Source of the DNA: Dysgonomonas sp. HDW5A
GTDB taxonomy: Bacteria; Bacteroidota; Bacteroidia; Bacteroidales; Dysgonomonadaceae
DNA length: 64,000 nucleotides
Direction of reading: 5' to 3'
Assembly: GCF_011299555.1 (NCBI RefSeq)
Contig: NZ_CP049857.1
Coordinates: 2,852,001-2,916,000, forward strand
The notes under the pieces are model-generated. The model made no database searches and was not told the DNA's origin. It saw only the letters and a program-made list of their open reading frames with translations. Both the position numbers and the translations under genes were made by a program. This document shows, in pieces, positions 1-64,000 of this stretch (positions are counted from its first letter, which is position 1; the number at the start of each line of letters is the position of its first letter).

Positions 1-112
1 GATCTTTTGTTTCGTTTTGCATCAAGGCAAAATGAAAAACAAACCTATAGGGTGCGTTAGAAAAAAAGAACATTTACTTCAACTATTGATTCGTATCATG
101 AATTATTTTCTT
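1..112 (-). repeat. Partial copy (copy 0) of the ~0.5 kb interspersed element
   Basis: The first 61 bases match one end of the element described at 29716-30245, including the GCAAAA hairpin and the end sequence GGGTGCGTTAG. Bases 62-112 resemble the outer arm (AAGAACAT, then CAACTATTGATTCG). The rest of the copy lies left of the window. Strand is given relative to copies at 2970 and 29716, which are taken as plus. Confidence 0.8.
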
Positions 113-222
113 TTACTTAATACGATTTTTTTTATTTACTTGCTTAAGTTTGTAACCTTTCGGAATGTGTTGCGTCAAAATAGGCAAACAAGGAAATGTT
201 TAACGAATAAAAAGTATAGAAT

Positions 223-666
223 ATGCAAAATGTATTAGTCCCTATTTTTGTTGTCGGTATTATTACCTTAGGTATATACCGTTTATTTGAATTATTTGTC
301 CGCCGGAAAGAAAGAATGTCTATCATCGATAAATTGCAAAATAACGTCGATCCTTCGGTCTTTGCCAATAAATTCAGCCTGCCGTTGTTGAATAGACCGG
401 AAGTAAAACTGCCTTCATCTTGGCCGCTTCGAGCCAGTTTATTGTTGGTTGGAGTGGGGCTGGGGCTTCTTGTCGGTTTCTTTATGGAATTTTCGCTTAC
501 AAGTTCTATGCAGCCTGCATTTGCGAGTTATGACTGGAATGTTCAGAATAATATTTCCGATTCGGTGGCTATAATCTATCTGGCAAGCGTTTCATTATTT
601 GGCGGATTGGGCTTATTAGCGGCTTATCTTATAGAGCAAAAGAACGAAAAAAAGCATAAAGAGTAA
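223..666 (+). CDS. Small two-to-three-helix membrane protein, DUF6249-like
   Basis: This 147-residue protein has a hydrophobic N-terminal helix (about residues 4-24), a charged linker containing RRKERM, and two more predicted helices (about 66-92 and 113-135). It ends in a lysine-rich cytoplasmic tail. The arrangement resembles the DUF6249 family, which in Bacteroidetes often sits next to ECF sigma-factor genes; no sigma factor is visible here because the window starts just upstream. A TAnnTTTG box (TAAGTTTG, 145-152) lies about 70 nt before the ATG. Function is unknown, and the family assignment is from memory of sequence style, not a search. Confidence 0.6.
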   Translation: MQNVLVPIFVVGIITLGIYRLFELFVRRKERMSIIDKLQNNVDPSVFANKFSLPLLNRPEVKLPSSWPLRASLLLVGVGLGLLVGFFMEFSLTSSMQPAFASYDWNVQNNISDSVAIIYLASVSLFGGLGLLAAYLIEQKNEKKHKE

Positions 667-794
667 AAACCGTAAAGAGGCTTGTGTCTTTAGTTTCTGT
701 TTTACTGTTAGGGAGTATCTTATCAAAGAGGTGCTCCTTTTTGATATATGCTACCATCATGTCTTTTTTATCTATTCAATAAAAGAGATAAAGC

Positions 795-2966
795 ATGGGA
801 TATTATTGTAATAAAGAGATCGCTTCGGTAGTCGAACCCTCCGAAATCGCATTGGCTAATAATCCGAACTTTGTAGTATTCAGTAGTAAAGGCAATACTG
901 CAAACCGTCAGAAAATGAAAGGGAGTATTGAGGTGCTCGATACCTATACTTTTGTAGGGCAGGAATGGGATGCACGTGATAATTACAGTTTCAAGATAGT
1001 AGAAAAACAGAGCGGAGCCATATATTCATTTTACGGAACTTACGATAAAAAGAAAGTTTCCGATACTATTTTCTATATACCTTCCAAATCGAGTCTCGAA
1101 GGAGGGCGTCTATTGTCACAAAGAGAAGCTATCAAGCTGATAACACAGAACATAAAAGAGTGTTTGTTCAAGAATCCTTTTCTAGAAAACAATTTTGACA
1201 TATCTGTAGGGACGGAGCTAAATGAGGATGGCGATATAATCGAAAATAATATACTGTATATTGTAGCGAAAGGATACGATTCTCAATATCAGTTTGAACT
1301 TATTGATAATGGGGTTTCTATCGGGGTTAGTTATACTACATATAGCCCTTACTATCAGTATGCTCTTGATTTTTATATGATAGCAACATCCGAAGATGTT
1401 GTAGATCGAATGGGGTGGTTGAATATTAAAATTACGCAAGGATCTGATACGATATATGAGCGTAAGTGGAATGGGACACTTGACCCTCTTAAAGCTAATG
1501 ACAATACTTATTTGCTTATACCAATTGCTGCTTACGAAACTTTTGGTGAAAGCTATAAGGCTAGTATGGCGAATATTGTCTCGGTATTAAAGAAAGATAG
1601 TGCCCTGCTCTCGCATCTGGATATTACTTTAGGCGATTATAATTGCTTTATAAAGTCGCCAAATCGAGCCTTGAAAGTTGAAATCACAGGGCCTCATTTT
1701 GTTATTAATGAGGTGGATATATCGTCCACAGTATCTGCCGATACCATCGACTATGGAACAGGAGCCTATCGGGTTGACTTGGATGTATATACCGATCATC
1801 AGGTTTTTCCCGGTAGTACCGATGTACCCTCTCATATGGGTAATTATCTGACTACACTCTCTAAGTCGTATTTCGGAAAGCCATTGTGGTTTGATCTTAG
1901 TACATTGCTCAGTAAAAAGGTTGCCTATTCCTCCGCTTTTCTTACCGAATTGGAGTTGGATGAGAAAGACCCCCGTTTTAAACTGTGGAGTAATGCCGAT
2001 ACGATGACCGATTATCGTTTTATAGCTAAACGTACTGGCGGTGCAATTCATGAGCCCTTTTACTATTCGTCTCCACTCTATGTTTTGAACGGATATAATT
2101 ATACATTGAATCCGATCAATTTAGAAAAAGATGAATCCGGAGATTCCTATATTCTCGATTTTTCACAGGACTTTTATGCAGGTGAATTTACTAAGGTAAA
2201 ACCTTTAACAACCAATTTCATCCGCACACATATCAAAGGGCAAAAGCAATATTTCAACTTCATACATAAATACCATCGGATGATGCCCATACCTGTAGGG
2301 GGAGATAATCCGCTGCCGTTTATCGGATTGCATTACAAGCTTTATACCCAATCGGGAACCCTCATAAAGACTCATATCGAACGGGGGCAGCCGGAAAGTA
2401 GTTTCAGCAAAGTAAATACAGCATTGCTTCAACTCGATCAGTTTTTGCCCATGTACAATGGCAAAACAGTAGGACGGATAGATGTCACCTTGTGCAGATG
2501 GCATAAGAGCAAATCGTTAGGTATTGATGAACCCGAGATAATTATTTCGACGCCACTTTCTTTCCGTATACTTCCCGAAGTACTTAACGAGGTGAATGAT
2601 TTTGTATTCCTCAATCAATTAGGAGGATGGGATACCATGAATTTTGGAGGTGGTTTTTCGTCTGAGTTTAAAATTGCATCTACCACCATTTATAAAACTT
2701 TACAGCCCGATTTTGCGATACAGTCCGAAATAGAATCGGTAGCCATGAAAAGTGTACAAGAGCAGAAAATAGTGCAAACGTCGCCCATCACAAAAGAAAA
2801 TGTAGAGTGGTTGAGACAAATGAGTGCTTCGCCCGCCGTGTATGAACTTAGTACAAAACGATATATCCTGATAGATGATATGTCGCTGAAATACAATTCG
2901 ACAGACGAGCTGTATCAGGTAGAGATGAAATATCATTATACAGATACATTCAATACTAAGATATAA
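795..2966 (+). CDS. Large hypothetical protein resembling a Bacteroidetes phage tail structural protein
   Basis: This 723-residue protein has no signal peptide or membrane helix. Its style matches uncharacterised tail proteins of Bacteroidetes siphophages: an N-terminal stretch like NNPNFVVFSSK, a middle KPLWFDLSTLL and TDYRFIAKRTGG, a GGWDTMNFGGG segment and a C-terminal TKRYILIDDMSLKYN. The frame is intact from ATG to stop. It is followed within a few bases by a repeat copy (2970-3486) and then by a second tail-like gene. No other phage genes (portal, terminase, capsid, tape measure, lysin, integrase) are visible in the window. The phage link is recalled family resemblance and should be checked by profile search. 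Confidence 0.55.
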   Translation: MGYYCNKEIASVVEPSEIALANNPNFVVFSSKGNTANRQKMKGSIEVLDTYTFVGQEWDARDNYSFKIVEKQSGAIYSFYGTYDKKKVSDTIFYIPSKSSLEGGRLLSQREAIKLITQNIKECLFKNPFLENNFDISVGTELNEDGDIIENNILYIVAKGYDSQYQFELIDNGVSIGVSYTTYSPYYQYALDFYMIATSEDVVDRMGWLNIKITQGSDTIYERKWNGTLDPLKANDNTYLLIPIAAYETFGESYKASMANIVSVLKKDSALLSHLDITLGDYNCFIKSPNRALKVEITGPHFVINEVDISSTVSADTIDYGTGAYRVDLDVYTDHQVFPGSTDVPSHMGNYLTTLSKSYFGKPLWFDLSTLLSKKVAYSSAFLTELELDEKDPRFKLWSNADTMTDYRFIAKRTGGAIHEPFYYSSPLYVLNGYNYTLNPINLEKDESGDSYILDFSQDFYAGEFTKVKPLTTNFIRTHIKGQKQYFNFIHKYHRMMPIPVGGDNPLPFIGLHYKLYTQSGTLIKTHIERGQPESSFSKVNTALLQLDQFLPMYNGKTVGRIDVTLCRWHKSKSLGIDEPEIIISTPLSFRILPEVLNEVNDFVFLNQLGGWDTMNFGGGFSSEFKIASTTIYKTLQPDFAIQSEIESVAMKSVQEQKIVQTSPITKENVEWLRQMSASPAVYELSTKRYILIDDMSLKYNSTDELYQVEMKYHYTDTFNTKI

Positions 2967-2969
2967 ACA

Positions 2970-3486
2970 ATGTCAATCATTGGTTGAAAATAAGTGTTCT
3001 TTTACCTTTTACTAACGCACCCTATCGGGTTTGTTTTTCATTTTGCCTTGATGCAAAACGAAACAAAAGATCAAGACTGTGCCTTTTACCCGACCCGCTA
3101 CGGACTCGAAAGCTAAAACAAAAGAAAACATTTATAGATAATATCCTTTTGTTTCTTAACGCTTTTATTCGCCCTACGGGTGCTCCGTGCAACCGACAAG
3201 GTCGGAAACCTGACCGACGAAAGCGATTTACGTGCGTCAGCTCGAGTGCATCAGTGGAGTAGCCGTTGGCTGACAAGCGAAGCAGGCGTAAAACTAAACG
3301 TGCCATAAGGCAGTAGGTTTAGTTTAGGCTGCAAGCTAAAATCAGACAGGCGAGCCACGCAGCACAAAGCCTTTTTGATTCCTTTTGCGGCTTTGGGCAA
3401 AAGGAATACAAGCAATCTTCGATTGCGCGTAGAAAAACAAATAATTTAAAAGAACATATATATTGAACTACTCATTCACCTAAACA
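2970..3486 (+). repeat. ~0.5 kb interspersed element, copy A
   Basis: The core (about 3013-3432) starts CTAACGCACCC and ends GATTGCGCGTAG. It is nearly the same as copies at 17470, 29716 and 61372. It contains many hairpins, for example ATTCCTTTTGC/GCAAAAGGAAT and GCAATC/GATTGC. Outer arms TGTTCTTTTA (2995-3004) and TAAAAGAACA (3447-3456) are exact reverse complements. Small open frames inside it are not conserved between copies. The copy begins directly after the stop codon of the upstream gene. Confidence 0.9.
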
Positions 3487-3511
3487 ATACACAGACTTTA
3501 ATACACATATT

Positions 3512-6391
3512 ATGACTAATATAGAACTTTACATTAATAAGAAGCTTTGCGACATTCAAAGCCCTGAAAAATTAGGTGTCCGCCTCAATCGGGTACTGAT
3601 CAATCCCTCCGAACTTAACACCAAAGATGCACAATATAGCTATTCGATAACCATTCCCTCGACTCCTACAAACGATGCCATATTCGGGTATGCCAATGTC
3701 GAAGAGGTCAAAAATAAATTTAATCATATCTATACAGCTCAACTCTATGTTGATAGTATCCGTATTTTTGACGGACAATTCAAAATCAGTCAAATAGACA
3801 TCGATGGAAGCTATAAAGGCAACTTGGTTGTGCCTGTCAAGAAGACTATAAAAGACATCTTTGGTGATAAAAAGATGACCGAAATAGAGGGGGAGTGGAA
3901 ACTCGATCTAAGCGATCCCCAGAATGAGGGACGATCTCTGGCAATGGTTGATATGCTGAATAAATACAATTCCGACAAAGGTCGCCCTGCATGTATCTTT
4001 CCACTGGTTTTGTACGGCTTATTGCCCAAAGTGCCGAAAGATGGAGAAGGGAATTATTCGGGCAAAACCCATTGGGATAAATACGTGCGTTTGGGTATTC
4101 AGGATTTCCCACCATCCATAAACTGTCTGGAGGCCATTAAGAATATCTTTAATTATTACAAAGATGGAGAAGGCAATAAATATCATATAGGAGGGAATGC
4201 TTTTGACGATGCCCGTCTGGCTAATTTATATATGTCGTATCAAAATCAAACAAATTATCAGCAGGAATGGAATTGGGGACATTTAGGTAAGTTTAGAATA
4301 AAAGGAAGCTGGACGAATTTCAAAAAAGACGAAAACAATACAAAGACATTTGAACACTATTTTCACCGAAATGACGATGGAGGGCGATGGAATCATTTCT
4401 ATACAGCTAATCTGTTCGGTAGCTCGATGATAGATATAGAGTATATTAAAGATGGAGGAACCAATATTTTTGAATCTTCGACTAAAGTTGCAAAATTTAA
4501 AGATGATCGTAAAAATATTCATATAACCATACCTCAATCGGGTTTGTATAAAATACAATTGGAAGTTGATCTGAAGGTTAGGAGCGATCCCTTTACCGAG
4601 TCAGATAACGGATATAAGTATATTGGTGGAAATAATCCATTTAATACTACTCCACAGACACTGAATGAGGAAGTGAAGCGGAATGATTTTACCAATAGCC
4701 GCTATGAGGTAAAACTTCTGAGAGATTTTGGTGAAGGCAGTTTTGATATTGATGATCTGAAATTTGATGCTACCCTTTATCGGGACAATCTGCCACAAAA
4801 TAACGACAGTAAGATGACCCGCTATTTTCCTGTTCCCGGAGGCTGTAATGAAGGTGTTTTCGATGGCAATTGTATCCAAATGATAGATCCGTTGCAAAAT
4901 ATGAAATTGGTGTCAGGTTTTCGATGGGGAGAATATGGCAAATCAAAAATTACCAATGGTGAAATTAAACCCTACTATTACGATAAAGAATTAGCCCCTA
5001 ATCCACTGGAGGAAGATTTAGATACTCCTTTCGAATACAGGTATAATCGTATTATGGCTATCAAACATGGATGGAGCTGGGATAATAAATTCTCGCAGAA
5101 AAATAAAATCTACTCAGCCATTCATTCACCGGGATATAAGAAGATACAGGGCACAGACCCCGATAAAGAATCGGAGAGTGTTGAGGCTGATAGCTTGACT
5201 AATCTTTTTAACGTTATCGTGAAGGATGCTCCCAACCGTATTGAAAATATAGATAGTATGACGGGCAAAGGGAAACTGAATCAAATTGTGTGGCTGGATA
5301 AGGGGGAACATTTGACCTTGGTAAGCGTAACATCAAGCGGTCACAGCAAAGGCAATGAGGGTTGGATGGTTCATGATATAGATTTTACGCTTGATGTAGA
5401 GCCTTTTAGAACTAACCCTGAATGGATAACGGTCAATAATAAAGGCACGGGTACAGCTCCAATGAATTGGAATGATTCTTCGGACTTCAAGAAAGATTAC
5501 ATAAATCTTTTTAAATTTCTTCCATCTGAACAGAAGATTGACGAATGGCTCGATAATTTCTGTAAAGCTTTTAATCTTCAACTAACTCAGCCCGAAGACG
5601 GTAAGTTCGAATTGAATGTAAAGCAATCAAAACATGCGGTTTCTATACCTTCGTTAATCGATCTGGACAATAAAGCAAGTATTGCCCGGCGTACCAATGA
5701 GCCATTGGGGTTACCCTCCGAATTTAAGATCGGCTTCAAAATAAATGAAGAAGAAGAGGGATACGTAAAAGCAGATGCCGGTAATAAAGACGGTGGAGGT
5801 AGTTTTTTTACCGGAAATTTGGACGGTCAGGTAGTTCCCCAAACCTCTAACTTTTCATACAATTGGTTTAAGAAGATAATTAAAGATATCGTTACAGGCA
5901 GAGATGGTGAGGGCGAAGATATTATGGGGACAATAGAACTGGAATTACCTGTAATTACAAATAAGGAAATATGGAACGAAGGCAGTGAGGATTATGCACA
6001 GATGGTAAAAAAGCTTTATACCAATTATTCACAACGCTTTTGGTACAAGAGTGATGAGCTTTATAATGTGGGAATAATATGGAACAATCATGATGAGCAA
6101 ACAGATCTATTGTTACCCCATTTACAATCGGGTGTGAGTCGCGAGAATATTCTAACATTAGATTATTATAATAATCCGAATTCGATATTGACCACTTACT
6201 TTAATATTATTGCAACCGATGATAGTAATTACACTTATGTGGAGTGTTATTTAAGCCCTGATGAGTATGAGCAGATGGATGGAAGTAAATTGGTCAAACT
6301 AAATGGCGATTTGTATTATATTGCTGCCATTGAAGGGTATGATCCTATGGGGAAGAATAGTGCTAAATTGAAATTGATCAGGAAGGTATAA
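3512..6391 (+). CDS. Large hypothetical protein resembling a Bacteroidetes phage tail-tip protein
   Basis: This 959-residue protein has no signal peptide. The N-terminal ~110 residues (MTNIELYINKKLCDI, then YSYSITIPSTPTNDAIFGY and IRIFDGQFKISQI) follow the pattern of tail-tip or baseplate-hub proteins in Bacteroidetes phages: a short self-label, an insertion of permitted 'targets', and an induced-strain-like IFDGQ motif. The C-terminus (YVECYLSPDEYEQMDG, then LYYIAAIEGYDPMG) also fits that family. The reading frame is undamaged. It lies in the same direction as the 795 gene and is separated from it only by repeat copy A, so the two were probably once adjacent tail genes. The exact role is not known. 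Confidence 0.55.
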   Translation: MTNIELYINKKLCDIQSPEKLGVRLNRVLINPSELNTKDAQYSYSITIPSTPTNDAIFGYANVEEVKNKFNHIYTAQLYVDSIRIFDGQFKISQIDIDGSYKGNLVVPVKKTIKDIFGDKKMTEIEGEWKLDLSDPQNEGRSLAMVDMLNKYNSDKGRPACIFPLVLYGLLPKVPKDGEGNYSGKTHWDKYVRLGIQDFPPSINCLEAIKNIFNYYKDGEGNKYHIGGNAFDDARLANLYMSYQNQTNYQQEWNWGHLGKFRIKGSWTNFKKDENNTKTFEHYFHRNDDGGRWNHFYTANLFGSSMIDIEYIKDGGTNIFESSTKVAKFKDDRKNIHITIPQSGLYKIQLEVDLKVRSDPFTESDNGYKYIGGNNPFNTTPQTLNEEVKRNDFTNSRYEVKLLRDFGEGSFDIDDLKFDATLYRDNLPQNNDSKMTRYFPVPGGCNEGVFDGNCIQMIDPLQNMKLVSGFRWGEYGKSKITNGEIKPYYYDKELAPNPLEEDLDTPFEYRYNRIMAIKHGWSWDNKFSQKNKIYSAIHSPGYKKIQGTDPDKESESVEADSLTNLFNVIVKDAPNRIENIDSMTGKGKLNQIVWLDKGEHLTLVSVTSSGHSKGNEGWMVHDIDFTLDVEPFRTNPEWITVNNKGTGTAPMNWNDSSDFKKDYINLFKFLPSEQKIDEWLDNFCKAFNLQLTQPEDGKFELNVKQSKHAVSIPSLIDLDNKASIARRTNEPLGLPSEFKIGFKINEEEEGYVKADAGNKDGGGSFFTGNLDGQVVPQTSNFSYNWFKKIIKDIVTGRDGEGEDIMGTIELELPVITNKEIWNEGSEDYAQMVKKLYTNYSQRFWYKSDELYNVGIIWNNHDEQTDLLLPHLQSGVSRENILTLDYYNNPNSILTTYFNIIATDDSNYTYVECYLSPDEYEQMDGSKLVKLNGDLYYIAAIEGYDPMGKNSAKLKLIRKV

Positions 6392-6526
6392 CAGGAAAGG
6401 CGGGCGAAAATTTAGTTATTTAGCAACTATTCAACAATTGTCCGAAAGCTGTAAATTCTGCGTATTCTGTGCCCTGTCTCTCTTTTGATGTATCCTCTTT
6501 TTTGTTGCAATTATCACGTATATCTG

Positions 6527-6556
6527 TTGTTATTTCGTATATTTTGCATAGCTTTG
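6527..6556 (+). promoter_or_regulatory. Bacteroidetes-type promoter of the outer-membrane barrel gene
   Basis: TTG at 6527-6529 is followed after 19 nt by TAGCTTTG at 6549-6556, matching the Bacteroidetes -33/-7 consensus. A start near 6563 leaves a ~27-nt leader and rules out upstream in-frame starts for the following gene. Confidence 0.7.
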
Positions 6557-6589
6557 TCGGTGAATATTTTACACACGTATTTAAAATTT

Positions 6590-7087
6590 ATGAAAAAATT
6601 ATTATTGACAGTGGCACTTGTTGCCAGTACATTAGGAGTATTTGCTCAAAGTGAAAAAGGAGAAAAGTCTCTTGTTGGAAATATCGGAGTGCAGTCAGAT
6701 CCCGGGCGTTTTCTTATCGGAGCTCAAGGTAGATATGTGATTGCTGATAAAATACGTTTGGCTCCAGATGTTATGTTTATATTTCCAAAGGACAAGGTTA
6801 CAGGATTGGATGTGAATCTAAATGTACACTATGTGTTCGATAATGTAGCAGAGAATATCTCAGTATATCCATTAGCAGGTATCGCTATGCAGAATGGAAG
6901 ATTTTCTGGAAATACAATCAATGGTGTGAAATTTGGTTCTACCAGTTTTACTGACTGGGGTTTCAACTTAGGAGCCGGTGGTAGTTACGAATTGGGTGGA
7001 AACCGTTTTGCCAATATCGAACTTAAATACACGTTTAGCGATGCAGATTGCTTTACTTTAGCTTTGGGGTACGGATTTAAATTCTAA
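6590..7087 (+). CDS. Outer-membrane beta-barrel (porin-family) protein
   Basis: The chosen ATG gives 165 residues with a clean signal peptide (MKKLLLTVALVASTLGVFAQ). The mature part is alternating beta strands with glycines, ending YGFKF; a C-terminal aromatic residue is typical of outer-membrane barrels. Size suits an OmpX/OmpW-like eight-stranded barrel. A longer in-frame start at 6485 is unlikely because the promoter boxes at 6527-6556 lie inside that extension. A strong terminator follows at 7111-7145, so the gene is a single transcription unit. Substrate, if any, is unknown. Confidence 0.8.
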   Translation: MKKLLLTVALVASTLGVFAQSEKGEKSLVGNIGVQSDPGRFLIGAQGRYVIADKIRLAPDVMFIFPKDKVTGLDVNLNVHYVFDNVAENISVYPLAGIAMQNGRFSGNTINGVKFGSTSFTDWGFNLGAGGSYELGGNRFANIELKYTFSDADCFTLALGYGFKF

Positions 7088-7110
7088 TTTTAGTCTTTAG
7101 TTTATAAAGG

Positions 7111-7145
7111 AAATAGCTGTTGTAATGCAACAGCTATTTTTTTTA
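7111..7145 (+). terminator. Rho-independent terminator after the barrel gene
   Basis: A 12-bp perfect stem AAATAGCTGTTG/CAACAGCTATTT with a 5-nt loop is followed by a run of T. Confidence 0.9.
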
Positions 7146-7188
7146 TCGATACTCAAATCACTTGAGCGAATTGAGATGTAGGCACACT

Positions 7189-7225
7189 AAAAAACCCTCT
7201 AGAAATCTAAAGGGTTTGTCTTTTT
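7189..7225 (-). terminator. Bidirectional-looking terminator, mainly for the minus-strand lipoprotein
   Basis: The arms AAACCCT and AGGGTTT at 7192-7217 enclose an inner TAGA/TCTA stem. A-runs on the left (T-runs on the minus strand) suit the gene at 7263-7652. Confidence 0.75.
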
Positions 7226-7262
7226 TGCTTTTGTTTAAAACAACTTAGCTAAGGGGTATTCC

Positions 7263-7652
7263 TTATTTTTTTGCAGGAGTACCAGCTTGAGCAGCTTCAG
7301 CAAATTTTTTGCCTAGTTCAGCAAATTTAGCAGCTTGCTCTGGAGTCATAGATGCAAGTTCTTTTTGAAGATCTTGACCTAAGTTAGCTATTTCTTGAGC
7401 AACTTTAGCATACTCAGCAGAAGCAGCAGCGTCACCTTTTTGTACTTTTTCTACTAAAGGAAGAGCTTGGTTTACTAATGCTTCGTATTTTCCAAGAACG
7501 CTAGTGTCAGCAACAGCAACTGTATCAACAGCTGGAGTTTCTACTTTTGTAGTATCAACATCACTACCTTGAGCACCTTCAGTTTTAGTGTTACAAGCAG
7601 CAAATGACAATGTAGCTGCAGCAACAAAAGCGATCATAACAATCTTTTTCAT
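7263..7652 (-). CDS. Small alanine-rich lipoprotein
   Basis: This 129-residue protein has a lipoprotein signal ending LSFAAC (modified Cys about residue 19). The mature part is acidic, with a linker rich in T, V and D (DTTKVETPAVDTVAVADTS) followed by a helical domain that ends FAELGKKFAEAAQAGTPAKK. No catalytic motif is seen. The family is unrecognised. A minus-strand promoter at 7706-7737 and a terminator at 7189-7225 show it is transcribed alone. Confidence 0.75.
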   Translation of the reverse strand: MKKIVMIAFVAAATLSFAACNTKTEGAQGSDVDTTKVETPAVDTVAVADTSVLGKYEALVNQALPLVEKVQKGDAAASAEYAKVAQEIANLGQDLQKELASMTPEQAAKFAELGKKFAEAAQAGTPAKK

Positions 7653-7705
7653 TTTTTTCTTCTGTTTTTTTGACGAAAATCCGTGAATAATTACCTTTTC
7701 GACTG

Positions 7706-7737
7706 CAAATGTAATATAAAAAACTAAGAAAGATCAA
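7706..7737 (-). promoter_or_regulatory. Promoter of the small lipoprotein
   Basis: On the minus strand, TTG (plus-strand CAA at 7735-7737) precedes TACATTTG (plus-strand 7706-7713) with a 21-nt gap. It lies 54 nt before the ATG. Confidence 0.6.
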
Positions 7738-7817
7738 CTATTTTGTGAAAAAAATATAACAATCAACGAAAATACATGCTTTTATTTTAAAAAAAAAGCT
7801 ATTATACTGATATCTAA

Positions 7818-8417
7818 TTAAATGATCTGAGATATCTTAATATTATAGGTCCGAGCAATATTTCCGTTATTGGTAATTGAGATAGTACCTGGAACACTTG
7901 CATTTATAGTAAAATCGAACTGAGTGCCGGTTCCACCATCCGCACAAGTCGTTACATTGGGAAATACTACTTGATATGTATAGGCGTTAACCCGTGTAGC
8001 TGTTCCAACAACTTCTCTTGCCATACCATTCAGATAGACAAGCGACAAACCAAAATCAGCCGAACTGGATACTACGACACTAAATACTGCAGTCATGTAT
8101 CTATTACATCCATTACTAGCTGTTACGATCAAATGACCGGCTCCAGGATAAAATAGCGATGTGATACTTTGCGAAGCTGTAGCACCAGAGGCGACAGACG
8201 TATATGTCAGATTTATTTGAGGAAGCACACCCACCAATCCCGAAGTGTTGTTGCGCGCTACTATAGATGCATTGTTGGACAGAGTATTAGCAGTCCTTAC
8301 AATTAAATCGCCATTTATATCTAATGTTGCTTGAGGCGTTTCGGTGTTGATACCCACTTGAGCATTTACCTTAAATATGAAAGTTAGTAATAATGTAAAA
8401 AAGAATATCTTCTTCAT
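7818..8417 (-). CDS. Secreted QVGINT-type surface protein, small form
   Basis: This 199-residue protein starts with a signal peptide (MKKIFFFTLLLTFIFKVNA) followed by QVGINTETPQATLDI, the hallmark N-terminus of a Bacteroidetes surface or fibre-like family. The remainder is beta-rich, with no Cys-based motif and ends NIARTYNIKISQII. It shares its N-terminal motif with the 867-residue protein at 24448 but lacks that protein's head-like and tandem repeats. Its role may be adhesion or surface display; this is inference. Confidence 0.7.
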   Translation of the reverse strand: MKKIFFFTLLLTFIFKVNAQVGINTETPQATLDINGDLIVRTANTLSNNASIVARNNTSGLVGVLPQINLTYTSVASGATASQSITSLFYPGAGHLIVTASNGCNRYMTAVFSVVVSSSADFGLSLVYLNGMAREVVGTATRVNAYTYQVVFPNVTTCADGGTGTQFDFTINASVPGTISITNNGNIARTYNIKISQII

Positions 8418-8745
8418 CTTTTAATTTAGCTGGATTAATGTTTAAATATTAAAACTACATTCTGTAATTCATATACTTTTTAAATAGCTTTTTGCATGGA
8501 TTTTTTGATGAAAAACTTCCTTGCATACATTGTAATTATACCAAACAGGTGATTATTAGGATATTTCTAATTACTAATAACATTCCTTACTGGTTTTTTG
8601 TTTTCTTAATGTCTAAAATACTTCTTTTAATGTGTTGATATAATACATTGTTTAAGAGGAGATAAATTATATATTATAAAATATAGAATGACTTCATATT
8701 CATATTTATAATCGGGCTAATTCACTACTGTTTTGAATATTTCAA
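8418..8745. other. AT-rich gene-free interval
   Basis: Between divergent genes. Apart from the fucosidase promoter at its right end, no open frame, hairpin or repeat was seen. Confidence 0.6.
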
Positions 8746-8777
8746 TTTGTGATAAATAATATATATAACTATATTTG
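8746..8777 (+). promoter_or_regulatory. Promoter of the tandem fucosidase genes
   Basis: TTTG at 8746-8749 and TATATTTG at 8770-8777 are separated by 20 nt, a full match to the Bacteroidetes consensus. The expected start near 8784 gives a ~50-nt leader. Confidence 0.75.
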
Positions 8778-8834
8778 TTTAGGAACAATTCTCAATTATC
8801 GATATTTTTATTTTATAATATTTTATTTAATTAA

Positions 8835-10259
8835 ATGAAAAACAAAACCTTATTGACCCTCTTTTTGTCGGTAACTACTTTGTCTTCGGCATGGGCACAG
8901 ACTTTTGTGCATGAAAAATCTGAGACATACACATATCCCAAAGATGCCCAAGTGTTGGAAAAGCTAGATAAGTGGCAGGATCAGAAGTTTGGAATGCTTA
9001 TTCATTACGGGCTATATTCCGAACTGGGGATAGTTGAGTCGTGGACTCTGTGTGCCGAAGATTGGATTAATCGCGATTCTACCATTACTTATGACGAATA
9101 CAAACAACGTTATTGGGCAACCATCGATCGTTTTAATCCTACCAAACTGGATCCTGCCTCATGGGCAAAATCGGGAAAGGAAGCCGGGATGAAGTATGTT
9201 GTATTTACGACTAAGCATCACGATGGTTTCAATATGTACGATACAAAGTACAGCGATTTCTCGATTGCTAACGGGCCTTTTAAGAACGATGCCCGTAAGA
9301 ATGTAGCCAAAGAAGTTTTTAATGCATTTCGCAACGAAGGGTATATGATAGGTGCGTATTATTCTAAACCCGATTGGCACTCGCAATATTATTGGTGGGA
9401 CAGGTATTCGACGCCCGACCGTAACCCAAGTTACAGTATTGATGCAAATCCGTGGAGATGGAATAAATTCAAAGAGTATACCTATAATCAGATCGAAGAA
9501 TTGATGAATGGCAATTATGGCAGTATGGATATTCTTTGGCTCGATGGCGGGTGGGTGCGTCCTTCGAAAAAAGGTGATGCAGGACTCGAAGGCGATTTTT
9601 ACAGAGGTTCGCAAGATATAGATATGCCTAAGATTGCAGCAATGGCTCGCAGTTATCAGCCCGGATTATTGGTCGTAGACAGAACTGTATCGGGTGAATT
9701 CGAAAATTATCAGACACCCGAAAACGGTATCCCTAAGCAACAATTGAGTAATCCATGGGAAAGTTGTATTACATTGGGTGGAGCATGGGGCTTTGTGAAA
9801 AATGACAGATATAAAAGTAACTATAAGGTGATAGCCATTCTGAGTGAAATTGTTGCCAAAGGTGGTAATTTATTATTGGGAGTAGGACCTGCTCCTGATG
9901 GAACATTGCCGGCTGAGGTATCAAAACGTCTGTCTGAGATAGGGGAGTGGACTGCCAAAAACGGAGAGGCAATATATAATACGCGAATTACTCCTATATA
10001 TAATGACGGATCAACTTGGTTTACTCAAAGTAAAGACGGAAAGAAGATGTATGCCATACATTGTCTTGAAGAAGGAAAAGCTATGCCTAAGACTGTTGTA
10101 TGGAAAGGAAACGATCCTGCAAAAGGTTCGAAGGTGATATTTCTGCAAACAGGTAAGGCTGTCAATTGGAAAAAGACATCACAAGGTGTAGAGGTTTCAG
10201 TACCATCGGGGCTTCCGTCCAATCAGCCTGCACTGGCTTTTGCTTTTAGTGCCGAATGA
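8835..10259 (+). CDS. Alpha-L-fucosidase, GH29 (copy 1)
   Basis: This 474-residue secreted enzyme has a signal peptide (MKNKTLLTLFLSVTTLSSAWAQ) and a full GH29 catalytic barrel: FGMLIHYGLYS, FTTKHHDGFNMYDTKYSDF, then DILWLDGGW, in which Asp237 is the expected nucleophile. A C-terminal beta domain follows from about residue 370. GH29 enzymes release terminal L-fucose from glycans by a retaining mechanism, here probably in the periplasm or outside the cell. The second copy at 10347 follows after 87 nt in the same direction; no SusC/SusD pair or fucose catabolic gene is adjacent. Confidence 0.92.
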   Translation: MKNKTLLTLFLSVTTLSSAWAQTFVHEKSETYTYPKDAQVLEKLDKWQDQKFGMLIHYGLYSELGIVESWTLCAEDWINRDSTITYDEYKQRYWATIDRFNPTKLDPASWAKSGKEAGMKYVVFTTKHHDGFNMYDTKYSDFSIANGPFKNDARKNVAKEVFNAFRNEGYMIGAYYSKPDWHSQYYWWDRYSTPDRNPSYSIDANPWRWNKFKEYTYNQIEELMNGNYGSMDILWLDGGWVRPSKKGDAGLEGDFYRGSQDIDMPKIAAMARSYQPGLLVVDRTVSGEFENYQTPENGIPKQQLSNPWESCITLGGAWGFVKNDRYKSNYKVIAILSEIVAKGGNLLLGVGPAPDGTLPAEVSKRLSEIGEWTAKNGEAIYNTRITPIYNDGSTWFTQSKDGKKMYAIHCLEEGKAMPKTVVWKGNDPAKGSKVIFLQTGKAVNWKKTSQGVEVSVPSGLPSNQPALAFAFSAE

Positions 10260-10317
10260 TATTTGGTATACCTCTAAAATACAGAAATAAATCATTAGAT
10301 ACTCTCAATAACTTAAT

Positions 10318-10330
10318 AGGTCTGAGACCT
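10318..10330. repeat. Short palindrome AGGTCTGAGACCT
   Basis: A perfect 13-mer palindrome lying 17 nt before the second fucosidase ATG. It is one of a dispersed family (see 22885, 45890, 48231, 57166). Confidence 0.7.
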
Positions 10331-10346
10331 TAAATATTACCGATTA

Positions 10347-11789
10347 ATGAAAAATAAAGTTTTATCCCTCTTCCTACTTTCTGCACTTGCAGTATCTACG
10401 GCTTCAGCCCAGACATATGCGCATGGCAGATCAGAGACGTATACAGCTCCTACTGATGCTAAAGTTTTAGAAAAGCTCGATAAATGGCAGGATCAAAAAT
10501 TCGGTATGCTTATTCATTATGGATTATATTCTCAAATGGGAATTGTAGAATCTTGGTCGATATGTGCCGAAGAAGAAGATTGGATTCCTCGCGACAGTAC
10601 CATTGCATATGATGCTTATAAACGTAAGTACTGGAATGTTATCAATGAATTTAATCCTACAAAACTAGATCCGGCCTCATGGGCAAAGGTTGGTAAGCAA
10701 GCCGGTATGAAGTACGCGGTATTTACCACCAAGCATCACGATGGGTTTAATATGTTTGATACTAAACAAACTGATTTTTCGATAGCAAACGGAGCTTTCA
10801 AGAATGATCCACGCCGTAATGTAGCTAAAGAAGTCTTCAATGCATTTCGTAACGAAGGATATATGATAGGTGCATATTATTCTAAACCCGACTGGCATTG
10901 TCAATATTATTGGTGGGACAGATATGCAACCCCTACCAGAAACGTTAATTATAATATAGAGAATAATAAGTGGCGTTGGAATAAATTTAAAGAGTTTTCT
11001 TATAATCAAATTCAAGAACTAATGAATGGTGATTATGGAAACATAGATATTCTTTGGCTCGATGGAGGTTGGGTACGTCCTGCCCGTGAGGGAGACGCTG
11101 CTCGTCAAGGTCGTGCATACAAAGGTTCACAGGATATAGATATGCCTAAGATTGCCGCCATGGCTCGTAGTTATCAGCCCGGATTGTTGGTTGTAGATCG
11201 TACAGTACCCGGCGAATTCGAAAATTATCAGACACCCGAACGCGGTATTCCCGATATGCAACTCGATAATCCGTGGGAAAGCTGCATTACCTTAGGTTGG
11301 GATTGGGGTTATACTCCTACCGATCAGTATAAATCGCCTGCTGCGGTTATTCATACTTTAGTAGAAATTGTAGCTAAAGGTGGAAATTTATTATTAGGAA
11401 TAGGCCCGAAGCCTGACGGAACGCTTCCGGATGAGGTGACTCAGCGCTTGATTAAAATCGGTGATTGGACTACCAAAAACGGAGAGGCTATTTATAATAC
11501 ACGTATTACTCCTAACTATCGGGATGGAGCAACTTGGTTCACACAAAGTAAAGATGGTGATACAATTTATGCAATTACAAATCTTGAAGAAGGAAAGCCT
11601 ATACCAAAGACCATAGTCTGGAATGCTAATGAACCGGCAAAAGGTTCAAAGATGATTTTTTTACAAACAGGTAAGGCTGTAAATTGGAAAAAAACAGCTA
11701 AGGGAATTGAGGTTTCAGTGCCTTCAGGTCTTCCTGCCGATCAAGCAGCTTTGGCTTTTTCTTTTATCGGCACAAAAAATAAAAGTTAA
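10347..11789 (+). CDS. Alpha-L-fucosidase, GH29 (copy 2)
   Basis: This 480-residue enzyme is a close paralogue of the preceding gene and is collinear almost throughout. It keeps the signal peptide, HHDGF motif and DILWLDGGW with Asp239 as expected nucleophile. Differences include a two-residue insertion near residue 75 (CAEEEDW against CAEDW), a changed GWDWGY segment and a C-terminal tail TKNKS. The pair is best read as a recent tandem duplication that may have diverged in linkage preference. The 87-nt spacer contains an AGGTCTGAGACCT palindrome directly before this start. A GCAAGCC/GGGCTTGC hairpin follows at 11817-11848. Confidence 0.92.
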   Translation: MKNKVLSLFLLSALAVSTASAQTYAHGRSETYTAPTDAKVLEKLDKWQDQKFGMLIHYGLYSQMGIVESWSICAEEEDWIPRDSTIAYDAYKRKYWNVINEFNPTKLDPASWAKVGKQAGMKYAVFTTKHHDGFNMFDTKQTDFSIANGAFKNDPRRNVAKEVFNAFRNEGYMIGAYYSKPDWHCQYYWWDRYATPTRNVNYNIENNKWRWNKFKEFSYNQIQELMNGDYGNIDILWLDGGWVRPAREGDAARQGRAYKGSQDIDMPKIAAMARSYQPGLLVVDRTVPGEFENYQTPERGIPDMQLDNPWESCITLGWDWGYTPTDQYKSPAAVIHTLVEIVAKGGNLLLGIGPKPDGTLPDEVTQRLIKIGDWTTKNGEAIYNTRITPNYRDGATWFTQSKDGDTIYAITNLEEGKPIPKTIVWNANEPAKGSKMIFLQTGKAVNWKKTAKGIEVSVPSGLPADQAALAFSFIGTKNKS

Positions 11790-11816
11790 AATATACAATT
11801 TTTAATTAGTTAATTT

Positions 11817-11848
11817 GCAAGCCTGAGTTAGTATTAACAAGGGCTTGC
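11817..11848 (+). terminator. Possible terminator after the fucosidases
   Basis: A 7-bp GC-rich stem (GCAAGCC/GGCTTGC) with a 17-nt loop. The following U-tract is weak. Confidence 0.45.
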
Positions 11849-12018
11849 GTTGTGTTATGTTGTAAGAGTCAATTTGTTAATTTATTTAAATAAATAATTT
11901 TTTCTTTTTTATTTATGGAATTTGTGTGAAAATATACTCTAATATACAGTTAAATGAAATACATGCACACTAACTATATACTGATTTTAACAAATTTAAT
12001 GAAAAACCTAGGAAAATC

Positions 12019-12546
12019 ATGCGCAAAGTATTATGGAGTGCACTCTTCTTTTTATTCGGATTCAGTGCAATTGGACAAAATTTTCATGAACAGCCTCTAG
12101 AGGTGGTCTTATCATCAACAAAGAGCAATGCTTATATTGCAGTTGAGGGGTATTATGTCGATAATTCGTCATTTATGGTGACTCGTTCGTCAGATATGAG
12201 TATCGCGGTAAATACCAGATATCCCGTTTACGAATATAAGTATCAGTTGAATCTTTACAACAAAAGTCATGGTAATATGACAGAAGTTCCTGTTTTTACC
12301 AAAAAAGAAATTCAGGGAGAGAATTGTTCTCGAATATTATTCTTGAATAAAAAACGTACAACAAGGTCACAACTTGTTATCGACGAGTCGGCTATGTTTG
12401 GAATCGCAATTGTGGGAGATACAGCAAAGTATACTCAATCATCTGATAGTCGAGTTTATACAGCTTCTTTAAATGATTTACGTGATTTTCTTTTTGATAA
12501 AGGAATGATGCCGCAAATAGAGGAAGGACGAAATTCTCTTAATTGA
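12019..12546 (+). CDS. Secreted hypothetical protein
   Basis: This 175-residue protein has a signal peptide (MRKVLWSALFFLFGFSAIGQ) and no further membrane segment. The mature part is mixed alpha/beta with no recognisable motif or cysteine pair of note. It has its own terminator at 12610-12648 and no obvious operon partner. No function is proposed. Confidence 0.6.
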   Translation: MRKVLWSALFFLFGFSAIGQNFHEQPLEVVLSSTKSNAYIAVEGYYVDNSSFMVTRSSDMSIAVNTRYPVYEYKYQLNLYNKSHGNMTEVPVFTKKEIQGENCSRILFLNKKRTTRSQLVIDESAMFGIAIVGDTAKYTQSSDSRVYTASLNDLRDFLFDKGMMPQIEEGRNSLN

Positions 12547-12609
12547 GAGCAGAAATACATTAACTTAGAATTGTGTTGAGGTTGAGAGAGTAATTTGATT
12601 GTGAAATAA

Positions 12610-12648
12610 AAAATGCAAGCTCAATAGTTGAACTTGCATTTTTTTATT
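12610..12648. terminator. Terminator between convergent genes
   Basis: AAATGCAAG and CTTGCATTT pair around an inner TCAA/TTGA stem. T-runs are present on both strands, so it can serve both flanking genes. Confidence 0.85.
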
Positions 12649-12669
12649 GTATTTGTACAATTTATAAAT

Positions 12670-12972
12670 TTAAGAATGAGCTTTTGCTTTCTCTTCAAAT
12701 TCACTTAATTCTTCTGATAATTTACCTGCAAAATCACCCGCAGCTTGGCTTATTTTCTTCTTGCCACTTCTCACTTCTTGTCTTGCACGTACACCCATGC
12801 GTAGAGCTTTTCCTCTGCCATATCTAACCCCATGTCTTACTTTTTCACGGGCTTCGTCAGTTGCTTTTTCAAACTCATCGCACAATTCCTTTCTTTTTTC
12901 ATCATCTATCAGTTTAGATGCCACATAAACAGCACCTGCACCTATAACTAATCCTAATAAGAAATTCCTCAT
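12670..12972 (-). CDS. YtxH-type small membrane-anchored protein
   Basis: This 100-residue protein has one N-terminal hydrophobic segment (LGLVIGAGAVYVASKLI) followed by a highly charged helical tail, the layout of YtxH-domain proteins linked to general stress in other bacteria. A minus-strand TATATTTG box (plus-strand 13018-13025) lies about 45 nt upstream. It sits next to the charged-repeat lipoprotein at 13159, also minus strand but with its own terminator. A stress role is inference. Confidence 0.7.
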   Translation of the reverse strand: MRNFLLGLVIGAGAVYVASKLIDDEKRKELCDEFEKATDEAREKVRHGVRYGRGKALRMGVRARQEVRSGKKKISQAAGDFAGKLSEELSEFEEKAKAHS

Positions 12973-13095
12973 AGTTTCTATTCTTTTATCGTGTTAATAC
13001 TAATCGGTTTATTAATTCAAATATACTCATTTCTTATATAAACAAAGCAATTACGACAATTGTTTAGCAGAAATTTTAACAAAACCAGAATACAA

Positions 13096-13132
13096 TAAAA
13101 GCCTTAAAGGTTAAATCCCTTGAAGGCTTTTA
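13096..13132 (-). terminator. Terminator of the repeat-rich lipoprotein
   Basis: AAAAGCCTT and AAGGCTTTT pair, with an inner AAGG/CCTT extension. It lies 27 nt after the stop codon. Confidence 0.8.
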
Positions 13133-13158
13133 TACTTATTGTAAACTATATGAGATAA

Positions 13159-13497
13159 TTATTTCAATTTCTTCTCTAATTTAGATGCTTCATCTTTCAC
13201 ATCTTTCTTAGTATCTTTTACTACTTCTTTAGTTTTATCAACAGCATCTTTGGCTGCGTCTTTAGTTTTATCAACTGCATCTTTAGCTCCTTCTTCGATT
13301 TTATTCCCTGCTTGTTCTACAGATGCATCTGTAGCATCTCTTAGGCTGTCAGCTGTTGTTTGAATAGTGTTTCCTGCCGATTCTAGTGTGTTTTCAACAT
13401 CAGCACCTGTTTTATCTGCGTCTTTTTTAGCTCCGTCACAAGCAACAAATGATAATGTTGATACTAATGCAATTGCCAATACATAAATCTTTTTCAT
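13159..13497 (-). CDS. Lipoprotein with charged helical repeats
   Basis: The best start is the ATG at 13497, giving 112 residues with lipobox LSFVAC; a longer in-frame start upstream would place 19 charged residues before the signal and is rejected. The mature part is an amphipathic helix made of near 11-residue repeats (DKTKDAAKDAVDKTKEVVKD), like LEA or apolipoprotein-type proteins. It probably coats or tethers in the periplasm. No enzyme motif. Confidence 0.7.
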   Translation of the reverse strand: MKKIYVLAIALVSTLSFVACDGAKKDADKTGADVENTLESAGNTIQTTADSLRDATDASVEQAGNKIEEGAKDAVDKTKDAAKDAVDKTKEVVKDTKKDVKDEASKLEKKLK

Positions 13498-13683
13498 TTT
13501 CTTCAATTCTTTTATTTTAAAATATTTGATAACTTCTGTAGTTATAAAACACAAGTTGAAAATAAAAGTTCAGAAGAATTTAGAATTTTTTTTATAAAAA
13601 ACCGGATATAGGTATAAAACGATCAAAAATTGGAGATTAGGTGTTTCATTTAGGACAATTATAATTGATACTTTTGAGCCTTT

Positions 13684-15078
13684 TTATTTGGCTGGATAGG
13701 ATTGTACGACAAACATACCATCCGAATAAGATGCTATTTCATTATAAATGAAAGGTATGATTTCGTTGCCTTGCATATCAATCACGCCCCATAATTTGTC
13801 TTTTTGAGCGGCTATAAAATTAGAGTTCGATAACTTGTTCAATGCCTTGTATACAAATGGCACATGTGTGTTCCCTTTGGTATCTATAACACCCGATTGT
13901 AGGTTCTGAGTTGCAATAAAGTAGTTTGTGTCTATATTTTTTATTTGGTCATAAAGTATAGGTATAATAACCTTTCCGTTGTGGTCTATGACTCCAAATT
14001 TATTTTTATTGCCAACAATAGCATATCCATTTTCGAAATTTTGTGCAAAATCGTATTTAGGAGCTATTACAGTCTGTCCGGAAGTATTTAAAAAGCCATA
14101 TTTTTGGTTGAGTAAAGCTAATATTTTGCCATCTTTTACTTCTCCGAGTCCATCATATAAGCAGGGTATAATAAGCTTCCCTTTATCGTTGACCATTCCG
14201 TATTTATTCGGCCCATATAAAAAAGACGTGTCTTGCCTTACTTTTGCATATCCATCCTTAAAATCGTAGATCCGGCTATATTCGCAAGGTATAAGCTGCT
14301 GACCCTTTATATTTATGACTCCTGTTTTATTATCTCTGGATATTCGGCTCAGCCCATTATTAAATACCAGATTATATTCCATCGTTAACGAGGGATTGAT
14401 CTCGTTTCCTGCGATGTCTACAATTTTGTATGTTACGATTGTTTCGGGCGAATTTATATTCAGATACATGGCTGCCTGATCCGAAACTGTTTTTTTCCAT
14501 ATACCTAGATATCCGTTGTTGAGATCGCGTACTCCGTAACCCGGAAAAGAATATACATCGTTGTTATTTCTGTCAATAATTTTCTGCTCGCTTTTGTCCA
14601 TGCGAGTAATTATGATGTATCTGTTGTCTCCCGAATAAGGTACTCCTATTGACTTGCTGAAGGGTACAGTCGCTTTTCCTGTCGAATCGACCACACCAAA
14701 CAAATAGTTGTCATACACCAGAAACGTACCTTTGAAATAATTGGTCACAGATAAATTTTTGATAGGTATAATAGTATCGTTTGCCGTGTTTATCACTCCG
14801 TATCTGTTTCCTTTCGAGACCACAGCCATTCCATCCTCAATGTCTTTTATTTCATCATATAGGCACGGTACGGTTTGTTTTCCCGAAGTGTCGATAAGAC
14901 CCACTTTCCCTTTTTTTGTTACTTTGGCAAACCCATTTCTGAAGCTGTCTATATGGTTGTATATTATAGGTACAATCTCCTCGTTATTTCTGTTGACGAC
15001 TCCATATTTATAGCTGCTCTGTGCTTTGGCACAAAGTACAGCGAGGAGTAGAAAAGTGAGAATAACTATTTTTTTCAT
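13684..15078 (-). CDS. WG-repeat protein, secreted
   Basis: This 464-residue protein has a signal peptide (MKKIVILTFLLLAVLCAKAQ) followed by about ten repeats of the WG type: a glycine-rich strand such as YGVVNRNNEEIVPIIYNHI or KYGFLNTSGQTVIAPKYD, about 40-50 residues apart. WG repeats are thought to form beta structures for binding; targets are not known. It is the last gene of a minus-strand run (DUF4230, PAP2, WG) with gaps of 41 and 64 nt, so co-transcription is likely. Confidence 0.85.
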   Translation of the reverse strand: MKKIVILTFLLLAVLCAKAQSSYKYGVVNRNNEEIVPIIYNHIDSFRNGFAKVTKKGKVGLIDTSGKQTVPCLYDEIKDIEDGMAVVSKGNRYGVINTANDTIIPIKNLSVTNYFKGTFLVYDNYLFGVVDSTGKATVPFSKSIGVPYSGDNRYIIITRMDKSEQKIIDRNNNDVYSFPGYGVRDLNNGYLGIWKKTVSDQAAMYLNINSPETIVTYKIVDIAGNEINPSLTMEYNLVFNNGLSRISRDNKTGVINIKGQQLIPCEYSRIYDFKDGYAKVRQDTSFLYGPNKYGMVNDKGKLIIPCLYDGLGEVKDGKILALLNQKYGFLNTSGQTVIAPKYDFAQNFENGYAIVGNKNKFGVIDHNGKVIIPILYDQIKNIDTNYFIATQNLQSGVIDTKGNTHVPFVYKALNKLSNSNFIAAQKDKLWGVIDMQGNEIIPFIYNEIASYSDGMFVVQSYPAK

Positions 15079-15119
15079 TGTCTGATTCGAGAGATTGCAG
15101 TATAAATAAGGTTGATCCT

Positions 15120-15692
15120 TTAATTAATACTCTGGCTTGTTTTTTTATTGCGATACATTTGATATAACCAATCTGAAATCCATCCGGTGAGTAATCCGAA
15201 CAAAATACCGCATATAATGTCGAGCGGATAATGTCTGCCTACATAAATGCGGCTGTAAGCTACTGTCATAGCCCATGCGAAGATAACGATTCCGTAGTAT
15301 TTGTTTCTAAAGTATAGTGTACTGAATAATGCCAGACATATCGAGTTGGATGAATGTGCCGAGAAAAAGCTGTAATGATTATCGGGATCGCCTAACTGGT
15401 GAATAATATCCTGCAAATCGGGTTCGTTGGATGGGCGGGGGCGCATAATCAGTATTTTAATAATGTTGTTCGTAATACTATTCATGGCAACACCCATGAG
15501 CATAAAAACGGCTGCACGTTTACCCCATATCCTGTCGCGGTATATCATAAATACAATAATCGATATACATATCAGCATCCAGGCTGTATAAGTACTGACT
15601 GCATACATAATGGGGTCGAACCATGGATTATGTTTGCTGTTGAGGTAGAGAAATAAGTCTCTGTCCCACGTTGGGAATGTTATTTGCAGCAT
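15120..15692 (-). CDS. PAP2-family membrane phosphatase
   Basis: This 190-residue membrane protein carries the three PAP2 motifs: KILIMRPRPS, a variant of the middle motif (FFSAHSSNS, His present) and SRIYVGRHYPLDI. Five or six helices are predicted. PAP2 enzymes dephosphorylate lipid phosphates such as undecaprenyl pyrophosphate, phosphatidate or lipid A phosphates; which substrate applies here cannot be told. It is the middle gene of a three-gene minus-strand run. Confidence 0.88.
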   Translation of the reverse strand: MLQITFPTWDRDLFLYLNSKHNPWFDPIMYAVSTYTAWMLICISIIVFMIYRDRIWGKRAAVFMLMGVAMNSITNNIIKILIMRPRPSNEPDLQDIIHQLGDPDNHYSFFSAHSSNSICLALFSTLYFRNKYYGIVIFAWAMTVAYSRIYVGRHYPLDIICGILFGLLTGWISDWLYQMYRNKKTSQSIN

Positions 15693-15756
15693 TTATCTGA
15701 TGAGGCTAGTTAAAAATAAAAACTATTTACTTATGTATTTAAATAGTTCTGTAATA

Positions 15757-16374
15757 TTAATGCAGATTAATTTTTGATCGTTCGGGATTCGAGCTACTAT
15801 CGGGCGATTTAAAACCGATGTATATTTTTGTAAATCCCATTGCCCGAAGTATAGGTGTAAGCACTTTGATCGTATTTTCACGGCTTTCTTCTTCGATACC
15901 CATATTTTGAGCCTGTTGATAAATTTGTTGTTCCGCATTCTTGTAAGCGTCTTCAACTATTTCGGCACTTTCCCATAATCCATACTCCATATTATATACA
16001 CGCGATCGCGAATGATCTATTTTATAATGACATATTTCGGGAAAGGGGAGCATCAGGCTTATAGAGTCTCCTTGAGTTACAATATCGTTTTCTCCTACAA
16101 TGGTAAGGTCTACGCAGGCAATTACTTCACCTACAATTTTCAATGTTGCTTTGGAGTTAGGCAGCCACTGACGTACTTTTTCGTATTCCATCATGTCTTG
16201 TATGTTATACTTTACGACCTCCAGTTTTCCCATTTCTTCGATTTGCTGCACCACCATAGTATGCGATACAATCGTACGCTCGTCTTTATTGTCCGATTTT
16301 AAAAGGTAGATAATCAGAGCAACAAGTCCCAGTATTATAATAAGAATGCTTAACGGAATCAGCTTTTTTTGCAT
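15757..16374 (-). CDS. DUF4230-domain membrane-anchored protein
   Basis: The ATG at 16374 gives 205 residues. An upstream TTG start (16404) is rejected because it overlaps a minus-strand -7 box TATCTTTG (plus-strand 16402-16409). An N-terminal helix (LIPLSILIIILGLVALIIYLL) is followed by a DUF4230 domain with the typical VVQQIEEMGKLEVVKYNIQD opening and a long C-terminal helix. Function of the family is unknown. It heads the DUF4230-PAP2-WG run. Confidence 0.82.
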   Translation of the reverse strand: MQKKLIPLSILIIILGLVALIIYLLKSDNKDERTIVSHTMVVQQIEEMGKLEVVKYNIQDMMEYEKVRQWLPNSKATLKIVGEVIACVDLTIVGENDIVTQGDSISLMLPFPEICHYKIDHSRSRVYNMEYGLWESAEIVEDAYKNAEQQIYQQAQNMGIEEESRENTIKVLTPILRAMGFTKIYIGFKSPDSSSNPERSKINLH

Positions 16375-16585
16375 AAATAATTTTTGATCAATTGATTGTG
16401 ACAAAGATACAAAAAAACGAATCGTCGTTTATATGCGCAACTATTTCTAGCTAAAATTAATAATTATTCAGTATGTATAATATTGGTATTTGTTGACTAT
16501 AATTTATTTATTATTGAATAATATTTATTTTTATTTTAATAATATTAAAAAATATATTACGTTTGTATCGTAAAAATGAAATATT

Positions 16586-16852
16586 ATGAAATTACCTAGT
16601 CAATGTCCCAGCTGTCAGGCGCAGCTAAAAGTCAAGAGTTTGAAATGTGAGAATTGCGATACCGAAGTTATCGGCTTGTATGATCTGCCCGTATTGGCTC
16701 GCCTTTCGTCGGATGATCAGGAGTTTATTCTGAAGTTTATGAAAAATAGCGGAAGCCTTAAAGATATGGCTAAAGACCTTAATTTGAGTTACCCTACCGT
16801 ACGTAACTTATTGGATGAAGTAATCGAAAAAATTATACAGTATGAAAAATAA
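16586..16852 (+). CDS. DUF2089 small zinc-ribbon/HTH protein
   Basis: This 88-residue protein has an N-terminal zinc ribbon (CPSC at about 8 and CENC at about 21) and a C-terminal helix-turn-helix (DMAKDLNLSYPTVRNLLDEV). This is the DUF2089 layout, generally thought to be a DNA-binding regulator. A TACGTTTG box at 16558-16565 lies 20 nt before the ATG. It overlaps the next gene by 11 nt, so the two are translationally coupled and the membrane protein may control or be controlled by it. Confidence 0.85.
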   Translation: MKLPSQCPSCQAQLKVKSLKCENCDTEVIGLYDLPVLARLSSDDQEFILKFMKNSGSLKDMAKDLNLSYPTVRNLLDEVIEKIIQYEK

Positions 16853-17453
16853 AGAAGTTCTTTCGTTGTTGATTAATCCTTTTGTGCGTATAGCCGGAGG
16901 TAAAGCCTTATTGATAGGTATAGTGGTATTTGTGGTTTCGATATTATTGGCGTATTGCGGCAATATGGTGTTTGATGGAGTAGTGGATGCCCATTTCAGC
17001 GATAATGTCAATTTGGGGAGAGCACTACTTGTTCCTTCAATTGCTCTTGTTATATTTATTGTGACACTGTATCTTACAGGGCGTCTGCTTAGTAAGTCAT
17101 CTATTCGGTTTATAGATGTTGCCGGAACAGTAACGTTGGCACGTACACCATTTATATTGATTTCATTAGCGGTACTTATTCCCGGTGTGTATGATTATAA
17201 TATAATTATTACTCAAAATTTACTTGCTCAGAGTTATTCGGAAATTACTGTTATGCAATGGATTGTGTTCTTTTCGTTTTTGGCTGTCTCTATGATTGCT
17301 GCCATCTGGTTTGTGATCCTTGCATATAAGGCTTTCTCCGTTTCTTGTAATATAAGTGGTGCTAAGGGGATAATGGGTTTTGTGGCAGCATTGCTATTTT
17401 CGGAGATTGTAGCGGCTATTGCAATTTATCAGTTGTCGAAGTGTTTCTTTTAA
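16842..17453 (+). CDS. Yip1-like five-helix membrane protein
   Basis: This 203-residue protein is almost all membrane helices (about residues 20-40, 62-82, 98-120, 142-165 and 175-198). The fold resembles Yip1-family proteins, which often pair with small regulators. It overlaps the DUF2089 gene by 11 nt. Repeat copy B begins about 17 nt after its stop. Function unknown; a membrane partner for the upstream regulator is an inference. Confidence 0.7.
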   Translation: MKNKEVLSLLINPFVRIAGGKALLIGIVVFVVSILLAYCGNMVFDGVVDAHFSDNVNLGRALLVPSIALVIFIVTLYLTGRLLSKSSIRFIDVAGTVTLARTPFILISLAVLIPGVYDYNIIITQNLLAQSYSEITVMQWIVFFSFLAVSMIAAIWFVILAYKAFSVSCNISGAKGIMGFVAALLFSEIVAAIAIYQLSKCFF

Positions 17454-17469
17454 TATAGCATTATGAATA

Positions 17470-17999
17470 ATGTATGAATAATGTCAATCAGTAGTTGGGA
17501 TTATATGTTCAATTTAGTTGTCTTTTTTCTACGCGCAATCAAAGATTGCTTGTATTCCTTTTGCCCAAATCCGCAAAAGGAATCAAAAAGGCTTTGTGCT
17601 GCGTGGCTCGCCTGTCTGACTAAAGCTTACAGGCTAAACTAAACCCACTGCCTTACGGCACGTTTAGTTTTACGCCCGCTTCGCTTGTCAGCCAACGGCT
17701 ACGCCACTGATGCACCAGGGCTGACGCACGTAAGTGGCTTTCGTCCGTCAGGTTTCCTGACCTTGGCGGTTGCACGGGGTACCCGCAGGGTGAAGAAAGC
17801 GTTAAAAAACAAAAGGATATCAATGATAAATGTTTTCTTTTGTTTTAGCTTTCGAGTCCGTAGCGGGTCGGGCAAAAGGCACAGTCTTGATCTTTTGTTT
17901 CGTTTTGCATCAAGGCAAAATGAAAAACAAACCCATAGGGTGCGTTAGAAAAATTGAACATTAAACATAACAGATCAACTACTGATTCGAATGAATAAA
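17470..17999 (-). repeat. ~0.5 kb interspersed element, copy B
   Basis: Inverted relative to copies A and C. Core about 17529-17949. Inner arms ATGTTCAATTT (17505-17515) and AAATTGAACAT (17951-17961) are exact reverse complements. Outer arms AATCAGTAGTTG (17486-17497) and CAACTACTGATT (17976-17987) are also exact. Its right end abuts a truncated CPBP-protease gene. Confidence 0.92.
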
Positions 18000-18004
18000 G
18001 CTAA

Positions 18005-18154
18005 ATCGAAACTCCGGTTATGCTTTTCCTTTACATTCTGTTGGCAAATAGTGTGGTTGGTATTAGCTTCGGATTTATGTATATAAAACGTGGTCTCGAA
18101 TGTGCAATTATAGCTCACTTAATGACACGTATTGTAATGCTTATTCTCTTATGA
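18005..18154 (+). pseudogene. 3' stump of a CPBP-family intramembrane protease gene
   Basis: The frame from 18005 to the TGA at 18152-18154 encodes about 49 residues ending in FGFMYIKRGLECAIIAHL plus a hydrophobic tail. That is the last conserved motif and helix of CPBP (CAAX-type) proteases, with the metal-binding His in AHL. The frame has a stop at 18002 and the remaining ~150-200 residues are missing. The cut coincides with the end of repeat copy B. A terminator 21 nt downstream (18175-18207) looks like the original gene's own. Confidence 0.7.
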
Positions 18155-18174
18155 AAAGATTCTTTATAATAAAG

Positions 18175-18207
18175 AAACCTGCTCTTTTAAATAAAAAGAG
18201 CAGGTTT
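18175..18207 (+). terminator. Terminator downstream of the CPBP stump
   Basis: A 14-bp near-perfect stem AAACCTGCTCTTTT/AAAAGAGCAGGTTT with a short loop, followed by TTTT. It may also stop transcription of the small minus-strand gene at 18323. Confidence 0.85.
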
Positions 18208-18322
18208 GTATTTTATACACATTTATACACGTACTATTTGAGCGAATTCACACTGTTTATTGCTGATACTTCATGGTGACAATCAGCTATTGTTTTCGCA
18301 AATGAATAAGAAACATGACCAT

Positions 18323-18448
18323 TTAAATGAAATGAATGGCTATTTTCTTTTTCTTCTCTTGTTTCTTTTTTAGACCATACACTACCAATGCAGCAGTACC
18401 TGCTGCTATCGCCACCGAAACTAGTAATAGAGTTGTTTTTTTATCCAT
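18323..18448 (-). CDS. Small membrane protein of 41 residues
   Basis: ATG at 18448 to TAA at 18323 encodes MDKKTTLLLVSVAIAAGTAA then LVVYGLKKKQEKKKKIAIHF plus Ile. One transmembrane helix is followed by a strongly basic tail, a usual pattern for genuine small membrane proteins. The frame and composition support translation, but the protein is too short for a family call. Confidence 0.55.
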   Translation of the reverse strand: MDKKTTLLLVSVAIAAGTAALVVYGLKKKQEKKKKIAIHFI

Positions 18449-18768
18449 AATTTCTAATTAAGTAAAAGTTATACTTTAATGCGATGCTTTAAAGTTATCA
18501 CTTACAATCATAGTTATATCCGGATGGGTAATAAAAAGACTTATGACCTTATTGATCCATCCTTGTTGTAAAGGTACAAAAAAGAAACATATATTTCTAA
18601 TTTTAGACGTTGTTTAAATATCGGAAAAAGGCATAAATATTCAGAATTCGAAGCGAGAAACGGATAAAATAATTTTTGCCTCAGCCTACTCTTTCTTTTT
18701 TTTGATTAGTTGCAACCATCAGATTTTATTATCTTTACCTAAACTTGTATTAACTAAAATCTTAACCG
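18449..18768. other. Gene-free interval upstream of the DUF1080 gene
   Basis: No open frame or stable hairpin was seen. A degraded -7 box (TATCTTTA, 18729-18736) lies 33 nt before the next ATG, with TTG at 18710-18712 at a rather short 16-nt spacing. Confidence 0.5.
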
Positions 18769-20058
18769 ATGAAAATTATTTCGAAAAAGACAGCTTTAAA
18801 AAGCATGTTTGTTCTGAGTATTGCAGCTTCGGCATTATTTACTTCCTGCGGAGCTAAAGAGCAAAATACATTAACAAAACAAGAGATTGCCGATGGATGG
18901 GAGCTTTTGTTTGATGGTAAAACAATGGCCGGATGGCGTGACTACAACGGTACCGACCTTACTCAGCCTTGGCATGTAGTGGATGGATGCATTCAGGCAA
19001 AGGGTGATGGTAGCGATGCCAGCGGATACATTGTAACGGACAAACAGTATGAAAATTTCGAATTGTCTTGGGACTGGAAACTGTCGAAAGGTGGAAACAG
19101 TGGTATGATATATCACGTTGTAGAACGTCCTCAGTTTAATGTACCTTATGTAACGGGTCCCGAATACCAACTTATTGACGAACCTAATTTTCCTGAACCA
19201 TTGGAAGATTGGCAGAAGCTGGGAGTGGATTATGCAATGCATTTACCCGATACATCGTTGATGAAAGTAAATCCTTATGGAGAATGGAACAACTCTAAAA
19301 TAGTATTTGACAACGGTCATGTCGAACATTGGCTCAATGGTGTAAAAATCCTCGAATTTGAAGCTTGGACTGACGATTGGTTTGAACGTAAAAACAGTGG
19401 AAAGTGGGCGCATGCTCCTGAATACGGATTATCCAAAAAAGGTGTGATCTGTCTTCAAGACCATGGTTCGCCTGCATCGTTTCGAAATATCAAAATAAAA
19501 GAATTGCCTCGTAAAACGAAAGAGGTCAATTTGTTCAACGGAGTAGATCTTAAAGGCTGGGATAAATATGGTACCGAATTGTGGTATGTAAAAGACAGTC
19601 TGTTGATTTGCGAGAGTGGACCCGACAAGCAATACGGTTATTTGGCTACACGTGACTATTACGATGATTTTGACCTTACCGTAGAATTTAAGCAAGAGGC
19701 AGACGGTAATTCGGGAGTGTTTTTTAGATCTTTTGTTGCCGACACTGTTAAAGTAAACGGTTGGCAGGTAGAAGTTGCTCCAAAAGGACACGATACAGCC
19801 GGTATATATGAGTCGTACGGTCGTGGCTGGTTGGCACAGATACCCGATGAGAAAGAAACTATTCTGAAAGAAAACGATTGGAACACCATGCGCATAAAAG
19901 TACAGGGAGACAGTGTGACTACATGGCTCAATGGACAGGAAATGATCAGTCTGAAAGATGATAAAATAGGAGCGGGACAGGGACGTATTGCTCTGCAGAT
20001 TCATGATGGCGGAGGTATCAAGGTCTTGTGGCGTAATATGAAATTGAAGACGCTGTAA
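18769..20058 (+). CDS. Lipoprotein with two DUF1080 (3-keto-disaccharide hydrolase-type) domains
   Basis: This 429-residue protein has a lipobox (LFTSC, Cys about residue 27) and two concanavalin-like beta-sandwich DUF1080 domains. The first (about 40-243) has WELLFDGKTMAGW and GNSGMIYHV; the second (about 252-428) has NLFNGVDLKGW and GNSGVFFRS. DUF1080 members in Bacteroidetes are reported as 3-keto-glycoside hydrolases. Two domains in one protein is less usual than one. It likely acts at the cell surface or periplasm on glycosides. No GMC/Gfo oxidoreductase partner is adjacent, so pathway placement is uncertain. Confidence 0.88.
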   Translation: MKIISKKTALKSMFVLSIAASALFTSCGAKEQNTLTKQEIADGWELLFDGKTMAGWRDYNGTDLTQPWHVVDGCIQAKGDGSDASGYIVTDKQYENFELSWDWKLSKGGNSGMIYHVVERPQFNVPYVTGPEYQLIDEPNFPEPLEDWQKLGVDYAMHLPDTSLMKVNPYGEWNNSKIVFDNGHVEHWLNGVKILEFEAWTDDWFERKNSGKWAHAPEYGLSKKGVICLQDHGSPASFRNIKIKELPRKTKEVNLFNGVDLKGWDKYGTELWYVKDSLLICESGPDKQYGYLATRDYYDDFDLTVEFKQEADGNSGVFFRSFVADTVKVNGWQVEVAPKGHDTAGIYESYGRGWLAQIPDEKETILKENDWNTMRIKVQGDSVTTWLNGQEMISLKDDKIGAGQGRIALQIHDGGGIKVLWRNMKLKTL

Positions 20059-20092
20059 TTTAGTATTATCAAGTAAAAATATAAAAGAGGTC

Positions 20093-20115
20093 GCTTCCGG
20101 AGTGATCTCTTTTTT
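20093..20115 (+). terminator. Terminator after the DUF1080 gene
   Basis: AAAAGAGGTC pairs with GATCTCTTTT (one G-T pair) around a short loop, followed by TT. Confidence 0.8.
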
Positions 20116-20143
20116 GCAGGTATATCTATTATCTGATAAAATG

Positions 20144-20175
20144 TTGCTTGTTTCTCCATACATTTTGTATTTTTG
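20144..20175 (+). promoter_or_regulatory. Promoter of the patatin gene
   Basis: TTG at 20144-20146 and TATTTTTG at 20168-20175 are 21 nt apart. The -7 box overlaps an upstream in-frame TTG, so translation must begin at the ATG at 20191. Confidence 0.6.
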
Positions 20176-20190
20176 TATCTATTCGACACT

Positions 20191-21051
20191 ATGATAACTA
20201 AAGAATCAAAATCAGCAAAATTAGATATAGCCAACATGGGGCTTGTACTCGAAGGAGGGGCATTGAGAGGTGTCTTTACCTGTGGGGTACTTGATTGGAT
20301 GATGGATAACGATATCCGTTTTCCGTATGTGATAGGCGTGTCGGCCGGAGCGTGCAACGGAGCATCCTATGTTTCGGGGCAACGGGGCAGGGCTCGCTAC
20401 AGTAATATCGAATTGTTGGATAAGTTTCAATACATAGGCTTGAAGCATTACCTGAAAAAAGGCAACTTTTTGGACTTCGATTTGCTGTTTGATGATTTTC
20501 CAAATCGAATATTACCTTTCGATTTTGATGCGTATGCATCTGCGGGAATCTGTTTTGAGATGATTGTCAGCAGTTGTCTAACAGGAGAGGCAGAGTATAT
20601 GGAAGAGTATTCGGATCACGAGCGGCTATTACAAATACTGAAGGCTTCGAGCAGTATGCCTTTATTCTCTCCCGTATGTTATGTTGATGGTACTCCTATG
20701 TTAGACGGTGGTGTGTGTGATTCTATCCCTGTTGAGCGTTGTTTGACAAAAGGATATGATAAAATGCTGGTGATACTGACTCGTAATGCAGGTTATCGTA
20801 AAAAAGAGGCCGGATTGAAACTACCCCGTTTCTTTTATAAAAAATATCCCGAAATGCGTAATGCGATCAATCGTCGCAACGAAATATACAATCAGCAGCT
20901 CGAGCGTGTCGAAGAATTAGAACAGCAAGGCAAGGCTATCGTTATAAGACCGATTGAGCCTATGACTATCAATAGGATAGAGAAAAACACAAACGTATTG
21001 ATTCATTTTTACAATCATGGTTACGAATGTGCAAAGCTGATGCTAGGATAA
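20191..21051 (+). CDS. Patatin-like phospholipase
   Basis: From ATG 20191 the protein is 286 residues. It has the patatin motifs: oxyanion-hole region EGGALRGVF, the GVSAG nucleophile elbow with Ser51, and DGGVCDSIP with Asp172 completing the Ser-Asp dyad. No signal peptide is seen, so it is probably cytoplasmic or peripheral, like E. coli YjjU. Such enzymes hydrolyse acyl esters of phospholipids or related lipids. A longer TTG start at 20173 is rejected because it overlaps the promoter. Confidence 0.9.
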   Translation: MITKESKSAKLDIANMGLVLEGGALRGVFTCGVLDWMMDNDIRFPYVIGVSAGACNGASYVSGQRGRARYSNIELLDKFQYIGLKHYLKKGNFLDFDLLFDDFPNRILPFDFDAYASAGICFEMIVSSCLTGEAEYMEEYSDHERLLQILKASSSMPLFSPVCYVDGTPMLDGGVCDSIPVERCLTKGYDKMLVILTRNAGYRKKEAGLKLPRFFYKKYPEMRNAINRRNEIYNQQLERVEELEQQGKAIVIRPIEPMTINRIEKNTNVLIHFYNHGYECAKLMLG

Positions 21052-21064
21052 TAAAGTCTTGATT

Positions 21065-21304
21065 TTATGTGTTGTGTGGCATCATAGATACAATAAACTT
21101 CATATACAGAGCCATGCATCCTAATAATACCAATAGTTTGAAGCCTGTAACAGCTATAATCAGGCCGGCTATCTTGAAACCTCTTTTTTCCTTCGCAAAA
21201 CCCAAAATAAGAACTACTATACCTGCCAGTAGAATAATACTGAATGGTATGGCATAAACCATTAAAATAGAGTTTAGCATCTCCAGGCTGTTGTTACTAT
21301 CCAT
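21065..21304 (-). CDS. Small two-helix membrane protein (paralogue 1)
   Basis: This 79-residue protein has two to three hydrophobic segments separated by a FAKEKRG loop. It is clearly related to the neighbour at 21396: both have NxILMVY near the start, a G(F/Y)AKEK loop and a similar second helix. The family is unrecognised. The pair probably arose by duplication and may form a hetero-oligomer in the membrane. Confidence 0.65.
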   Translation of the reverse strand: MDSNNSLEMLNSILMVYAIPFSIILLAGIVVLILGFAKEKRGFKIAGLIIAVTGFKLLVLLGCMALYMKFIVSMMPHNT

Positions 21305-21395
21305 AATAGAACGAATTATAAGATTTTATGATAACGATTTTTACTGAAAATATCGATGTCTGAATGCATTCCTGCGGATTCATCCTTTAGTTATT

Positions 21396-21617
21396 TTATG
21401 ACAAAGAAATTATAAAATTAAAATACAGAGCTATTGCTAACTCTATGAGCAATAACTGAAAACCGATTGCTACGATAACAAAGCCTGCCAGTTTTAATAC
21501 TTTTTTTTCTTTAGCATATCCGAGTACAGTTACAATTATTCCTGCTATAAGGAGTAAAAAAACGGGAACCGAATAAACCATCAATATGGTGTTTGAGACT
21601 TCAATATCGTGATTCAT
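21396..21617 (-). CDS. Small two-helix membrane protein (paralogue 2)
   Basis: This 73-residue protein is the companion of 21065-21304, with the same NTILMVYSVPVF opening and GYAKEKK loop. It lies upstream of its paralogue on the minus strand with a 91-nt gap. No function can be assigned. Confidence 0.65.
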   Translation of the reverse strand: MNHDIEVSNTILMVYSVPVFLLLIAGIIVTVLGYAKEKKVLKLAGFVIVAIGFQLLLIELAIALYFNFIISLS

Positions 21618-21665
21618 AAGTAAAAGAAACTGTTTAGTTAGACGTTGTTCTGAATGTTATTTATT

Positions 21666-22088
21666 TTATAACTTTTTCTCGAAAAATCTTTGAATGTGAG
21701 TGTATCCCTGTCGTTCGTAAAAACGATGGGCATCGCTGCGATGTGCCATGCTGAATACATTTATATGGTCACAACCTTTTTCGAGGGCAACCTGACAGGC
21801 TTTTTCTTCGAGTTGGCGACCAATACCTTTGCTGCGTATATTGCTGTCGACAACAAAATATCCTATCTCGCAGAAGTTTTTTTCGAAAGCCAGTTGTATC
21901 GAAAAATGAAGTGTAATAAAACCTACAATCTGGTTTTTATCTTCATATACATATACTGCATCCCCCATACTATTTAATAGGAGTTCGAGCTTATCTTGTA
22001 CGTGTTTTGTTGTCAATGGGTAGCCCAATTGCTCCAACATATCTCTGATGGCTTGACTATCAGTTATCTCTGCATTTCTGATGGGCAT
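21666..22088 (-). CDS. GNAT-family N-acetyltransferase
   Basis: The ATG at 22088 gives 140 residues (MPIRNAEITDSQAIRDMLEQ), the natural start of a GNAT fold. The acetyl-CoA site is SNIRSKGIGRQLEEKA, and the last strands contain GCDHINVFSMAHRSDAHRFY and GYTHIQRFFEKKL. A 39-residue upstream extension is not GNAT-like and is rejected. Substrate unknown. Confidence 0.85.
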   Translation of the reverse strand: MPIRNAEITDSQAIRDMLEQLGYPLTTKHVQDKLELLLNSMGDAVYVYEDKNQIVGFITLHFSIQLAFEKNFCEIGYFVVDSNIRSKGIGRQLEEKACQVALEKGCDHINVFSMAHRSDAHRFYERQGYTHIQRFFEKKL

Positions 22089-22193
22089 AAGCTTTTGTTC
22101 TGTTATATATCGAATTGTAAATATAATTTTTTTCGTTGGTATTTCCTGCTTATTCCGTAATAAAGAAAGCAGAGAAAAGAACTCTGCTAAATC

Positions 22194-22224
22194 TTGACAT
22201 TTCAAAATTATTTTGTTATATTTG
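22194..22224 (+). promoter_or_regulatory. Strong promoter with long leader, upstream of the Dps-like gene
   Basis: TTG at 22194-22196 and TATATTTG at 22217-22224 are 20 nt apart. The next large gene begins at 22461, so the leader would be about 230 nt. Its first ATG (22230) opens a 26-codon hydrophobic frame. Confidence 0.7.
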
Positions 22225-22460
22225 TCTATATGGTAGTAAAAGCAGTATTCTCATCTATGAATATTATGGCATTATCAATAAATTTGATGTTTTTAGCGAT
22301 CTGTCTGTAACCTTTTGTTCTTTAGAGAAGTATATGCTGAATGTGTTTTTGTCGTTTCGCGATCAAGGTAAATTAACAAATGAAAATGCGTTTTTTATGA
22401 ACAAATCTATCCGCAGAACGTTTTATAAGTAATAAATATAAACAATTAAATCAATAAATT

Positions 22461-22874
22461 ATGAGTACTACAACAGCAAAAGAAAAGGCAGTAAAAGGAC
22501 TTAACGGTTCAGCTGCTGAAGTAGGTGCATTTTTAGGAAAAGTGGTTTCTTTCAATAACAGTCTTAAATTATATCACTGGCATGTAACAGGTGCTGGTAG
22601 TTATGCTAAACATATTGCATTAGACCAAGCTTTAGAAGGTTTAACGGAAGCTACCGATCGTTTGGTTGAAACTACATATGCTATGGCAGGCGATATTACT
22701 ATCGTTATTCCTGAAACTAAAAATCCGGCAGATATTGTAAATCATGTATGTGGATTTTATGATGTGGTTGAAGATGCACGTAAATATTTTTCAGAAGCAT
22801 TTACACAAGCAATTATCGATGACTATCATGAAGCTCTTCAACAATTGCTTTACAGATTGAAAAGATTACAATAA
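22461..22874 (+). CDS. Dps/ferritin-like protein (DUF5856 type)
   Basis: This 137-residue helical protein has the ferritin-like pattern LYHWHVTG followed by a conserved His and an acidic helix (LTEATDRLVETTYAMAGD). This matches short Dps-like proteins (DUF5856) common in Bacteroidetes. Such proteins bind iron or protect DNA from oxidants; iron ligands are plausible but not proven here. A palindrome GGTCTAAGACC follows 10 nt after the stop and a terminator at 22918. An unusually long leader precedes it. Confidence 0.8.
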   Translation: MSTTTAKEKAVKGLNGSAAEVGAFLGKVVSFNNSLKLYHWHVTGAGSYAKHIALDQALEGLTEATDRLVETTYAMAGDITIVIPETKNPADIVNHVCGFYDVVEDARKYFSEAFTQAIIDDYHEALQQLLYRLKRLQ

Positions 22875-22884
22875 TATTGAATCG

Positions 22885-22895
22885 GGTCTAAGACC
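22885..22895. repeat. Short palindrome GGTCTAAGACC
   Basis: A member of the AGGTCTnAGACCT family, lying 10 nt after the Dps-like stop codon and before the terminator. Confidence 0.65.
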
Positions 22896-22917
22896 TTATT
22901 TTAATTATTAAAATATA

Positions 22918-22958
22918 AACAGTTGGCTTCTCCTAAGGGGGAGGTCAATTGTTTTTTT
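22918..22958 (+). terminator. Terminator of the Dps-like gene
   Basis: An imperfect stem around CTCC/GGAG with outer AACA/TGTT pairing, then TTTTTTT. Confidence 0.75.
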
Positions 22959-23072
22959 ATATATCCGGTTTGTAGTGTTAATGTTTATTTAAAAACAGGC
23001 TGACCATCATCTATTTTGAGTTGTAGTTTGTTTTATCGAGACATTCCATAAACATTATTAAATGTATTGATT

Positions 23073-23723
23073 ATGAAAAATATTGTATTGATTGGAGCCA
23101 GTGGTTTTGTTGGGTCTGCACTTCTTAAAGAAGCACTAGACCGTGGATACGCTGTAAAAGCAGTAGTGCGTAACCCCGAAAAAGTAAAAGTTGAAAACAA
23201 ACATCTTCAACTTATAAAAGCAGATGTAACCGATGTGAAAAAGCTGGAAGAAATAGTAAAAGGAGCCGATGCTATTATAAGTGCATACAATCCGGGGTGG
23301 AGTAATCCTTCTATTTATGATGATACACTTAAAGGATACAGGGCGATAATAGATGCAGCGAAACACGCAGGAGTATTGCGTTTGCAGGTTGTTGGCGGAG
23401 CAGGAAGCTTGTTGGTAGCACCGGGTAAAACGGTATTGCAATCGGGAGTTATACCCGATGCCATCAAACCCGGAGTAGAATCGTTGGCTAAGGTATTGAC
23501 CGATTATCTACTACCCGAAAAACAATTGGACTGGGTGTTCTTTTCTCCTGCGGGGACTATAGAGCCGGGCGAAAGGACTGCCAATTACCGTTTGGGAAAG
23601 GACTATTTGATTGTTGACGAAAAAGGTAACAGTAAAATATCGGTTGAAGATTATGCTAAAGCCATGTTAGATGAATTAGAGACTCCTAAACATCATCGCG
23701 AGCGTTTTACAATTGGATATTAA
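23073..23723 (+). CDS. NAD(P)-binding atypical SDR protein
   Basis: The ATG at 23073 gives 216 residues; an in-frame TTG two codons earlier is less likely. The N-terminus is a classic Rossmann motif (IGASGFVGSALLKEAL) followed by IKADVTD and ADAIISAYNPG. This fits the atypical short-chain dehydrogenase family of NAD(P)H-binding (NmrA/YwnB-like) proteins with sensor or reductase roles. No catalytic YxxxK is seen. It is a single-gene unit with a terminator at 23751. Confidence 0.85.
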   Translation: MKNIVLIGASGFVGSALLKEALDRGYAVKAVVRNPEKVKVENKHLQLIKADVTDVKKLEEIVKGADAIISAYNPGWSNPSIYDDTLKGYRAIIDAAKHAGVLRLQVVGGAGSLLVAPGKTVLQSGVIPDAIKPGVESLAKVLTDYLLPEKQLDWVFFSPAGTIEPGERTANYRLGKDYLIVDEKGNSKISVEDYAKAMLDELETPKHHRERFTIGY

Positions 23724-23750
23724 ATATTCATTATATATTGTATAGAGAAA

Positions 23751-23792
23751 GAAGTGCATATCAACTAAGAATAGAAATATGCACTTTTTTAT
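23751..23792 (+). terminator. Terminator of the NAD(P)-binding gene
   Basis: AAGTGCATA/TATGCACTT stem followed by TTTTTT. Confidence 0.8.
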
Positions 23793-23812
23793 TTCGAATT
23801 TTTCGAGAAAAC

Positions 23813-23841
23813 TTGATAATCAAAAATATTGATTATATTTG
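23813..23841 (+). promoter_or_regulatory. Promoter upstream of the AG tract
   Basis: TTG at 23813-23815 and TATATTTG at 23834-23841, with an 18-nt gap. Transcription would start near 23848 and run through the AG tract. Confidence 0.65.
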
Positions 23842-23870
23842 CCTCTCTAATAGTAAGCATTGATAAGAAA

Positions 23871-24421
<551 letters not shown>

Positions 24422-24447
24422 CAAGAGCACTAAATAATTTAAAAAAT

Positions 24448-27051
24448 ATGAAAAGAAAAATTTTATCTATCGGAGTTTTACTTCTAACGGGTGGAATAAC
24501 ATATGCACAAGTAGGTATAAATACCGAAGATCCTAAAGCAACATTGGATGTGATGCCTACCACTACGGGAGCGTCAACGGCTGAAGGATTTATTGCACCC
24601 CGATTGACACGTACTCAAATAATAAGTAAGGATACACAATACGCATTACCTCAAACGGGTACAATTGTATATGTTACAGACTTATCGGGATCTACAACGA
24701 CCAAGACAGCAAAGATAACTCAGATAGGTTATTACTATTTCGACGGAACTTTGTGGCAGCCATTTACCTCTTCTGCTGTAGCCAGTTCAAATCCATGGTA
24801 CAAAGTGGGGACTGCACTGCCGTCGACATTGAATACCGATGATTCGTACCTGACAGCTAAAACGGTTATTGGTGGAAATACCATTGCTTCTATCAACGGA
24901 GGAACAAACAATGCTCAACTCACAGTAGTGGGAGAGGATGCTGTCATTAATGGCATAACTGTAGGGAAAGGTTCGGGTGGAGCAAGCTCTAGCACCGCAG
25001 TGGGTGCCTCGGCATTAGAATCTGTCAGTTCATCCGGTAGTTTAAATACAGCAGTGGGGTCGCAAGCGATGCAGTATGCAGCAACAACTTCGGGTAGCAA
25101 TACCGCAATAGGGGCTGCTGCATTGCGGGGTACTGCATCTAACTCATTTTCGGGAAACACGGCAGTTGGTAATGGTGCTATCCAATTAGTAACTAGCGGA
25201 AGTCAAAATACAGCTATGGGCTCTGTTGCTCTTTTTAGAAACACATCGGGTAATAACAATACCGCAATAGGATGGAACGCTTTGCTAAACAATTCAGCAG
25301 GGAATTATAATACAGCTTTAGGTTCTTCGGCATTATTAAGAACTACAGCCTCTGATAATATTGGGATAGGTTTAAATGCCGGTTCTGATTTAACAACAGG
25401 AGGCAACAATCTTATTATAGGAACAAATGCGCAAGCCCCTACTGCTACAGCCAGTAACCAGATGAATATTGGTAATGCTCTATTTGGAATTACAAGCACA
25501 TCCAACTCTACTCCCGGACGTGTGAGTATCGGTAAAACAGCTCCTGCATCAGGCGTATATTTAGACGTAGCCGGGTTAACTCAAATAACTGGAGCCAATA
25601 CATTGAGATATGTAGATGGAAATCAGGCAGCAGGAAAGGTTTTGGTGTCTGATGCGTCTGGTAATGCTTCGTGGGGTACATTACCTGCTGCTACTGTAAC
25701 TACTGCCAATAATGGTTTGACAATGAACGGAACAACTACTCAATTGGGAGGTGCTTTGACCCAAGCCACAAGCATTACAGGAGCAAGTCGACTGACATTA
25801 GCTACCCCGACTACCGTATCGGGAGCACTTCAAATAAGTAGCGGTACTCCCGGAGCGGGTAGGGTGTTAACATCCGATGCCAGCGGAAATGCTTCGTGGG
25901 GTACATTACCTGCTGCTACTGTAACTACTGCCAATAATGGTTTGACAATAAACGGTACAACTACTCAATTAGGAGGAGCTTTGACCCAAGCGACAAATAT
26001 CACGGGAGCAAGTCGACTGACATTAGCTACCCCGACTACCGTATCGGGAGCACTTCAAATAAGCAGTGGTACTCCCGGAGCGGGTAGGGTGTTAACATCC
26101 GATGCCAGCGGAAATGCTACGTGGGTTGCACCTACTGTAACTACTGCCAATAATGGTTTGACAATGAACGGAACAACTACTCAATTGGGAGGTGCTTTGA
26201 CCCAAGCCACAAGCATCACTGGAGCAAGTCGACTGACTTTAGCTACCCCGACTACCGTATCGGGAGCACTTCAAATAAGCAGTGGTACTCCAGGGGCTGG
26301 TAGGGTGTTAACATCCGATGCCAGCGGAAATGCTTCGTGGGGTACATTACCTGCTGCTACTGTAACTACTGCTAACAATGGTTTGACAATGAACGGAACA
26401 ACTACTCAATTGGGAGGTGCTTTGACCCAAGCTACAAATATCACGGGAGCAAGCCGACTGACTTTAGCTACCCCGACTACCGTATCGGGAGCACTTCAAA
26501 TAAGCAGTGGTACTCCAGGGGCTGGTAAAATATTAACATCGGATGCCAGCGGTAATGCTTCGTGGACTCAGCCAAACATACTTAAATCTCCCTTGTTTCC
26601 GTCTTCCAGTGGAACATCTTATAATGGACCTTTAGGACCAAATATTAATAGTGGAATAAGTGTAACTTTACCTGCCAATTCAACGTGGATTATACATCTA
26701 GAACAATTGATCCGATTTAACAGGGCTTTGAAAACATACCAATCCGGTGGCAATATATTGAGTGAGGGAATATGGTTAAGATTCAATTGGTCCGACACTC
26801 CGACAGGATCTGGATCTGGGGATATTACTGCTGGAAAGTTAATTTCTGTAGCTTGTTATCCGGGTCCTAATTATCATTTACTTATTGGTGATTCGGTTAT
26901 TAGAAATACTTCAGCGTCAAGCAAAACCTACTACTTAACAACATCAGTTGTTGATTCAAATGGTTTAGATCCTAGTAGCCCGATTACTTTTAATGGATTG
27001 TTTTTTGGATGGAGCGAAAATACGCTATTTGCAATTCCTGCAAATAATTAA
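24448..27051 (+). CDS. Large repeat-rich surface protein, YadA-head-like and tandem repeats
   Basis: This 867-residue secreted protein starts with a signal peptide and QVGINTEDPKATLDV. Residues about 180-300 contain at least seven head-like motifs (NTAVGSQAM, NTAIGAAAL, NTAMGSVAL, NTAIGWNAL, NTALGSSAL), as in YadA-type adhesin heads. Residues about 417-707 are four near-identical repeats of 75 codons (one of 72). The last ~155 residues form a distinct C-terminal domain. It is likely a fibrous adhesin or surface fibre. The nearly identical DNA repeats allow copy-number change by recombination. The AG tract upstream suggests switchable expression; this is inference. Confidence 0.85.
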   Translation: MKRKILSIGVLLLTGGITYAQVGINTEDPKATLDVMPTTTGASTAEGFIAPRLTRTQIISKDTQYALPQTGTIVYVTDLSGSTTTKTAKITQIGYYYFDGTLWQPFTSSAVASSNPWYKVGTALPSTLNTDDSYLTAKTVIGGNTIASINGGTNNAQLTVVGEDAVINGITVGKGSGGASSSTAVGASALESVSSSGSLNTAVGSQAMQYAATTSGSNTAIGAAALRGTASNSFSGNTAVGNGAIQLVTSGSQNTAMGSVALFRNTSGNNNTAIGWNALLNNSAGNYNTALGSSALLRTTASDNIGIGLNAGSDLTTGGNNLIIGTNAQAPTATASNQMNIGNALFGITSTSNSTPGRVSIGKTAPASGVYLDVAGLTQITGANTLRYVDGNQAAGKVLVSDASGNASWGTLPAATVTTANNGLTMNGTTTQLGGALTQATSITGASRLTLATPTTVSGALQISSGTPGAGRVLTSDASGNASWGTLPAATVTTANNGLTINGTTTQLGGALTQATNITGASRLTLATPTTVSGALQISSGTPGAGRVLTSDASGNATWVAPTVTTANNGLTMNGTTTQLGGALTQATSITGASRLTLATPTTVSGALQISSGTPGAGRVLTSDASGNASWGTLPAATVTTANNGLTMNGTTTQLGGALTQATNITGASRLTLATPTTVSGALQISSGTPGAGKILTSDASGNASWTQPNILKSPLFPSSSGTSYNGPLGPNINSGISVTLPANSTWIIHLEQLIRFNRALKTYQSGGNILSEGIWLRFNWSDTPTGSGSGDITAGKLISVACYPGPNYHLLIGDSVIRNTSASSKTYYLTTSVVDSNGLDPSSPITFNGLFFGWSENTLFAIPANN
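25696..26568 (+). repeat. Four tandem 225-bp repeats inside the surface-protein gene
   Basis: Units start at 25696, 25921, 26137 and 26362 (225, 216, 225 and about 207 bp), each opening GTAACTACTGC and encoding NNGLT(M/I)NGTTTQLGGALTQA and GRVLTSDASGNASW. The 216-bp unit lacks three codons (WVAPT instead of WGTLPAAT). Identity between units is very high, indicating recent expansion or gene conversion. Confidence 0.95.
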
Positions 27052-27083
27052 TTTATAGAATTAGGCTCTGTCCTTTAATTTAG

Positions 27084-27128
27084 ATAAAGCTGATAGTTTG
27101 CAATTAATTATCAGCTTTATTTTTTTTC
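27084..27128 (+). terminator. Terminator of the surface-protein gene
   Basis: Perfect 12-bp stem ATAAAGCTGATA/TATCAGCTTTAT followed by eight T. Confidence 0.92.
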
Positions 27129-27166
27129 GTAAATCAGATTATATGACAATAAAATCGGTATAAGAT

Positions 27167-27424
27167 ATGAGAGATCTATTTCTTTTTATAGGTATAGGAG
27201 TTTTTGCCGGATTTGGTGCGTGGATAATTACTCGCCAAAATACTTATAAGCAATTATTGATTCGGATATTAGTTTCAGGCTTTGGATCATTAGGAGGAGG
27301 GTATGTTGCCAGAACTTTGAATTTTACACAGACCAACGATCTTTTTATAGCTAGTCTTGTTTTTTCAGTAATAGGAGCTATTCTTCCAATTCTTATTGTA
27401 TATCTATTGAAAATTAATGATTAA
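27167..27424 (+). CDS. Small membrane protein, unrecognised
   Basis: This 85-residue protein has three predicted helices with small-residue motifs (GVFAGFGAWI and GFGSLGGGYVA). The glycine-rich helices recall the GlsB/YeaQ family of stress-related membrane proteins, but the match is weak. It starts 39 nt after the surface-protein terminator and appears to stand alone. Confidence 0.55.
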   Translation: MRDLFLFIGIGVFAGFGAWIITRQNTYKQLLIRILVSGFGSLGGGYVARTLNFTQTNDLFIASLVFSVIGAILPILIVYLLKIND

Positions 27425-27501
27425 AAACAATAGCCCAATTCTATTATAATGCCATGTCGTTTAATCAGAGATTAACACTGTAATTTTTTGATTTAGATGA
27501 A

Positions 27502-27888
27502 TCATATTTCGTATAGCTCGAGAGGCAATCCATCGGGATCGAAAAAGAAAGTGAATCGTTTACCTGTGATTTCGTCGGTGCGAATAGGTTCGGTTTTTAC
27601 ATCAAAGCTGTTGAGATATTCAACGGCTTTTTCTATGTTTTCGACCGTAAAAGCCAGATGACGCAAACCCTGAGCTTCGGGGTAAGAGGGACGTTTGGGG
27701 GCATCGGGAAACGAAAATAGCTCGATCTGAGACCTGTCGTCTATCCTTAAATCCAGTTTATACGATTGACGCTCGGCACGATACGTTTCGTGAATAACCT
27801 CGAATCCCAATATGCGGGTATAAAAATCTTTAGACACCCCGTAATCCGAACAGATGATGGCAACGTGGTGTATGTGCGAAAATTTCAT
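27502..27888 (-). CDS. gloA2: VOC-family glyoxalase I-like metalloprotein
   Basis: This 128-residue single VOC domain has metal-site residues in the expected places: HHVAI near residue 8, QIELFSF, GLRHLAFTV and the final LPLELYEI. The FDPDGLPLELYE ending is typical of the SMU1112c/YaeR group. The group resembles glyoxalase I, but its true substrate is not settled. Confidence 0.85.
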   Translation of the reverse strand: MKFSHIHHVAIICSDYGVSKDFYTRILGFEVIHETYRAERQSYKLDLRIDDRSQIELFSFPDAPKRPSYPEAQGLRHLAFTVENIEKAVEYLNSFDVKTEPIRTDEITGKRFTFFFDPDGLPLELYEI

Positions 27889-27935
27889 GTTTTCTTAATT
27901 TGTGAGGATAAAGATAAATAACTAAAATAGATAAT

Positions 27936-27973
27936 GATGCAAAACGAAACAAAAGATCAAGACTGAGCCTCTG
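27936..27973 (+). repeat. Isolated fragment of the interspersed element
   Basis: Thirty-eight bases match the internal stretch of copy C from GATGCAAAACG to GACTGAGCCTCT and then diverge. No arms or other parts of the element are present. Confidence 0.75.
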
Positions 27974-28140
27974 TAGTTACCCGAGCAATAAAGAGTTCAG
28001 CAACCTTATAAACAAAGATCGGGTTGTTTATTGAACTTGTTCTTTTCATGCCCGACAAAAAAGAGTTACCTTTGCAATGATCTATCGAGAGTCTCAAATC
28101 TCGTAGAGGAAAAGATTTTTTTACTATATATACATTGATT

Positions 28141-28854
28141 ATGAGTTCAACAATTACTTTCTATATTGCCCGACATGGTAAAACATTATTAAATACATTA
28201 GATCGTGTACAAGGATGGTGCGATTCGCCTCTTACACCTGAGGGAATAGAAGTTGCACAGTTTTTGGGTGCAGGATTACGCGATATCCGTTTAGATGCAG
28301 TTTATTCGAGCGATTTGCGTCGTACTCGCCAAACAGCAGAAGTGGTATTGGGTGAGCATGGACAAACAGAGCTGTCGATCAATGAAGTTTTCGGATTTCG
28401 TGAGGCGTGTTTTGGTAGCTTCGAGTCCGATTTTAATGCGAAAATGTGGGGAAATGTAGCACTCTTTCTTCAATATGTGAAGATGGAAGATATGTATCGT
28501 GATGTATTTCATGGAAAGATATCAAACAAAGAAGCTTTGGATGTGATAAGTAAGCTCGATCATATGGGATTGGCTGAAACTTTCGAACAGGTTGAACATC
28601 GTTCACAAAAAGCTTTGCGCGAAATTGCAGCCCAAGAAGCATCCGAAGGAAAAGATAAAAATGTACTTGTAATAGCTCATGGTATGAGTATTATTTGTAT
28701 GTTGCAAAACTTAGGAGGAAAGGAGCTTCTTAAAGGACATCTCGAAAATGCGGCTGTATGCAAAGTAACTTACCGTGACGGTAAATTTAGTGTGCAATCG
28801 ATGGGAGATATGTCTTATGTACATGCAGGCAGGGAGCTTGGAGAGAAAAAATAA
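28141..28854 (+). CDS. Histidine phosphatase family protein
   Basis: From ATG 28141 the protein is 237 residues, with the catalytic RHG motif (FYIARHGKTLLN), a SSDLRRTRQTAE segment and the second catalytic His in VLVIAHGMSI. This is the branch-1 histidine phosphatase (phosphoglycerate-mutase-like) fold. Substrate cannot be told from sequence. A TACCTTTG box at 28067-28074 precedes it. A DUF2807 lipoprotein gene follows after 40 nt in the same direction. Confidence 0.88.
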   Translation: MSSTITFYIARHGKTLLNTLDRVQGWCDSPLTPEGIEVAQFLGAGLRDIRLDAVYSSDLRRTRQTAEVVLGEHGQTELSINEVFGFREACFGSFESDFNAKMWGNVALFLQYVKMEDMYRDVFHGKISNKEALDVISKLDHMGLAETFEQVEHRSQKALREIAAQEASEGKDKNVLVIAHGMSIICMLQNLGGKELLKGHLENAAVCKVTYRDGKFSVQSMGDMSYVHAGRELGEKK

Positions 28855-28894
28855 TTTACAAAACATATTCATTACAAATTTAAATCGTACGTGT

Positions 28895-29620
28895 ATGAAA
28901 AAAACAATACATACATTGGTATATATATGTTGTGTAGCCGCATTGGCTCTGACATCGTGTAAGGGAAAAACTGTTCAAGGTGACGGAAATGTGATCAGTC
29001 ACGAAATTCCCGTTGAAATTTATAGCGAGATAAAAGTCGAAGGAGCTATTGATATTGTATATAATGCAAAACCCGATGAGGCCGCTTATCTGCGTATCGA
29101 AGCCGATGACAATATTATCCCACTTATCGACGTGAAGGTAAAAGGACGCTCGCTGACTGTTAAAGCCAAAGAAAGCATCAATCCAAGCCGTTTTGTTATT
29201 TATACCAATTCGCCCAGTTTGAAATATATCGAGAGCAAAGGGGCATCGAATATCAAATTGCAGGGAGCAATTGCCGGAGACGAACTGAAGATCGAAATGA
29301 AAGGTACGGGTAATTTCACCGCTGATAATCTGGTGTACGATAAAGCCGAATTTCAATTGAAAGGAGCCGGAAATATGGACATGTCGGGGCAGGTTCATAA
29401 AGCTAAAATCGAAATCTCGGGAACGGGAGACGTTAAAGCTGCGGGACTTGCTGTCAATGAAATGGAAGCCAATATCAAAGGTAGCGGCAATATCGAGGTC
29501 AATGTTTTAGATAAACTGAGCATCGATATCAAAGGCAAGGGAAATGTTGCTTATAAAGGCAATCCACAAATTACCAAGCAGAATATTAAGGGTGCCGGTA
29601 TGGTAAAAGTATTGCAATAA
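28895..29620 (+). CDS. DUF2807 (head GIN domain) lipoprotein
   Basis: The ATG at 28895 gives 241 residues with lipobox LALTSC. An upstream in-frame start at 28775 lies inside the preceding gene and is rejected. The mature protein is a right-handed beta-helix-like DUF2807 domain with repeated short units (IKGSGNIEVN, ISGTGDVKA, MKGTGNFTA). Function of the family is unknown; it is common in Bacteroidetes envelopes. A terminator lies at 29638. Confidence 0.85.
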   Translation: MKKTIHTLVYICCVAALALTSCKGKTVQGDGNVISHEIPVEIYSEIKVEGAIDIVYNAKPDEAAYLRIEADDNIIPLIDVKVKGRSLTVKAKESINPSRFVIYTNSPSLKYIESKGASNIKLQGAIAGDELKIEMKGTGNFTADNLVYDKAEFQLKGAGNMDMSGQVHKAKIEISGTGDVKAAGLAVNEMEANIKGSGNIEVNVLDKLSIDIKGKGNVAYKGNPQITKQNIKGAGMVKVLQ

Positions 29621-29637
29621 AACTGAAATGATTATAT

Positions 29638-29666
29638 AAAAAGAGCATCTTCGGGTGCTCTTTTGC
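29638..29666 (+). terminator. Terminator of the DUF2807 gene
   Basis: AAAGAGCA/TGCTCTTT stem with a TTCGG-containing loop, followed by T-rich sequence. Confidence 0.85.
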
Positions 29667-29715
29667 TTTTTATCAAGGTCGGATATTTTATAAATACCCC
29701 TTAATCTTTATATTT

Positions 29716-30245
29716 GTATGAATTATGTCCATCAGTAGTTGGGATTATATGTTCTATTATTCTAACGCACCCTTTGGGTTTGTTTTTCATTTTGCCTTGA
29801 TGCAAAACGAAACAAAAGATCAAGACTGAGCCTCTTTGCCCGACCCGCTACGGACTCGAAAGCTAAAACAAAAGAAAAACATTTAGACGTTGATCTCCTT
29901 TTGTTTCTTAACGCTTTCTTCATCCTACGGGTACCCCGTGCAAACGCCAAGGTCGGAAGCCTGACGGACAAAAGCTATTTGCGTGCGTCAGCCCTAGTGC
30001 ATCAGAGGCACAGCCGTTGGCTGACAAGCGAAACAGGCGTAAAACTAAACGTGCCGAAAGGCAATAAGTTTAGTTTAGCCTGTAAGCTTAAGTCAGACAG
30101 GTGAGCCACGCAGCACAAAGCCTTTTTGATTCCTTTTGCGGCTTTGGGTAAAAGGAATACAAGCAATCTTTGATTGTGCGTAGTAAAAAGACAATTTAAT
30201 AGAACATTAAACAAAACAAATCGACTACTGATTCGCATGAATACT
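29716..30245 (+). repeat. ~0.5 kb interspersed element, copy C
   Basis: Same orientation as copy A. Core about 29762-30183. Inner arms ATGTTCTATTA (29749-29759) and TAATAGAACAT (30197-30207) are exact complements. Outer arms ATCAGTAGT (29731-29739) and ACTACTGAT (30224-30232) are also complementary. Together with the core hairpins, the whole unit could fold into a closed, highly structured molecule. It contains no conserved protein frame. Confidence 0.92.
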
Positions 30246-30265
30246 AATCTATATAAGTAAAGAAT

Positions 30266-30499
30266 ATGGATGACTTATTGGAATCTGTTGGTAAAGCAGC
30301 AGGCGAAATACTTGTAGAGTCGGCTTTCACTTTAGTGGTTGGCGAAAATAAAGAAAAACCGGAGGATGAAAAGCCTCAAAAGAACGAAGAAGTTAAAGAA
30401 AGTAACTTTTCCGACTACGTGCTGCTTTTTGTAGGAGTGCTCGTTGTTATAGCACTTGTCGGTAGTTTTATAGCTCTTTTGTGGCTCTTTGTATTTTAA
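30266..30499 (+). CDS. Small membrane-anchored hypothetical protein
   Basis: This 77-residue protein has a charged N-terminal half (KEKPEDEKPQKNEEVKES) and one C-terminal helix (YVLLFVGVLVVIALVGSFIALLWLFVF). It starts 21 nt after copy C and is followed after 16 nt by the HAD gene, so the two may share a transcript. No family recognised. Confidence 0.6.
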   Translation: MDDLLESVGKAAGEILVESAFTLVVGENKEKPEDEKPQKNEEVKESNFSDYVLLFVGVLVVIALVGSFIALLWLFVF

Positions 30500-30515
30500 A
30501 GAAATTAACTGTTAA

Positions 30516-31208
30516 ATGAAAAATATAGATACAATTGCATTTGATGCAGATGATACCTTATGGGTAAATCAAACCTATTTTGATGAAACCGAATATCGCT
30601 TTCGTGAATTACTTGAAGAGCATTTACCTTATGAGAAGATTTCGGAAGAATTACTTAAGATCGAAGTAGATAATATGTCTATCTATGGATTTGGAGTAAA
30701 AGCCTTTACCTTGTCGATGGTGGAAGCCGCTTTGAAAATCTCAAATTATACGATTGAACCAAAAGTAATTCAACAGATAGTCGATTTAGGTAAAGAAATT
30801 TTACTGAAACCTATCGAACTGCTCGATGGCGTCAACGAAGTCTTGAAGATGCTTAGTGGAAGATATCGTTTAGTAGTAGTAACCAAAGGCGATTTACTCG
30901 ATCAGGAACGTAAACTCAGAGCTTCGGGTTTGGAACACTTTTTTCATCATATCGAAATAATGAGCGATAAACAACGAAACGACTATTGTAAGCTGTTTAA
31001 AAATCTCGATTGTAAACCCGAAAATTTCCTGATGATAGGCAATTCACTCAAATCCGATATTGTCCCTGTTTTGGAACTCGAAGGGCATGCTGCTTACGTG
31101 CCTTTTCACAGCACATGGGCACACGAAAAGCTCGAGGATAAAGTGATACACCCTAACTTATTAAGAATAGAAAAAATAACCGAAATACTTCCTTACTTGA
31201 TACAATGA
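30516..31208 (+). CDS. HAD-family hydrolase
   Basis: This 230-residue cytoplasmic protein has the HAD motifs: nucleophile region FDADDTLW (Asp10/Asp12), Thr in VVVTKGD, and the Mg-binding acidic motif GNSLKSDIVP. The cap is alpha-helical (subclass I). It overlaps the acetyltransferase gene by 4 nt (ATGA), so the two are translationally coupled. A phosphatase on a small metabolite is likely; the substrate is unknown. Confidence 0.88.
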   Translation: MKNIDTIAFDADDTLWVNQTYFDETEYRFRELLEEHLPYEKISEELLKIEVDNMSIYGFGVKAFTLSMVEAALKISNYTIEPKVIQQIVDLGKEILLKPIELLDGVNEVLKMLSGRYRLVVVTKGDLLDQERKLRASGLEHFFHHIEIMSDKQRNDYCKLFKNLDCKPENFLMIGNSLKSDIVPVLELEGHAAYVPFHSTWAHEKLEDKVIHPNLLRIEKITEILPYLIQ

Positions 31209-31825
31209 AACAAAAAATAGACATAGAAAACTGGGTAAGAAAAGACCATTACTTATTTTTCAAGAATTTTGACGAACCATTTTACGGCGTCTGTGTGAAT
31301 ATCGATTGTACGAATGCTTATCAAAGAGCTAAAGAATTGAAAACATCTTTCTTTTTGTACTATCTCCATAAATCGACACTGGCAGCAAACAGAGTAGAAG
31401 CATTCCGTTATCGTTTAGAGGAGAATGATGTATATCTCTATGATGTCATTGATCCTGAATCTACGGTTGACCGTCCGAACGGTACCTTCGGATTCAGCCA
31501 CATGGATTTTCACGAAGATTACGACCAATTTGCGGCTGAGGCTTCGAAGGTTATCGATAAGGTTCGCAATAGCACGGGAATAGATCTTTGTGCTGCCGTT
31601 AATGCCATACATTATTCGGCTGTGCCTTGGATCAATTTTACATCCCTTTCTCATGCACGTAACTTTTCGAGACAAGACAGTTGTCCTAAAATATCATTTG
31701 GTAAAATGACCGAAACCAACGGCAAACGTTCGATGCCGGTGTCTGTTCATGTACATCATGCACTGGTCGACGGAGTACATGTTGGGCAATATATTGATGA
31801 ATTTCAGAAATTGATGAACGAATAA
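31205..31825 (+). CDS. Chloramphenicol acetyltransferase-like (CAT fold) O-acetyltransferase
   Basis: This 206-residue protein is CAT-like from IDIENWVRKDHYLFF at the N-terminus to the catalytic HHALVDGVH near the C-terminus (His of HHxxxDG is the general base). Length fits the family. Chromosomal CAT-like genes in Bacteroidetes often acetylate unknown substrates, so this is not proof of drug resistance. It is coupled to the HAD gene by a 4-nt overlap. Confidence 0.85.
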   Translation: MKQKIDIENWVRKDHYLFFKNFDEPFYGVCVNIDCTNAYQRAKELKTSFFLYYLHKSTLAANRVEAFRYRLEENDVYLYDVIDPESTVDRPNGTFGFSHMDFHEDYDQFAAEASKVIDKVRNSTGIDLCAAVNAIHYSAVPWINFTSLSHARNFSRQDSCPKISFGKMTETNGKRSMPVSVHVHHALVDGVHVGQYIDEFQKLMNE

Positions 31826-31948
31826 CCTGTTTGATATGTTTATACCTTGTGCTGTAATTACCCTTCGAGGGTATTAGACAGGCAGAGTAAGTGTGGTTGT
31901 TACTTTGCAGGGCACGCAAACCAAATAATTATCTAACTTATAAATAGT

Positions 31949-32968
31949 ATGACAGACTCTAAAGAGCAATATTGGAAGTATTCATTACTGGTTATCATCG
32001 TCGTTCTGGGTGCAATCGTATTCAAAGAAACATTACCGTTTTTAAGTGGAGTACTGGGTGCCTGTACCATTTATGTTATGGTACGCAGGCAAATGAGCTA
32101 TTTGGCGGAAACAAAGAAAATTCGGCGAAGCATTGCGGCAACTCTTGTCTTATTGGAAGTGTCACTGTGTTTCCTTATTCCGGCATTCTTTGTTATCTGG
32201 TTATTGGTTAACCGATTGCAGGCTGTAAATCTCGAGCCCAGTGTGCTGATCAAAACCATTCAGCACTTTATTGACCTCGTTCACCAGAAAGTTGGATATG
32301 ATGTGATGAGCAGCGATAACCTGAGTATGATAACGTCTCGAATTAGCGGCGTTGCACAAATGCTCGTAGGACAAATCAGCTCGTTTCTGATCAATTCTTT
32401 TGTACTTCTTTTTGTCTTGTATTTTATGCTGCTAGGAGGTAAAACGATGGAATCGTACGTATATGATATATTGCCTTTTAAGAATAAAAACAAAAAAGAA
32501 GTAATCAAGTCTGCCAAAGTTATGGTTACTTCCAATGCAATAGGTATCCCTCTTTTAGCCTTAATACAGGGATGTATCGCTATGATTGGTTATCTGATAT
32601 TCGGAACACCAGACCCCGTTATTTTTGGTTTTCTGACTTGTTTTGCAACCATTCTGCCGCTTATAGGTACAGCACTCATCTGGCTTCCTTTGGCAGTATA
32701 TCTGGCATTGACAGGAAATGTGGCAGGAGGAATCGGTTTGGCTATATATGCAATAGTGGTAATTTCTAATATAGATAATCTGGTACGTTTTCTTTTACAG
32801 AAAAAACTGGCCGATACCCATCCGATGGTTACCATCTTTGGAGTTGTATTAGGATTATCGTTGTTTGGGTTCTGGGGAGTAATATTCGGACCTCTCTTGC
32901 TTTCGTTGTTTCTTTTATGCTTCGATATGTTTAAAAGAGATTATATCGATAGCGAAGAGCCTGATTGA
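31949..32968 (+). CDS. AI-2E family transporter (PerM-like)
   Basis: This 339-residue membrane protein has about eight helices, with the family's typical central soluble segment (residues about 75-140) and C-terminal GFWGVIFGPLLLSLFLL. The family was named for autoinducer-2 export, but many members export other solutes, so substrate is open. It stands alone, 123 nt after the CAT-like gene. Confidence 0.88.
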   Translation: MTDSKEQYWKYSLLVIIVVLGAIVFKETLPFLSGVLGACTIYVMVRRQMSYLAETKKIRRSIAATLVLLEVSLCFLIPAFFVIWLLVNRLQAVNLEPSVLIKTIQHFIDLVHQKVGYDVMSSDNLSMITSRISGVAQMLVGQISSFLINSFVLLFVLYFMLLGGKTMESYVYDILPFKNKNKKEVIKSAKVMVTSNAIGIPLLALIQGCIAMIGYLIFGTPDPVIFGFLTCFATILPLIGTALIWLPLAVYLALTGNVAGGIGLAIYAIVVISNIDNLVRFLLQKKLADTHPMVTIFGVVLGLSLFGFWGVIFGPLLLSLFLLCFDMFKRDYIDSEEPD

Positions 32969-32988
32969 ATCTGTTATGAATTGGATAA

Positions 32989-33504
32989 TCACTGTTTTAG
33001 TTTCTTGAGAACAGATTTCAACATTGTTTTTACGATAATGCAATGAAAGGGATATATAATAAAGAAATAGGCTCGTCCTAATAAATTATGGAACTTAACC
33101 AGAGTTGACACAGTAACCTGTTTATCGCTCTCGTTAAGTTCTTCTATTTTGATAGATAAATACATAACCAGATGTTTGTCGTTGGCACACAGTATAGTCT
33201 CTTCGTCTGATTTGGCGGCGATACTCATAAACTTGAAAGTACCGCCTGTTCGTATAGATTTTTCAAGCTCCTGTCTGTTTCCCTTATTTCCACCTTGTAT
33301 TCCGAAAGGTTTTACGAGAATATCCCGAAGTTTAAAGAGAGAGTCAACCCATTTAGGAGGAGCAGTCCAAAAGGCTACCATAATATCGTCGGCTGTTATC
33401 TTTTGAATACTACTGAAATTGCACTGAAGACATTCGGTATAATTGGCGGGCAGATATTGATTTATAAGATCCGTTTTTGATATTTGAGTTTTTCTTATCT
33501 TCAT
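32989..33504 (-). CDS. DUF2867-family protein
   Basis: The ATG at 33504 gives 171 residues (MKIRKTQISKTDLINQYLP); an upstream start adds 31 residues rich in aromatic and Lys and is rejected. The core VAFWTAPPKWVDSLFKLRDI then VKPFGIQGG matches DUF2867, a small family of unknown function related by fold to lipid- or polyketide-binding (SRPBCC-like) domains. It is a lone gene convergent with the AI-2E transporter. Confidence 0.7.
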   Translation of the reverse strand: MKIRKTQISKTDLINQYLPANYTECLQCNFSSIQKITADDIMVAFWTAPPKWVDSLFKLRDILVKPFGIQGGNKGNRQELEKSIRTGGTFKFMSIAAKSDEETILCANDKHLVMYLSIKIEELNESDKQVTVSTLVKFHNLLGRAYFFIIYPFHCIIVKTMLKSVLKKLKQ

Positions 33505-33689
33505 TTTGAAAGTTTTTTTGTAGCTTAAATATAGCATATTTTGGCTGTAGTAAAATAAATCAACTCTAAAAAAATACATTACAGACAAATAATCCACCCT
33601 GCAATCTTATTCTATTGTGAACATATTTTAAGACATCTTTGTTTAACTAACAAATCAATAGAATGCTAACTTAAATCAAAGCAAAAGAT

Positions 33690-34028
33690 ATGGGAAAGTT
33701 TGAAATAGTAAAAAGAAAAAACGGAGAATTTCAATTCAACCTAAAAGCCGGTAACGGTCAAGTGATTTTAACCAGTGAAGGCTATACAACAAAAGCGAAT
33801 TGTCAGAACGGCTTGGATTCAGTGAAGAAGAATGCTAAAGACGATGCTCATTACGATAGAAAAGAAGGTGTAAATAAAAAATATTACTTTAATTTAAAAG
33901 CTACAAATGGTCAGATTATAGGAACCAGCCAGATGTATGAGAGCGAAGCAGGTAGAGATAAAGGTATTGAGTCTGTGAAAAATAATGCTCCTGATGCTCC
34001 TGTTGCCGATCTTACCATCGAAATATAA
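33690..34028 (+). CDS. YegP-family protein (two DUF1508 repeats)
   Basis: This 112-residue protein consists of two DUF1508 units: FEIVKRKNGEFQFNLKAGNG (about 3-47) and KYYFNLKATNGQIIGTSQMY (about 63-107), each followed by a GIESVKKNA-type segment. YegP proteins are small stress-associated domains of unknown biochemical role. An imperfect AGGTCTGAGCCT palindrome lies directly after the stop, then a terminator at 34131. Confidence 0.88.
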   Translation: MGKFEIVKRKNGEFQFNLKAGNGQVILTSEGYTTKANCQNGLDSVKKNAKDDAHYDRKEGVNKKYYFNLKATNGQIIGTSQMYESEAGRDKGIESVKNNAPDAPVADLTIEI

Positions 34029-34130
34029 TAAGGTCTGAGCCTCTGTTTTCTTTGGTGGCTGTAATGTATTCTATTGCTGCTTAGGAAAATTAATTTAAGA
34101 ATTTGTGTTACTTATATATTTTTTGGAATG

Positions 34131-34170
34131 AAGCAGGACAGTCGTAAAAAAACTAGCCTGCTTTTATTTT
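34131..34170 (+). terminator. Terminator after the YegP gene
   Basis: AAGCAGG/CCTGCTT stem with a long loop, followed by TTATTTTT. Confidence 0.7.
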
Positions 34171-34193
34171 TCTGATATTAACCTATTATGTGT

Positions 34194-34802
34194 TTATCGA
34201 TTAGTAAGGGCACTCTGATAAGCATCGTAGTAGGGTGTAGAAACGAATGGAGCTTTGGCGAATGAGGGGTCTTGTAGTTCTTTCATCGCAAACATATCGT
34301 CACCTATCATCCATGGATAAAAACCAATGTAGTTTTTCAGCAAAAAGAGCAATTTATTATCAGTCTCCTGTTGTACTCCGTTTAGAAATATTTCGTTTAC
34401 CTGATAACCACCTAAGCAAAGAATATCTTTACGCCCGTCTTTATATTTTATAACTGCGACCAATCTGGCATCCAATGTTGATGGCGACTGAGCAGGTTTT
34501 AGAGAATCTATTCTCGATTTGAGATCTTCTATCTTTATAGAATCAACTATGTGAGCATCCAGTATACCCTTTCGGTCTTTATCAAATTGAGGAATATTTA
34601 ATTTAATATCTTCGGGCTTTACAGGAGTTTGAGACTCTACGAGGTAATTATAATATAAAACAGAAATAGAGTCGATTCGGCTGTCGATTTTGGCAGTAAC
34701 CTCAGCTCTGCCCTCGTTTGTCGCATTTTCTTTTTGTTTATTGTTACAGGCTGTAAACGATAATAATAGAATGAAAATGAATAGTAGGGAATGATTCTTC
34801 AT
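34194..34802 (-). CDS. Lipoprotein of unknown function
   Basis: This 202-residue protein has a lipobox (LLSFTAC, Cys about residue 19). The mature part has a helical segment (ITAKIDSRIDSISVLYYNYL-like) and a beta-rich end with an RNLVAVIKYKDGRKDI-type pattern. No known family is recognised. It is transcribed alone on the minus strand. Confidence 0.6.
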   Translation of the reverse strand: MKNHSLLFIFILLLSFTACNNKQKENATNEGRAEVTAKIDSRIDSISVLYYNYLVESQTPVKPEDIKLNIPQFDKDRKGILDAHIVDSIKIEDLKSRIDSLKPAQSPSTLDARLVAVIKYKDGRKDILCLGGYQVNEIFLNGVQQETDNKLLFLLKNYIGFYPWMIGDDMFAMKELQDPSFAKAPFVSTPYYDAYQSALTNR

Positions 34803-34936
34803 ATCTCGTAAATTAAATAATTGAACGTATTTAATAATAGGTCAGTTTATAGATTATTCGTTAATGAGTTCGCAGTCATGAATATCTGAGATTTGTTTAT
34901 TCGTCAACTGTTTTTATTATGAAAACATATCAGACC

Positions 34937-35911
34937 TTATTTGATAATGTTTTTAGGTAATTTATTCAATATCTTGGGATGAGTATTAAAGCGTTTGACG
35001 AAGGTGAGCTGAAAAGTTCCCGAATTTAGCATTGTGCTGCTTTCGTCCGACATCTGTACAACAACCCTGTTTGCCAGAGCTGATACACCTATCGACCAGC
35101 TATCGGCATGATATCCTGCTGAACCTCTCGGAAATAGAGTAGGATATACCTCCAGCCTTTGTTTGCCGAATTTATCTATTCTGTCTGCTCCTATATTTAC
35201 TCCCACAGTCATCGACCCCGATATGAAATAGTGTTTCTTAATGACCCACGTATAACCATAACCTCCATTTACTCCAAATTGAAAGTTATCCTGCTGATTT
35301 TTGTTGTGTCGTAAAACCAATGTACTATCGGAACGGATTCGACTCTGAAAAATACTTCCTCCCAGAAGAAATCCCCCGGCTGATTTTATTTGCTTCTCGC
35401 TCAGATTATAGGCTGCTTTATATGAGAATTTCCGATTGTTGAATACGTACATTCCATGTGCCCCGTATTGAGTCATTTGAACATCCGAAGCTCTGATGTG
35501 TGTTTCGTCATCGTCTTCGTACACTTTATTATATCCCCGATAATTTTGCAGGAATAAATCGATTACAAACTTGCGAGCGTAATAGTGGTATTGAAAATCA
35601 AAAGAACGGGTTCTTCCCTTTGTTTTATCTCTTAAGAATTGGAATCCGTAAGAACCGCTCATACTGAGGTTTTTCCATGAAAAGCCTAATCCTATATTTA
35701 CTGGAGTATTAGGGAGTAAAGAGAAATTACGCATCGATTTTGCATCATACTCCTGAGATAAAGATAGAAATTTATTGGAAACAGATGCTTGTATAGAAAA
35801 TTTTTGCTCGAATGGGGCAATGTACAGACTGTCTATCTGTGCCAGGCATGTACTTTGATAGAGTCCAGCCAAAAGCAAAAGACAGATAAGCCGGATAGAA
35901 TATCTATGCAT
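34937..35911 (-). CDS. DUF4421 outer-membrane protein
   Basis: The ATG at 35911 gives 324 residues with a signal peptide (MHRYSIRLICLLLLAGLYQS, cleaved after LA). In-frame ATGs at 35944 and 35959 are possible, but earlier ones fall upstream of a minus-strand -7 box TATCTTTG (plus-strand 35974-35981). The mature protein is a likely beta barrel: PFEQKFSIQASVSNKFLSL, then LLPNTPVNIGLGFSWKNL, and a final FVKRFNTHPKIL. This matches DUF4421, an uncharacterised Bacteroidetes outer-membrane family. Confidence 0.78.
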   Translation of the reverse strand: MHRYSIRLICLLLLAGLYQSTCLAQIDSLYIAPFEQKFSIQASVSNKFLSLSQEYDAKSMRNFSLLPNTPVNIGLGFSWKNLSMSGSYGFQFLRDKTKGRTRSFDFQYHYYARKFVIDLFLQNYRGYNKVYEDDDETHIRASDVQMTQYGAHGMYVFNNRKFSYKAAYNLSEKQIKSAGGFLLGGSIFQSRIRSDSTLVLRHNKNQQDNFQFGVNGGYGYTWVIKKHYFISGSMTVGVNIGADRIDKFGKQRLEVYPTLFPRGSAGYHADSWSIGVSALANRVVVQMSDESSTMLNSGTFQLTFVKRFNTHPKILNKLPKNIIK

Positions 35912-35973
35912 CAAATTTCTTGCTGGGGAAACAATACTCCTCATTACGTTTGCAGGCATATAAAAATGAATGC

Positions 35974-35981
35974 CAAAGATA
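35974..35981 (-). promoter_or_regulatory. -7 box for the DUF4421 gene
   Basis: TATCTTTG on the minus strand. No clear TTG was found at -33. It limits the possible start codons of the DUF4421 gene. Confidence 0.45.
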
Positions 35982-36161
35982 GAAATTTTTAATGTAGGGT
36001 AAATGATTAAATAAAGACATTTTGAGATATATCGATCCTTCGGGTAAACTAAAATATAGTATTGAATCAAACAAAATGTTAGTTTTAAACGTTTTATTAA
36101 AGTAAATCGAAGTTTCAGACCTGTTTACGCATGTGCTGACTATATATTTAATAATGCGATT

Positions 36162-36464
36162 ATGGAAAGAGAAAATTATGAACTGATTGATAATAGTCCC
36201 GAAAACAGATATGAATTTCGTATTGGCGAAGAAATAGCCAAGATTGAATACATCAAAACAAATAATAACGAAATATACCTCACGCATACCGAAGTTCCGG
36301 TTAGTCTGGAGGGTAGGGGGATAGGTTCGCAACTAATTGAAAAGACACTTCAAAATATCGAGTTGCAAAAACTTAGATTAGTGCCTCTGTGCCCATTTGT
36401 TACAGGATATATTCAAAAACATCCCGATTGGAGGCGTATTGTTATGAGAGGAATCAATATCTGA
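36162..36464 (+). CDS. YjdJ-like small GNAT acetyltransferase
   Basis: This 100-residue protein is a minimal GNAT: acetyl-CoA loop VSLEGRGIGSQLIE, then LVPLCPFVTGYIQKHPDW, the hallmark ending of the YjdJ group (GCN5-related, small). It is followed by a YjdI-like iron-sulfur protein gene, the same order pairing seen for yjdI/yjdJ in E. coli. Substrate unknown. Confidence 0.85.
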   Translation: MERENYELIDNSPENRYEFRIGEEIAKIEYIKTNNNEIYLTHTEVPVSLEGRGIGSQLIEKTLQNIELQKLRLVPLCPFVTGYIQKHPDWRRIVMRGINI

Positions 36465-36567
36465 ATTTCCTGAGATATTTTTCGATCTGTCGTTTCTACT
36501 AACCATAGGCGTAAATCGGTTTAAAACCTTTAAATACTTTTGTTTACTTAAAAAGAAGGAGGAAGAT

Positions 36568-36795
36568 ATGGATATTAATAAGAAAATTGAATATTCGAAT
36601 GGTGAACTGACTGTTGTTTGGCAGCCATCCCTTTGTCAGCATGCAGGTATTTGTGTGAAAATGTTGCCAATGGTATATAACCCAGCCGAAAGACCTTGGA
36701 TAAAGATCGAAAATGCAACAACTGAACAATTAATGAATCAGGTGGATACTTGCCCGTCGGGAGCTTTATCTTATAGATTGAATAATAAACAATAG
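36568..36795 (+). CDS. YjdI-like [4Fe-4S] mono-cluster protein (DUF1271/Fer4_19)
   Basis: This 75-residue protein has the family pattern LCQHAGICVKMLPMVYNP and DTCPSGALSYRL: Cys residues in CxHAxxC and the later CPSGAL form a divergent 4Fe-4S site. Its neighbour upstream is YjdJ-like. The spacer holds a TACTTTTG box (36535-36542), so it may have its own promoter. An electron-transfer or sensing role is inferred only. Confidence 0.85.
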   Translation: MDINKKIEYSNGELTVVWQPSLCQHAGICVKMLPMVYNPAERPWIKIENATTEQLMNQVDTCPSGALSYRLNNKQ

Positions 36796-36835
36796 TTGTC
36801 AATGCTACTAATATATATCTGTGTATCTGCAATAT

Positions 36836-36875
36836 AAAAAGACTGATCGGTGTTTGTCTGATTGGTCTTTTTGTT
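36836..36875 (+). terminator. Terminator after the YjdI-like gene
   Basis: AAAAAGACTGATC pairs with GATTGGTCTTTTT (one mismatch, G-T pairs). Confidence 0.78.
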
Positions 36876-36987
36876 GTCTTAAATATTTCTTTTTGTTAAA
36901 AAATAAATAAAATATAATCTTTTGTATTGTTTTACGTTTTTAAATTGACTTTGTGATTTTCTAGATAATTATTAACAGCATTTATAT

Positions 36988-38832
36988 ATGTGTGGAATTG
37001 TAGGTTATATTGGATTCAGGGAAGCGTATCCCATTTTAATAAAAGGATTGCATCGCCTCGAGTATAGAGGTTACGACAGTGCAGGAGTTGCTATAATCAA
37101 TAGCGAAAACAATTTGTCTATTTATAAGGCCAAGGGGAGAGTGCAAGATCTGGAGGAGTTTGCCAAAGATAAAGATCTTACGGGAACCATAGGTATAGCA
37201 CATACCCGCTGGGCAACACATGGAGAGCCGAGCAATGCAAATGCTCATCCTCACTATTCACAGTCGGAATCGCTGGCGTTGATTCACAATGGTATTATCG
37301 AAAATTATTCGGTGTTAAAGGCTCAACTGATTGCTGATGGTTATACTTTTCATAGCAATACAGATACCGAGGTGTTGGTACAATTGATTGAATACATCAA
37401 GAAGCTGAATGACTGTGACTTATTTACAGCCGTTCAGTTGGCTTTGAGTCAGGTGATCGGAGCCTATGCGATAGCCGTTATCGAAAAAGGAAATCCTACA
37501 CAAATAATTGCTGCCCGAAAAAGCAGTCCCTTAGTGGTAGGTGTTGGCGAGGGCGAATTTTTTCTGGCTTCGGATGCTTCACCCATAATCGAATATACCA
37601 ATAAGGTTATTTATCTGGATGATGAAGAAATTGTAGTTATCAAACGCGATGAAGCTCCTAAAATAGTAACTATTTCGAATGTTCAGAAAACCCATAAAAT
37701 AGCCGAGCTTGAAATGAATCTGAGCCAGCTGGAAAGAGGCGGTTACGACCATTTTATGTTGAAAGAAATTTTTGAACAGCCCGAAACACTCAGAAGTTGT
37801 ATGAGTGGGCGTATAAATGTTGAAGGAACAAATGTAACCCTTTCGGGGATCATAGATCATATAGATAAATTCAAAAAGGCGAGGCGTATACTGATTATTG
37901 CCTGCGGAACATCGTGGCATGCAGGATTGATTGGCGAATACCTGATAGAAGAATTTTGCCGCATACCTGTAGAGGTGGAATATGCTTCGGAATTCAGATA
38001 TCGTAATCCGGTAATAGAACCCGATGATATTGTTATCGCAATTTCTCAATCGGGAGAGACTGCCGACTCACTTGCCGCTATCGAGCTGGCACGTAGGGCA
38101 GGAGCTTTTGTGTATGGAGTCTGTAATGTGGTAGGAGCTTCCATACCCCGAAATACCGATTCGGGTTCGTATACCCATTGTGGTCCCGAAATTGGAGTGG
38201 CTTCCACTAAAGCATTTACGGCTCAGGTAATGGTACTTACCATGATGGCTCTGACTATCGGCAAAGAAAAGGGTACAATATCCGACGAGCGTTATCTTCA
38301 CCTTTTGAAACAATTGCAGGTGATACCCGATAAGATCACTTCTATTCTGGCTCTAAATGACAAGATTAAAGAGCTTTCGTTGATATTTACTTATGCACAT
38401 AACTTTATTTACTTAGGACGTGGATACAGTTATCCGATAGCCTTGGAAGGTGCTCTTAAGTTGAAAGAGATTTCTTATATTCATGCCGAAGGATACCCTG
38501 CTGCCGAAATGAAACATGGTCCAATTGCTCTTATCGACAATGAAATGCCGATTGTAGCCATTGCCACAAACAATGCTATATATGACAAAGTGGTAAGTAA
38601 TATTCAGGAAATAAAAGCTCGTAAGGGTAAGATCATCGCGATTATCAACGAAGGAGACGAAGCCATAAAAGCATTGGCTGACTATTCGATCGAAATACCT
38701 GTGACCGATGAGTGTCTCGATCCACTATTGTCGTGTATTCCATTGCAACTGTTGGCTTATCACATTGCCGTCAATAAAAACAGGGATGTGGATATGCCCC
38801 GTAATCTGGCGAAATCGGTAACGGTTGAGTAA
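36988..38832 (+). CDS. glmS: Glutamine--fructose-6-phosphate aminotransferase (isomerizing)
   Basis: This 614-residue enzyme makes glucosamine-6-phosphate from fructose-6-phosphate and glutamine, the first step to UDP-GlcNAc for peptidoglycan and LPS. The N-terminal glutaminase starts at the exposed catalytic Cys (MCGIVGYIGF) and contains HTRWATHGEPS. Two SIS sugar-isomerase domains follow (ACGTSWHAG, SQSGETADS; EGALKLKEISYIHAEGYPA). The C-terminus is the conserved DMPRNLAKSVTVE. Length is standard. No glmS ribozyme was recognised upstream, as expected for Bacteroidetes. A terminator follows at 38855. Confidence 0.97.
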   Translation: MCGIVGYIGFREAYPILIKGLHRLEYRGYDSAGVAIINSENNLSIYKAKGRVQDLEEFAKDKDLTGTIGIAHTRWATHGEPSNANAHPHYSQSESLALIHNGIIENYSVLKAQLIADGYTFHSNTDTEVLVQLIEYIKKLNDCDLFTAVQLALSQVIGAYAIAVIEKGNPTQIIAARKSSPLVVGVGEGEFFLASDASPIIEYTNKVIYLDDEEIVVIKRDEAPKIVTISNVQKTHKIAELEMNLSQLERGGYDHFMLKEIFEQPETLRSCMSGRINVEGTNVTLSGIIDHIDKFKKARRILIIACGTSWHAGLIGEYLIEEFCRIPVEVEYASEFRYRNPVIEPDDIVIAISQSGETADSLAAIELARRAGAFVYGVCNVVGASIPRNTDSGSYTHCGPEIGVASTKAFTAQVMVLTMMALTIGKEKGTISDERYLHLLKQLQVIPDKITSILALNDKIKELSLIFTYAHNFIYLGRGYSYPIALEGALKLKEISYIHAEGYPAAEMKHGPIALIDNEMPIVAIATNNAIYDKVVSNIQEIKARKGKIIAIINEGDEAIKALADYSIEIPVTDECLDPLLSCIPLQLLAYHIAVNKNRDVDMPRNLAKSVTVE

Positions 38833-38854
38833 TCTGATACTGTATAAAGATATA

Positions 38855-38888
38855 TAGGGACAGACATATTTGTTTGTTCCTATTTTTT
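38855..38888 (+). terminator. Terminator of glmS
   Basis: TAGGGACAGACA and TTTGTTCCTA pair with minor bulges, followed by TTTTTT. Confidence 0.72.
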
Positions 38889-38919
38889 GTAAATCTGTGT
38901 GCTAAAATGGAAGTGCTAT

Positions 38920-40125
38920 TTACTCTTCCTTCTTTTTCATTTCCCGTATCATTTTGTAGCAAATTGCACTAAGGAACAAACCTACCAGAATGATAATAGA
39001 CCAAAGGAAGACAGGTTTTTCGATCCACATCTTTTCACGCTCGTTCGAATGTGTAGCAGCCTCTATCTTTTCGAAATTCGAAGTCTTTACAATTTGTAAA
39101 TCTTCGGGTATCTCGTCTTGGAAATATTTAATGTCATAATCGGAGCTGGGAGCAATGTCTTTATTGCCAATAACGAGTGTGTAGCATTGTCCCTCTTCAA
39201 GATAAGCACACAAGTATCTGTTAAGTGCATATGCTTTTATAGAATCGATGACAAGTGGTGGGTTGCCTTTATTGTCTATAACGATAACACCTTCGGGGGA
39301 TATGGGGGTACTATTTAGCACAATAGTATTTTCACCTTTTGATGATAAATTAAAGCGGATAGAATAGTCTTTGCCATTCAGCTCGGCTTTACGAAGATAT
39401 TCAGCCTTACTGTTTATGTAAAATGTAAGCTTATTTAAGCGGTAGTTGTATTCGAGATTTGGGAAACGGATATATGTTTTCTTATCCGTACTGTCTTTTC
39501 TGATAAATGTGCCCAGATCGATTTCGGTTTGCTGTGCATAAATATTCGAATTCTTGAATCTTCCCACTTTCAGTATTTGTAGCGGACTGCTTTGGTTATT
39601 AGTCAGCGTAAGCTCGTAATACTTGTAGTTACCTTGGGGGAAATCTACTATTAATATCTCATTATTACCCTCTTTGAATCCCGAATAGGTAATATTCTCC
39701 CGTTTTTTTACAATATACCATTGTTTGAGATTATTACTGCCCCGTATGGTTACATATTTATCCACTTCGGCACTTTCAATTACTATTGAGAATCGGTTCA
39801 GATTTTCGCCATTCTCGTTTCTTACAACAATCGTATTGATGCTGTCCTTTGTGGTATTACTCTCCAGGTCGTAACTTATAAATTCATTTACAGCACGTAC
39901 CGGACTTTGTGCCCGTACAAAGTAGGGAACTTCGTTACCTATCGTATCATTTATCCTTATATCGAGAAAGTCGGCATTATTAGATACAGCTATAATTCGT
40001 TTATCAAGTTGGATATTGTAATAACCACTTTGTTTTATAGTGTCAATATCCGCAACATACCAGCTTTGTGCAGTTGCACAGAGGCTCGTTAGATATAATA
40101 ATACAATTGAGAGAGAATATTTCAT
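38920..40125 (-). CDS. DUF3999-type envelope protein
   Basis: This 401-residue protein has a signal peptide (MKYSLSIVLLYLTSLCATAQ), a long beta-rich extracytoplasmic part and one C-terminal helix (WSIIILVGLFLSAICYKMI) with a charged tail. It lies immediately after the DUF2339 gene; DUF3999 partners DUF2339 in many bacteria. The two probably form one envelope complex. Function unknown. Confidence 0.78.
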   Translation of the reverse strand: MKYSLSIVLLYLTSLCATAQSWYVADIDTIKQSGYYNIQLDKRIIAVSNNADFLDIRINDTIGNEVPYFVRAQSPVRAVNEFISYDLESNTTKDSINTIVVRNENGENLNRFSIVIESAEVDKYVTIRGSNNLKQWYIVKKRENITYSGFKEGNNEILIVDFPQGNYKYYELTLTNNQSSPLQILKVGRFKNSNIYAQQTEIDLGTFIRKDSTDKKTYIRFPNLEYNYRLNKLTFYINSKAEYLRKAELNGKDYSIRFNLSSKGENTIVLNSTPISPEGVIVIDNKGNPPLVIDSIKAYALNRYLCAYLEEGQCYTLVIGNKDIAPSSDYDIKYFQDEIPEDLQIVKTSNFEKIEAATHSNEREKMWIEKPVFLWSIIILVGLFLSAICYKMIREMKKKEE

Positions 40126-40187
40126 TGTTTATAATTGAAAATTTGATGTTTCAGATTTTTTTGATTGCTTTAAAATGAAGTAAAACT

Positions 40188-42737
40188 CTATTTATTATCT
40201 ATCGAAGGGGCACTTTCGGGAGTATCTTCTTTTACCAGAGTCTTTATCTTCTGTTGAAGGAAAGATACCAGCAGAATAATAACCCCAAGCATAATGAACG
40301 ATACTATACGTCCTGCTTGTGACATATGCCATACATCATAAGCATAAAATTTGACAATGATAAGAGCAAAGAAAATAAGTGATATTTTGCGTAAAATAAC
40401 TTCCTTGCCTTTTAATCCCCAGATCATAAGTCCCATTGCTATTAATGCCCATAGGACAGGAAACACAAATGTACGTACATCGTACAGAACATTCGTATAA
40501 TTGTCGCTATTACTAAATAACATAACACTAATGTTTTCGGTTTCGATACCCAACAGAAGAGTTGAGATTATGGTCATCCCCCAATAAAATACTTTGAGAT
40601 TACCGGGTACTGCTGATTTTACATTTCTGATAAGGGTAATAATTACCAGCATCACCGGAATGATAGCTACAAAATGCAGAAGGAAATATGCCTTAGGATA
40701 TGTAGGGAACCAGAATGTATAATCTCTCAGCTCTGTTACATAATACCAATATACGAGAGAATAGATAACTGTAAATACCGATAAAAGTCCGAAAATAAGA
40801 GCTTTGTTGGCAATCTCTTTTCGATACAAGAATGTAAGTACCGATACATAAACCGATGTATATGCAGTCATTATCATATAACGCAGGCTGGTATTGTAAT
40901 CCAGTTCGAGACGATATTCAATCTGATAGTTCATTTCTAAGAAAGGAACAAGATATGTGAAGCCTATAAGCAACAAACTTATTGCTCGGTAACAATTACT
41001 AACACTGAGTAATTCAGCATTTCCGATAGAGATAAAAGACTCTTTATCTTCTTTGTCAAGTAATAGTTTACTGACAAAGAACCCGCCTATAACTACCAGT
41101 CCTGTGATGCATACTGAATTAAGGATGATTGGCAGTGGTATTTCAGTAAATGTATAATAGTTGTTCGAAATATCCATCAGATACGAGAATACGACAAGTC
41201 CTGCGACAATAAGAAACCCTATACGGAATATCTGTATTTGCGATTTTTGCCACAACCAAAGCAATACTGCCATTTCTACAGCCCAGAACATGGTGATAAC
41301 ATATCCGTCCATTTGGATAGGAATTGCCAAATTGACAAAAGTCATTACTACACCGATGATCAGGTAAATAAGGTTGCGGTCGATCTCACTTTTACGGAAC
41401 AAAGCAACCATTATGATGGCATTAATAGCGGCTATAATGATGGTAACCAATCCTTTTACATCGTATGGATAATCGGTAAATATGGTTAAGCAGGCAAGGA
41501 ACAGCGACAGGTTATTAGTCAAAATGAGTATTCCCTGATAAGCGGTAACCTTGTGTTCTCCCTTGAAGTGGTCGATAAGAGCCAATATATAGAACTGAAC
41601 AAAAAACAGTGCCGCAAATAAAGTTGCCCCTTTGAACTGGTTTTCGAACGATGCTATCAGCCACGACCAGAAGAATATAAGTGTAAGTACATAAGATATG
41701 ATACCTAGCACATGCCACTTTTTACGGAAGGCAAGAATAAGCATTCCTGTATTGAGAATCAGGATGTAAGAAAATAAAACAATGTAATTGCCACTTCCTG
41801 TGCTTATCATCAGCGGTGAGGCAAACCCTCCCAGCAAGGAGAATATGGCAAGTTCCCTGCGGTCATAAAACAGCGATAGCATAACCGAAAATATGGTAAT
41901 GGCAATAAGCAAGCCAAATGCCAGAGGTTGTGAGAATAATTCATATTCCCTGAAAGCAAGGGTTATCGTTATATAAAGTACCGATATACCGCCTCCTACC
42001 AGTATGGATGAAAATACTTGATATTTCTCTTTCAATTTGTGAGCGATACCAATTATAATACCACCCGTAAGCAGACCTATGCCCACACGTCCTATCTCGT
42101 TGATCCAATCCTGATCGATAGCATATTTTACAAAGAATGCAATACCAAGTACAAGTGTTACGATACCTATTTTGGTAAGTAAGTTTTCGCTGAATATTTT
42201 TTCGATAAAACCCTTTTCGGATTCTTCTTTTTCGACCTTATCCTGTGCTTGTTGAAATATCGTAGGTTGCTGAAATACTTCCGAGAACGAAGTCTGAGGT
42301 TTGTTTCGGGTATTGCTGAATGCTGCATAAGCAGGAGCATCTTCAGCTACTTCAACTTCTTCCTCTGTGTGTGGAGTTTCGATAACTGTTTCCTCTACAG
42401 CCTCTGTTGTAACTTCCGGCACTTCACGTATTATCGGAGCAGAAGGTTTCTCTTCCTCTTGAGGCATGACGTTTACAACAGGTTTTTCTATAGTTGGTGT
42501 TGATTCCGCAGGTTTCGAAACTAGTGTTCTGTCTCCTAAATTTTGTATTGCATCCAGAATCTCCTGAGTATCTTTTTTTGTTGATGACTGATTCGATAAA
42601 TCTCTGAGCTTACTGTTTATGTCAAACAAATTATTGCCCAGATGAGTAATATTATTGCTTAAAGTATTGATTTTGGTCATTACAATAAACAACAATATTG
42701 CCAGTATAACAAGGACTACTAATATTACGCCTTCCAT
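40188..42737 (-). CDS. DUF2339 polytopic membrane protein
   Basis: This 849-residue protein has a first helix (ILVVLVILAILLFIVMTKI), a coiled and acidic linker (residues about 30-175), and then more than 20 predicted helices with the repeating features of DUF2339 (for example GGFASPLMIS, KYAIDQDWINEIGR). The family is widespread and uncharacterised. It sits 62 nt before DUF3999 and 20 nt after folK in one direction, so a folK-DUF2339-DUF3999 transcript is likely. Confidence 0.88.
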   Translation of the reverse strand: MEGVILVVLVILAILLFIVMTKINTLSNNITHLGNNLFDINSKLRDLSNQSSTKKDTQEILDAIQNLGDRTLVSKPAESTPTIEKPVVNVMPQEEEKPSAPIIREVPEVTTEAVEETVIETPHTEEEVEVAEDAPAYAAFSNTRNKPQTSFSEVFQQPTIFQQAQDKVEKEESEKGFIEKIFSENLLTKIGIVTLVLGIAFFVKYAIDQDWINEIGRVGIGLLTGGIIIGIAHKLKEKYQVFSSILVGGGISVLYITITLAFREYELFSQPLAFGLLIAITIFSVMLSLFYDRRELAIFSLLGGFASPLMISTGSGNYIVLFSYILILNTGMLILAFRKKWHVLGIISYVLTLIFFWSWLIASFENQFKGATLFAALFFVQFYILALIDHFKGEHKVTAYQGILILTNNLSLFLACLTIFTDYPYDVKGLVTIIIAAINAIIMVALFRKSEIDRNLIYLIIGVVMTFVNLAIPIQMDGYVITMFWAVEMAVLLWLWQKSQIQIFRIGFLIVAGLVVFSYLMDISNNYYTFTEIPLPIILNSVCITGLVVIGGFFVSKLLLDKEDKESFISIGNAELLSVSNCYRAISLLLIGFTYLVPFLEMNYQIEYRLELDYNTSLRYMIMTAYTSVYVSVLTFLYRKEIANKALIFGLLSVFTVIYSLVYWYYVTELRDYTFWFPTYPKAYFLLHFVAIIPVMLVIITLIRNVKSAVPGNLKVFYWGMTIISTLLLGIETENISVMLFSNSDNYTNVLYDVRTFVFPVLWALIAMGLMIWGLKGKEVILRKISLIFFALIIVKFYAYDVWHMSQAGRIVSFIMLGVIILLVSFLQQKIKTLVKEDTPESAPSIDNK

Positions 42738-42756
42738 ACAATTATTTTCATTTTAG

Positions 42757-43242
42757 TTAGTTGTTGAGCTTATTTTTCAGTTCCGATATAGTCACCTTGA
42801 ATATCGGGTGATATACATCGGGAGCTATTTCCACCAAAGGGGTAAGTACAAAATCCCGTTCATGCAGATGAGGGTGGGGTATTACCAGATGAGGATATTC
42901 TATGATTTTGTTATCGAACAGAAGCAAATCTATGTCAATTATACGATCGCTATATGTTTCGTTTACAGATTTGGACTTACGCCCCAGTTCTTTTTCGATA
43001 AGCTGAGTTGATTCTAATACCTCTAAAGGTTGCAATCGGGTTGATACACGACATGCAGCATTGAGAAACGAGTTCTCCGAATCGAAGCCCACAGGCAGGG
43101 TTTCATATAAAGAGGATAGGGCAGTTACTTGACCTATATGGAGTTCTATTTGTGCAATTGCCAAATCGATGTTCTTTTTTTTATCCCCTAAATTGGAGCC
43201 TAAAGCCAAATATATGTCGTGTAAATTGTTGTTATCGAGCAT
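42757..43242 (-). CDS. folK: 2-amino-4-hydroxy-6-hydroxymethyldihydropteridine diphosphokinase
   Basis: This 161-residue enzyme transfers pyrophosphate from ATP to 6-hydroxymethyl-dihydropterin in folate synthesis. Key motifs are LALGSNLGDKKKNI, SLYETLPVGF, DRIIDIDLLLFDN (metal-binding Asp pair) and PHPHLHERDFVLTPLVEIAP. It lies first in a minus-strand run with DUF2339 and DUF3999. A TATATTTG box (plus-strand 43287-43294) is 45 nt upstream. Confidence 0.95.
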   Translation of the reverse strand: MLDNNNLHDIYLALGSNLGDKKKNIDLAIAQIELHIGQVTALSSLYETLPVGFDSENSFLNAACRVSTRLQPLEVLESTQLIEKELGRKSKSVNETYSDRIIDIDLLLFDNKIIEYPHLVIPHPHLHERDFVLTPLVEIAPDVYHPIFKVTISELKNKLNN

Positions 43243-43470
43243 CTTATTTTATTCAGTTACCTATCTTATCCACTAAGGATATATTACAAATATATATAAA
43301 TATTTACCATATCATGTTAGATATCTCGATTTTAGGAATGAGGGTTTTTAAGTATAGGGTTAATTAAAGTTAATCTATCGGGTGTCGATTAATCCTTTTA
43401 CCTATTTATTCATCTTAGTAAATATAAGAAGCACTAACCATAATTATTGTATCATTTAAAAGGCTTGATT

Positions 43471-44214
43471 ATGAAAAAAATAATACTCTCAATCGGATTT
43501 TTAGTAGCAATGGCTAGTTTCTCAGGAACTGAGGCCGCCAATATAAATGTGAATATAAATATAGGTATGCAGCCTGCTTGGGGGCCTGTCGGATACAATT
43601 ATGTTGCATTTTATTATTTTCCAGACATTAATGTTTACTACAATGTAAATCAAGGTCTGTTTCATTTTCCTCGTGGAGGCCGTTGGGTTTCGGCTCGTTA
43701 CCTTCCCGGAGCTTATCGTCATTATGATTTGTACGGACTTTATAAAGTAGTACTTACCGATAATAATCCTTGGCGATTTAATCAACGCCATATGGTTGAT
43801 TACAGACATTTCAGAGGAAATAGAAATCAGATTGTGATTCGTAACAGTCATGACAATCGCTACAGAGACAGCCGCAGAAACGAAGTGAGGTGGTATGACG
43901 ACAATAATAGAGGAAATAATAACGGACGTGGCAGAGATTCTGACTACGGGCGTAACAATGGGCGTGACAGTAAGGGTAGATCAACAGCCGATCGTCAGCA
44001 TGACTCAAACAGAAGTAGCCGAGATAATAATTATAGAGAAGAAAATAAACGTACAGACAGATCATCAGGCAGAAATGATTTGAAATATGCGGAAGTGTCT
44101 CGCTCCGAAAACGCAAGCCGTAGCCGTAGTGAACGTAAATCCGAAAATAAAGGAGAAAACAGATCTTCTACACGAAGCGAAGCTGGACGCTCATCAGCTT
44201 CGGGACGGAGATAA
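43471..44214 (+). CDS. Secreted protein with disordered Arg/Asn/Ser-rich tail
   Basis: The ATG at 43471 gives 247 residues with signal peptide MKKIILSIGFLVAMASFSGT; the eight-residue upstream extension is ignored. Residues about 25-125 form a Tyr/Phe-rich globular part (AFYYFPDINVYYNVNQGLFH, RWVSARYLPG). From about 135 the protein is a low-complexity tail of R, N, D, S and G. It may be an envelope or spore-coat-like structural protein; no function is proposed. Confidence 0.75.
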   Translation: MKKIILSIGFLVAMASFSGTEAANINVNINIGMQPAWGPVGYNYVAFYYFPDINVYYNVNQGLFHFPRGGRWVSARYLPGAYRHYDLYGLYKVVLTDNNPWRFNQRHMVDYRHFRGNRNQIVIRNSHDNRYRDSRRNEVRWYDDNNRGNNNGRGRDSDYGRNNGRDSKGRSTADRQHDSNRSSRDNNYREENKRTDRSSGRNDLKYAEVSRSENASRSRSERKSENKGENRSSTRSEAGRSSASGRR

Positions 44215-44257
44215 TGAAATCAAATAATAGGTTTAGTTTTAATGGTTTTAGTTTGAT

Positions 44258-44294
44258 GCAGGTATTTAATTGTAATGATTGGATACCTGTTTTC
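44258..44294 (+). terminator. Probable terminator after the secreted protein
   Basis: GCAGGTAT/ATACCTG stem with a long loop, then TTTT. A second weaker hairpin (AACACCC/GGGGTGTT) follows at 44298-44334. Confidence 0.55.
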
Positions 44295-44416
44295 CATTAA
44301 CACCCTAAACCCTTTTATACTATATTGGGGTGTTTGATGATGGTTGATCGGGATTCGGAATATTTTAATGATGATAAAAAAAGAGTTATATTGCATTGTG
44401 ATAAAAACAATGAAGC

Positions 44417-44971
44417 ATGAAAACTGAAAAACAAAAAATGTTAGCCGGCGAACCTTATTTTGCAGGAGATGAACAATTAACTGAAGAGAGGCTTAAAGCA
44501 CGCAGGCTTACGTATACCTATAATAACACATCGTCTGATGAAATAGAGGTAAGAGGAGAAATCTTATCTCAGTTATTCGGAAGAACAGGCAAGTCTATTT
44601 TTATAGAACCGACATTTAAATGTGATTATGGGTATAATATTTATGTGGGTGAGAATTTCTATGCGAATTTTGATTGTGTAATGCTCGATGTTTGTAAAAT
44701 CGAAATTGGGGATAATTGCCTGCTTGCACCGGGAGTGCATATTTATACTGCCACTCATCCACTTAATACGACTCAGCGTGCCGATGCTATTGAGTTTGGT
44801 AAGCCTGTAACAATCGGTCATAATGTATGGATTGGAGGACGGGCGATTATCAATCCGGGAGTGACTATTGGTGATAATGCCGTAATTGCATCGGGTTCGG
44901 TTGTTGTTAAAGATGTTCCGGCCAATGTATTGGTAGTAGGTAATCCGGCACGAATTATAAAAGAGATATAA
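44417..44971 (+). CDS. Sugar O-acetyltransferase (maltose acetyltransferase type)
   Basis: This 184-residue protein has the N-terminal MAC helix region ([14 protein letters not shown] then [14 protein letters not shown]) and a left-handed beta-helix of hexapeptide repeats ending [20 protein letters not shown]. The catalytic His is in IYTATHPLN. It acetylates a sugar or nucleoside; the substrate is unclear. Single gene. Confidence 0.9.
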
Positions 44972-44995
44972 CTTAGAGAGTATAAGATTCTCTAA

Positions 44996-45601
44996 TTATC
45001 GAGTCTTTGCACATAATATACATGGTGCTTTCTGGCGAGCTACACCAAAATGCATTCTTAATATTTCCCCTTTGCAGTTATATAAGTCCCTGCATACTTC
45101 CGATCGGTGATAAATAGTCGGATGTAAACTGCATATATAGACTTTTCTCTCACTGGTTTCATATTTAGGCTCCTTTGGTTCTATGGGATATTCTATTGAC
45201 CAGATATTTATTCTTGCGTTTTTTGCATTTTCTTCTAGTCTTGTTAAGTGTTCAGAGTCATTATTCTTGCTTTTCCAGGCAAGTCCTTTAATTAAAAGAG
45301 CCTCATTTATATTTATGCCATTCACATAGATGATGCCCAAAGTCTGTTTATTATCATCTGATATTATTTGGGCTATTGCATCTTTACCGTCGCATTTTCG
45401 TTGAGTAAATTCCAGAGCATTTTCCGAGTATGGAAGACCTTTTTCCGGACAGTCGATTCCGTATAGTTTTATCGTCTTGCGAATGTTGTCTTTATCTTGA
45501 AATACAACTATATCTGCATCAACAATCTCTACAATTTTGCCCTTTAGGTTTTGAGAATTTGCAGCTATACTTATTGTCAGTAATAATACCAGATATCTCA
45601 T
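44996..45601 (-). CDS. Secreted thermonuclease-like protein with Cys-rich C-terminal domain
   Basis: This 201-residue protein has a signal peptide (MRYLVLLLTISIAANSQ), an SNase domain (IKLYGIDCPEKGLPYSENA, INEALLIKGLAWK), and from about residue 150 a Cys/His domain: VYICSLHPTIYH, VCRDLYNC and APCILC. This last module (VYxCxxxxxxxYHxxxxCxxLxxC) recurs in Bacteroidetes nucleases and surface proteins and may bind zinc. A calcium-dependent nuclease acting outside the cytoplasm is expected; some SNase catalytic residues are not evident. Confidence 0.8.
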   Translation of the reverse strand: MRYLVLLLTISIAANSQNLKGKIVEIVDADIVVFQDKDNIRKTIKLYGIDCPEKGLPYSENALEFTQRKCDGKDAIAQIISDDNKQTLGIIYVNGININEALLIKGLAWKSKNNDSEHLTRLEENAKNARINIWSIEYPIEPKEPKYETSERKVYICSLHPTIYHRSEVCRDLYNCKGEILRMHFGVARQKAPCILCAKTR

Positions 45602-46018
45602 AGTAATAAATAGATTTTCAACAAAAGTAGTATATTTTATATGCCTTTCGTTTTTGTAAGTTATGATAATCCCCTCTTTTTTATTAAATATTTTTAAATA
45701 TTTTTCATTTATTTCTTTTTGATAATTTATTTTGATTGATATCCAGTATTTTATGTGTTTTAGGTTATTGTCGTTTGTACACTATTTAGTTAAAAAAATA
45801 TATAGCTTAAAATATGTGATAATTTTATTTTTAAGTTTGTCAACTTAACACTAACTTAGTTCTCGAATTTATAAGAATGTTAATTTTTAAGGATCTAAGA
45901 CCTATTTCTACGTTAATAATATACTGTAAAAGGTATACAGAATGATTCGTCATGAATGGTTGAGAAGCCTTAGATCACACATACAATAAAATATCCAAAA
46001 TTTATTATATAAAGTAAT
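45602..46018. other. AT-rich interval upstream of GH3
   Basis: No open frame was seen. It holds a TAAGTTTG box (45832-45839), a short palindrome (45890-45903) and on the minus strand a TACTTTTG box (plus-strand 45622-45629) for the nuclease gene. Confidence 0.55.
45890..45903. repeat. Short palindrome AGGATCTAAGACCT
   Basis: A near-perfect member of the AGGTCTnAGACCT family, 115 nt before the GH3 start. Confidence 0.55.
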
Positions 46019-48232
46019 ATGAAAATTTTAAAAAGTGCTTTCATTTTGAGTTTGTTTGCTCTGCCAATGTTTGGGCAAAACAAAGCACCGATCTATCTGG
46101 ACGAAACAAAGCCGGTAGAACAACGTATAGAAGATGCTCTTTCGAGAATGACATTGGAAGAGAAAGTAAAGATGTGTCATGCACAATCGAAGTTCAGTTC
46201 TCCGGGCGTACCTCGTTTGGGAATTCCTGAACTGTGGCATGCCGATGGACCTCACGGAGTACGTGCAGAAGTATTTTGGGATGAATGGGACAATGCCGGT
46301 TGGACAAATGACTCGTGTATAGCATTTCCTGCTCTGACAGCTTTGGCTGCTACCTGGAATCCCGAGATGGCAGCTCTTTACGGAAAAGTAATAGGAGAAG
46401 AGGCTCGTTACAGAAAGAAAGACGTTCTGTTAGGACCGGGTGTAAATATTTACAGAACTCCACTTAATGGTCGTAATTTCGAGTACATGGGCGAAGATCC
46501 TTTCTTGGCATCACGCATGGCTGTTCCTTATATCAAAGGAGTACAATCGAATGGTGTTGCAGCTTGTGTAAAACACTTTGCATTAAACAATCAAGAAATA
46601 GCACGTGGTCACATCAATGTAAATGTAAGCGACAGGGCTTTACACGAAATCTATCTTCCTGCATTTAAAGCAGCTGTTGAAGAAGCCGGAGTATGGTCTT
46701 TGATGGGAGCTTATAATCAATATAAAGGAGAACATTGCTGTCACAACTCCTATCTTTTGAACGATGTGTTGAAAGGTGACTGGAAATTTGACGGTGCCGT
46801 AATTGCCGACTGGGGTGGTACTCATAATACCGTTCAAGCTGCTAAAAACGGTTTGGATATAGAAATGGGAACTTGGACAGATGGTATGAGATGGAACAAA
46901 ACCAATGCTTATGATGAGTATTATTTAGCCGTTCCTTTCCTTAATATGTTGAAATCAGGTGAATTGAGCGAAGATTTAGTAAACGATAAAGTTCGTCGCA
47001 TACTACGTCTTATGTTCAGAACCAATATGAATACTAATAGACCTTGGGGTTCTTTCGGTACAGAAGAGCATATGTCGGCAGGGCAACAAATTGCTGAACA
47101 AGGCATTGTATTGCTTCAAAACAACAATAATGTATTACCTATCGATCTAAGCAAAACAAAGAAAATTGCGGTTATAGGTGAAAATGCAATCAAAGTAATG
47201 ACTGTAGGGGGAGGAAGTTCTTCTCTGAAAGTAAGATATGAAATATCTCCATTACAAGGTCTTCTGGATCGTGTAGGAACTCAATCAGAAGTAGTTTATG
47301 CACGTGGATATGTAGGCGGTAAATCTACTCAACAAGATGGCTTAAGCACAGGACAAGATCTGACCGAAACACGTTCGGTAGCCGAGTTGTTAGCAGAAGC
47401 TGTTAAAGTAGCTAAAGACGCTGATTTTGTGGTATTCATCGGTGGTTTGAACAAAGATGACGGACAAGATTGCGAAGGTAACGACCGTGCTGATTTAGGA
47501 TTACCATACGATCAGGATAAATTGATAGGAGAATTAGCTAAAGCAAACAAAAATCTGGCTGTAGTATTGATTTCTGGTAATGCTGTGGCAATGCCTTGGG
47601 TAGCTCAGGTTCCAGCAATTGTTCAAGGATGGTACAATGGTAGTGCTGCCGGAAAAGCATTAGCTTCGATATTAGTAGGTGATGTAAATCCTTCGGGAAA
47701 ACTACCGATGACTTTCCCCATTGCTCTTAAAGATAACAGCGCACATGCTTTGGGCGAATATCCGGGAGATAATGTAAACGTTACATACAACGAAGGTATT
47801 TTTGTAGGATATCGTTGGGCTGATAAAGAAAAGATCAAACCATTGTTCAGCTTTGGACATGGATTGAGCTATACTAAATTTCAATACGGAAAAGTAGCTG
47901 TAGATAATAAAACAATGTCTGCCAATGGAACAGTAACAGTAACCGTTCCCGTTAAAAACGTAGGAAGCCGTAAAGGTGAAGAAGTTGTACAATTGTACAT
48001 CAGCGATCTAAAATCGTCATTACCACGTCCGGTTAAAGAACTGAAAGGTTTCAGTAAAATAGCTCTTAATCCGGGTGAAGAAAAAAACGTAAGCTTTGTA
48101 ATAGATGCCGAAAAACTGAAATTCTATGACGATACTCGTCAGGAATGGGTTGCCGAACCGGGCACATTTGAAGCTGTAATCGGTGCTTCTTCTACAGATA
48201 TACGTGGAAAAGTAGCATTCGAATTAAAGTAA
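46019..48232 (+). CDS. Glycoside hydrolase family 3 beta-glucosidase-type enzyme
   Basis: This 737-residue secreted enzyme has a signal peptide (MKILKSAFILSLFALPMFGQ), a GH3 N-terminal barrel with the nucleophile in AVIADWGGTHN (Asp264) and KHFALNNQE, a GH3 C-terminal domain (IGGLNKDDGQDCEGNDRADL, LISGNAVAMPWV) and a fibronectin-III-like tail (GEEVVQLYISDLKSS). GH3 enzymes remove terminal beta-linked glucose or xylose. Specificity is not clear. A perfect AAGGTCTTAGACCTT palindrome overlaps the stop codon and a terminator follows at 48268. Confidence 0.93.
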   Translation: MKILKSAFILSLFALPMFGQNKAPIYLDETKPVEQRIEDALSRMTLEEKVKMCHAQSKFSSPGVPRLGIPELWHADGPHGVRAEVFWDEWDNAGWTNDSCIAFPALTALAATWNPEMAALYGKVIGEEARYRKKDVLLGPGVNIYRTPLNGRNFEYMGEDPFLASRMAVPYIKGVQSNGVAACVKHFALNNQEIARGHINVNVSDRALHEIYLPAFKAAVEEAGVWSLMGAYNQYKGEHCCHNSYLLNDVLKGDWKFDGAVIADWGGTHNTVQAAKNGLDIEMGTWTDGMRWNKTNAYDEYYLAVPFLNMLKSGELSEDLVNDKVRRILRLMFRTNMNTNRPWGSFGTEEHMSAGQQIAEQGIVLLQNNNNVLPIDLSKTKKIAVIGENAIKVMTVGGGSSSLKVRYEISPLQGLLDRVGTQSEVVYARGYVGGKSTQQDGLSTGQDLTETRSVAELLAEAVKVAKDADFVVFIGGLNKDDGQDCEGNDRADLGLPYDQDKLIGELAKANKNLAVVLISGNAVAMPWVAQVPAIVQGWYNGSAAGKALASILVGDVNPSGKLPMTFPIALKDNSAHALGEYPGDNVNVTYNEGIFVGYRWADKEKIKPLFSFGHGLSYTKFQYGKVAVDNKTMSANGTVTVTVPVKNVGSRKGEEVVQLYISDLKSSLPRPVKELKGFSKIALNPGEEKNVSFVIDAEKLKFYDDTRQEWVAEPGTFEAVIGASSTDIRGKVAFELK

Positions 48233-48245
48233 GGTCTTAGACCTT
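48231..48245. repeat. Short palindrome AAGGTCTTAGACCTT
   Basis: A perfect 15-bp palindrome starting inside the GH3 stop codon. Best-conserved member of the family. Confidence 0.8.
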
Positions 48246-48267
48246 CTTAATATATTCATGGTGTGTT

Positions 48268-48305
48268 TAGGGTTGTAGGCGAAAGCTTATGACCCTAGAT
48301 TTTTT
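48268..48305 (+). terminator. Terminator of GH3
   Basis: GGGTTGTAGGC and GCTTATGACCC pair fully (with G-T pairs) around a GAAA tetraloop, then TTTTTT. Confidence 0.85.
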
Positions 48306-48343
48306 GTGAGGTTTCCTACTTCTTAGTCAATAGACGGATTACT

Positions 48344-48383
48344 TAAAAAAAGTCTGTCCCTGCTTTTGCAAGCAAGAACAGAC
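48344..48383 (-). terminator. Terminator of the HD-family gene
   Basis: GTCTGT/ACAGAC stem with inner TGCTT/AAGCA pairing. An A-run at 48344-48350 gives a T-run on the minus strand. Confidence 0.8.
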
Positions 48384-48434
48384 GGGGCAATCATTATATA
48401 AGTAACTTCAAATAATAATTTCTTTTTTCAGTTT

Positions 48435-49049
48435 TTATAACGAACTCAATTCTGCCTCTATATTTATCCGGGCTTGCCTTTCGTATTTGTTATAAAAATG
48501 TTCCGATTTAAAAATGCGATCCATAGCCAGAAAATACTTCAAGACTTTTTTTCTTCCTGCTTTATACTCACCATCTGTATAAACAAAAAATTCTTTGCGT
48601 AAGTTCTCCGAATATTCGGTATATTTTTTAGGAGCTTTACCCAGAATTGCTAAATCGGCATCGATAAATAGTTGAGTCGTCAAATCATTGCCCGGCTCAT
48701 GCCCTTTAGTCGCCAAAATCTGGAGTACACATTGTGTTGTCTGATCTTTAGGGAAGCCCATTTCATGTAGTCTCATTTGTGCTTTATCAGCACTCTGTGC
48801 TTCGTTATCACTGCGTAGCGCATTATATACAATATCATGGTAAAAAACCGAAAACAGAGCTGTGTCCCATTGCGGAATGCGATCTCTGACATCGGATAAT
48901 TCGCCTATAATAGCTTCCAGATGGTTTAAGTTATGATAATAACGTCCCGCATCACAATAGTTGATAACAACTTCATTCCAAAGTTGTTTGCATAACAAAT
49001 CATCTGTCGTATATTTTTTTACCAGTTCTGTGAATATTATTTTTAGCAT
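48435..49049 (-). CDS. HD-superfamily predicted metal-dependent phosphohydrolase (COG4339)
   Basis: This 204-residue protein has RYYHNLNHL, the HD pair in FSVFYHDIVYN, and FIDADLAILG, matching the COG4339 family, often mis-annotated as an NMDA-receptor subunit. Metal-dependent phosphohydrolase activity is predicted from motif only. One copy of a 77-bp direct repeat lies upstream of its start. Confidence 0.82.
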   Translation of the reverse strand: MLKIIFTELVKKYTTDDLLCKQLWNEVVINYCDAGRYYHNLNHLEAIIGELSDVRDRIPQWDTALFSVFYHDIVYNALRSDNEAQSADKAQMRLHEMGFPKDQTTQCVLQILATKGHEPGNDLTTQLFIDADLAILGKAPKKYTEYSENLRKEFFVYTDGEYKAGRKKVLKYFLAMDRIFKSEHFYNKYERQARINIEAELSSL

Positions 49050-49121
49050 AATACAAGCCGATTTTGTGTTTTAAGGACTTGAACCTTTTTTGTTGCTTTG
49101 ATAAATACTTTGTAATCACTA

Positions 49122-49200
49122 GAAATATAAATATAATGAAAAAATCTAATATTGGCTTCCTATATCCGTAATTATTGAGATATTTAAAGTTACAATCTCT
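49122..49200 (-). repeat. Direct repeat copy 1 flanking the DJ-1 gene
   Basis: About 77 bp sharing roughly nine in ten bases with 50115-50192 (both begin AAATATAAATATAATGAAAA). It lies upstream of the HD gene as copy 2 lies upstream of the DJ-1/PfpI gene. Confidence 0.8.
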
Positions 49201-49237
49201 GTTGTCACTTTTTATTGGTGGAAATAAAGGGGATGAG

Positions 49238-49273
49238 AAAAGGCTGAATTATTATGTGATAATTCAGCCTTTT
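49238..49273 (-). terminator. Terminator of the DJ-1/PfpI gene
   Basis: Perfect 15-bp stem AAAAGGCTGAATTAT/ATAATTCAGCCTTTT with a 6-nt loop. Confidence 0.92.
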
Positions 49274-49300
49274 ATATATATATGTATAATTTAGTCTTCT

Positions 49301-50098
49301 TTATTTATCGTTTTTGTTTAATTCTTTAAGAATAGCTTCGCCGACACCTTGAGCTGATTGAGGATTCTGGCCGGTGATTACCCTTTGGTCAACTGTAACA
49401 TGGGGAGTAAAAGGTGCTGATTTTTCGAATATTGCTCCACGTTCAATCAATTTGCTTTCTAAAAGAAAGGGAACGATGTTATCGAGTTTTACTGCAGCTT
49501 CTTCTTCGTTTGTAAAGCTGTTTATTTTTTTATTGTTGACTAGATATTGCCCATCACTCAATTTGATATTAACAAGTCCGGCAGGACCATGGCATACCGC
49601 TGCTACAACTCCTTTGTTTTCGTAAATTTTTGCTGCAATTGCTGCCAGTTCCTTATTATCAGCAAAGTCCCACATGGTACCATGTCCTCCTGCATAGAAA
49701 ATTGACACATAATTGTCGGGAATAACTTCAGTAGGTTTCATCGTATTCTCTATCTTTTCGTGGTACTCTTTATTGTCCCAAAAATTTTTATTAATGGAAT
49801 CGTTTAGATCGAACCCATCAACCGGAGCTTTTCCTCCTAGAGGACTAACAAAGTCTATTTCGTAACCCGCTTCATGTAATACATGCCAAGGATGTGAAAC
49901 TTCCGATAAGTAGAAGCCTGTAGGTTCTCCTGTATTGCCTTTTTTGTCGTGACTGGTTACTACAAATAATATTTTCTTTTTGGTTACCTCTTCTTTAGGT
50001 ATTTGTGTATTGTCTTGCACTTTTGTATTTTGCTTGCATGCAGCTAGCATAACGACACAAAGCAGAAATAAACCTAAAATAGCTTTTATCTTTTTCAT
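49301..50098 (-). CDS. DJ-1/PfpI-family lipoprotein (type 1 glutamine amidotransferase-like)
   Basis: This 265-residue protein has a lipobox (VMLAAC, Cys about residue 21) and a DJ-1/PfpI domain: KILFVVTSHDKKGNTGEPTG, FYAGGHGTMWDFADN, and the nucleophile Cys in VAAVCHGPAGL. It resembles Hsp31/HchA-type glyoxalase-III or chaperone proteins. Export to the periplasm as a lipoprotein is unusual for this mostly cytoplasmic family. It is bordered by ~77-bp direct repeats. Confidence 0.85.
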   Translation of the reverse strand: MKKIKAILGLFLLCVVMLAACKQNTKVQDNTQIPKEEVTKKKILFVVTSHDKKGNTGEPTGFYLSEVSHPWHVLHEAGYEIDFVSPLGGKAPVDGFDLNDSINKNFWDNKEYHEKIENTMKPTEVIPDNYVSIFYAGGHGTMWDFADNKELAAIAAKIYENKGVVAAVCHGPAGLVNIKLSDGQYLVNNKKINSFTNEEEAAVKLDNIVPFLLESKLIERGAIFEKSAPFTPHVTVDQRVITGQNPQSAQGVGEAILKELNKNDK

Positions 50099-50114
50099 TT
50101 TTACTGTGATTTAT

Positions 50115-50192
50115 TAAATATAAATATAATGAAAAGATCTAATATTTGCTCCCTATATTCGTAATTATTGAAATATTTAAGGTTATACTCTG
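50115..50192 (-). repeat. Direct repeat copy 2 flanking the DJ-1 gene
   Basis: Matches 49122-49200. It starts 17 nt upstream of the DJ-1/PfpI start codon. Confidence 0.8.
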
Positions 50193-50246
50193 TTTATGAT
50201 TTGATAATGTGAGGTTGTAAGAGTTGAGATTTGATAGTATCCCGAC

Positions 50247-50411
50247 CGCACTACAATTGCCGACAATACTTATCCTTTTGTAGGCGACTTTTATGCTATA
50301 ACGACTGATACTCGAAATGAAAATGTAGCAAAATTTATCGAATTTATACTGTCGCCGCAAGGTCAGGAACTAGTCAAAAAAACAGGATATTCGCCGATAA
50401 TTAAATTTTAG
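50247..50411 (+). pseudogene. 3' stump of a PstS-like substrate-binding protein gene
   Basis: A plus-strand frame ending at TAG 50409-50411 encodes about 54 residues: NTYPFVGDFYAITTDT, then FIEFILSPQGQELVKKTGYS and PIIKF. This is the C-terminal part of a PBP/PstS-like phosphate-binding protein. The upstream frame has stops at once, so the 5' part is gone. It overlaps the stop codon of the convergent lipoprotein gene. Confidence 0.72.
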
Positions 50412-51520
50412 TTTTCATTCGTATTATCAGCTCTGTCTTTGTATATGATTTCTTTGGCTAGCTTGATATTTTTACCATCCCAATGGTAATATCGTACTTT
50501 TTTGTATAAAGTTTCCATTATGGGATTTCCGTTTTTATCTTCCACATAGTTTCCTTGACCATCGTCTTTTGCTTGTGCTTCATGCTCGCTGGCAACGATG
50601 AGTTCTTCTATCGGTATGCCGCAATCCGATGGATAATCGAATGTGTTGAAGGTTTGATTGTACTCATTAAACATATTATGGACATCGGCATTTTCAATTA
50701 ATAACGTTTTCCCATTATTCAATTTTACAGGGAAATACACCTTAGTATATTCCTCATAGCCATACTCTCCTGTGCCGAATCCTTGTATCAATTCAATAAG
50801 TTTATTATCCGATTTGGCAATGAAGACATTTCCGTCCGACTCAGGGCAACTCTCGCCATGATGCCAGTATATTTTGACAATCTTAGGCTCGCCTTTCAAA
50901 GCAGTATTTATATCTTCAATTGTAAAATGATTGTAGTAATCTATTCCTGCCAAATTAACTACAGTAGATAGGGTGTCGGATAACGATATCGGTTGCCATG
51001 AGTATTCACGAGGCGTATATACCAGCTTGAACCGATAGCCGGGTTGGTCGTATATAGTTTCTTCTACCGAATTTTGACCTAGAATAAATTGGGTATACGT
51101 GTTTCCGAGATCAATATTTTCGTCTTTTATATAGCCTATACCACCTAGATAAGTATCGCCAAGTCCGTTATTGAATTTTATCTGATACCATTTTATATCT
51201 GTTTCGGGGTCAATACCCTCACGTATGAGTGTTATAAACGAAAAAGGGGCAAGTGTAGCTATTACCGAACCTTCGCTGTTAGGTGCACAATACACTTTAG
51301 TTGTATTTTCGAAAGTAAAGCGATACATATTTTTACCCTTGTCATATGCCTGAGAATCCCAAAGAAGATCTCCAAGTGTGAAAAGTTCCATATATTGAAA
51401 ATGGGCAGAAGTATCACATGCCATGCTTGCTTGAGTTTGCTCAGCTAAGACTTGTTCTTTGCTTTTAGAACAGCTTGACAATAAAAATAATACACCGAAT
51501 AATAGAGTTAATCGAATCAT
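50408..51520 (-). CDS. Large lipoprotein, possible SH3-like domain
   Basis: This 370-residue protein has a lipobox (LFLLSSC, Cys about residue 17). Residues about 75-135 contain a possible bacterial SH3-like strand set (KVYCAPNSEGSVIATLAPFS, IKWYQIKFNN). A later part has GESCPESDGNVFIAK and a C-terminal acidic end. No enzyme family is recognised. The stop overlaps a PstS-like stump on the other strand. Confidence 0.68.
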   Translation of the reverse strand: MIRLTLLFGVLFLLSSCSKSKEQVLAEQTQASMACDTSAHFQYMELFTLGDLLWDSQAYDKGKNMYRFTFENTTKVYCAPNSEGSVIATLAPFSFITLIREGIDPETDIKWYQIKFNNGLGDTYLGGIGYIKDENIDLGNTYTQFILGQNSVEETIYDQPGYRFKLVYTPREYSWQPISLSDTLSTVVNLAGIDYYNHFTIEDINTALKGEPKIVKIYWHHGESCPESDGNVFIAKSDNKLIELIQGFGTGEYGYEEYTKVYFPVKLNNGKTLLIENADVHNMFNEYNQTFNTFDYPSDCGIPIEELIVASEHEAQAKDDGQGNYVEDKNGNPIMETLYKKVRYYHWDGKNIKLAKEIIYKDRADNTNEN

Positions 51521-51554
51521 AGTGTGTTGTTTTTTGTAGATGTAAAGAAAATGA

Positions 51555-51589
51555 AAAAGCCTGAGCTTATATCAATAGCTCAGGCTTTT
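51555..51589 (-). terminator. Terminator of the nfn gene pair
   Basis: 13-bp stem AAAAGCCTGAGCT/AGCTCAGGCTTTT, located 69 nt after the gltA-type stop. Confidence 0.92.
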
Positions 51590-51657
51590 ATTATGTAAAT
51601 GAGATTAAATCTCTTTTTCTTTATTTATGCTGACCTCAATAAAAAAGGTTACGGCCT

Positions 51658-53133
51658 TTAGTTTGCTGTCAAAGCCTCGTCCATTGCTGCGGCAGCCTTG
51701 CGACCGTCTCCCATAGCCAGGATAACTGTTGCACCACCACGTACAATATCGCCACCGGCATATACATCCGAGAGATGAGTTTGCATAGTGTCCTGATTGA
51801 TAACTACCGTTCCCCATTTAGTTACTTCCAGTCCTGAGAACGAAGAAGGGATAAGTGGGTTTGGAGATACTCCAACGCTTACAATAACCTCATCTACCTC
51901 AACCCATTCGGTTGCGTCTTTGATAGGAACAGGCTTGCGACGTCCCGAAGGATCAGGCTCTCCTAATTCCATTTTTTGAAGAAGCATGCGTTGCACACGT
52001 CCTTTGTCGTCACCTTCGTAACAAATCGGATTGTGAAGCGTAAGGAATTCGATACCTTCCTCTTTGGCATGTTTCACTTCTTCGAGACGGGCGGGCATCT
52101 CTTCATCCGAACGGCGATATACTACCATGGCACGCTCAGCACCCAGTCGGCGAGCCGTACGCACAGCATCCATAGCTGTATTACCTGCTCCGATGATAGC
52201 TACCTTTTTACCCATTTGAACAGGGGTGTCGCTCTCAGGGTTCGAAGCATCCATTAGGTTGACACGTGTAAGAAATTCATTTGCCGACATCACTCCGATC
52301 AGGTTTTCGCCCGGAATATTCATGAAGTTGGGCAGTCCTGCACCACTTGCTACAAATATACCTTTGAAACCCTCGTTGCGTAGGTCTTCGTGGCTGATGG
52401 TTTTTCCTACAATGCAATTCTTAATGAATTTAACTCCTATACTGCGTAATACGTCTATTTCGACATCCACTATTTCGTTTGGTAAACGAAATTCGGGAAT
52501 ACCATATTTCAATACACCGCCTATTTCGTGTAAAGCTTCGAATACGGTAACATCGTAGCCTCTTTTTGCCATGTCTCCTGCAAATGAAAGCCCGGCAGGT
52601 CCCGATCCTACAACAGCTATTTTAGTACCGTTGCATACAGGCATCTCGGGGGCAGATACTATTCCGTTGAGGCGTTCGTAATCGGCAGCAAAGCGTTCTA
52701 AGTAACCGATTCCTACAGCTTCTTTACCCATCTTCTTAACATAGATACATTGTGCCTCACATTGTTTTTCCTGTGGGCAAACCCGTCCGCAAACAGCAGG
52801 TAATGCACTCGTTTCTTTTAAAGTTCGGGCAGCTTCAACAAACTCGCCTCTCTCTATATTCTTAATGAATGTGGGTATATTTATTTCAACAGGACATCCT
52901 GTAACACAAGTAGGATTGGCACAATCGAGGCAGCGACCTGCTTCGAAGATAGCCTGTTCTTGCGAAAGTCCCTGATTTACTTCTTCTTTCAGTTTGTGGC
53001 TGCGGTATTCTGCATCCAGTTCGGGCATGTGTACACGGGGACGGTCGGCACGTTCTTTAGCTTTTACGCTTTTACGTAATTCGCTGCGCCATGGCTCACC
53101 CCATTTTTGTTTCATATATTCTTGACGTGTCAT
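51658..53133 (-). CDS. gltA: NADPH-dependent glutamate-synthase-type flavoprotein (GltA/NfnB)
   Basis: The ATG at 53133 gives 491 residues (MTRQEYMKQKWGEPWRSELR); the upstream extension is not family-like. The N-terminus has Cys motifs for iron-sulfur clusters (CLDCANPTCVTGC, VCGRVCPQEKQCEAQC), then FAD (VVGSGPAGLSFAG) and NADPH (IIGAGNTAMDAV) sites and a C-terminal YAGGDIVRGGATVI. Directly upstream on the same strand is an NfnA-like subunit gene, so this is more likely the large subunit of the electron-bifurcating transhydrogenase NfnAB than a partner of glutamate synthase GltB, which is not here. Confidence 0.92.
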   Translation of the reverse strand: MTRQEYMKQKWGEPWRSELRKSVKAKERADRPRVHMPELDAEYRSHKLKEEVNQGLSQEQAIFEAGRCLDCANPTCVTGCPVEINIPTFIKNIERGEFVEAARTLKETSALPAVCGRVCPQEKQCEAQCIYVKKMGKEAVGIGYLERFAADYERLNGIVSAPEMPVCNGTKIAVVGSGPAGLSFAGDMAKRGYDVTVFEALHEIGGVLKYGIPEFRLPNEIVDVEIDVLRSIGVKFIKNCIVGKTISHEDLRNEGFKGIFVASGAGLPNFMNIPGENLIGVMSANEFLTRVNLMDASNPESDTPVQMGKKVAIIGAGNTAMDAVRTARRLGAERAMVVYRRSDEEMPARLEEVKHAKEEGIEFLTLHNPICYEGDDKGRVQRMLLQKMELGEPDPSGRRKPVPIKDATEWVEVDEVIVSVGVSPNPLIPSSFSGLEVTKWGTVVINQDTMQTHLSDVYAGGDIVRGGATVILAMGDGRKAAAAMDEALTAN

Positions 53134-53246
53134 CTTTTTCCTGATAGTTTTAGGTTTGGGTAGGGACGTATTGTATACGCCCGAAAATAATAAATAATTT
53201 AGCATGTGAGCATATTCAATACGTCACTGCTGATACTATTGTTCTG

Positions 53247-54029
53247 TTAATTATAGGCTTTTAGTCGCATCAACATTTCGTCGAAATCAACTTTGTGCGC
53301 ATCAAATTCAGGTCCGTCAACACATACAAAACGTGTTTTTCCATCTACCGATATACGACATGCACCACACATACCTGTTCCGTCTACCATTATGGTATTC
53401 AGTGAAGCCATTGTCGGAACATTGTACTTTTCGGTAAGAAGCGATACAAATTTCATCATAATGGCAGGTCCTATGGTAACACACATGTCTACCTTTTCGC
53501 GGTTGATAACCGATTCTACACCATTAGTAACTAATCCTTTTTGTCCGTACGAACCATCGTCAGTCATAACTATTACTTCGTCCGAATATTCGGCTACCTG
53601 TTCTTCGAGAATAACCAAATCTTTAGTACGTGCAGCAAGTACTGATATTACACGGTTGCCGGCTTTTTTCATAGCTTCGATAATGGGTAACATGGGTGCA
53701 ATACCTACACCTCCTCCGGCACAAACTACTGTTCCAAAGTTCTCGATGTGAGTAGCTCTACCCAGTGGTCCTACAAGATCGGTAATATAATCTCCTGCTT
53801 CGAGGTTGCAGATTTTTTCACTTGATGCTCCTACATTTTGAATGACGAGCGAAATAGTTCCTTTTTCGGTATCCGATTTAGCGATGGTTAGTGGAATACG
53901 TTCACCTTTGTCGCCAACCTTAACAATAACAAAGTGTCCGGCTTTGCGGCTGCGTGCTATAAGTGGAGCCTCTACTACGAACTCTACCACCTTAGGCGAG
54001 AAGTATTCTTTACGTACGATTCTATTCAT
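53247..54029 (-). CDS. nfnA: NfnA/SudB-type FAD/NAD-binding subunit
   Basis: This 260-residue protein has the ferredoxin-NADP reductase fold: FVIVKVGDKGERIPLTI (FAD), GPLGRATHIENFG, VCAGGGVGIAPMLPI (NAD) and a C-terminal [2Fe-2S] cluster motif GTGMCGACRISV plus a later Cys. With the 51658 gene it should form NfnAB, which couples NADH, NADPH and ferredoxin. A TATATTTG box (plus-strand 54048-54055) lies 19 nt before the start. The gap to the partner is 113 nt. Confidence 0.9.
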   Translation of the reverse strand: MNRIVRKEYFSPKVVEFVVEAPLIARSRKAGHFVIVKVGDKGERIPLTIAKSDTEKGTISLVIQNVGASSEKICNLEAGDYITDLVGPLGRATHIENFGTVVCAGGGVGIAPMLPIIEAMKKAGNRVISVLAARTKDLVILEEQVAEYSDEVIVMTDDGSYGQKGLVTNGVESVINREKVDMCVTIGPAIMMKFVSLLTEKYNVPTMASLNTIMVDGTGMCGACRISVDGKTRFVCVDGPEFDAHKVDFDEMLMRLKAYN

Positions 54030-54190
54030 AAGTTATTAGTTTGGATGCAAATATACTAAAATGATAGATATGTTGATAGATTTTATCTAATATTGATAGA
54101 TGAAATGTTTAACTTTTACTAAAAGTAATTCATTCGCAGTTTTAATGCTATTATTTAATACCCGGATAACACTTTTTGTTGATATATAAT

Positions 54191-55135
54191 TCAAGCAATG
54201 AATATAGCTAAAAGAGTGAAAATGATGAATGTTATCAAAATTAAAACAATATCGATTAAAATGATTACGGCTCCTTTTATATTCGCGATGTATCGTTTTT
54301 CATCGTAAAATAGGCGATGTGCCCTGAAAAAATAAAGAATGGCATAGACGAAGATCGCAGCAGTTACAATCATTGAGACCATGTTAGGTAAATGTATCCA
54401 TTCGAAAGCTGTCTCACATATATTGAGAATGGTTATTACTAAAAGAAGAAACGAGAAATAATGCAAGGTAAAGATACCGCTGTCGAAGTATATAAACTTC
54501 TTTTTGTTATGAAACAACCACAACCAAAAAGCAAAGATAGGCATGTAAATAAATAACACTTTGGGAAGGTTGTGCAAAATAAATTCATTGATTCTTTTTT
54601 GTTTATCGCTGTCTTTACTCTCAGAAGCTTTTAAAGCCAACTTTGTTTTATAATATTCACGGATTGGTATATTTTTAATTTGATCTAAAGAATCTAATTG
54701 CGCAAGAGTGTGTACGGGATATTCAGTTTGTAACCCGGTGACTTTATTAACATCTTTAACCGAAAGATCTATGTTTCCGATGTTTACAGTTATATATTGC
54801 TTTTTATCCGATTTTTCCGGTAAAATACCGGGAATGAAAAATGCGATGAAGCTTATAAATATATACAGTTTTATAGGATCGACATACGATTTGCGTTTTC
54901 CCGTAATATATGCTTTCGATAATGTGGCAGGTGAAAACAGCAATAGTTTGATGGTAGACCAGAATGAGCTGTCGTAGTGCAATAAGTCTGAGATAAAATG
55001 TTTAAACAGATGAATGAATGACTGGCGAACTTCAGTATTTTCTTGTCCGCAACGAGGACAAAAGCTCTCGGCAACAAATCTTCCGCAATTCTCACAAGTT
55101 CTATTCTCTCTGGTTGTACGTTTACTCATCTGCAA
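54191..55135 (-). CDS. DUF3667 membrane protein with N-terminal zinc ribbon
   Basis: This 314-residue protein has a zinc ribbon (CENCGRFVAESFCPRCGQ) followed by the conserved DUF3667 segment SFWSTIKLLLFSPATLSKAY and ITGKRKSYVDPIKLYIF, then about five helices. The family is common in Bacteroidetes and uncharacterised. A TATCTTTG box (plus-strand 55191-55198) is 55 nt upstream. Met3 (55129) is an alternative start. Confidence 0.88.
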   Translation of the reverse strand: MQMSKRTTRENRTCENCGRFVAESFCPRCGQENTEVRQSFIHLFKHFISDLLHYDSSFWSTIKLLLFSPATLSKAYITGKRKSYVDPIKLYIFISFIAFFIPGILPEKSDKKQYITVNIGNIDLSVKDVNKVTGLQTEYPVHTLAQLDSLDQIKNIPIREYYKTKLALKASESKDSDKQKRINEFILHNLPKVLFIYMPIFAFWLWLFHNKKKFIYFDSGIFTLHYFSFLLLVITILNICETAFEWIHLPNMVSMIVTAAIFVYAILYFFRAHRLFYDEKRYIANIKGAVIILIDIVLILITFIIFTLLAIFIA

Positions 55136-55391
55136 TTGTAATAGTTAAGGATATTTTATTCGGACGGAGTATTTTTTTCTTTTGTGGCATCAAAGATATT
55201 TATTTTTTTAGAGAGTTTATAAACTTCCCTGTAGGTGTTTTGTTTGTAACTATGTTTTATGTCTTAAATAGTGAGAGTATTGTTCTTGTTTTATCTATTT
55301 GTTTGTTATTTAGTAATATGTGTTTTTTATTCTCGCTTTTAGCTATACATACGCTTTACAGTTACATTTGTTAAATCAGTAAAAAGCGATG

Positions 55392-55466
55392 AGGGCTTAA
55401 TAGTATTTTTAATGAATGGACTCAATCTATTCATTGAAAAAAACGGCTTACTGTCAATTAAGCCCT
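55392..55466. promoter_or_regulatory. Long hairpin upstream of the amino-acid permease
   Basis: Outer stem AGGGCTTAAT (55392-55401) pairs exactly with ATTAAGCCCT (55457-55466); an inner stem near AATGAAT/ATTCATT lies between. A TACTTTTG box (55499-55506) and TTTG (55479-55482) follow, so the hairpin lies before the likely transcript start and could be an operator or an insulating terminator. Confidence 0.5.
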
Positions 55467-55538
55467 TATAATAGGCTATTTGGGTCATCTTATTTTCTTA
55501 CTTTTGCCGATTATCTATTTCAAATACCTTAAGAACAT

Positions 55539-56999
55539 ATGTTTGAGCGTTTATTCAAGAAAAAAGACATTGCGGCTATACTACGTGAGGCAGAGGGAAA
55601 AAACGATGGTCTGAGAAGAAGTTTGTCGGCAGCCAACCTTGTAACACTGGGCATTGGAGCAATAGTCGGTACAGGTATATTTGTTATTACGGGAACAGCT
55701 GCAGCTAATTATGCAGGTCCGGCTTTAACCATTTCGTTTCTTCTCTCGGCACTTTGCTGTGTATTGGCAGGATTGTGTTATGCCGAATTTGCAGCAATGA
55801 TTCCTGTTGCCGGAAGTGTATATTCGTATAGCTATACAACAATGGGCGAGGTTTTAGCTTGGTTCATCGGTTGGATTCTTATTCTTGAATACTTGTTTGC
55901 CTGCTCGAGTGTTGCCGTTGGTTGGTCGGGATATATGATGAGCCTCTGCGAAGGGTGGGGGATACATATACCGTGGCACTTGTCCTATGCTACTTTCGAT
56001 CATACTTCCGAAGGGTGGATAATGACAGGTAGTTTCTTTAATTTTCCGGCAGTATTTATTATAGCCATAATAACCGTCTTTTTATTGGGAGGTATCAAAC
56101 AATCGGCATTTATAAACAATATAATTGTTGTGATTAAAGTAAGTGTAATTCTTCTCTTTATCGGATTTGGCCTTTCTCATATCGATGTTACTAACTGGAG
56201 TCCTTATATTCCCGAAAATACAGGTGAATTTGGAAGCTTTGGCTGGAGTGGGATTTTGCGTGGAGCCGGTGTGGTCTTTTATGCTTATCTGGGTTTCGAT
56301 GCTCTGTCAACAGCAGCTCAGGAAGCTAAAAATCCGCAGAAAGATATGCCCAAAGGTATACTTATCTCGTTGCTTGTGTGTGCTATATTGTATGTTTGCG
56401 TAACTGCGGTTTTGACCGGTATTGTTAATTATAAAGAGCTGGATGTTGCTGCACCTATTGCATTGGCTATTGACCGTACAGGTCAAAGTTTAGCATGGTT
56501 GAGTCCATTTGTAAAACTGGGAGCTATTGCCGGACTAACATCCGTAATTCTGGTGATGATGTTGGCTCAGTCTCGTATCTATTATATAATATCAAAAGAC
56601 GGGTTGCTTCCCCGATTTTTCTCGAAGATAAATCCTAAACACGGTATACCCCAAAACTCAACTATTTTTGCCAGTCTCATTACAGGACTGTTTGCAGGTT
56701 TGTTTCCCTTGAATGTGTTGAGTGAATTGGTATCGATAGGTACACTTATGGCATTTATGGTGGTATGTATCTCTATCGTTGTACTGAGAAAGACTCAACC
56801 CAATTTGAAACGTCCATTCAAAACACCTTTTGTGCCCTTTGTTCCGCTTTTAGGTGCTGCAATATGTTTGCTGCAAATGGTTGCTTTGCCCTTAAGCACA
56901 TGGGTGAGATTGATAATTTGGAGTGTGATAGGCTTTGTTATCTATTTCTGTTATGGTATTAAGCATAGTAAGCTGAATAAAAATGACATAAAGGAATAA
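55539..56999 (+). CDS. APC-superfamily amino-acid permease
   Basis: This 486-residue protein has 12 or more predicted helices and the APC signature near the N-terminus (TLGIGAIVGTGIFVITG). It fits the cationic amino acid transporter-like group (YfnA/CAT). It is expected to import an amino acid with a proton; which one is not clear. The start fits the downstream of TACTTTTG at 55499. Confidence 0.92.
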   Translation: MFERLFKKKDIAAILREAEGKNDGLRRSLSAANLVTLGIGAIVGTGIFVITGTAAANYAGPALTISFLLSALCCVLAGLCYAEFAAMIPVAGSVYSYSYTTMGEVLAWFIGWILILEYLFACSSVAVGWSGYMMSLCEGWGIHIPWHLSYATFDHTSEGWIMTGSFFNFPAVFIIAIITVFLLGGIKQSAFINNIIVVIKVSVILLFIGFGLSHIDVTNWSPYIPENTGEFGSFGWSGILRGAGVVFYAYLGFDALSTAAQEAKNPQKDMPKGILISLLVCAILYVCVTAVLTGIVNYKELDVAAPIALAIDRTGQSLAWLSPFVKLGAIAGLTSVILVMMLAQSRIYYIISKDGLLPRFFSKINPKHGIPQNSTIFASLITGLFAGLFPLNVLSELVSIGTLMAFMVVCISIVVLRKTQPNLKRPFKTPFVPFVPLLGAAICLLQMVALPLSTWVRLIIWSVIGFVIYFCYGIKHSKLNKNDIKE

Positions 57000-57135
57000 G
57001 CCTATTGCATCATTCTATTTAGAAAAAGAAGTAAAAAGAATATTTTTTTAAGATTCTTTTCAATAAAAAAGTATCTTTGCCGCTTTTCTAAGTAAAGAAT
57101 AAAATTTATTGGTATATTTTATAGTCATAACAATC

Positions 57136-57143
57136 TATATTTG
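57136..57143 (+). promoter_or_regulatory. -7 box upstream of the Bor-like lipoprotein
   Basis: TATATTTG, about 70 nt before the ATG. A second box TATCTTTG is at 57072-57079. Neither has a well-spaced TTG. Confidence 0.4.
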
Positions 57144-57165
57144 TTATACTTGCCAAAGCAATAAA

Positions 57166-57180
57166 AAGGTCTGTGACCTT
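57166..57180. repeat. Short palindrome AAGGTCTGTGACCTT
   Basis: Perfect AAGGTC/GACCTT arms with a 3-nt centre, 32 nt before the ATG at 57213. It lies 11 nt after TATACTTGCCA (57146-57156), a combination repeated at 61245. Confidence 0.7.
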
Positions 57181-57212
57181 AAAACTAGCATAATCTAAAT
57201 AAATTATTTACA

Positions 57213-57914
57213 ATGACTCCAAAATTTAAGTTTTTATTAATCGGTATTTTTATTGCCGTTTCATTTTCTTCATGTTATACAACTAAGGTGTCAGTAGGAA
57301 ATGTATCTCCCGATCAACCTATGACCAAAGTTAATTCAGTTTGGAATCACCATTTGATAGCAGGACTTATTCCTCTGAATAATGCAAAGATGCGAGCCGA
57401 TAAATATGTAGGAGATCGTGATAGATATATGATCGAAACGAATCAGTCTTTTCTTAACCTGTTAGTTAATTGCGTTACGCTTGGGATATATTCGCCTACA
57501 ACTACCTCTTATTATGTTCCTTTGGATGGTTATGACTATGACAATTCGGAATACAAAGGCCCTAAAGTTACTTATGAACGCACTGTAAATGATGATGTAT
57601 ACGGTCCTAGACCTCAGAAACGTACGGTTCAGAATGAGAACCCTATAGATAAAAGAGCAGTAATTGCAGACGAAATCGAAGAGCGAGTGATTGCACCAAT
57701 AACAGGCAAGCAATCTGCAGAATCAGCTCCTGCAAAAGTTGAGCAAAAACAACTGAAAGATGGCTATAAAGCTATTATTTATTTTAAGGATGGTGCAAGA
57801 ATGGATGGTGTAATTACTAACCAAAGCACTGACGATAAGATTCAAATAAAGTTGCCTAGCGGATTGATAATTGAAAGCAAAGCAAGTGATATAGAAAAAA
57901 TAGAGAGAAAGTAA
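57213..57914 (+). CDS. Bor/Iss-like lipoprotein with C-terminal extension
   Basis: This 233-residue protein has a lipobox (VSFSSC, Cys about residue 22). The first ~110 residues look like the Bor/Iss type: SSCYTTKVSVGN, HHLIAGLIPL, and LLVNCVTLGIYSPTT. From about 115 there is an added domain with YDNSEYKGPKVTYER and a small C-terminal beta domain (YKAIIYFKDGARMDGVITN). Bor proteins promote serum survival in E. coli; here only family likeness is claimed. A bidirectional terminator follows. Confidence 0.72.
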   Translation: MTPKFKFLLIGIFIAVSFSSCYTTKVSVGNVSPDQPMTKVNSVWNHHLIAGLIPLNNAKMRADKYVGDRDRYMIETNQSFLNLLVNCVTLGIYSPTTTSYYVPLDGYDYDNSEYKGPKVTYERTVNDDVYGPRPQKRTVQNENPIDKRAVIADEIEERVIAPITGKQSAESAPAKVEQKQLKDGYKAIIYFKDGARMDGVITNQSTDDKIQIKLPSGLIIESKASDIEKIERK

Positions 57915-57933
57915 TTATACGACTCTACTAAAA

Positions 57934-57971
57934 ACAAGAAATGCCCGAATCGATATTCGGGCATTTCTTGT
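57934..57971. terminator. Bidirectional terminator
   Basis: Perfect 17-bp stem (ACAAGAAATGCCCGAAT and its complement) around CGAT, between convergent genes. Confidence 0.95.
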
Positions 57972-57993
57972 TTTATATCAGGTATAATCTTAT

Positions 57994-58521
57994 TTATACT
58001 GATTCGTTATCTGTACTCTTTTTAGCTAAAAAATGAGTCATTCTCTGATAATTGGTAATCAGAAAAAATCCTAGCAATACTTGAAGAATATTGGTATACA
58101 ATCTTGTATTATCAGTATTCTCAAAAGATGGGAAAAACGGATCTTTTTCGGCCACAGAGGCATAAATCTTTTGACCTAACTCAATGATAAGCGGAGCAAG
58201 GCTGTGTACTATAAACATCCCTCCAATAATAAGAACTGCGATGCTTATCAATTTCTCAGACTTCAACTGATCGAGCTTTATTTGATCGTCATCAAAGCCT
58301 TTGTCTAGTCTGAAAAAACGGATGATACTATCCGGACAAAAAATAAGTAGGGCAGAAAGGGCAAGGGTTGTAATAAGGATTAAGATCGGCCAAAGGATTA
58401 ACTTTGGGTCGTCACTTCCAGCAATGAATGCAAATTGTCCGATCAATGCGGGCAATGAATTAAGGAGTGCCAAAACTCCCATTAGTTTGATAACTAGTCT
58501 GATCAGGTCTTTTTTTGTCAT
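57994..58521 (-). CDS. Membrane protein of unknown function
   Basis: This 175-residue protein has four predicted helices (about 12-31, 40-62, 92-115 and 145-160) and a charged loop RLDKGFDDDQIKLDQLKSEK. The start follows a basic MTKKDLIRLVIKL. No family recognised. It is a single gene bounded by the terminator at 57934. Confidence 0.65.
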   Translation of the reverse strand: MTKKDLIRLVIKLMGVLALLNSLPALIGQFAFIAGSDDPKLILWPILILITTLALSALLIFCPDSIIRFFRLDKGFDDDQIKLDQLKSEKLISIAVLIIGGMFIVHSLAPLIIELGQKIYASVAEKDPFFPSFENTDNTRLYTNILQVLLGFFLITNYQRMTHFLAKKSTDNESV

Positions 58522-58570
58522 AGAAATTGGTGTTAAATAAGTTGCTTTGTTTTTTGTTATTTTATTTGTG

Positions 58571-59938
58571 TTACCCCACTTTCGAGAAACGTTTATCTGT
58601 ATTCATCATCAGTTTATCTAATGATGCCGCAATATTACGAACAAAGGGTGTAGCGTCGGGTAGAATGCGGATATAATCGGATGTAAACTCTATAATTCCA
58701 TCCTCTGCAAAAGCCTTCAAATTATCTTCGTTGTAATTGAGTGCACCTTTTATCTCGTCAACCGATCTGTTTAAAAGTGAAGCCAGATCCGTCCAGATTA
58801 TTTCGTAATTACACATCAATGAGGTGATTACCTCACGTGTAATCTGTTCATCGCTGTTCAATCTGTAACCTTTCAGAACGGGAAGTTCTCCATTATTCAC
58901 TTGTTCAATATAGGTTTTCAGGTCTTTGGTATTCTGGCTGTATGCCGAAGTTAATTGGCTGATGCCTGTTACACCGAATGCATACACCTGCCCTGTGGTA
59001 CGGCGAGTACAATATCCTTGAAAATTACGATGTAAAGCTTTCGTTTTCTGGGCAATGTATAGTTCGTCATTAGGCTGTACAAAATGATCGAGACCAACGG
59101 TTTTATACCCTGCATCGTTCAGTAGATGCTTGGCTGTTTCGTATATTTTGTTTTTATCCTGCGGAGTAGGCAAACCAAGCTTTTCGAGATTCATCATTGC
59201 CGGGTTTACCCAAGGCACGTGAGCATACGAAAAGGTAACTAATCTATCAGGATGTATTTCTATTGCTTGCTTGATGGTATCGGCAAACGATTCGGCTGTT
59301 TGCAGTGGCAATCCGTAGATAAAATCCATATTTACGGCTACACCTTTCGATTTGAGTAATTGAACAATGTCAGCAACAGGCATTCGTGATGGCTTGCGGT
59401 TAGATGCTTTCAATACATCGATATTGAAATCTTGTATTCCCAAGCTGATACGGTTAAATCCTGCATCAATCAAATCGTTCCAATACGATTCATCCAAGTA
59501 TCCGGGATGACATTCGATGGCTATTTCGGGTCGGTCTATCGTTTCGAAACCTTCGAGCAGCATTTCGTTTATTTCCTTAAGCATCGACACCGGTTGAGAG
59601 GTCGGACTTCCGCCTCCGTAATGTATTTGCGATATTTTGCGGTTGTGATCGAGTAGGGGCAGAACCATTTCTATCTCACGTTTCAAGGCATCCATATACG
59701 AAGCTACTACTGTCTTGTTTTCCAATAATAGGGCATTGCATCCGCAATAGTGGCACATCTTGTAGCAAAACGGAATGTGAATGTAAAACGATATATGTTC
59801 GGGTTGCTGCGTGTTCGATTCCTCTATGGCTGTTCTGTAATCGTTGACTGAAAAGCCGTCGGTAAAGAAATTCGCAGGTGGATAACTCGTATAGCGAGGT
59901 ACAGCAACACTGTATTTATCTAATAATTCTTGTTTCAT
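58571..59938 (-). CDS. hemN: Oxygen-independent coproporphyrinogen III oxidase
   Basis: This 455-residue radical-SAM enzyme converts coproporphyrinogen III to protoporphyrinogen IX without oxygen. It has the N-terminal PRYTSYPPANFF and the cluster motif IPFCYKMCHYCGC, IHYGGGSPTSQP and the C-terminal HemN domain. Radical-SAM Cys are intact, and the length suits true HemN over HemW. It overlaps the upstream MFS gene by 23 nt, so the two are co-transcribed. Confidence 0.9.
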   Translation of the reverse strand: MKQELLDKYSVAVPRYTSYPPANFFTDGFSVNDYRTAIEESNTQQPEHISFYIHIPFCYKMCHYCGCNALLLENKTVVASYMDALKREIEMVLPLLDHNRKISQIHYGGGSPTSQPVSMLKEINEMLLEGFETIDRPEIAIECHPGYLDESYWNDLIDAGFNRISLGIQDFNIDVLKASNRKPSRMPVADIVQLLKSKGVAVNMDFIYGLPLQTAESFADTIKQAIEIHPDRLVTFSYAHVPWVNPAMMNLEKLGLPTPQDKNKIYETAKHLLNDAGYKTVGLDHFVQPNDELYIAQKTKALHRNFQGYCTRRTTGQVYAFGVTGISQLTSAYSQNTKDLKTYIEQVNNGELPVLKGYRLNSDEQITREVITSLMCNYEIIWTDLASLLNRSVDEIKGALNYNEDNLKAFAEDGIIEFTSDYIRILPDATPFVRNIAASLDKLMMNTDKRFSKVG

Positions 59939-61157
59939 CTTTTTTCTCTTTTTTGAATGTCGCCAATATATACAGCAATGAAGTTACGGCGATACAACTT
60001 TCGAACAAAAACAGGTTGGCATAGCCATACATCCCGGCTATTTTTCCGGCTCCTGCTGCCATCAACATACCACTAAGATGGGTGATAACGGTTTGCAGAG
60101 TAAAGTCGGTTCCTTCGTAACCCTCTCGTACACAATACATCGATGTGGTGTATACTACAATGGTTGCCATACCGTAACTACCCCATAGGAGGGTGATTCC
60201 CAAATGCAGGGTGGCGGTATTTACAGCAAGGTGTGTCACCAGCAGATAGAAATATACGGTAGTTGCCAGTATAAATACGGCAAAAACAATACGTGGAATG
60301 TAGCATCCTATTTTGCGGACAATAAAACCTCCTGTTAATGACCCGACACAACCGATGGATGTTCCGATAACTCCCGACATTACGCCAATCTGCTTCATGC
60401 TGTAACCATAATCGACCAGCATGGGTTTTAGCATAGCCAATGTACCGATCAATCCAGCATAATATAGAAAGAGGAAGAGGATTTGTTTCCAGATACCTTT
60501 TTGCTTGAAAAATCCCAAAAGGTCATCGGGGTGAGGTGGAGCATATTTTTTTCGTTCCTGAGGTTCTTCTACCTGTTTTTTCTTGAAAAGCATTAGAGGA
60601 ATAAGTGCTACGACCACAAATATTGCCAGATAGGGGAGTAACTGATTCCATCCCAGTTTATGATAAAGAAGCAGCAATACACCTCCTCCGATCATTGCTC
60701 CTGCAAAACTTCCTACCGATTGCATACTGTTTACCAGACTTTTGTCTTTCTTGCTGAATGATAGTACGGCAAGGGCATCGGTAGCAATATCCTGAGTGGC
60801 AGAAGCAGTAAAGGCAAATACAATGAGTATGATAATGGTGTATATATTGGTTTCGAGATCGAGAAATGAAATCGCCAGAATGATAACTGCATAAATCAAT
60901 TCGGATGAAAATATCCATCGCTTGTAATCGTTTAAGGTATGACAGCTTCTATCAATAGCAGGTGACCAGAGAAACTTCAGCACCCACGGCAGTTTCAGAA
61001 ACTGAAGCATACCGATGGTTTCGAGCGAATAATCCTGCTGACGCATCAATACAGGCAGAATGGTAGAGAAAAAGCTCATGGGAATAGTCTGAGCAATGTA
61101 TAGGCTCAGAAACGTGAACAGTTTACCTCCATTTTGCAGGTTCTTATTTATATCCAT
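59916..61157 (-). CDS. MFS transporter of the AmpG/RhtX-FptX type
   Basis: This 413-residue protein has 12 predicted helices. The GMLQFLKLPWVLKFLWSPAI segment near residue 55 is typical of AmpG and RhtX/FptX (siderophore) transporters. It is fused into one transcript with hemN by a 23-nt overlap, and a TonB-dependent receptor gene is nearby. This context favours heme, porphyrin or siderophore transport over muropeptide uptake, but neither is proven. Confidence 0.85.
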   Translation of the reverse strand: MDINKNLQNGGKLFTFLSLYIAQTIPMSFFSTILPVLMRQQDYSLETIGMLQFLKLPWVLKFLWSPAIDRSCHTLNDYKRWIFSSELIYAVIILAISFLDLETNIYTIIILIVFAFTASATQDIATDALAVLSFSKKDKSLVNSMQSVGSFAGAMIGGGVLLLLYHKLGWNQLLPYLAIFVVVALIPLMLFKKKQVEEPQERKKYAPPHPDDLLGFFKQKGIWKQILFLFLYYAGLIGTLAMLKPMLVDYGYSMKQIGVMSGVIGTSIGCVGSLTGGFIVRKIGCYIPRIVFAVFILATTVYFYLLVTHLAVNTATLHLGITLLWGSYGMATIVVYTTSMYCVREGYEGTDFTLQTVITHLSGMLMAAGAGKIAGMYGYANLFLFESCIAVTSLLYILATFKKEKKDETRIIR

Positions 61158-61244
61158 TTCGAAAGGTCAATTCTAGTGATCATTTATTAAGCAAAAGATA
61201 ATATTGAATGGCGTGTTTCAATGATATAGTGATCTTTTGTCGGT

Positions 61245-61279
61245 ATACTTGCCATAATATCAAAAAGGTCTTAAACCTC
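61245..61279. repeat. TATACTTGCCA plus degenerate palindrome
   Basis: TATACTTGCCA is followed after 11 nt by AAGGTCTTAAACCTC, the same arrangement as at 57146-57180. Here the palindrome is degenerate. It lies upstream of the MFS gene. Confidence 0.5.
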
Positions 61280-61371
61280 AATTTTACAAAAATACAAAAT
61301 ACAATCGGGCTTGCCAATCACTAGATGTGATGAATTGAATTATTATACGTAACAGAAAGTATTTGATGTTG

Positions 61372-61870
61372 TATTTAAAGTTATAATTATCGGTTGTTGA
61401 GCTTTTCTTACATTTATTCTTCTACGCACAATCGAAGATTGCTTGTATTCCTTTTGCCCAAAGCCGCAAAAGGAATCAAAAAGGCTTTGTACTGCGTGGC
61501 TCGCCTGTCTGACTTTAGCTTGCAGCCTAAACTAAACCTACTGCCTTATGGCACGTTTAGTTTTACGCCCGTTTCGCTTGTCAGCCAACGGCTACTCCAC
61601 TGATGCACTCGAGCTGACGCCTACAAATGGCTTTTGTCCTTCTGGCTACTCGACCTTGTCGGTTGCACGGAGCACCCGTAGGGCGAATAAAAGCGTTAAG
61701 AAACAAAAGGATATTATCGTTAAATGTTTTCTTTTGTTTTAGCTTTCGAGTCCGTAGCGGGTCGGGTAAAAGGCACAGTCTTGATCTTTTGTTTCGTTTT
61801 GCATCAAGGCAAAATGAAAAACAAACCCAAAGGGTGCGTTAGGAAAATAGTACTTTAAAACTATATTTGG
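61372..61870 (-). repeat. ~0.5 kb interspersed element, copy D
   Basis: Inverted relative to copies A and C. Core about 61431-61841. Arms TTTAAAGT (61374-61381) and ACTTTAAA (61852-61859) are exact complements, but different from the arms of copies A-C. It contains the same internal hairpins. Confidence 0.9.
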
Positions 61871-61884
61871 AATGGACAATAAAG

Positions 61885-61897
61885 AGGTCTGAGATCT
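61885..61897. repeat. Degenerate short palindrome AGGTCTGAGATCT
   Basis: Differs by one base from AGGTCTGAGACCT. It lies between copy D and the TonB-receptor terminator. Confidence 0.5.
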
Positions 61898-61904
61898 AAA
61901 AAAG

Positions 61905-61934
61905 GAAAGCAATAACGTTTCCATTATTGCTTTC
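61905..61934 (-). terminator. Terminator of the TonB-dependent receptor
   Basis: 11-bp perfect stem GAAAGCAATAA/TTATTGCTTTC with T-run on the minus strand. Confidence 0.9.
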
Positions 61935-61956
61935 TTATAAAATAGTTGTGTAACTT

Positions 61957-64000
61957 TTAAAATTTCAATCGTAAATCTACACCGAAGGTAAACGGTTTAC
62001 CTGCCTGAGCAAATGTACTGCCCATCGATGTGAAATAATACGATACATAGTCTTTACCTCCGATATTTTTAGCCCAAAGGTCTAATGAAACCTTATTCAT
62101 CAGGAATGATGTTCGGGCATTCACTATACCGTAAAATGGCTGAGAGGCAGTATTGGTATCATTCCAGTAGATTGTACCCAAACCTGTATACTGAGTGTTG
62201 AGTATTATCTTTTGTAGAAAATCGGTTTTTACATTGATACTGTAATTGGCTGCCACCGAAAAAGTATTACGGGGAACCATCGGCAAGAAATTGCCCGAAT
62301 AATCTATTTTGTCTTTGACGTTATATATGTATTCCTTAAAAGTAGCATGTGTATATCCGTAAGTCAATTGAAAGTTCAGATTGTCGAGGGCATTAATTTG
62401 AGCTGTTGCTTCAAACCCTTTGCTGACCGATTTTCCTGCATTACGTATATAATAACCTTGAGTTTGTAGTTGCGACAGTTGCTGATCTTTCCAATTGATG
62501 TAAAATAAGCTGACTTCCGTTTGAAGAAACTTATCGAAGAAGTTGGCTTTCGATCCCAATTCGTAGCTCCAGCTGCTTTCCGATTTAAAAGGTCGGTCAG
62601 CCTCATTCACTGCAGTGGTATTAAATCCACCTGATTTGAAACCTTTGGTTGCCGAAAAATATACTATATTATCATTCTCGAAAGAGTATTGAAGCGCAGC
62701 CTTAGGAGTCCATTGCGAATAACTATCTTTCTCTCTAGCATCCAATGTTTGTTTAACTGTATTATCCGGCATGTGATTATTGATAATGGTATGCATGCGT
62801 GCCTCTTCCCAATCGTAACGTAAACCTAATGTAAGAGAAAGTCCTTTGGTCAACAGATTATTGAATATAGACTGATGGTAAAATGCAGCACCTTTGGTTG
62901 GTGTATTTGCATTTTGTAGGGTTTGCATACCTGTAGTACGGTAGTCTATATTGTAATTAGTGCTGTAATCCTGATAAAAACCAAATGCACCGAACTGCCA
63001 TTGATAATTGCTTTTTGTTATTGATTTGATGTTAATTTCCTCAGAATACATCCGTTGAAGCTGATAAAATTTCACGAAATATAAATCTTCAGCAGTAAAG
63101 TCTTGATCGATAAGTTGTTTTCCGTCATAAAATTGAAACGAAGTCATTGAACCTAGTTTAAACTTATCGGTCGTATATTCAACATTCAAACCATTGGTCG
63201 ACATATTACGGCGAAACGACGATGGCTCGTTATAATTTACATCTTTTACTGTATTATTATCCGGATTGTAGATTCCGTATGGATATCCTCCCTGATCCGA
63301 ATATTCGTAAGCCGAAGTTAAATGCATATATAATTGCGGCATAATTTTCCAACTCAATCGCATACGGCCGGTGGCAGCATCCATCGGATCTGCTTTTTTG
63401 CCTGTATATTGGTTGGTAAAATAACCACCTGTGTGTAATACGCTTCCTACAAGAGAATATCCCAAGGTGTTGTTTATATTGCCATAGTGCGATGCAGCTA
63501 ATTCGTATCTGTCGTAGTTACCTGTACCCAGATGCAGGTTGGTTTCTTTGTATTTGTATGGCGATTTGGTATATACATTGATAATACCTCCCATTGTATT
63601 TCTACCATATATAGTTCCCTGAGGACCTCTAAGTATTTCAACACGCTCGATATCATTCATATCGATATCGAATGTCGATCGGTCAAAATAAGGCACGCCG
63701 TCCACATACAAACCCACCGAAGGTGCGTTGATACGAGAGCCAATACCTCTTATGTATGCGGGTGAAGTCATTTTCGATCCGTAATCGGGGATAAAAAGGT
63801 TGGGGACAAAAGCATTAATCTCTTTAATATTGGTAATATTTCGTTCTCTGAGATCTTGTTCCGAAACCAAGGTTGCTGATATGGGTAGCTGAGACAGGTT
63901 CTTGTTGCTTTTGAATGCTTCAATAACCACCTCATCTCCTATGTACGACATTCGGATCGAATCTTTGGGTATTAATGTGTCCTCTGATCTTAGATTACTG
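61957..64000 (-). CDS. TonB-dependent receptor, 5' end beyond the window
   Basis: The frame stays open past the ATG at 63951 to the window edge (upstream residues include SEDTLIPKDSIR), so the true start is outside and more than 680 residues are seen. The plug domain is near the start: LPISATLVSEQDLRERNITN, YIRGIGSRINAPSVGLYVDG and VEILRGPQGTIYGRNTMGG. A 22-strand barrel follows and ends GVDLRLKF. This is the classic single-type TonB receptor (not SusC), typically for siderophores or heme. Its neighbours hemN and the MFS gene fit iron or porphyrin uptake. Confidence 0.92.
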   Translation of the reverse strand, partial: SNLRSEDTLIPKDSIRMSYIGDEVVIEAFKSNKNLSQLPISATLVSEQDLRERNITNIKEINAFVPNLFIPDYGSKMTSPAYIRGIGSRINAPSVGLYVDGVPYFDRSTFDIDMNDIERVEILRGPQGTIYGRNTMGGIINVYTKSPYKYKETNLHLGTGNYDRYELAASHYGNINNTLGYSLVGSVLHTGGYFTNQYTGKKADPMDAATGRMRLSWKIMPQLYMHLTSAYEYSDQGGYPYGIYNPDNNTVKDVNYNEPSSFRRNMSTNGLNVEYTTDKFKLGSMTSFQFYDGKQLIDQDFTAEDLYFVKFYQLQRMYSEEINIKSITKSNYQWQFGAFGFYQDYSTNYNIDYRTTGMQTLQNANTPTKGAAFYHQSIFNNLLTKGLSLTLGLRYDWEEARMHTIINNHMPDNTVKQTLDAREKDSYSQWTPKAALQYSFENDNIVYFSATKGFKSGGFNTTAVNEADRPFKSESSWSYELGSKANFFDKFLQTEVSLFYINWKDQQLSQLQTQGYYIRNAGKSVSKGFEATAQINALDNLNFQLTYGYTHATFKEYIYNVKDKIDYSGNFLPMVPRNTFSVAANYSINVKTDFLQKIILNTQYTGLGTIYWNDTNTASQPFYGIVNARTSFLMNKVSLDLWAKNIGGKDYVSYYFTSMGSTFAQAGKPFTFGVDLRLKF

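Follow-up and report, generated by a model that had tools for sequence, protein, structure and literature searches.

Among described bacterial repeats, MITECca01 of Cardinium (Bacteroidota) is an IS982-derived MITE of ~240 bp with 169 copies, and its intact parent insertion sequence (IS) is present in the same genome (PMC9769881, in the excerpted text). BrickBuilt of Porphyromonas gingivalis, a second MITE from Bacteroidota, has an interior 23-nt tandem minisatellite and target duplications of varying length (excerpt of PMC4596501). REP elements (REP/RAYT systems) are 20-40 bp long and carry a GTAG or CGTC tag (PMC3733652, excerpted sections), and the invertons, or invertible promoters, of Bacteroidales are segments that invert between inverted repeats (PMC8748976 and PMC11892184, both in excerpt). 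Here, we describe an interspersed repeat of a Dysgonomonadaceae strain that shares features with each of these systems. In the reading that we favor, and that we regard as probable, it is a non-autonomous IS982-like MITE whose hairpin-rich core flips between inner arms, is homogenised among copies and owes its fold to DNA-level processes.

The window, a stretch of 64,000 nucleotides (G000:C1:2852001-2916000), comes from the 4.30-Mb single-contig genome of the source strain (G000). Copy C of the element occupies positions 29727-30237, between the target-site duplications TGAATTAT (29719-29726, placed from the sequence by offsets in the copy alignment) and TGAATACT (30238-30245), which carry no strand and agree at 6/8 positions. 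On the + strand it consists of a left outer arm (29727-29748), an IS982-like terminal inverted repeat of type L that also bounds the IS; the left inner arm ATGTTCTATTA (29749-29759); a hairpin-rich core of 421 bp (29763-30183); the right inner arm TAATAGAACAT (30197-30207); and a right outer arm (30208-30237), an IS982-like terminal inverted repeat of type R. Copy A (locus L023; 2972-3480, + strand, core at 3013-3432) is flanked by the duplication TAAACAAT at 2964-2971 and 3481-3488, and copy B (locus L011; 17482-17990, - strand, core at 17529-17947 on the minus strand) by ATGAATAA at 17474-17481 and 17991-17998; both duplications agree at 8/8 positions. The core of copy B is reversed between its L and R arms relative to copy C. 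For copy D (locus L026) the core alone could be delimited (61422-61841, - strand), as its arms have decayed and its target duplication is not scorable, and a further copy, L017 (1-90, - strand, core ending at 59), is cut by the window edge, its full length extending leftward beyond the window. The original prediction, which had been made from the sequence of the window, named these five copies, the one at position 1 as partial, in both orientations, and all were located at their places. An isolated 38-bp core fragment, identical to positions 83-120 of query C, lies at 27935-27972 (+ strand) without arms, ~1.8 kb away from copy C.

In the source genome, 62 stretches match copy C, which we count as ~31 near-complete copies (C included; 82-92% identical to it) plus fragments and arm pieces. 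The element is ~510 bp long, and the longest ORF overlapping copy C has 78 aa, so that it holds no transposase gene of its own. By simple ORF calls, none of 29 copies (L028 and L031 excluded) lies inside an ORF; the neighboring genes are divergent for 10 copies, tandem for 18 and convergent for 1. L028 lacks an intact right end and stands outside the set of 30 copies used below. Other repeats in the window comprise four tandem copies of a 300-nt unit (25686-26651) at a spacing of 216-225 bp and with 71-95% identity to the reference, which may encode a repeat protein; blocks that recur ~1,515 bp apart at 71-80% identity (8834-11663), possibly tandem paralogous genes; and a 76-nt AT-rich sequence found twice (49123-49198 and 50116-50191), 993 bp apart and with 89% identity.

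The outer arms are longer than originally seen. With copies placed by their core, they read GTCAATCAGTAGTTGGGATTATATGTTC (type L) and GCGAATCAGTAGTTGATCTGTTATGTTTAATGTTC (type R), and they are terminal inverted repeats flanked by 8-bp direct target duplications. Sixteen copies could be scored (14/30 had no recognisable repeat on one side), and in 12 of them the duplications agree at 7-8 of 8 positions, against a mean of 2.07 and a maximum of 9 of 16 when the two sides were re-paired among copies in 20,000 permutations; the other four, copy C included, agree at just 4-6 of 8. The insertion targets show a strong AT-rich preference. A comparison of insertion sites, proposed in the original prediction as a check, yielded 8-bp duplications and also some element-free sites: the gene gap measures 156 bp at L018 vs 722 bp at the element-holding L108, and the gene pair that flanks the L121 element leaves no room for one at L027. 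All 20 exact AATCAGTAGTTG matches in the source genome sit at ends of element copies, and no solo arm or IS with the same ends was found among these exact matches; with one mismatch there are 40 hits, not all of them placed, and a backward control pattern has 28 hits at up to one mismatch.

The same ends were found in 6/7 relatives searched. Some of those in G001 lead into the start of a transposase gene, and a search with this start recovered full-length elements of ~1.05 kb with the same terminal repeats; such ISs occur in G017, G009 and the order-level relative G026. Ends of the GCGAATCAGTAGTTGA type are present on the IS copies L181, L182, L198 and L183 as well as on the elements, and 6-7 of 8 bases flanking the IS copies agree by eye. 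The parent IS encodes a protein of 303 aa with a match to Pfam DDE_Tnp_1, which scored 109.5 bits (E = 1.9e-31) against the NCBIfam IS982 model NF033520; because it is related to IS982 but falls below the curated cut-off of 130, we call it 'IS982-like'. It had no match in the source genome at E <= 0.001, and 15 partial matches in G001, mostly at contig ends. The repeat has terminal inverted repeats and 8-bp duplications, lacks a transposase, and shares its ends with an IS of relatives. It is therefore a MITE-like, non-autonomous element derived from an IS982-like IS, which bears out the mobile unit that was one of the two identities originally proposed. As the transposase was not found in the source genome, we infer that an IS982-like DDE transposase mobilised the element in trans.

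These ends also surround other interiors. In G019, IS982-like terminal repeats at L141, L147, L153 and L157 enclose 255-373 bp of other sequence that looks like common bacterial repeats, and G001 has another family that carries these ends (L071, L160, L167 and L172; ~245-285 bp where measured), with an interior rich in GTGACA/GTTACA words. Since the same terminal repeats bound other interiors in both genomes, the ends act as a general carrier. A pair of ends 6.6 kb apart in G019 (L070) was considered as a large transposon and set aside, as its ORFs, judged by reading without a family scan, read as ordinary genes and the two ends appear to belong to separate repeats. The original statement that the element matches no described family holds for the core, which matched nothing described within the searches made here, but not for the ends, which belong to an IS982-like IS of a kind from which MITEs have been described (PMC9769881, in excerpt).

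Between the outer arms, the core lies in either orientation. In the source genome, the core lies one way between the L and R arms in 5 copies (LR) and the other way in 9 (RL), and 1 copy has two R arms (RR); in the other 15/30 the two sides could not both be typed. The LR and RL classes are scattered among each other in the core tree, many nodes of which have modest support. Among 27 loci of G001 there are 8 PQ and 3 QP, so that the two arms are of different type in 11/27, together with 5 PP and 11 untyped loci. The main argument for inversion in place comes from a few loci of G017, above all L221 and L223, whose cores are 0.995 identical when inverted vs 0.724 when direct and whose flanks agree upstream (0.952) and downstream (187/202), with the switch point in the inner arms; these values are to be read with the facts that the assembly has 7% contamination, that L221 lies near a contig end and that the two loci are paralogues. 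In all, the core is found in both directions among four loci of G017 whose upstream flanks are 95-98% identical (vs L221), and L220 and L226 share with L221 the upstream flank and 35 downstream bases. L226 (G017:C49:133500-134700) contains two half-cores of opposite orientation joined at an N; it looks like an assembly chimera, or else may reflect a sample in which both orientations were present.

Three loci were compared between species, with an aligner that tolerates gaps and gives ~0.73 for wrongly oriented cores, so that its identities inform on the contrast between orientations only. At L025/L043, a site common to G000 and G001, both flanks are common (141/169 and 169/200 bases; 0/300 shuffles as good) and the cores lie on opposite strands. 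At L023/L091, in the same two genomes, both flanks are again common and the core is on the same strand, so that 1/2 of the sites with two-flank support is inverted. A third site, L002/L110, is inverted too and has one-flank support: its right flank is common (109/126; 0/300 shuffles as good), and its left flanks are no more alike than shuffles (16/300 as good). L031/L055, neighbors in the core tree, were tried as a further shared site and rejected, as their flanking ORFs of at least 60 aa share nothing outside the element. From these sequence comparisons, the core appears to flip in place between matched arms.

The same data could be read as an ordinary IS982-type MITE with an old interior. 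Its two orientations would go back to one or a few events, and its 'inverted' sites would be independent insertions at AT-rich hot spots. The target preference is what such a history would leave, transposition could spread both orientation classes, and of the three candidate shared sites one has one-flank support and one is not inverted. However, hot-spot insertion does not readily give two common flanks around cores that are 99.5% identical when inverted, as at L221/L223, nor the two common flanks of L025/L043, nor the mixing of LR and RL copies through the core tree (many nodes modestly supported), and we regard this history as doubtful.

For most cores, the closest similarity is to copies of the same genome and not to the counterpart at a shared site. 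The core tree, from which cores of unusual length or partial coverage were left out, groups largely by genome; L091 and L110 fall inside the G001 group, and the exceptions are L043, L055, L044 and L031, with L043 equally close to the G000 cores and to L055 of G001. The core of L025 is 95% like its own-genome paralogue L003 and 85% like L043 at the shared site, and the cores compared at L023/L091 and L002/L110 are 70% and 68% identical. In the genes that flank L025/L043 and L023/L091, identity at fourfold sites is 38-58%. We infer that the cores are homogenised by gene conversion.

The letters first seen to covary belong to the inner arms, next to the core; these form the inner part of the longer arms and vary from copy to copy. 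Of 24 copies with the motif on both sides (6/30 were dropped), 12 have identical 5-mers after TTC on the two sides, where re-pairing gave an expectation of 3.56 (1 of 20,000 permutations); total matches were 96 vs 80.1 expected (0 of 20,000), and the first base alone matched in 16 vs 11.0 expected (p = 0.02), in a permutation that ignores relatedness and with motif placement doubtful in the decayed copies L019, L026 and L029. Inner arms are unmatched in, for example, L002, L003, L005, L007 and L008. The arms had been described as always complementary: the pairs of copies A, B and C are present and the matching is significant, but it is incomplete (12/24), and the pair given for copy D, TTTAAAGT/ACTTTAAA, has no homology with those of the other copies, the arms of D being decayed. 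If the inner arms recombined, or served as sites of template switching during replication, the core would flip, and the same process may also keep the two arms copies of each other; a single arm-to-arm process of this kind would explain why the arms 'covary'. The original idea that both ends are made from one template fits the apparent flipping of the core, although the connection between the two is one that we draw ourselves.

The core is ~420 bp long (403-456 bp), starts with TAACGCACCC and ends with GCGTAG. Its density of hairpins, noted from the outset, is real by the measure of predicted folding: for copy B, z = -7.0 and -7.1 on the two strands, with 0/100 shuffles equally stable. In the source genome, cores remain alike even where the arms have decayed. 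The covariation that the original prediction proposed to look for was found as compensatory change, in that 25/77 consensus pairs have changed on both sides with pairing kept (25 cores, five genomes), and among 30 cores of G000, divergence at paired positions (72 pairs predicted from both strands) is four times less than at other positions (2.0% vs 8.7%). If the core acted as an RNA from one strand, G-U changes should exceed A-C changes. In strand-neutral pairs, G-U:A-C changes number 21:18 in G000, 10:14 in G001 and 23:26 in the set of 61 cores (30, 18 and 61 sequences, respectively, cores of unusual length or partial coverage being left out). Pair sets predicted from one strand, a choice that itself favors wobbles, lean toward the wobbles of that strand; here they number 49:32 (forward), 32:109 (reverse) and 58:115 (union) for the 61 cores, and 31:15 (forward) and 16:31 (reverse) for G001. 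The equal G-U and A-C changes in strand-neutral pairs make an RNA less likely, and compensatory changes without strand bias in these pairs favor a DNA-level structure over RNA. Selection, or correction templated by the hairpins, would maintain the folded form in the DNA.

Imperfect inverted repeats correct each other by quasi-palindrome template switching, and the covariation might come purely from such mutual repair, with no structural selection. This account concerns the cause of the pairing only; it overlaps with the MITE and flipping core that we favor. It would produce pairs without strand bias when these are strand-neutral, and it suits the way in which arms and stems behave alike and the two sides of a pair often change together. 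The gap between 2.0% and 8.7% divergence, however, needs either constraint or very frequent correction, and the cores stay alike while the arms of the same copies decay, so that mutual repair as the whole cause of pairing seems to us rather unlikely.

The motif TTTG-N17-23-TANNTTTG, which we take to be the typical Bacteroidota promoter, occurs in 0/30 copies on either strand, and the idea of a promoter in the core was dropped because of this. The result also bears on a phase-variation switch, in which a dedicated tyrosine recombinase would invert the segment at the inner arms and alter the expression of neighboring genes. In its favor, the apparent inversions at shared loci are bounded by short inverted repeats, and 28/29 copies are faced by at least one gene start, with only 1 between convergent genes. 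Against it, besides the missing promoter motif, the element has no ORF above 78 aa, it exists in about 30 copies, and its inner arms differ among copies; we consider such a switch improbable.

Rfam, also named beforehand as a check, gave 0 matches at gathering scores in the whole window and 0 at E <= 1 in 29700-30260. The paired inner arms are real, but they do not in themselves point to an RNA gene. A structured gene or regulator that acts as RNA, is dispersed by the mobile element carrying it and is selected as RNA, would suit the very stable fold, the 25/77 compensatory pairs, the low divergence at paired positions and the wobble excess of one-strand pair sets, but the structured RNA gene family that had been the second original proposal is unlikely, and we give it very little credence, in view of the Rfam result, the lack of a G-U excess over A-C in pairs predicted from both strands, the presence of the core in both orientations and the missing TTTG-N17-23-TANNTTTG promoter in 30 copies.

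Relatives of the core occur outside this carrier. In G017, related cores lie in another repeat or adjoin a gene end; of 10 loci checked there at up to three mismatches, 9 contain no IS982-like repeat, and in the tenth the two hits, each with three mismatches, are hundreds of bases away from the core. A search of plasmids matched only Persicobacter sp. JZB09 (4 records), in one ~50-bp block (three of the four regions inspected), the CTTGAT of which may pair with an ATCAAG further on. The block on these plasmids (L138, L139 and L140), from a different Bacteroidota order, resembles the 5' block of the core. Phages gave no match, and an exact 30-mer of the 3' block recurred across the genome contigs in 6 stretches, all of them in Dysgonomonas sp. 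PF1-14. Because related cores sit in other repeats of G017 and a related block on the Persicobacter plasmids, the core superfamily probably predates the element that now carries it. A bolder and more tentative reading, possible but on balance not one we would expect to hold, is that the ~420-bp folded core is a DNA-structural invertible cassette that flips in place between short matched arms, is homogenised at most sites of a genome and travels on different carriers: an IS982-like MITE in some genera and a different repeat in G017. A related block would extend as far as Cytophagales plasmids. If this is true, such repeats would make up a bacterial class whose conserved and dynamic part is the passenger and not the transposon ends.

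These results pair two features in a testable way: an intergenic repeat would invert in place, and its interior would evolve in concert at old sites. To our knowledge, the two have not been reported jointly for a bacterial repeat. They also carry a warning for RNA discovery, as DNA-level processes can make dispersed repeats covary strongly and fold stably; counting G-U vs A-C changes in strand-neutral pairs can help to separate an RNA from a DNA-level origin. Within the scope of one library, a literature search by words and by sequence strings returned no description of the element.

Against the described systems, the element is most like MITECca01: both are non-autonomous, bear the ends of an IS982-family IS, and have many, mostly intergenic copies, whereas the parent was not found in the genome here, the element is longer (~510 bp) and less numerous (~31 near-complete copies), and its conserved hairpin-rich core lies in both orientations (PMC9769881, excerpted text). 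With BrickBuilt it shares an intergenic position in Bacteroidales and predicted stem-loops, but its target duplications are 8 bp and its folded core is non-tandem (PMC4596501, in excerpt). Like REP elements, it is interspersed extragenic palindromic DNA; unlike them, it has a ~420-bp core, DDE-type terminal repeats and 8-bp duplications, and a core of 403-456 bp is not the tagged 20-40-bp palindrome by which, in the excerpted definition, REP/RAYT systems are recognised (PMC3733652). Finally, as in Bacteroidales invertons, a segment would invert between inverted repeats, but here the segment has no promoter motif, is dispersed in ~31 near-complete copies on a transposon, and has an inversion that is deduced between loci and species rather than seen within a clone (PMC8748976 and PMC11892184, excerpts). 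What remains unusual beside all of these systems is the passenger, which is conserved, apparently flipping and homogenised.
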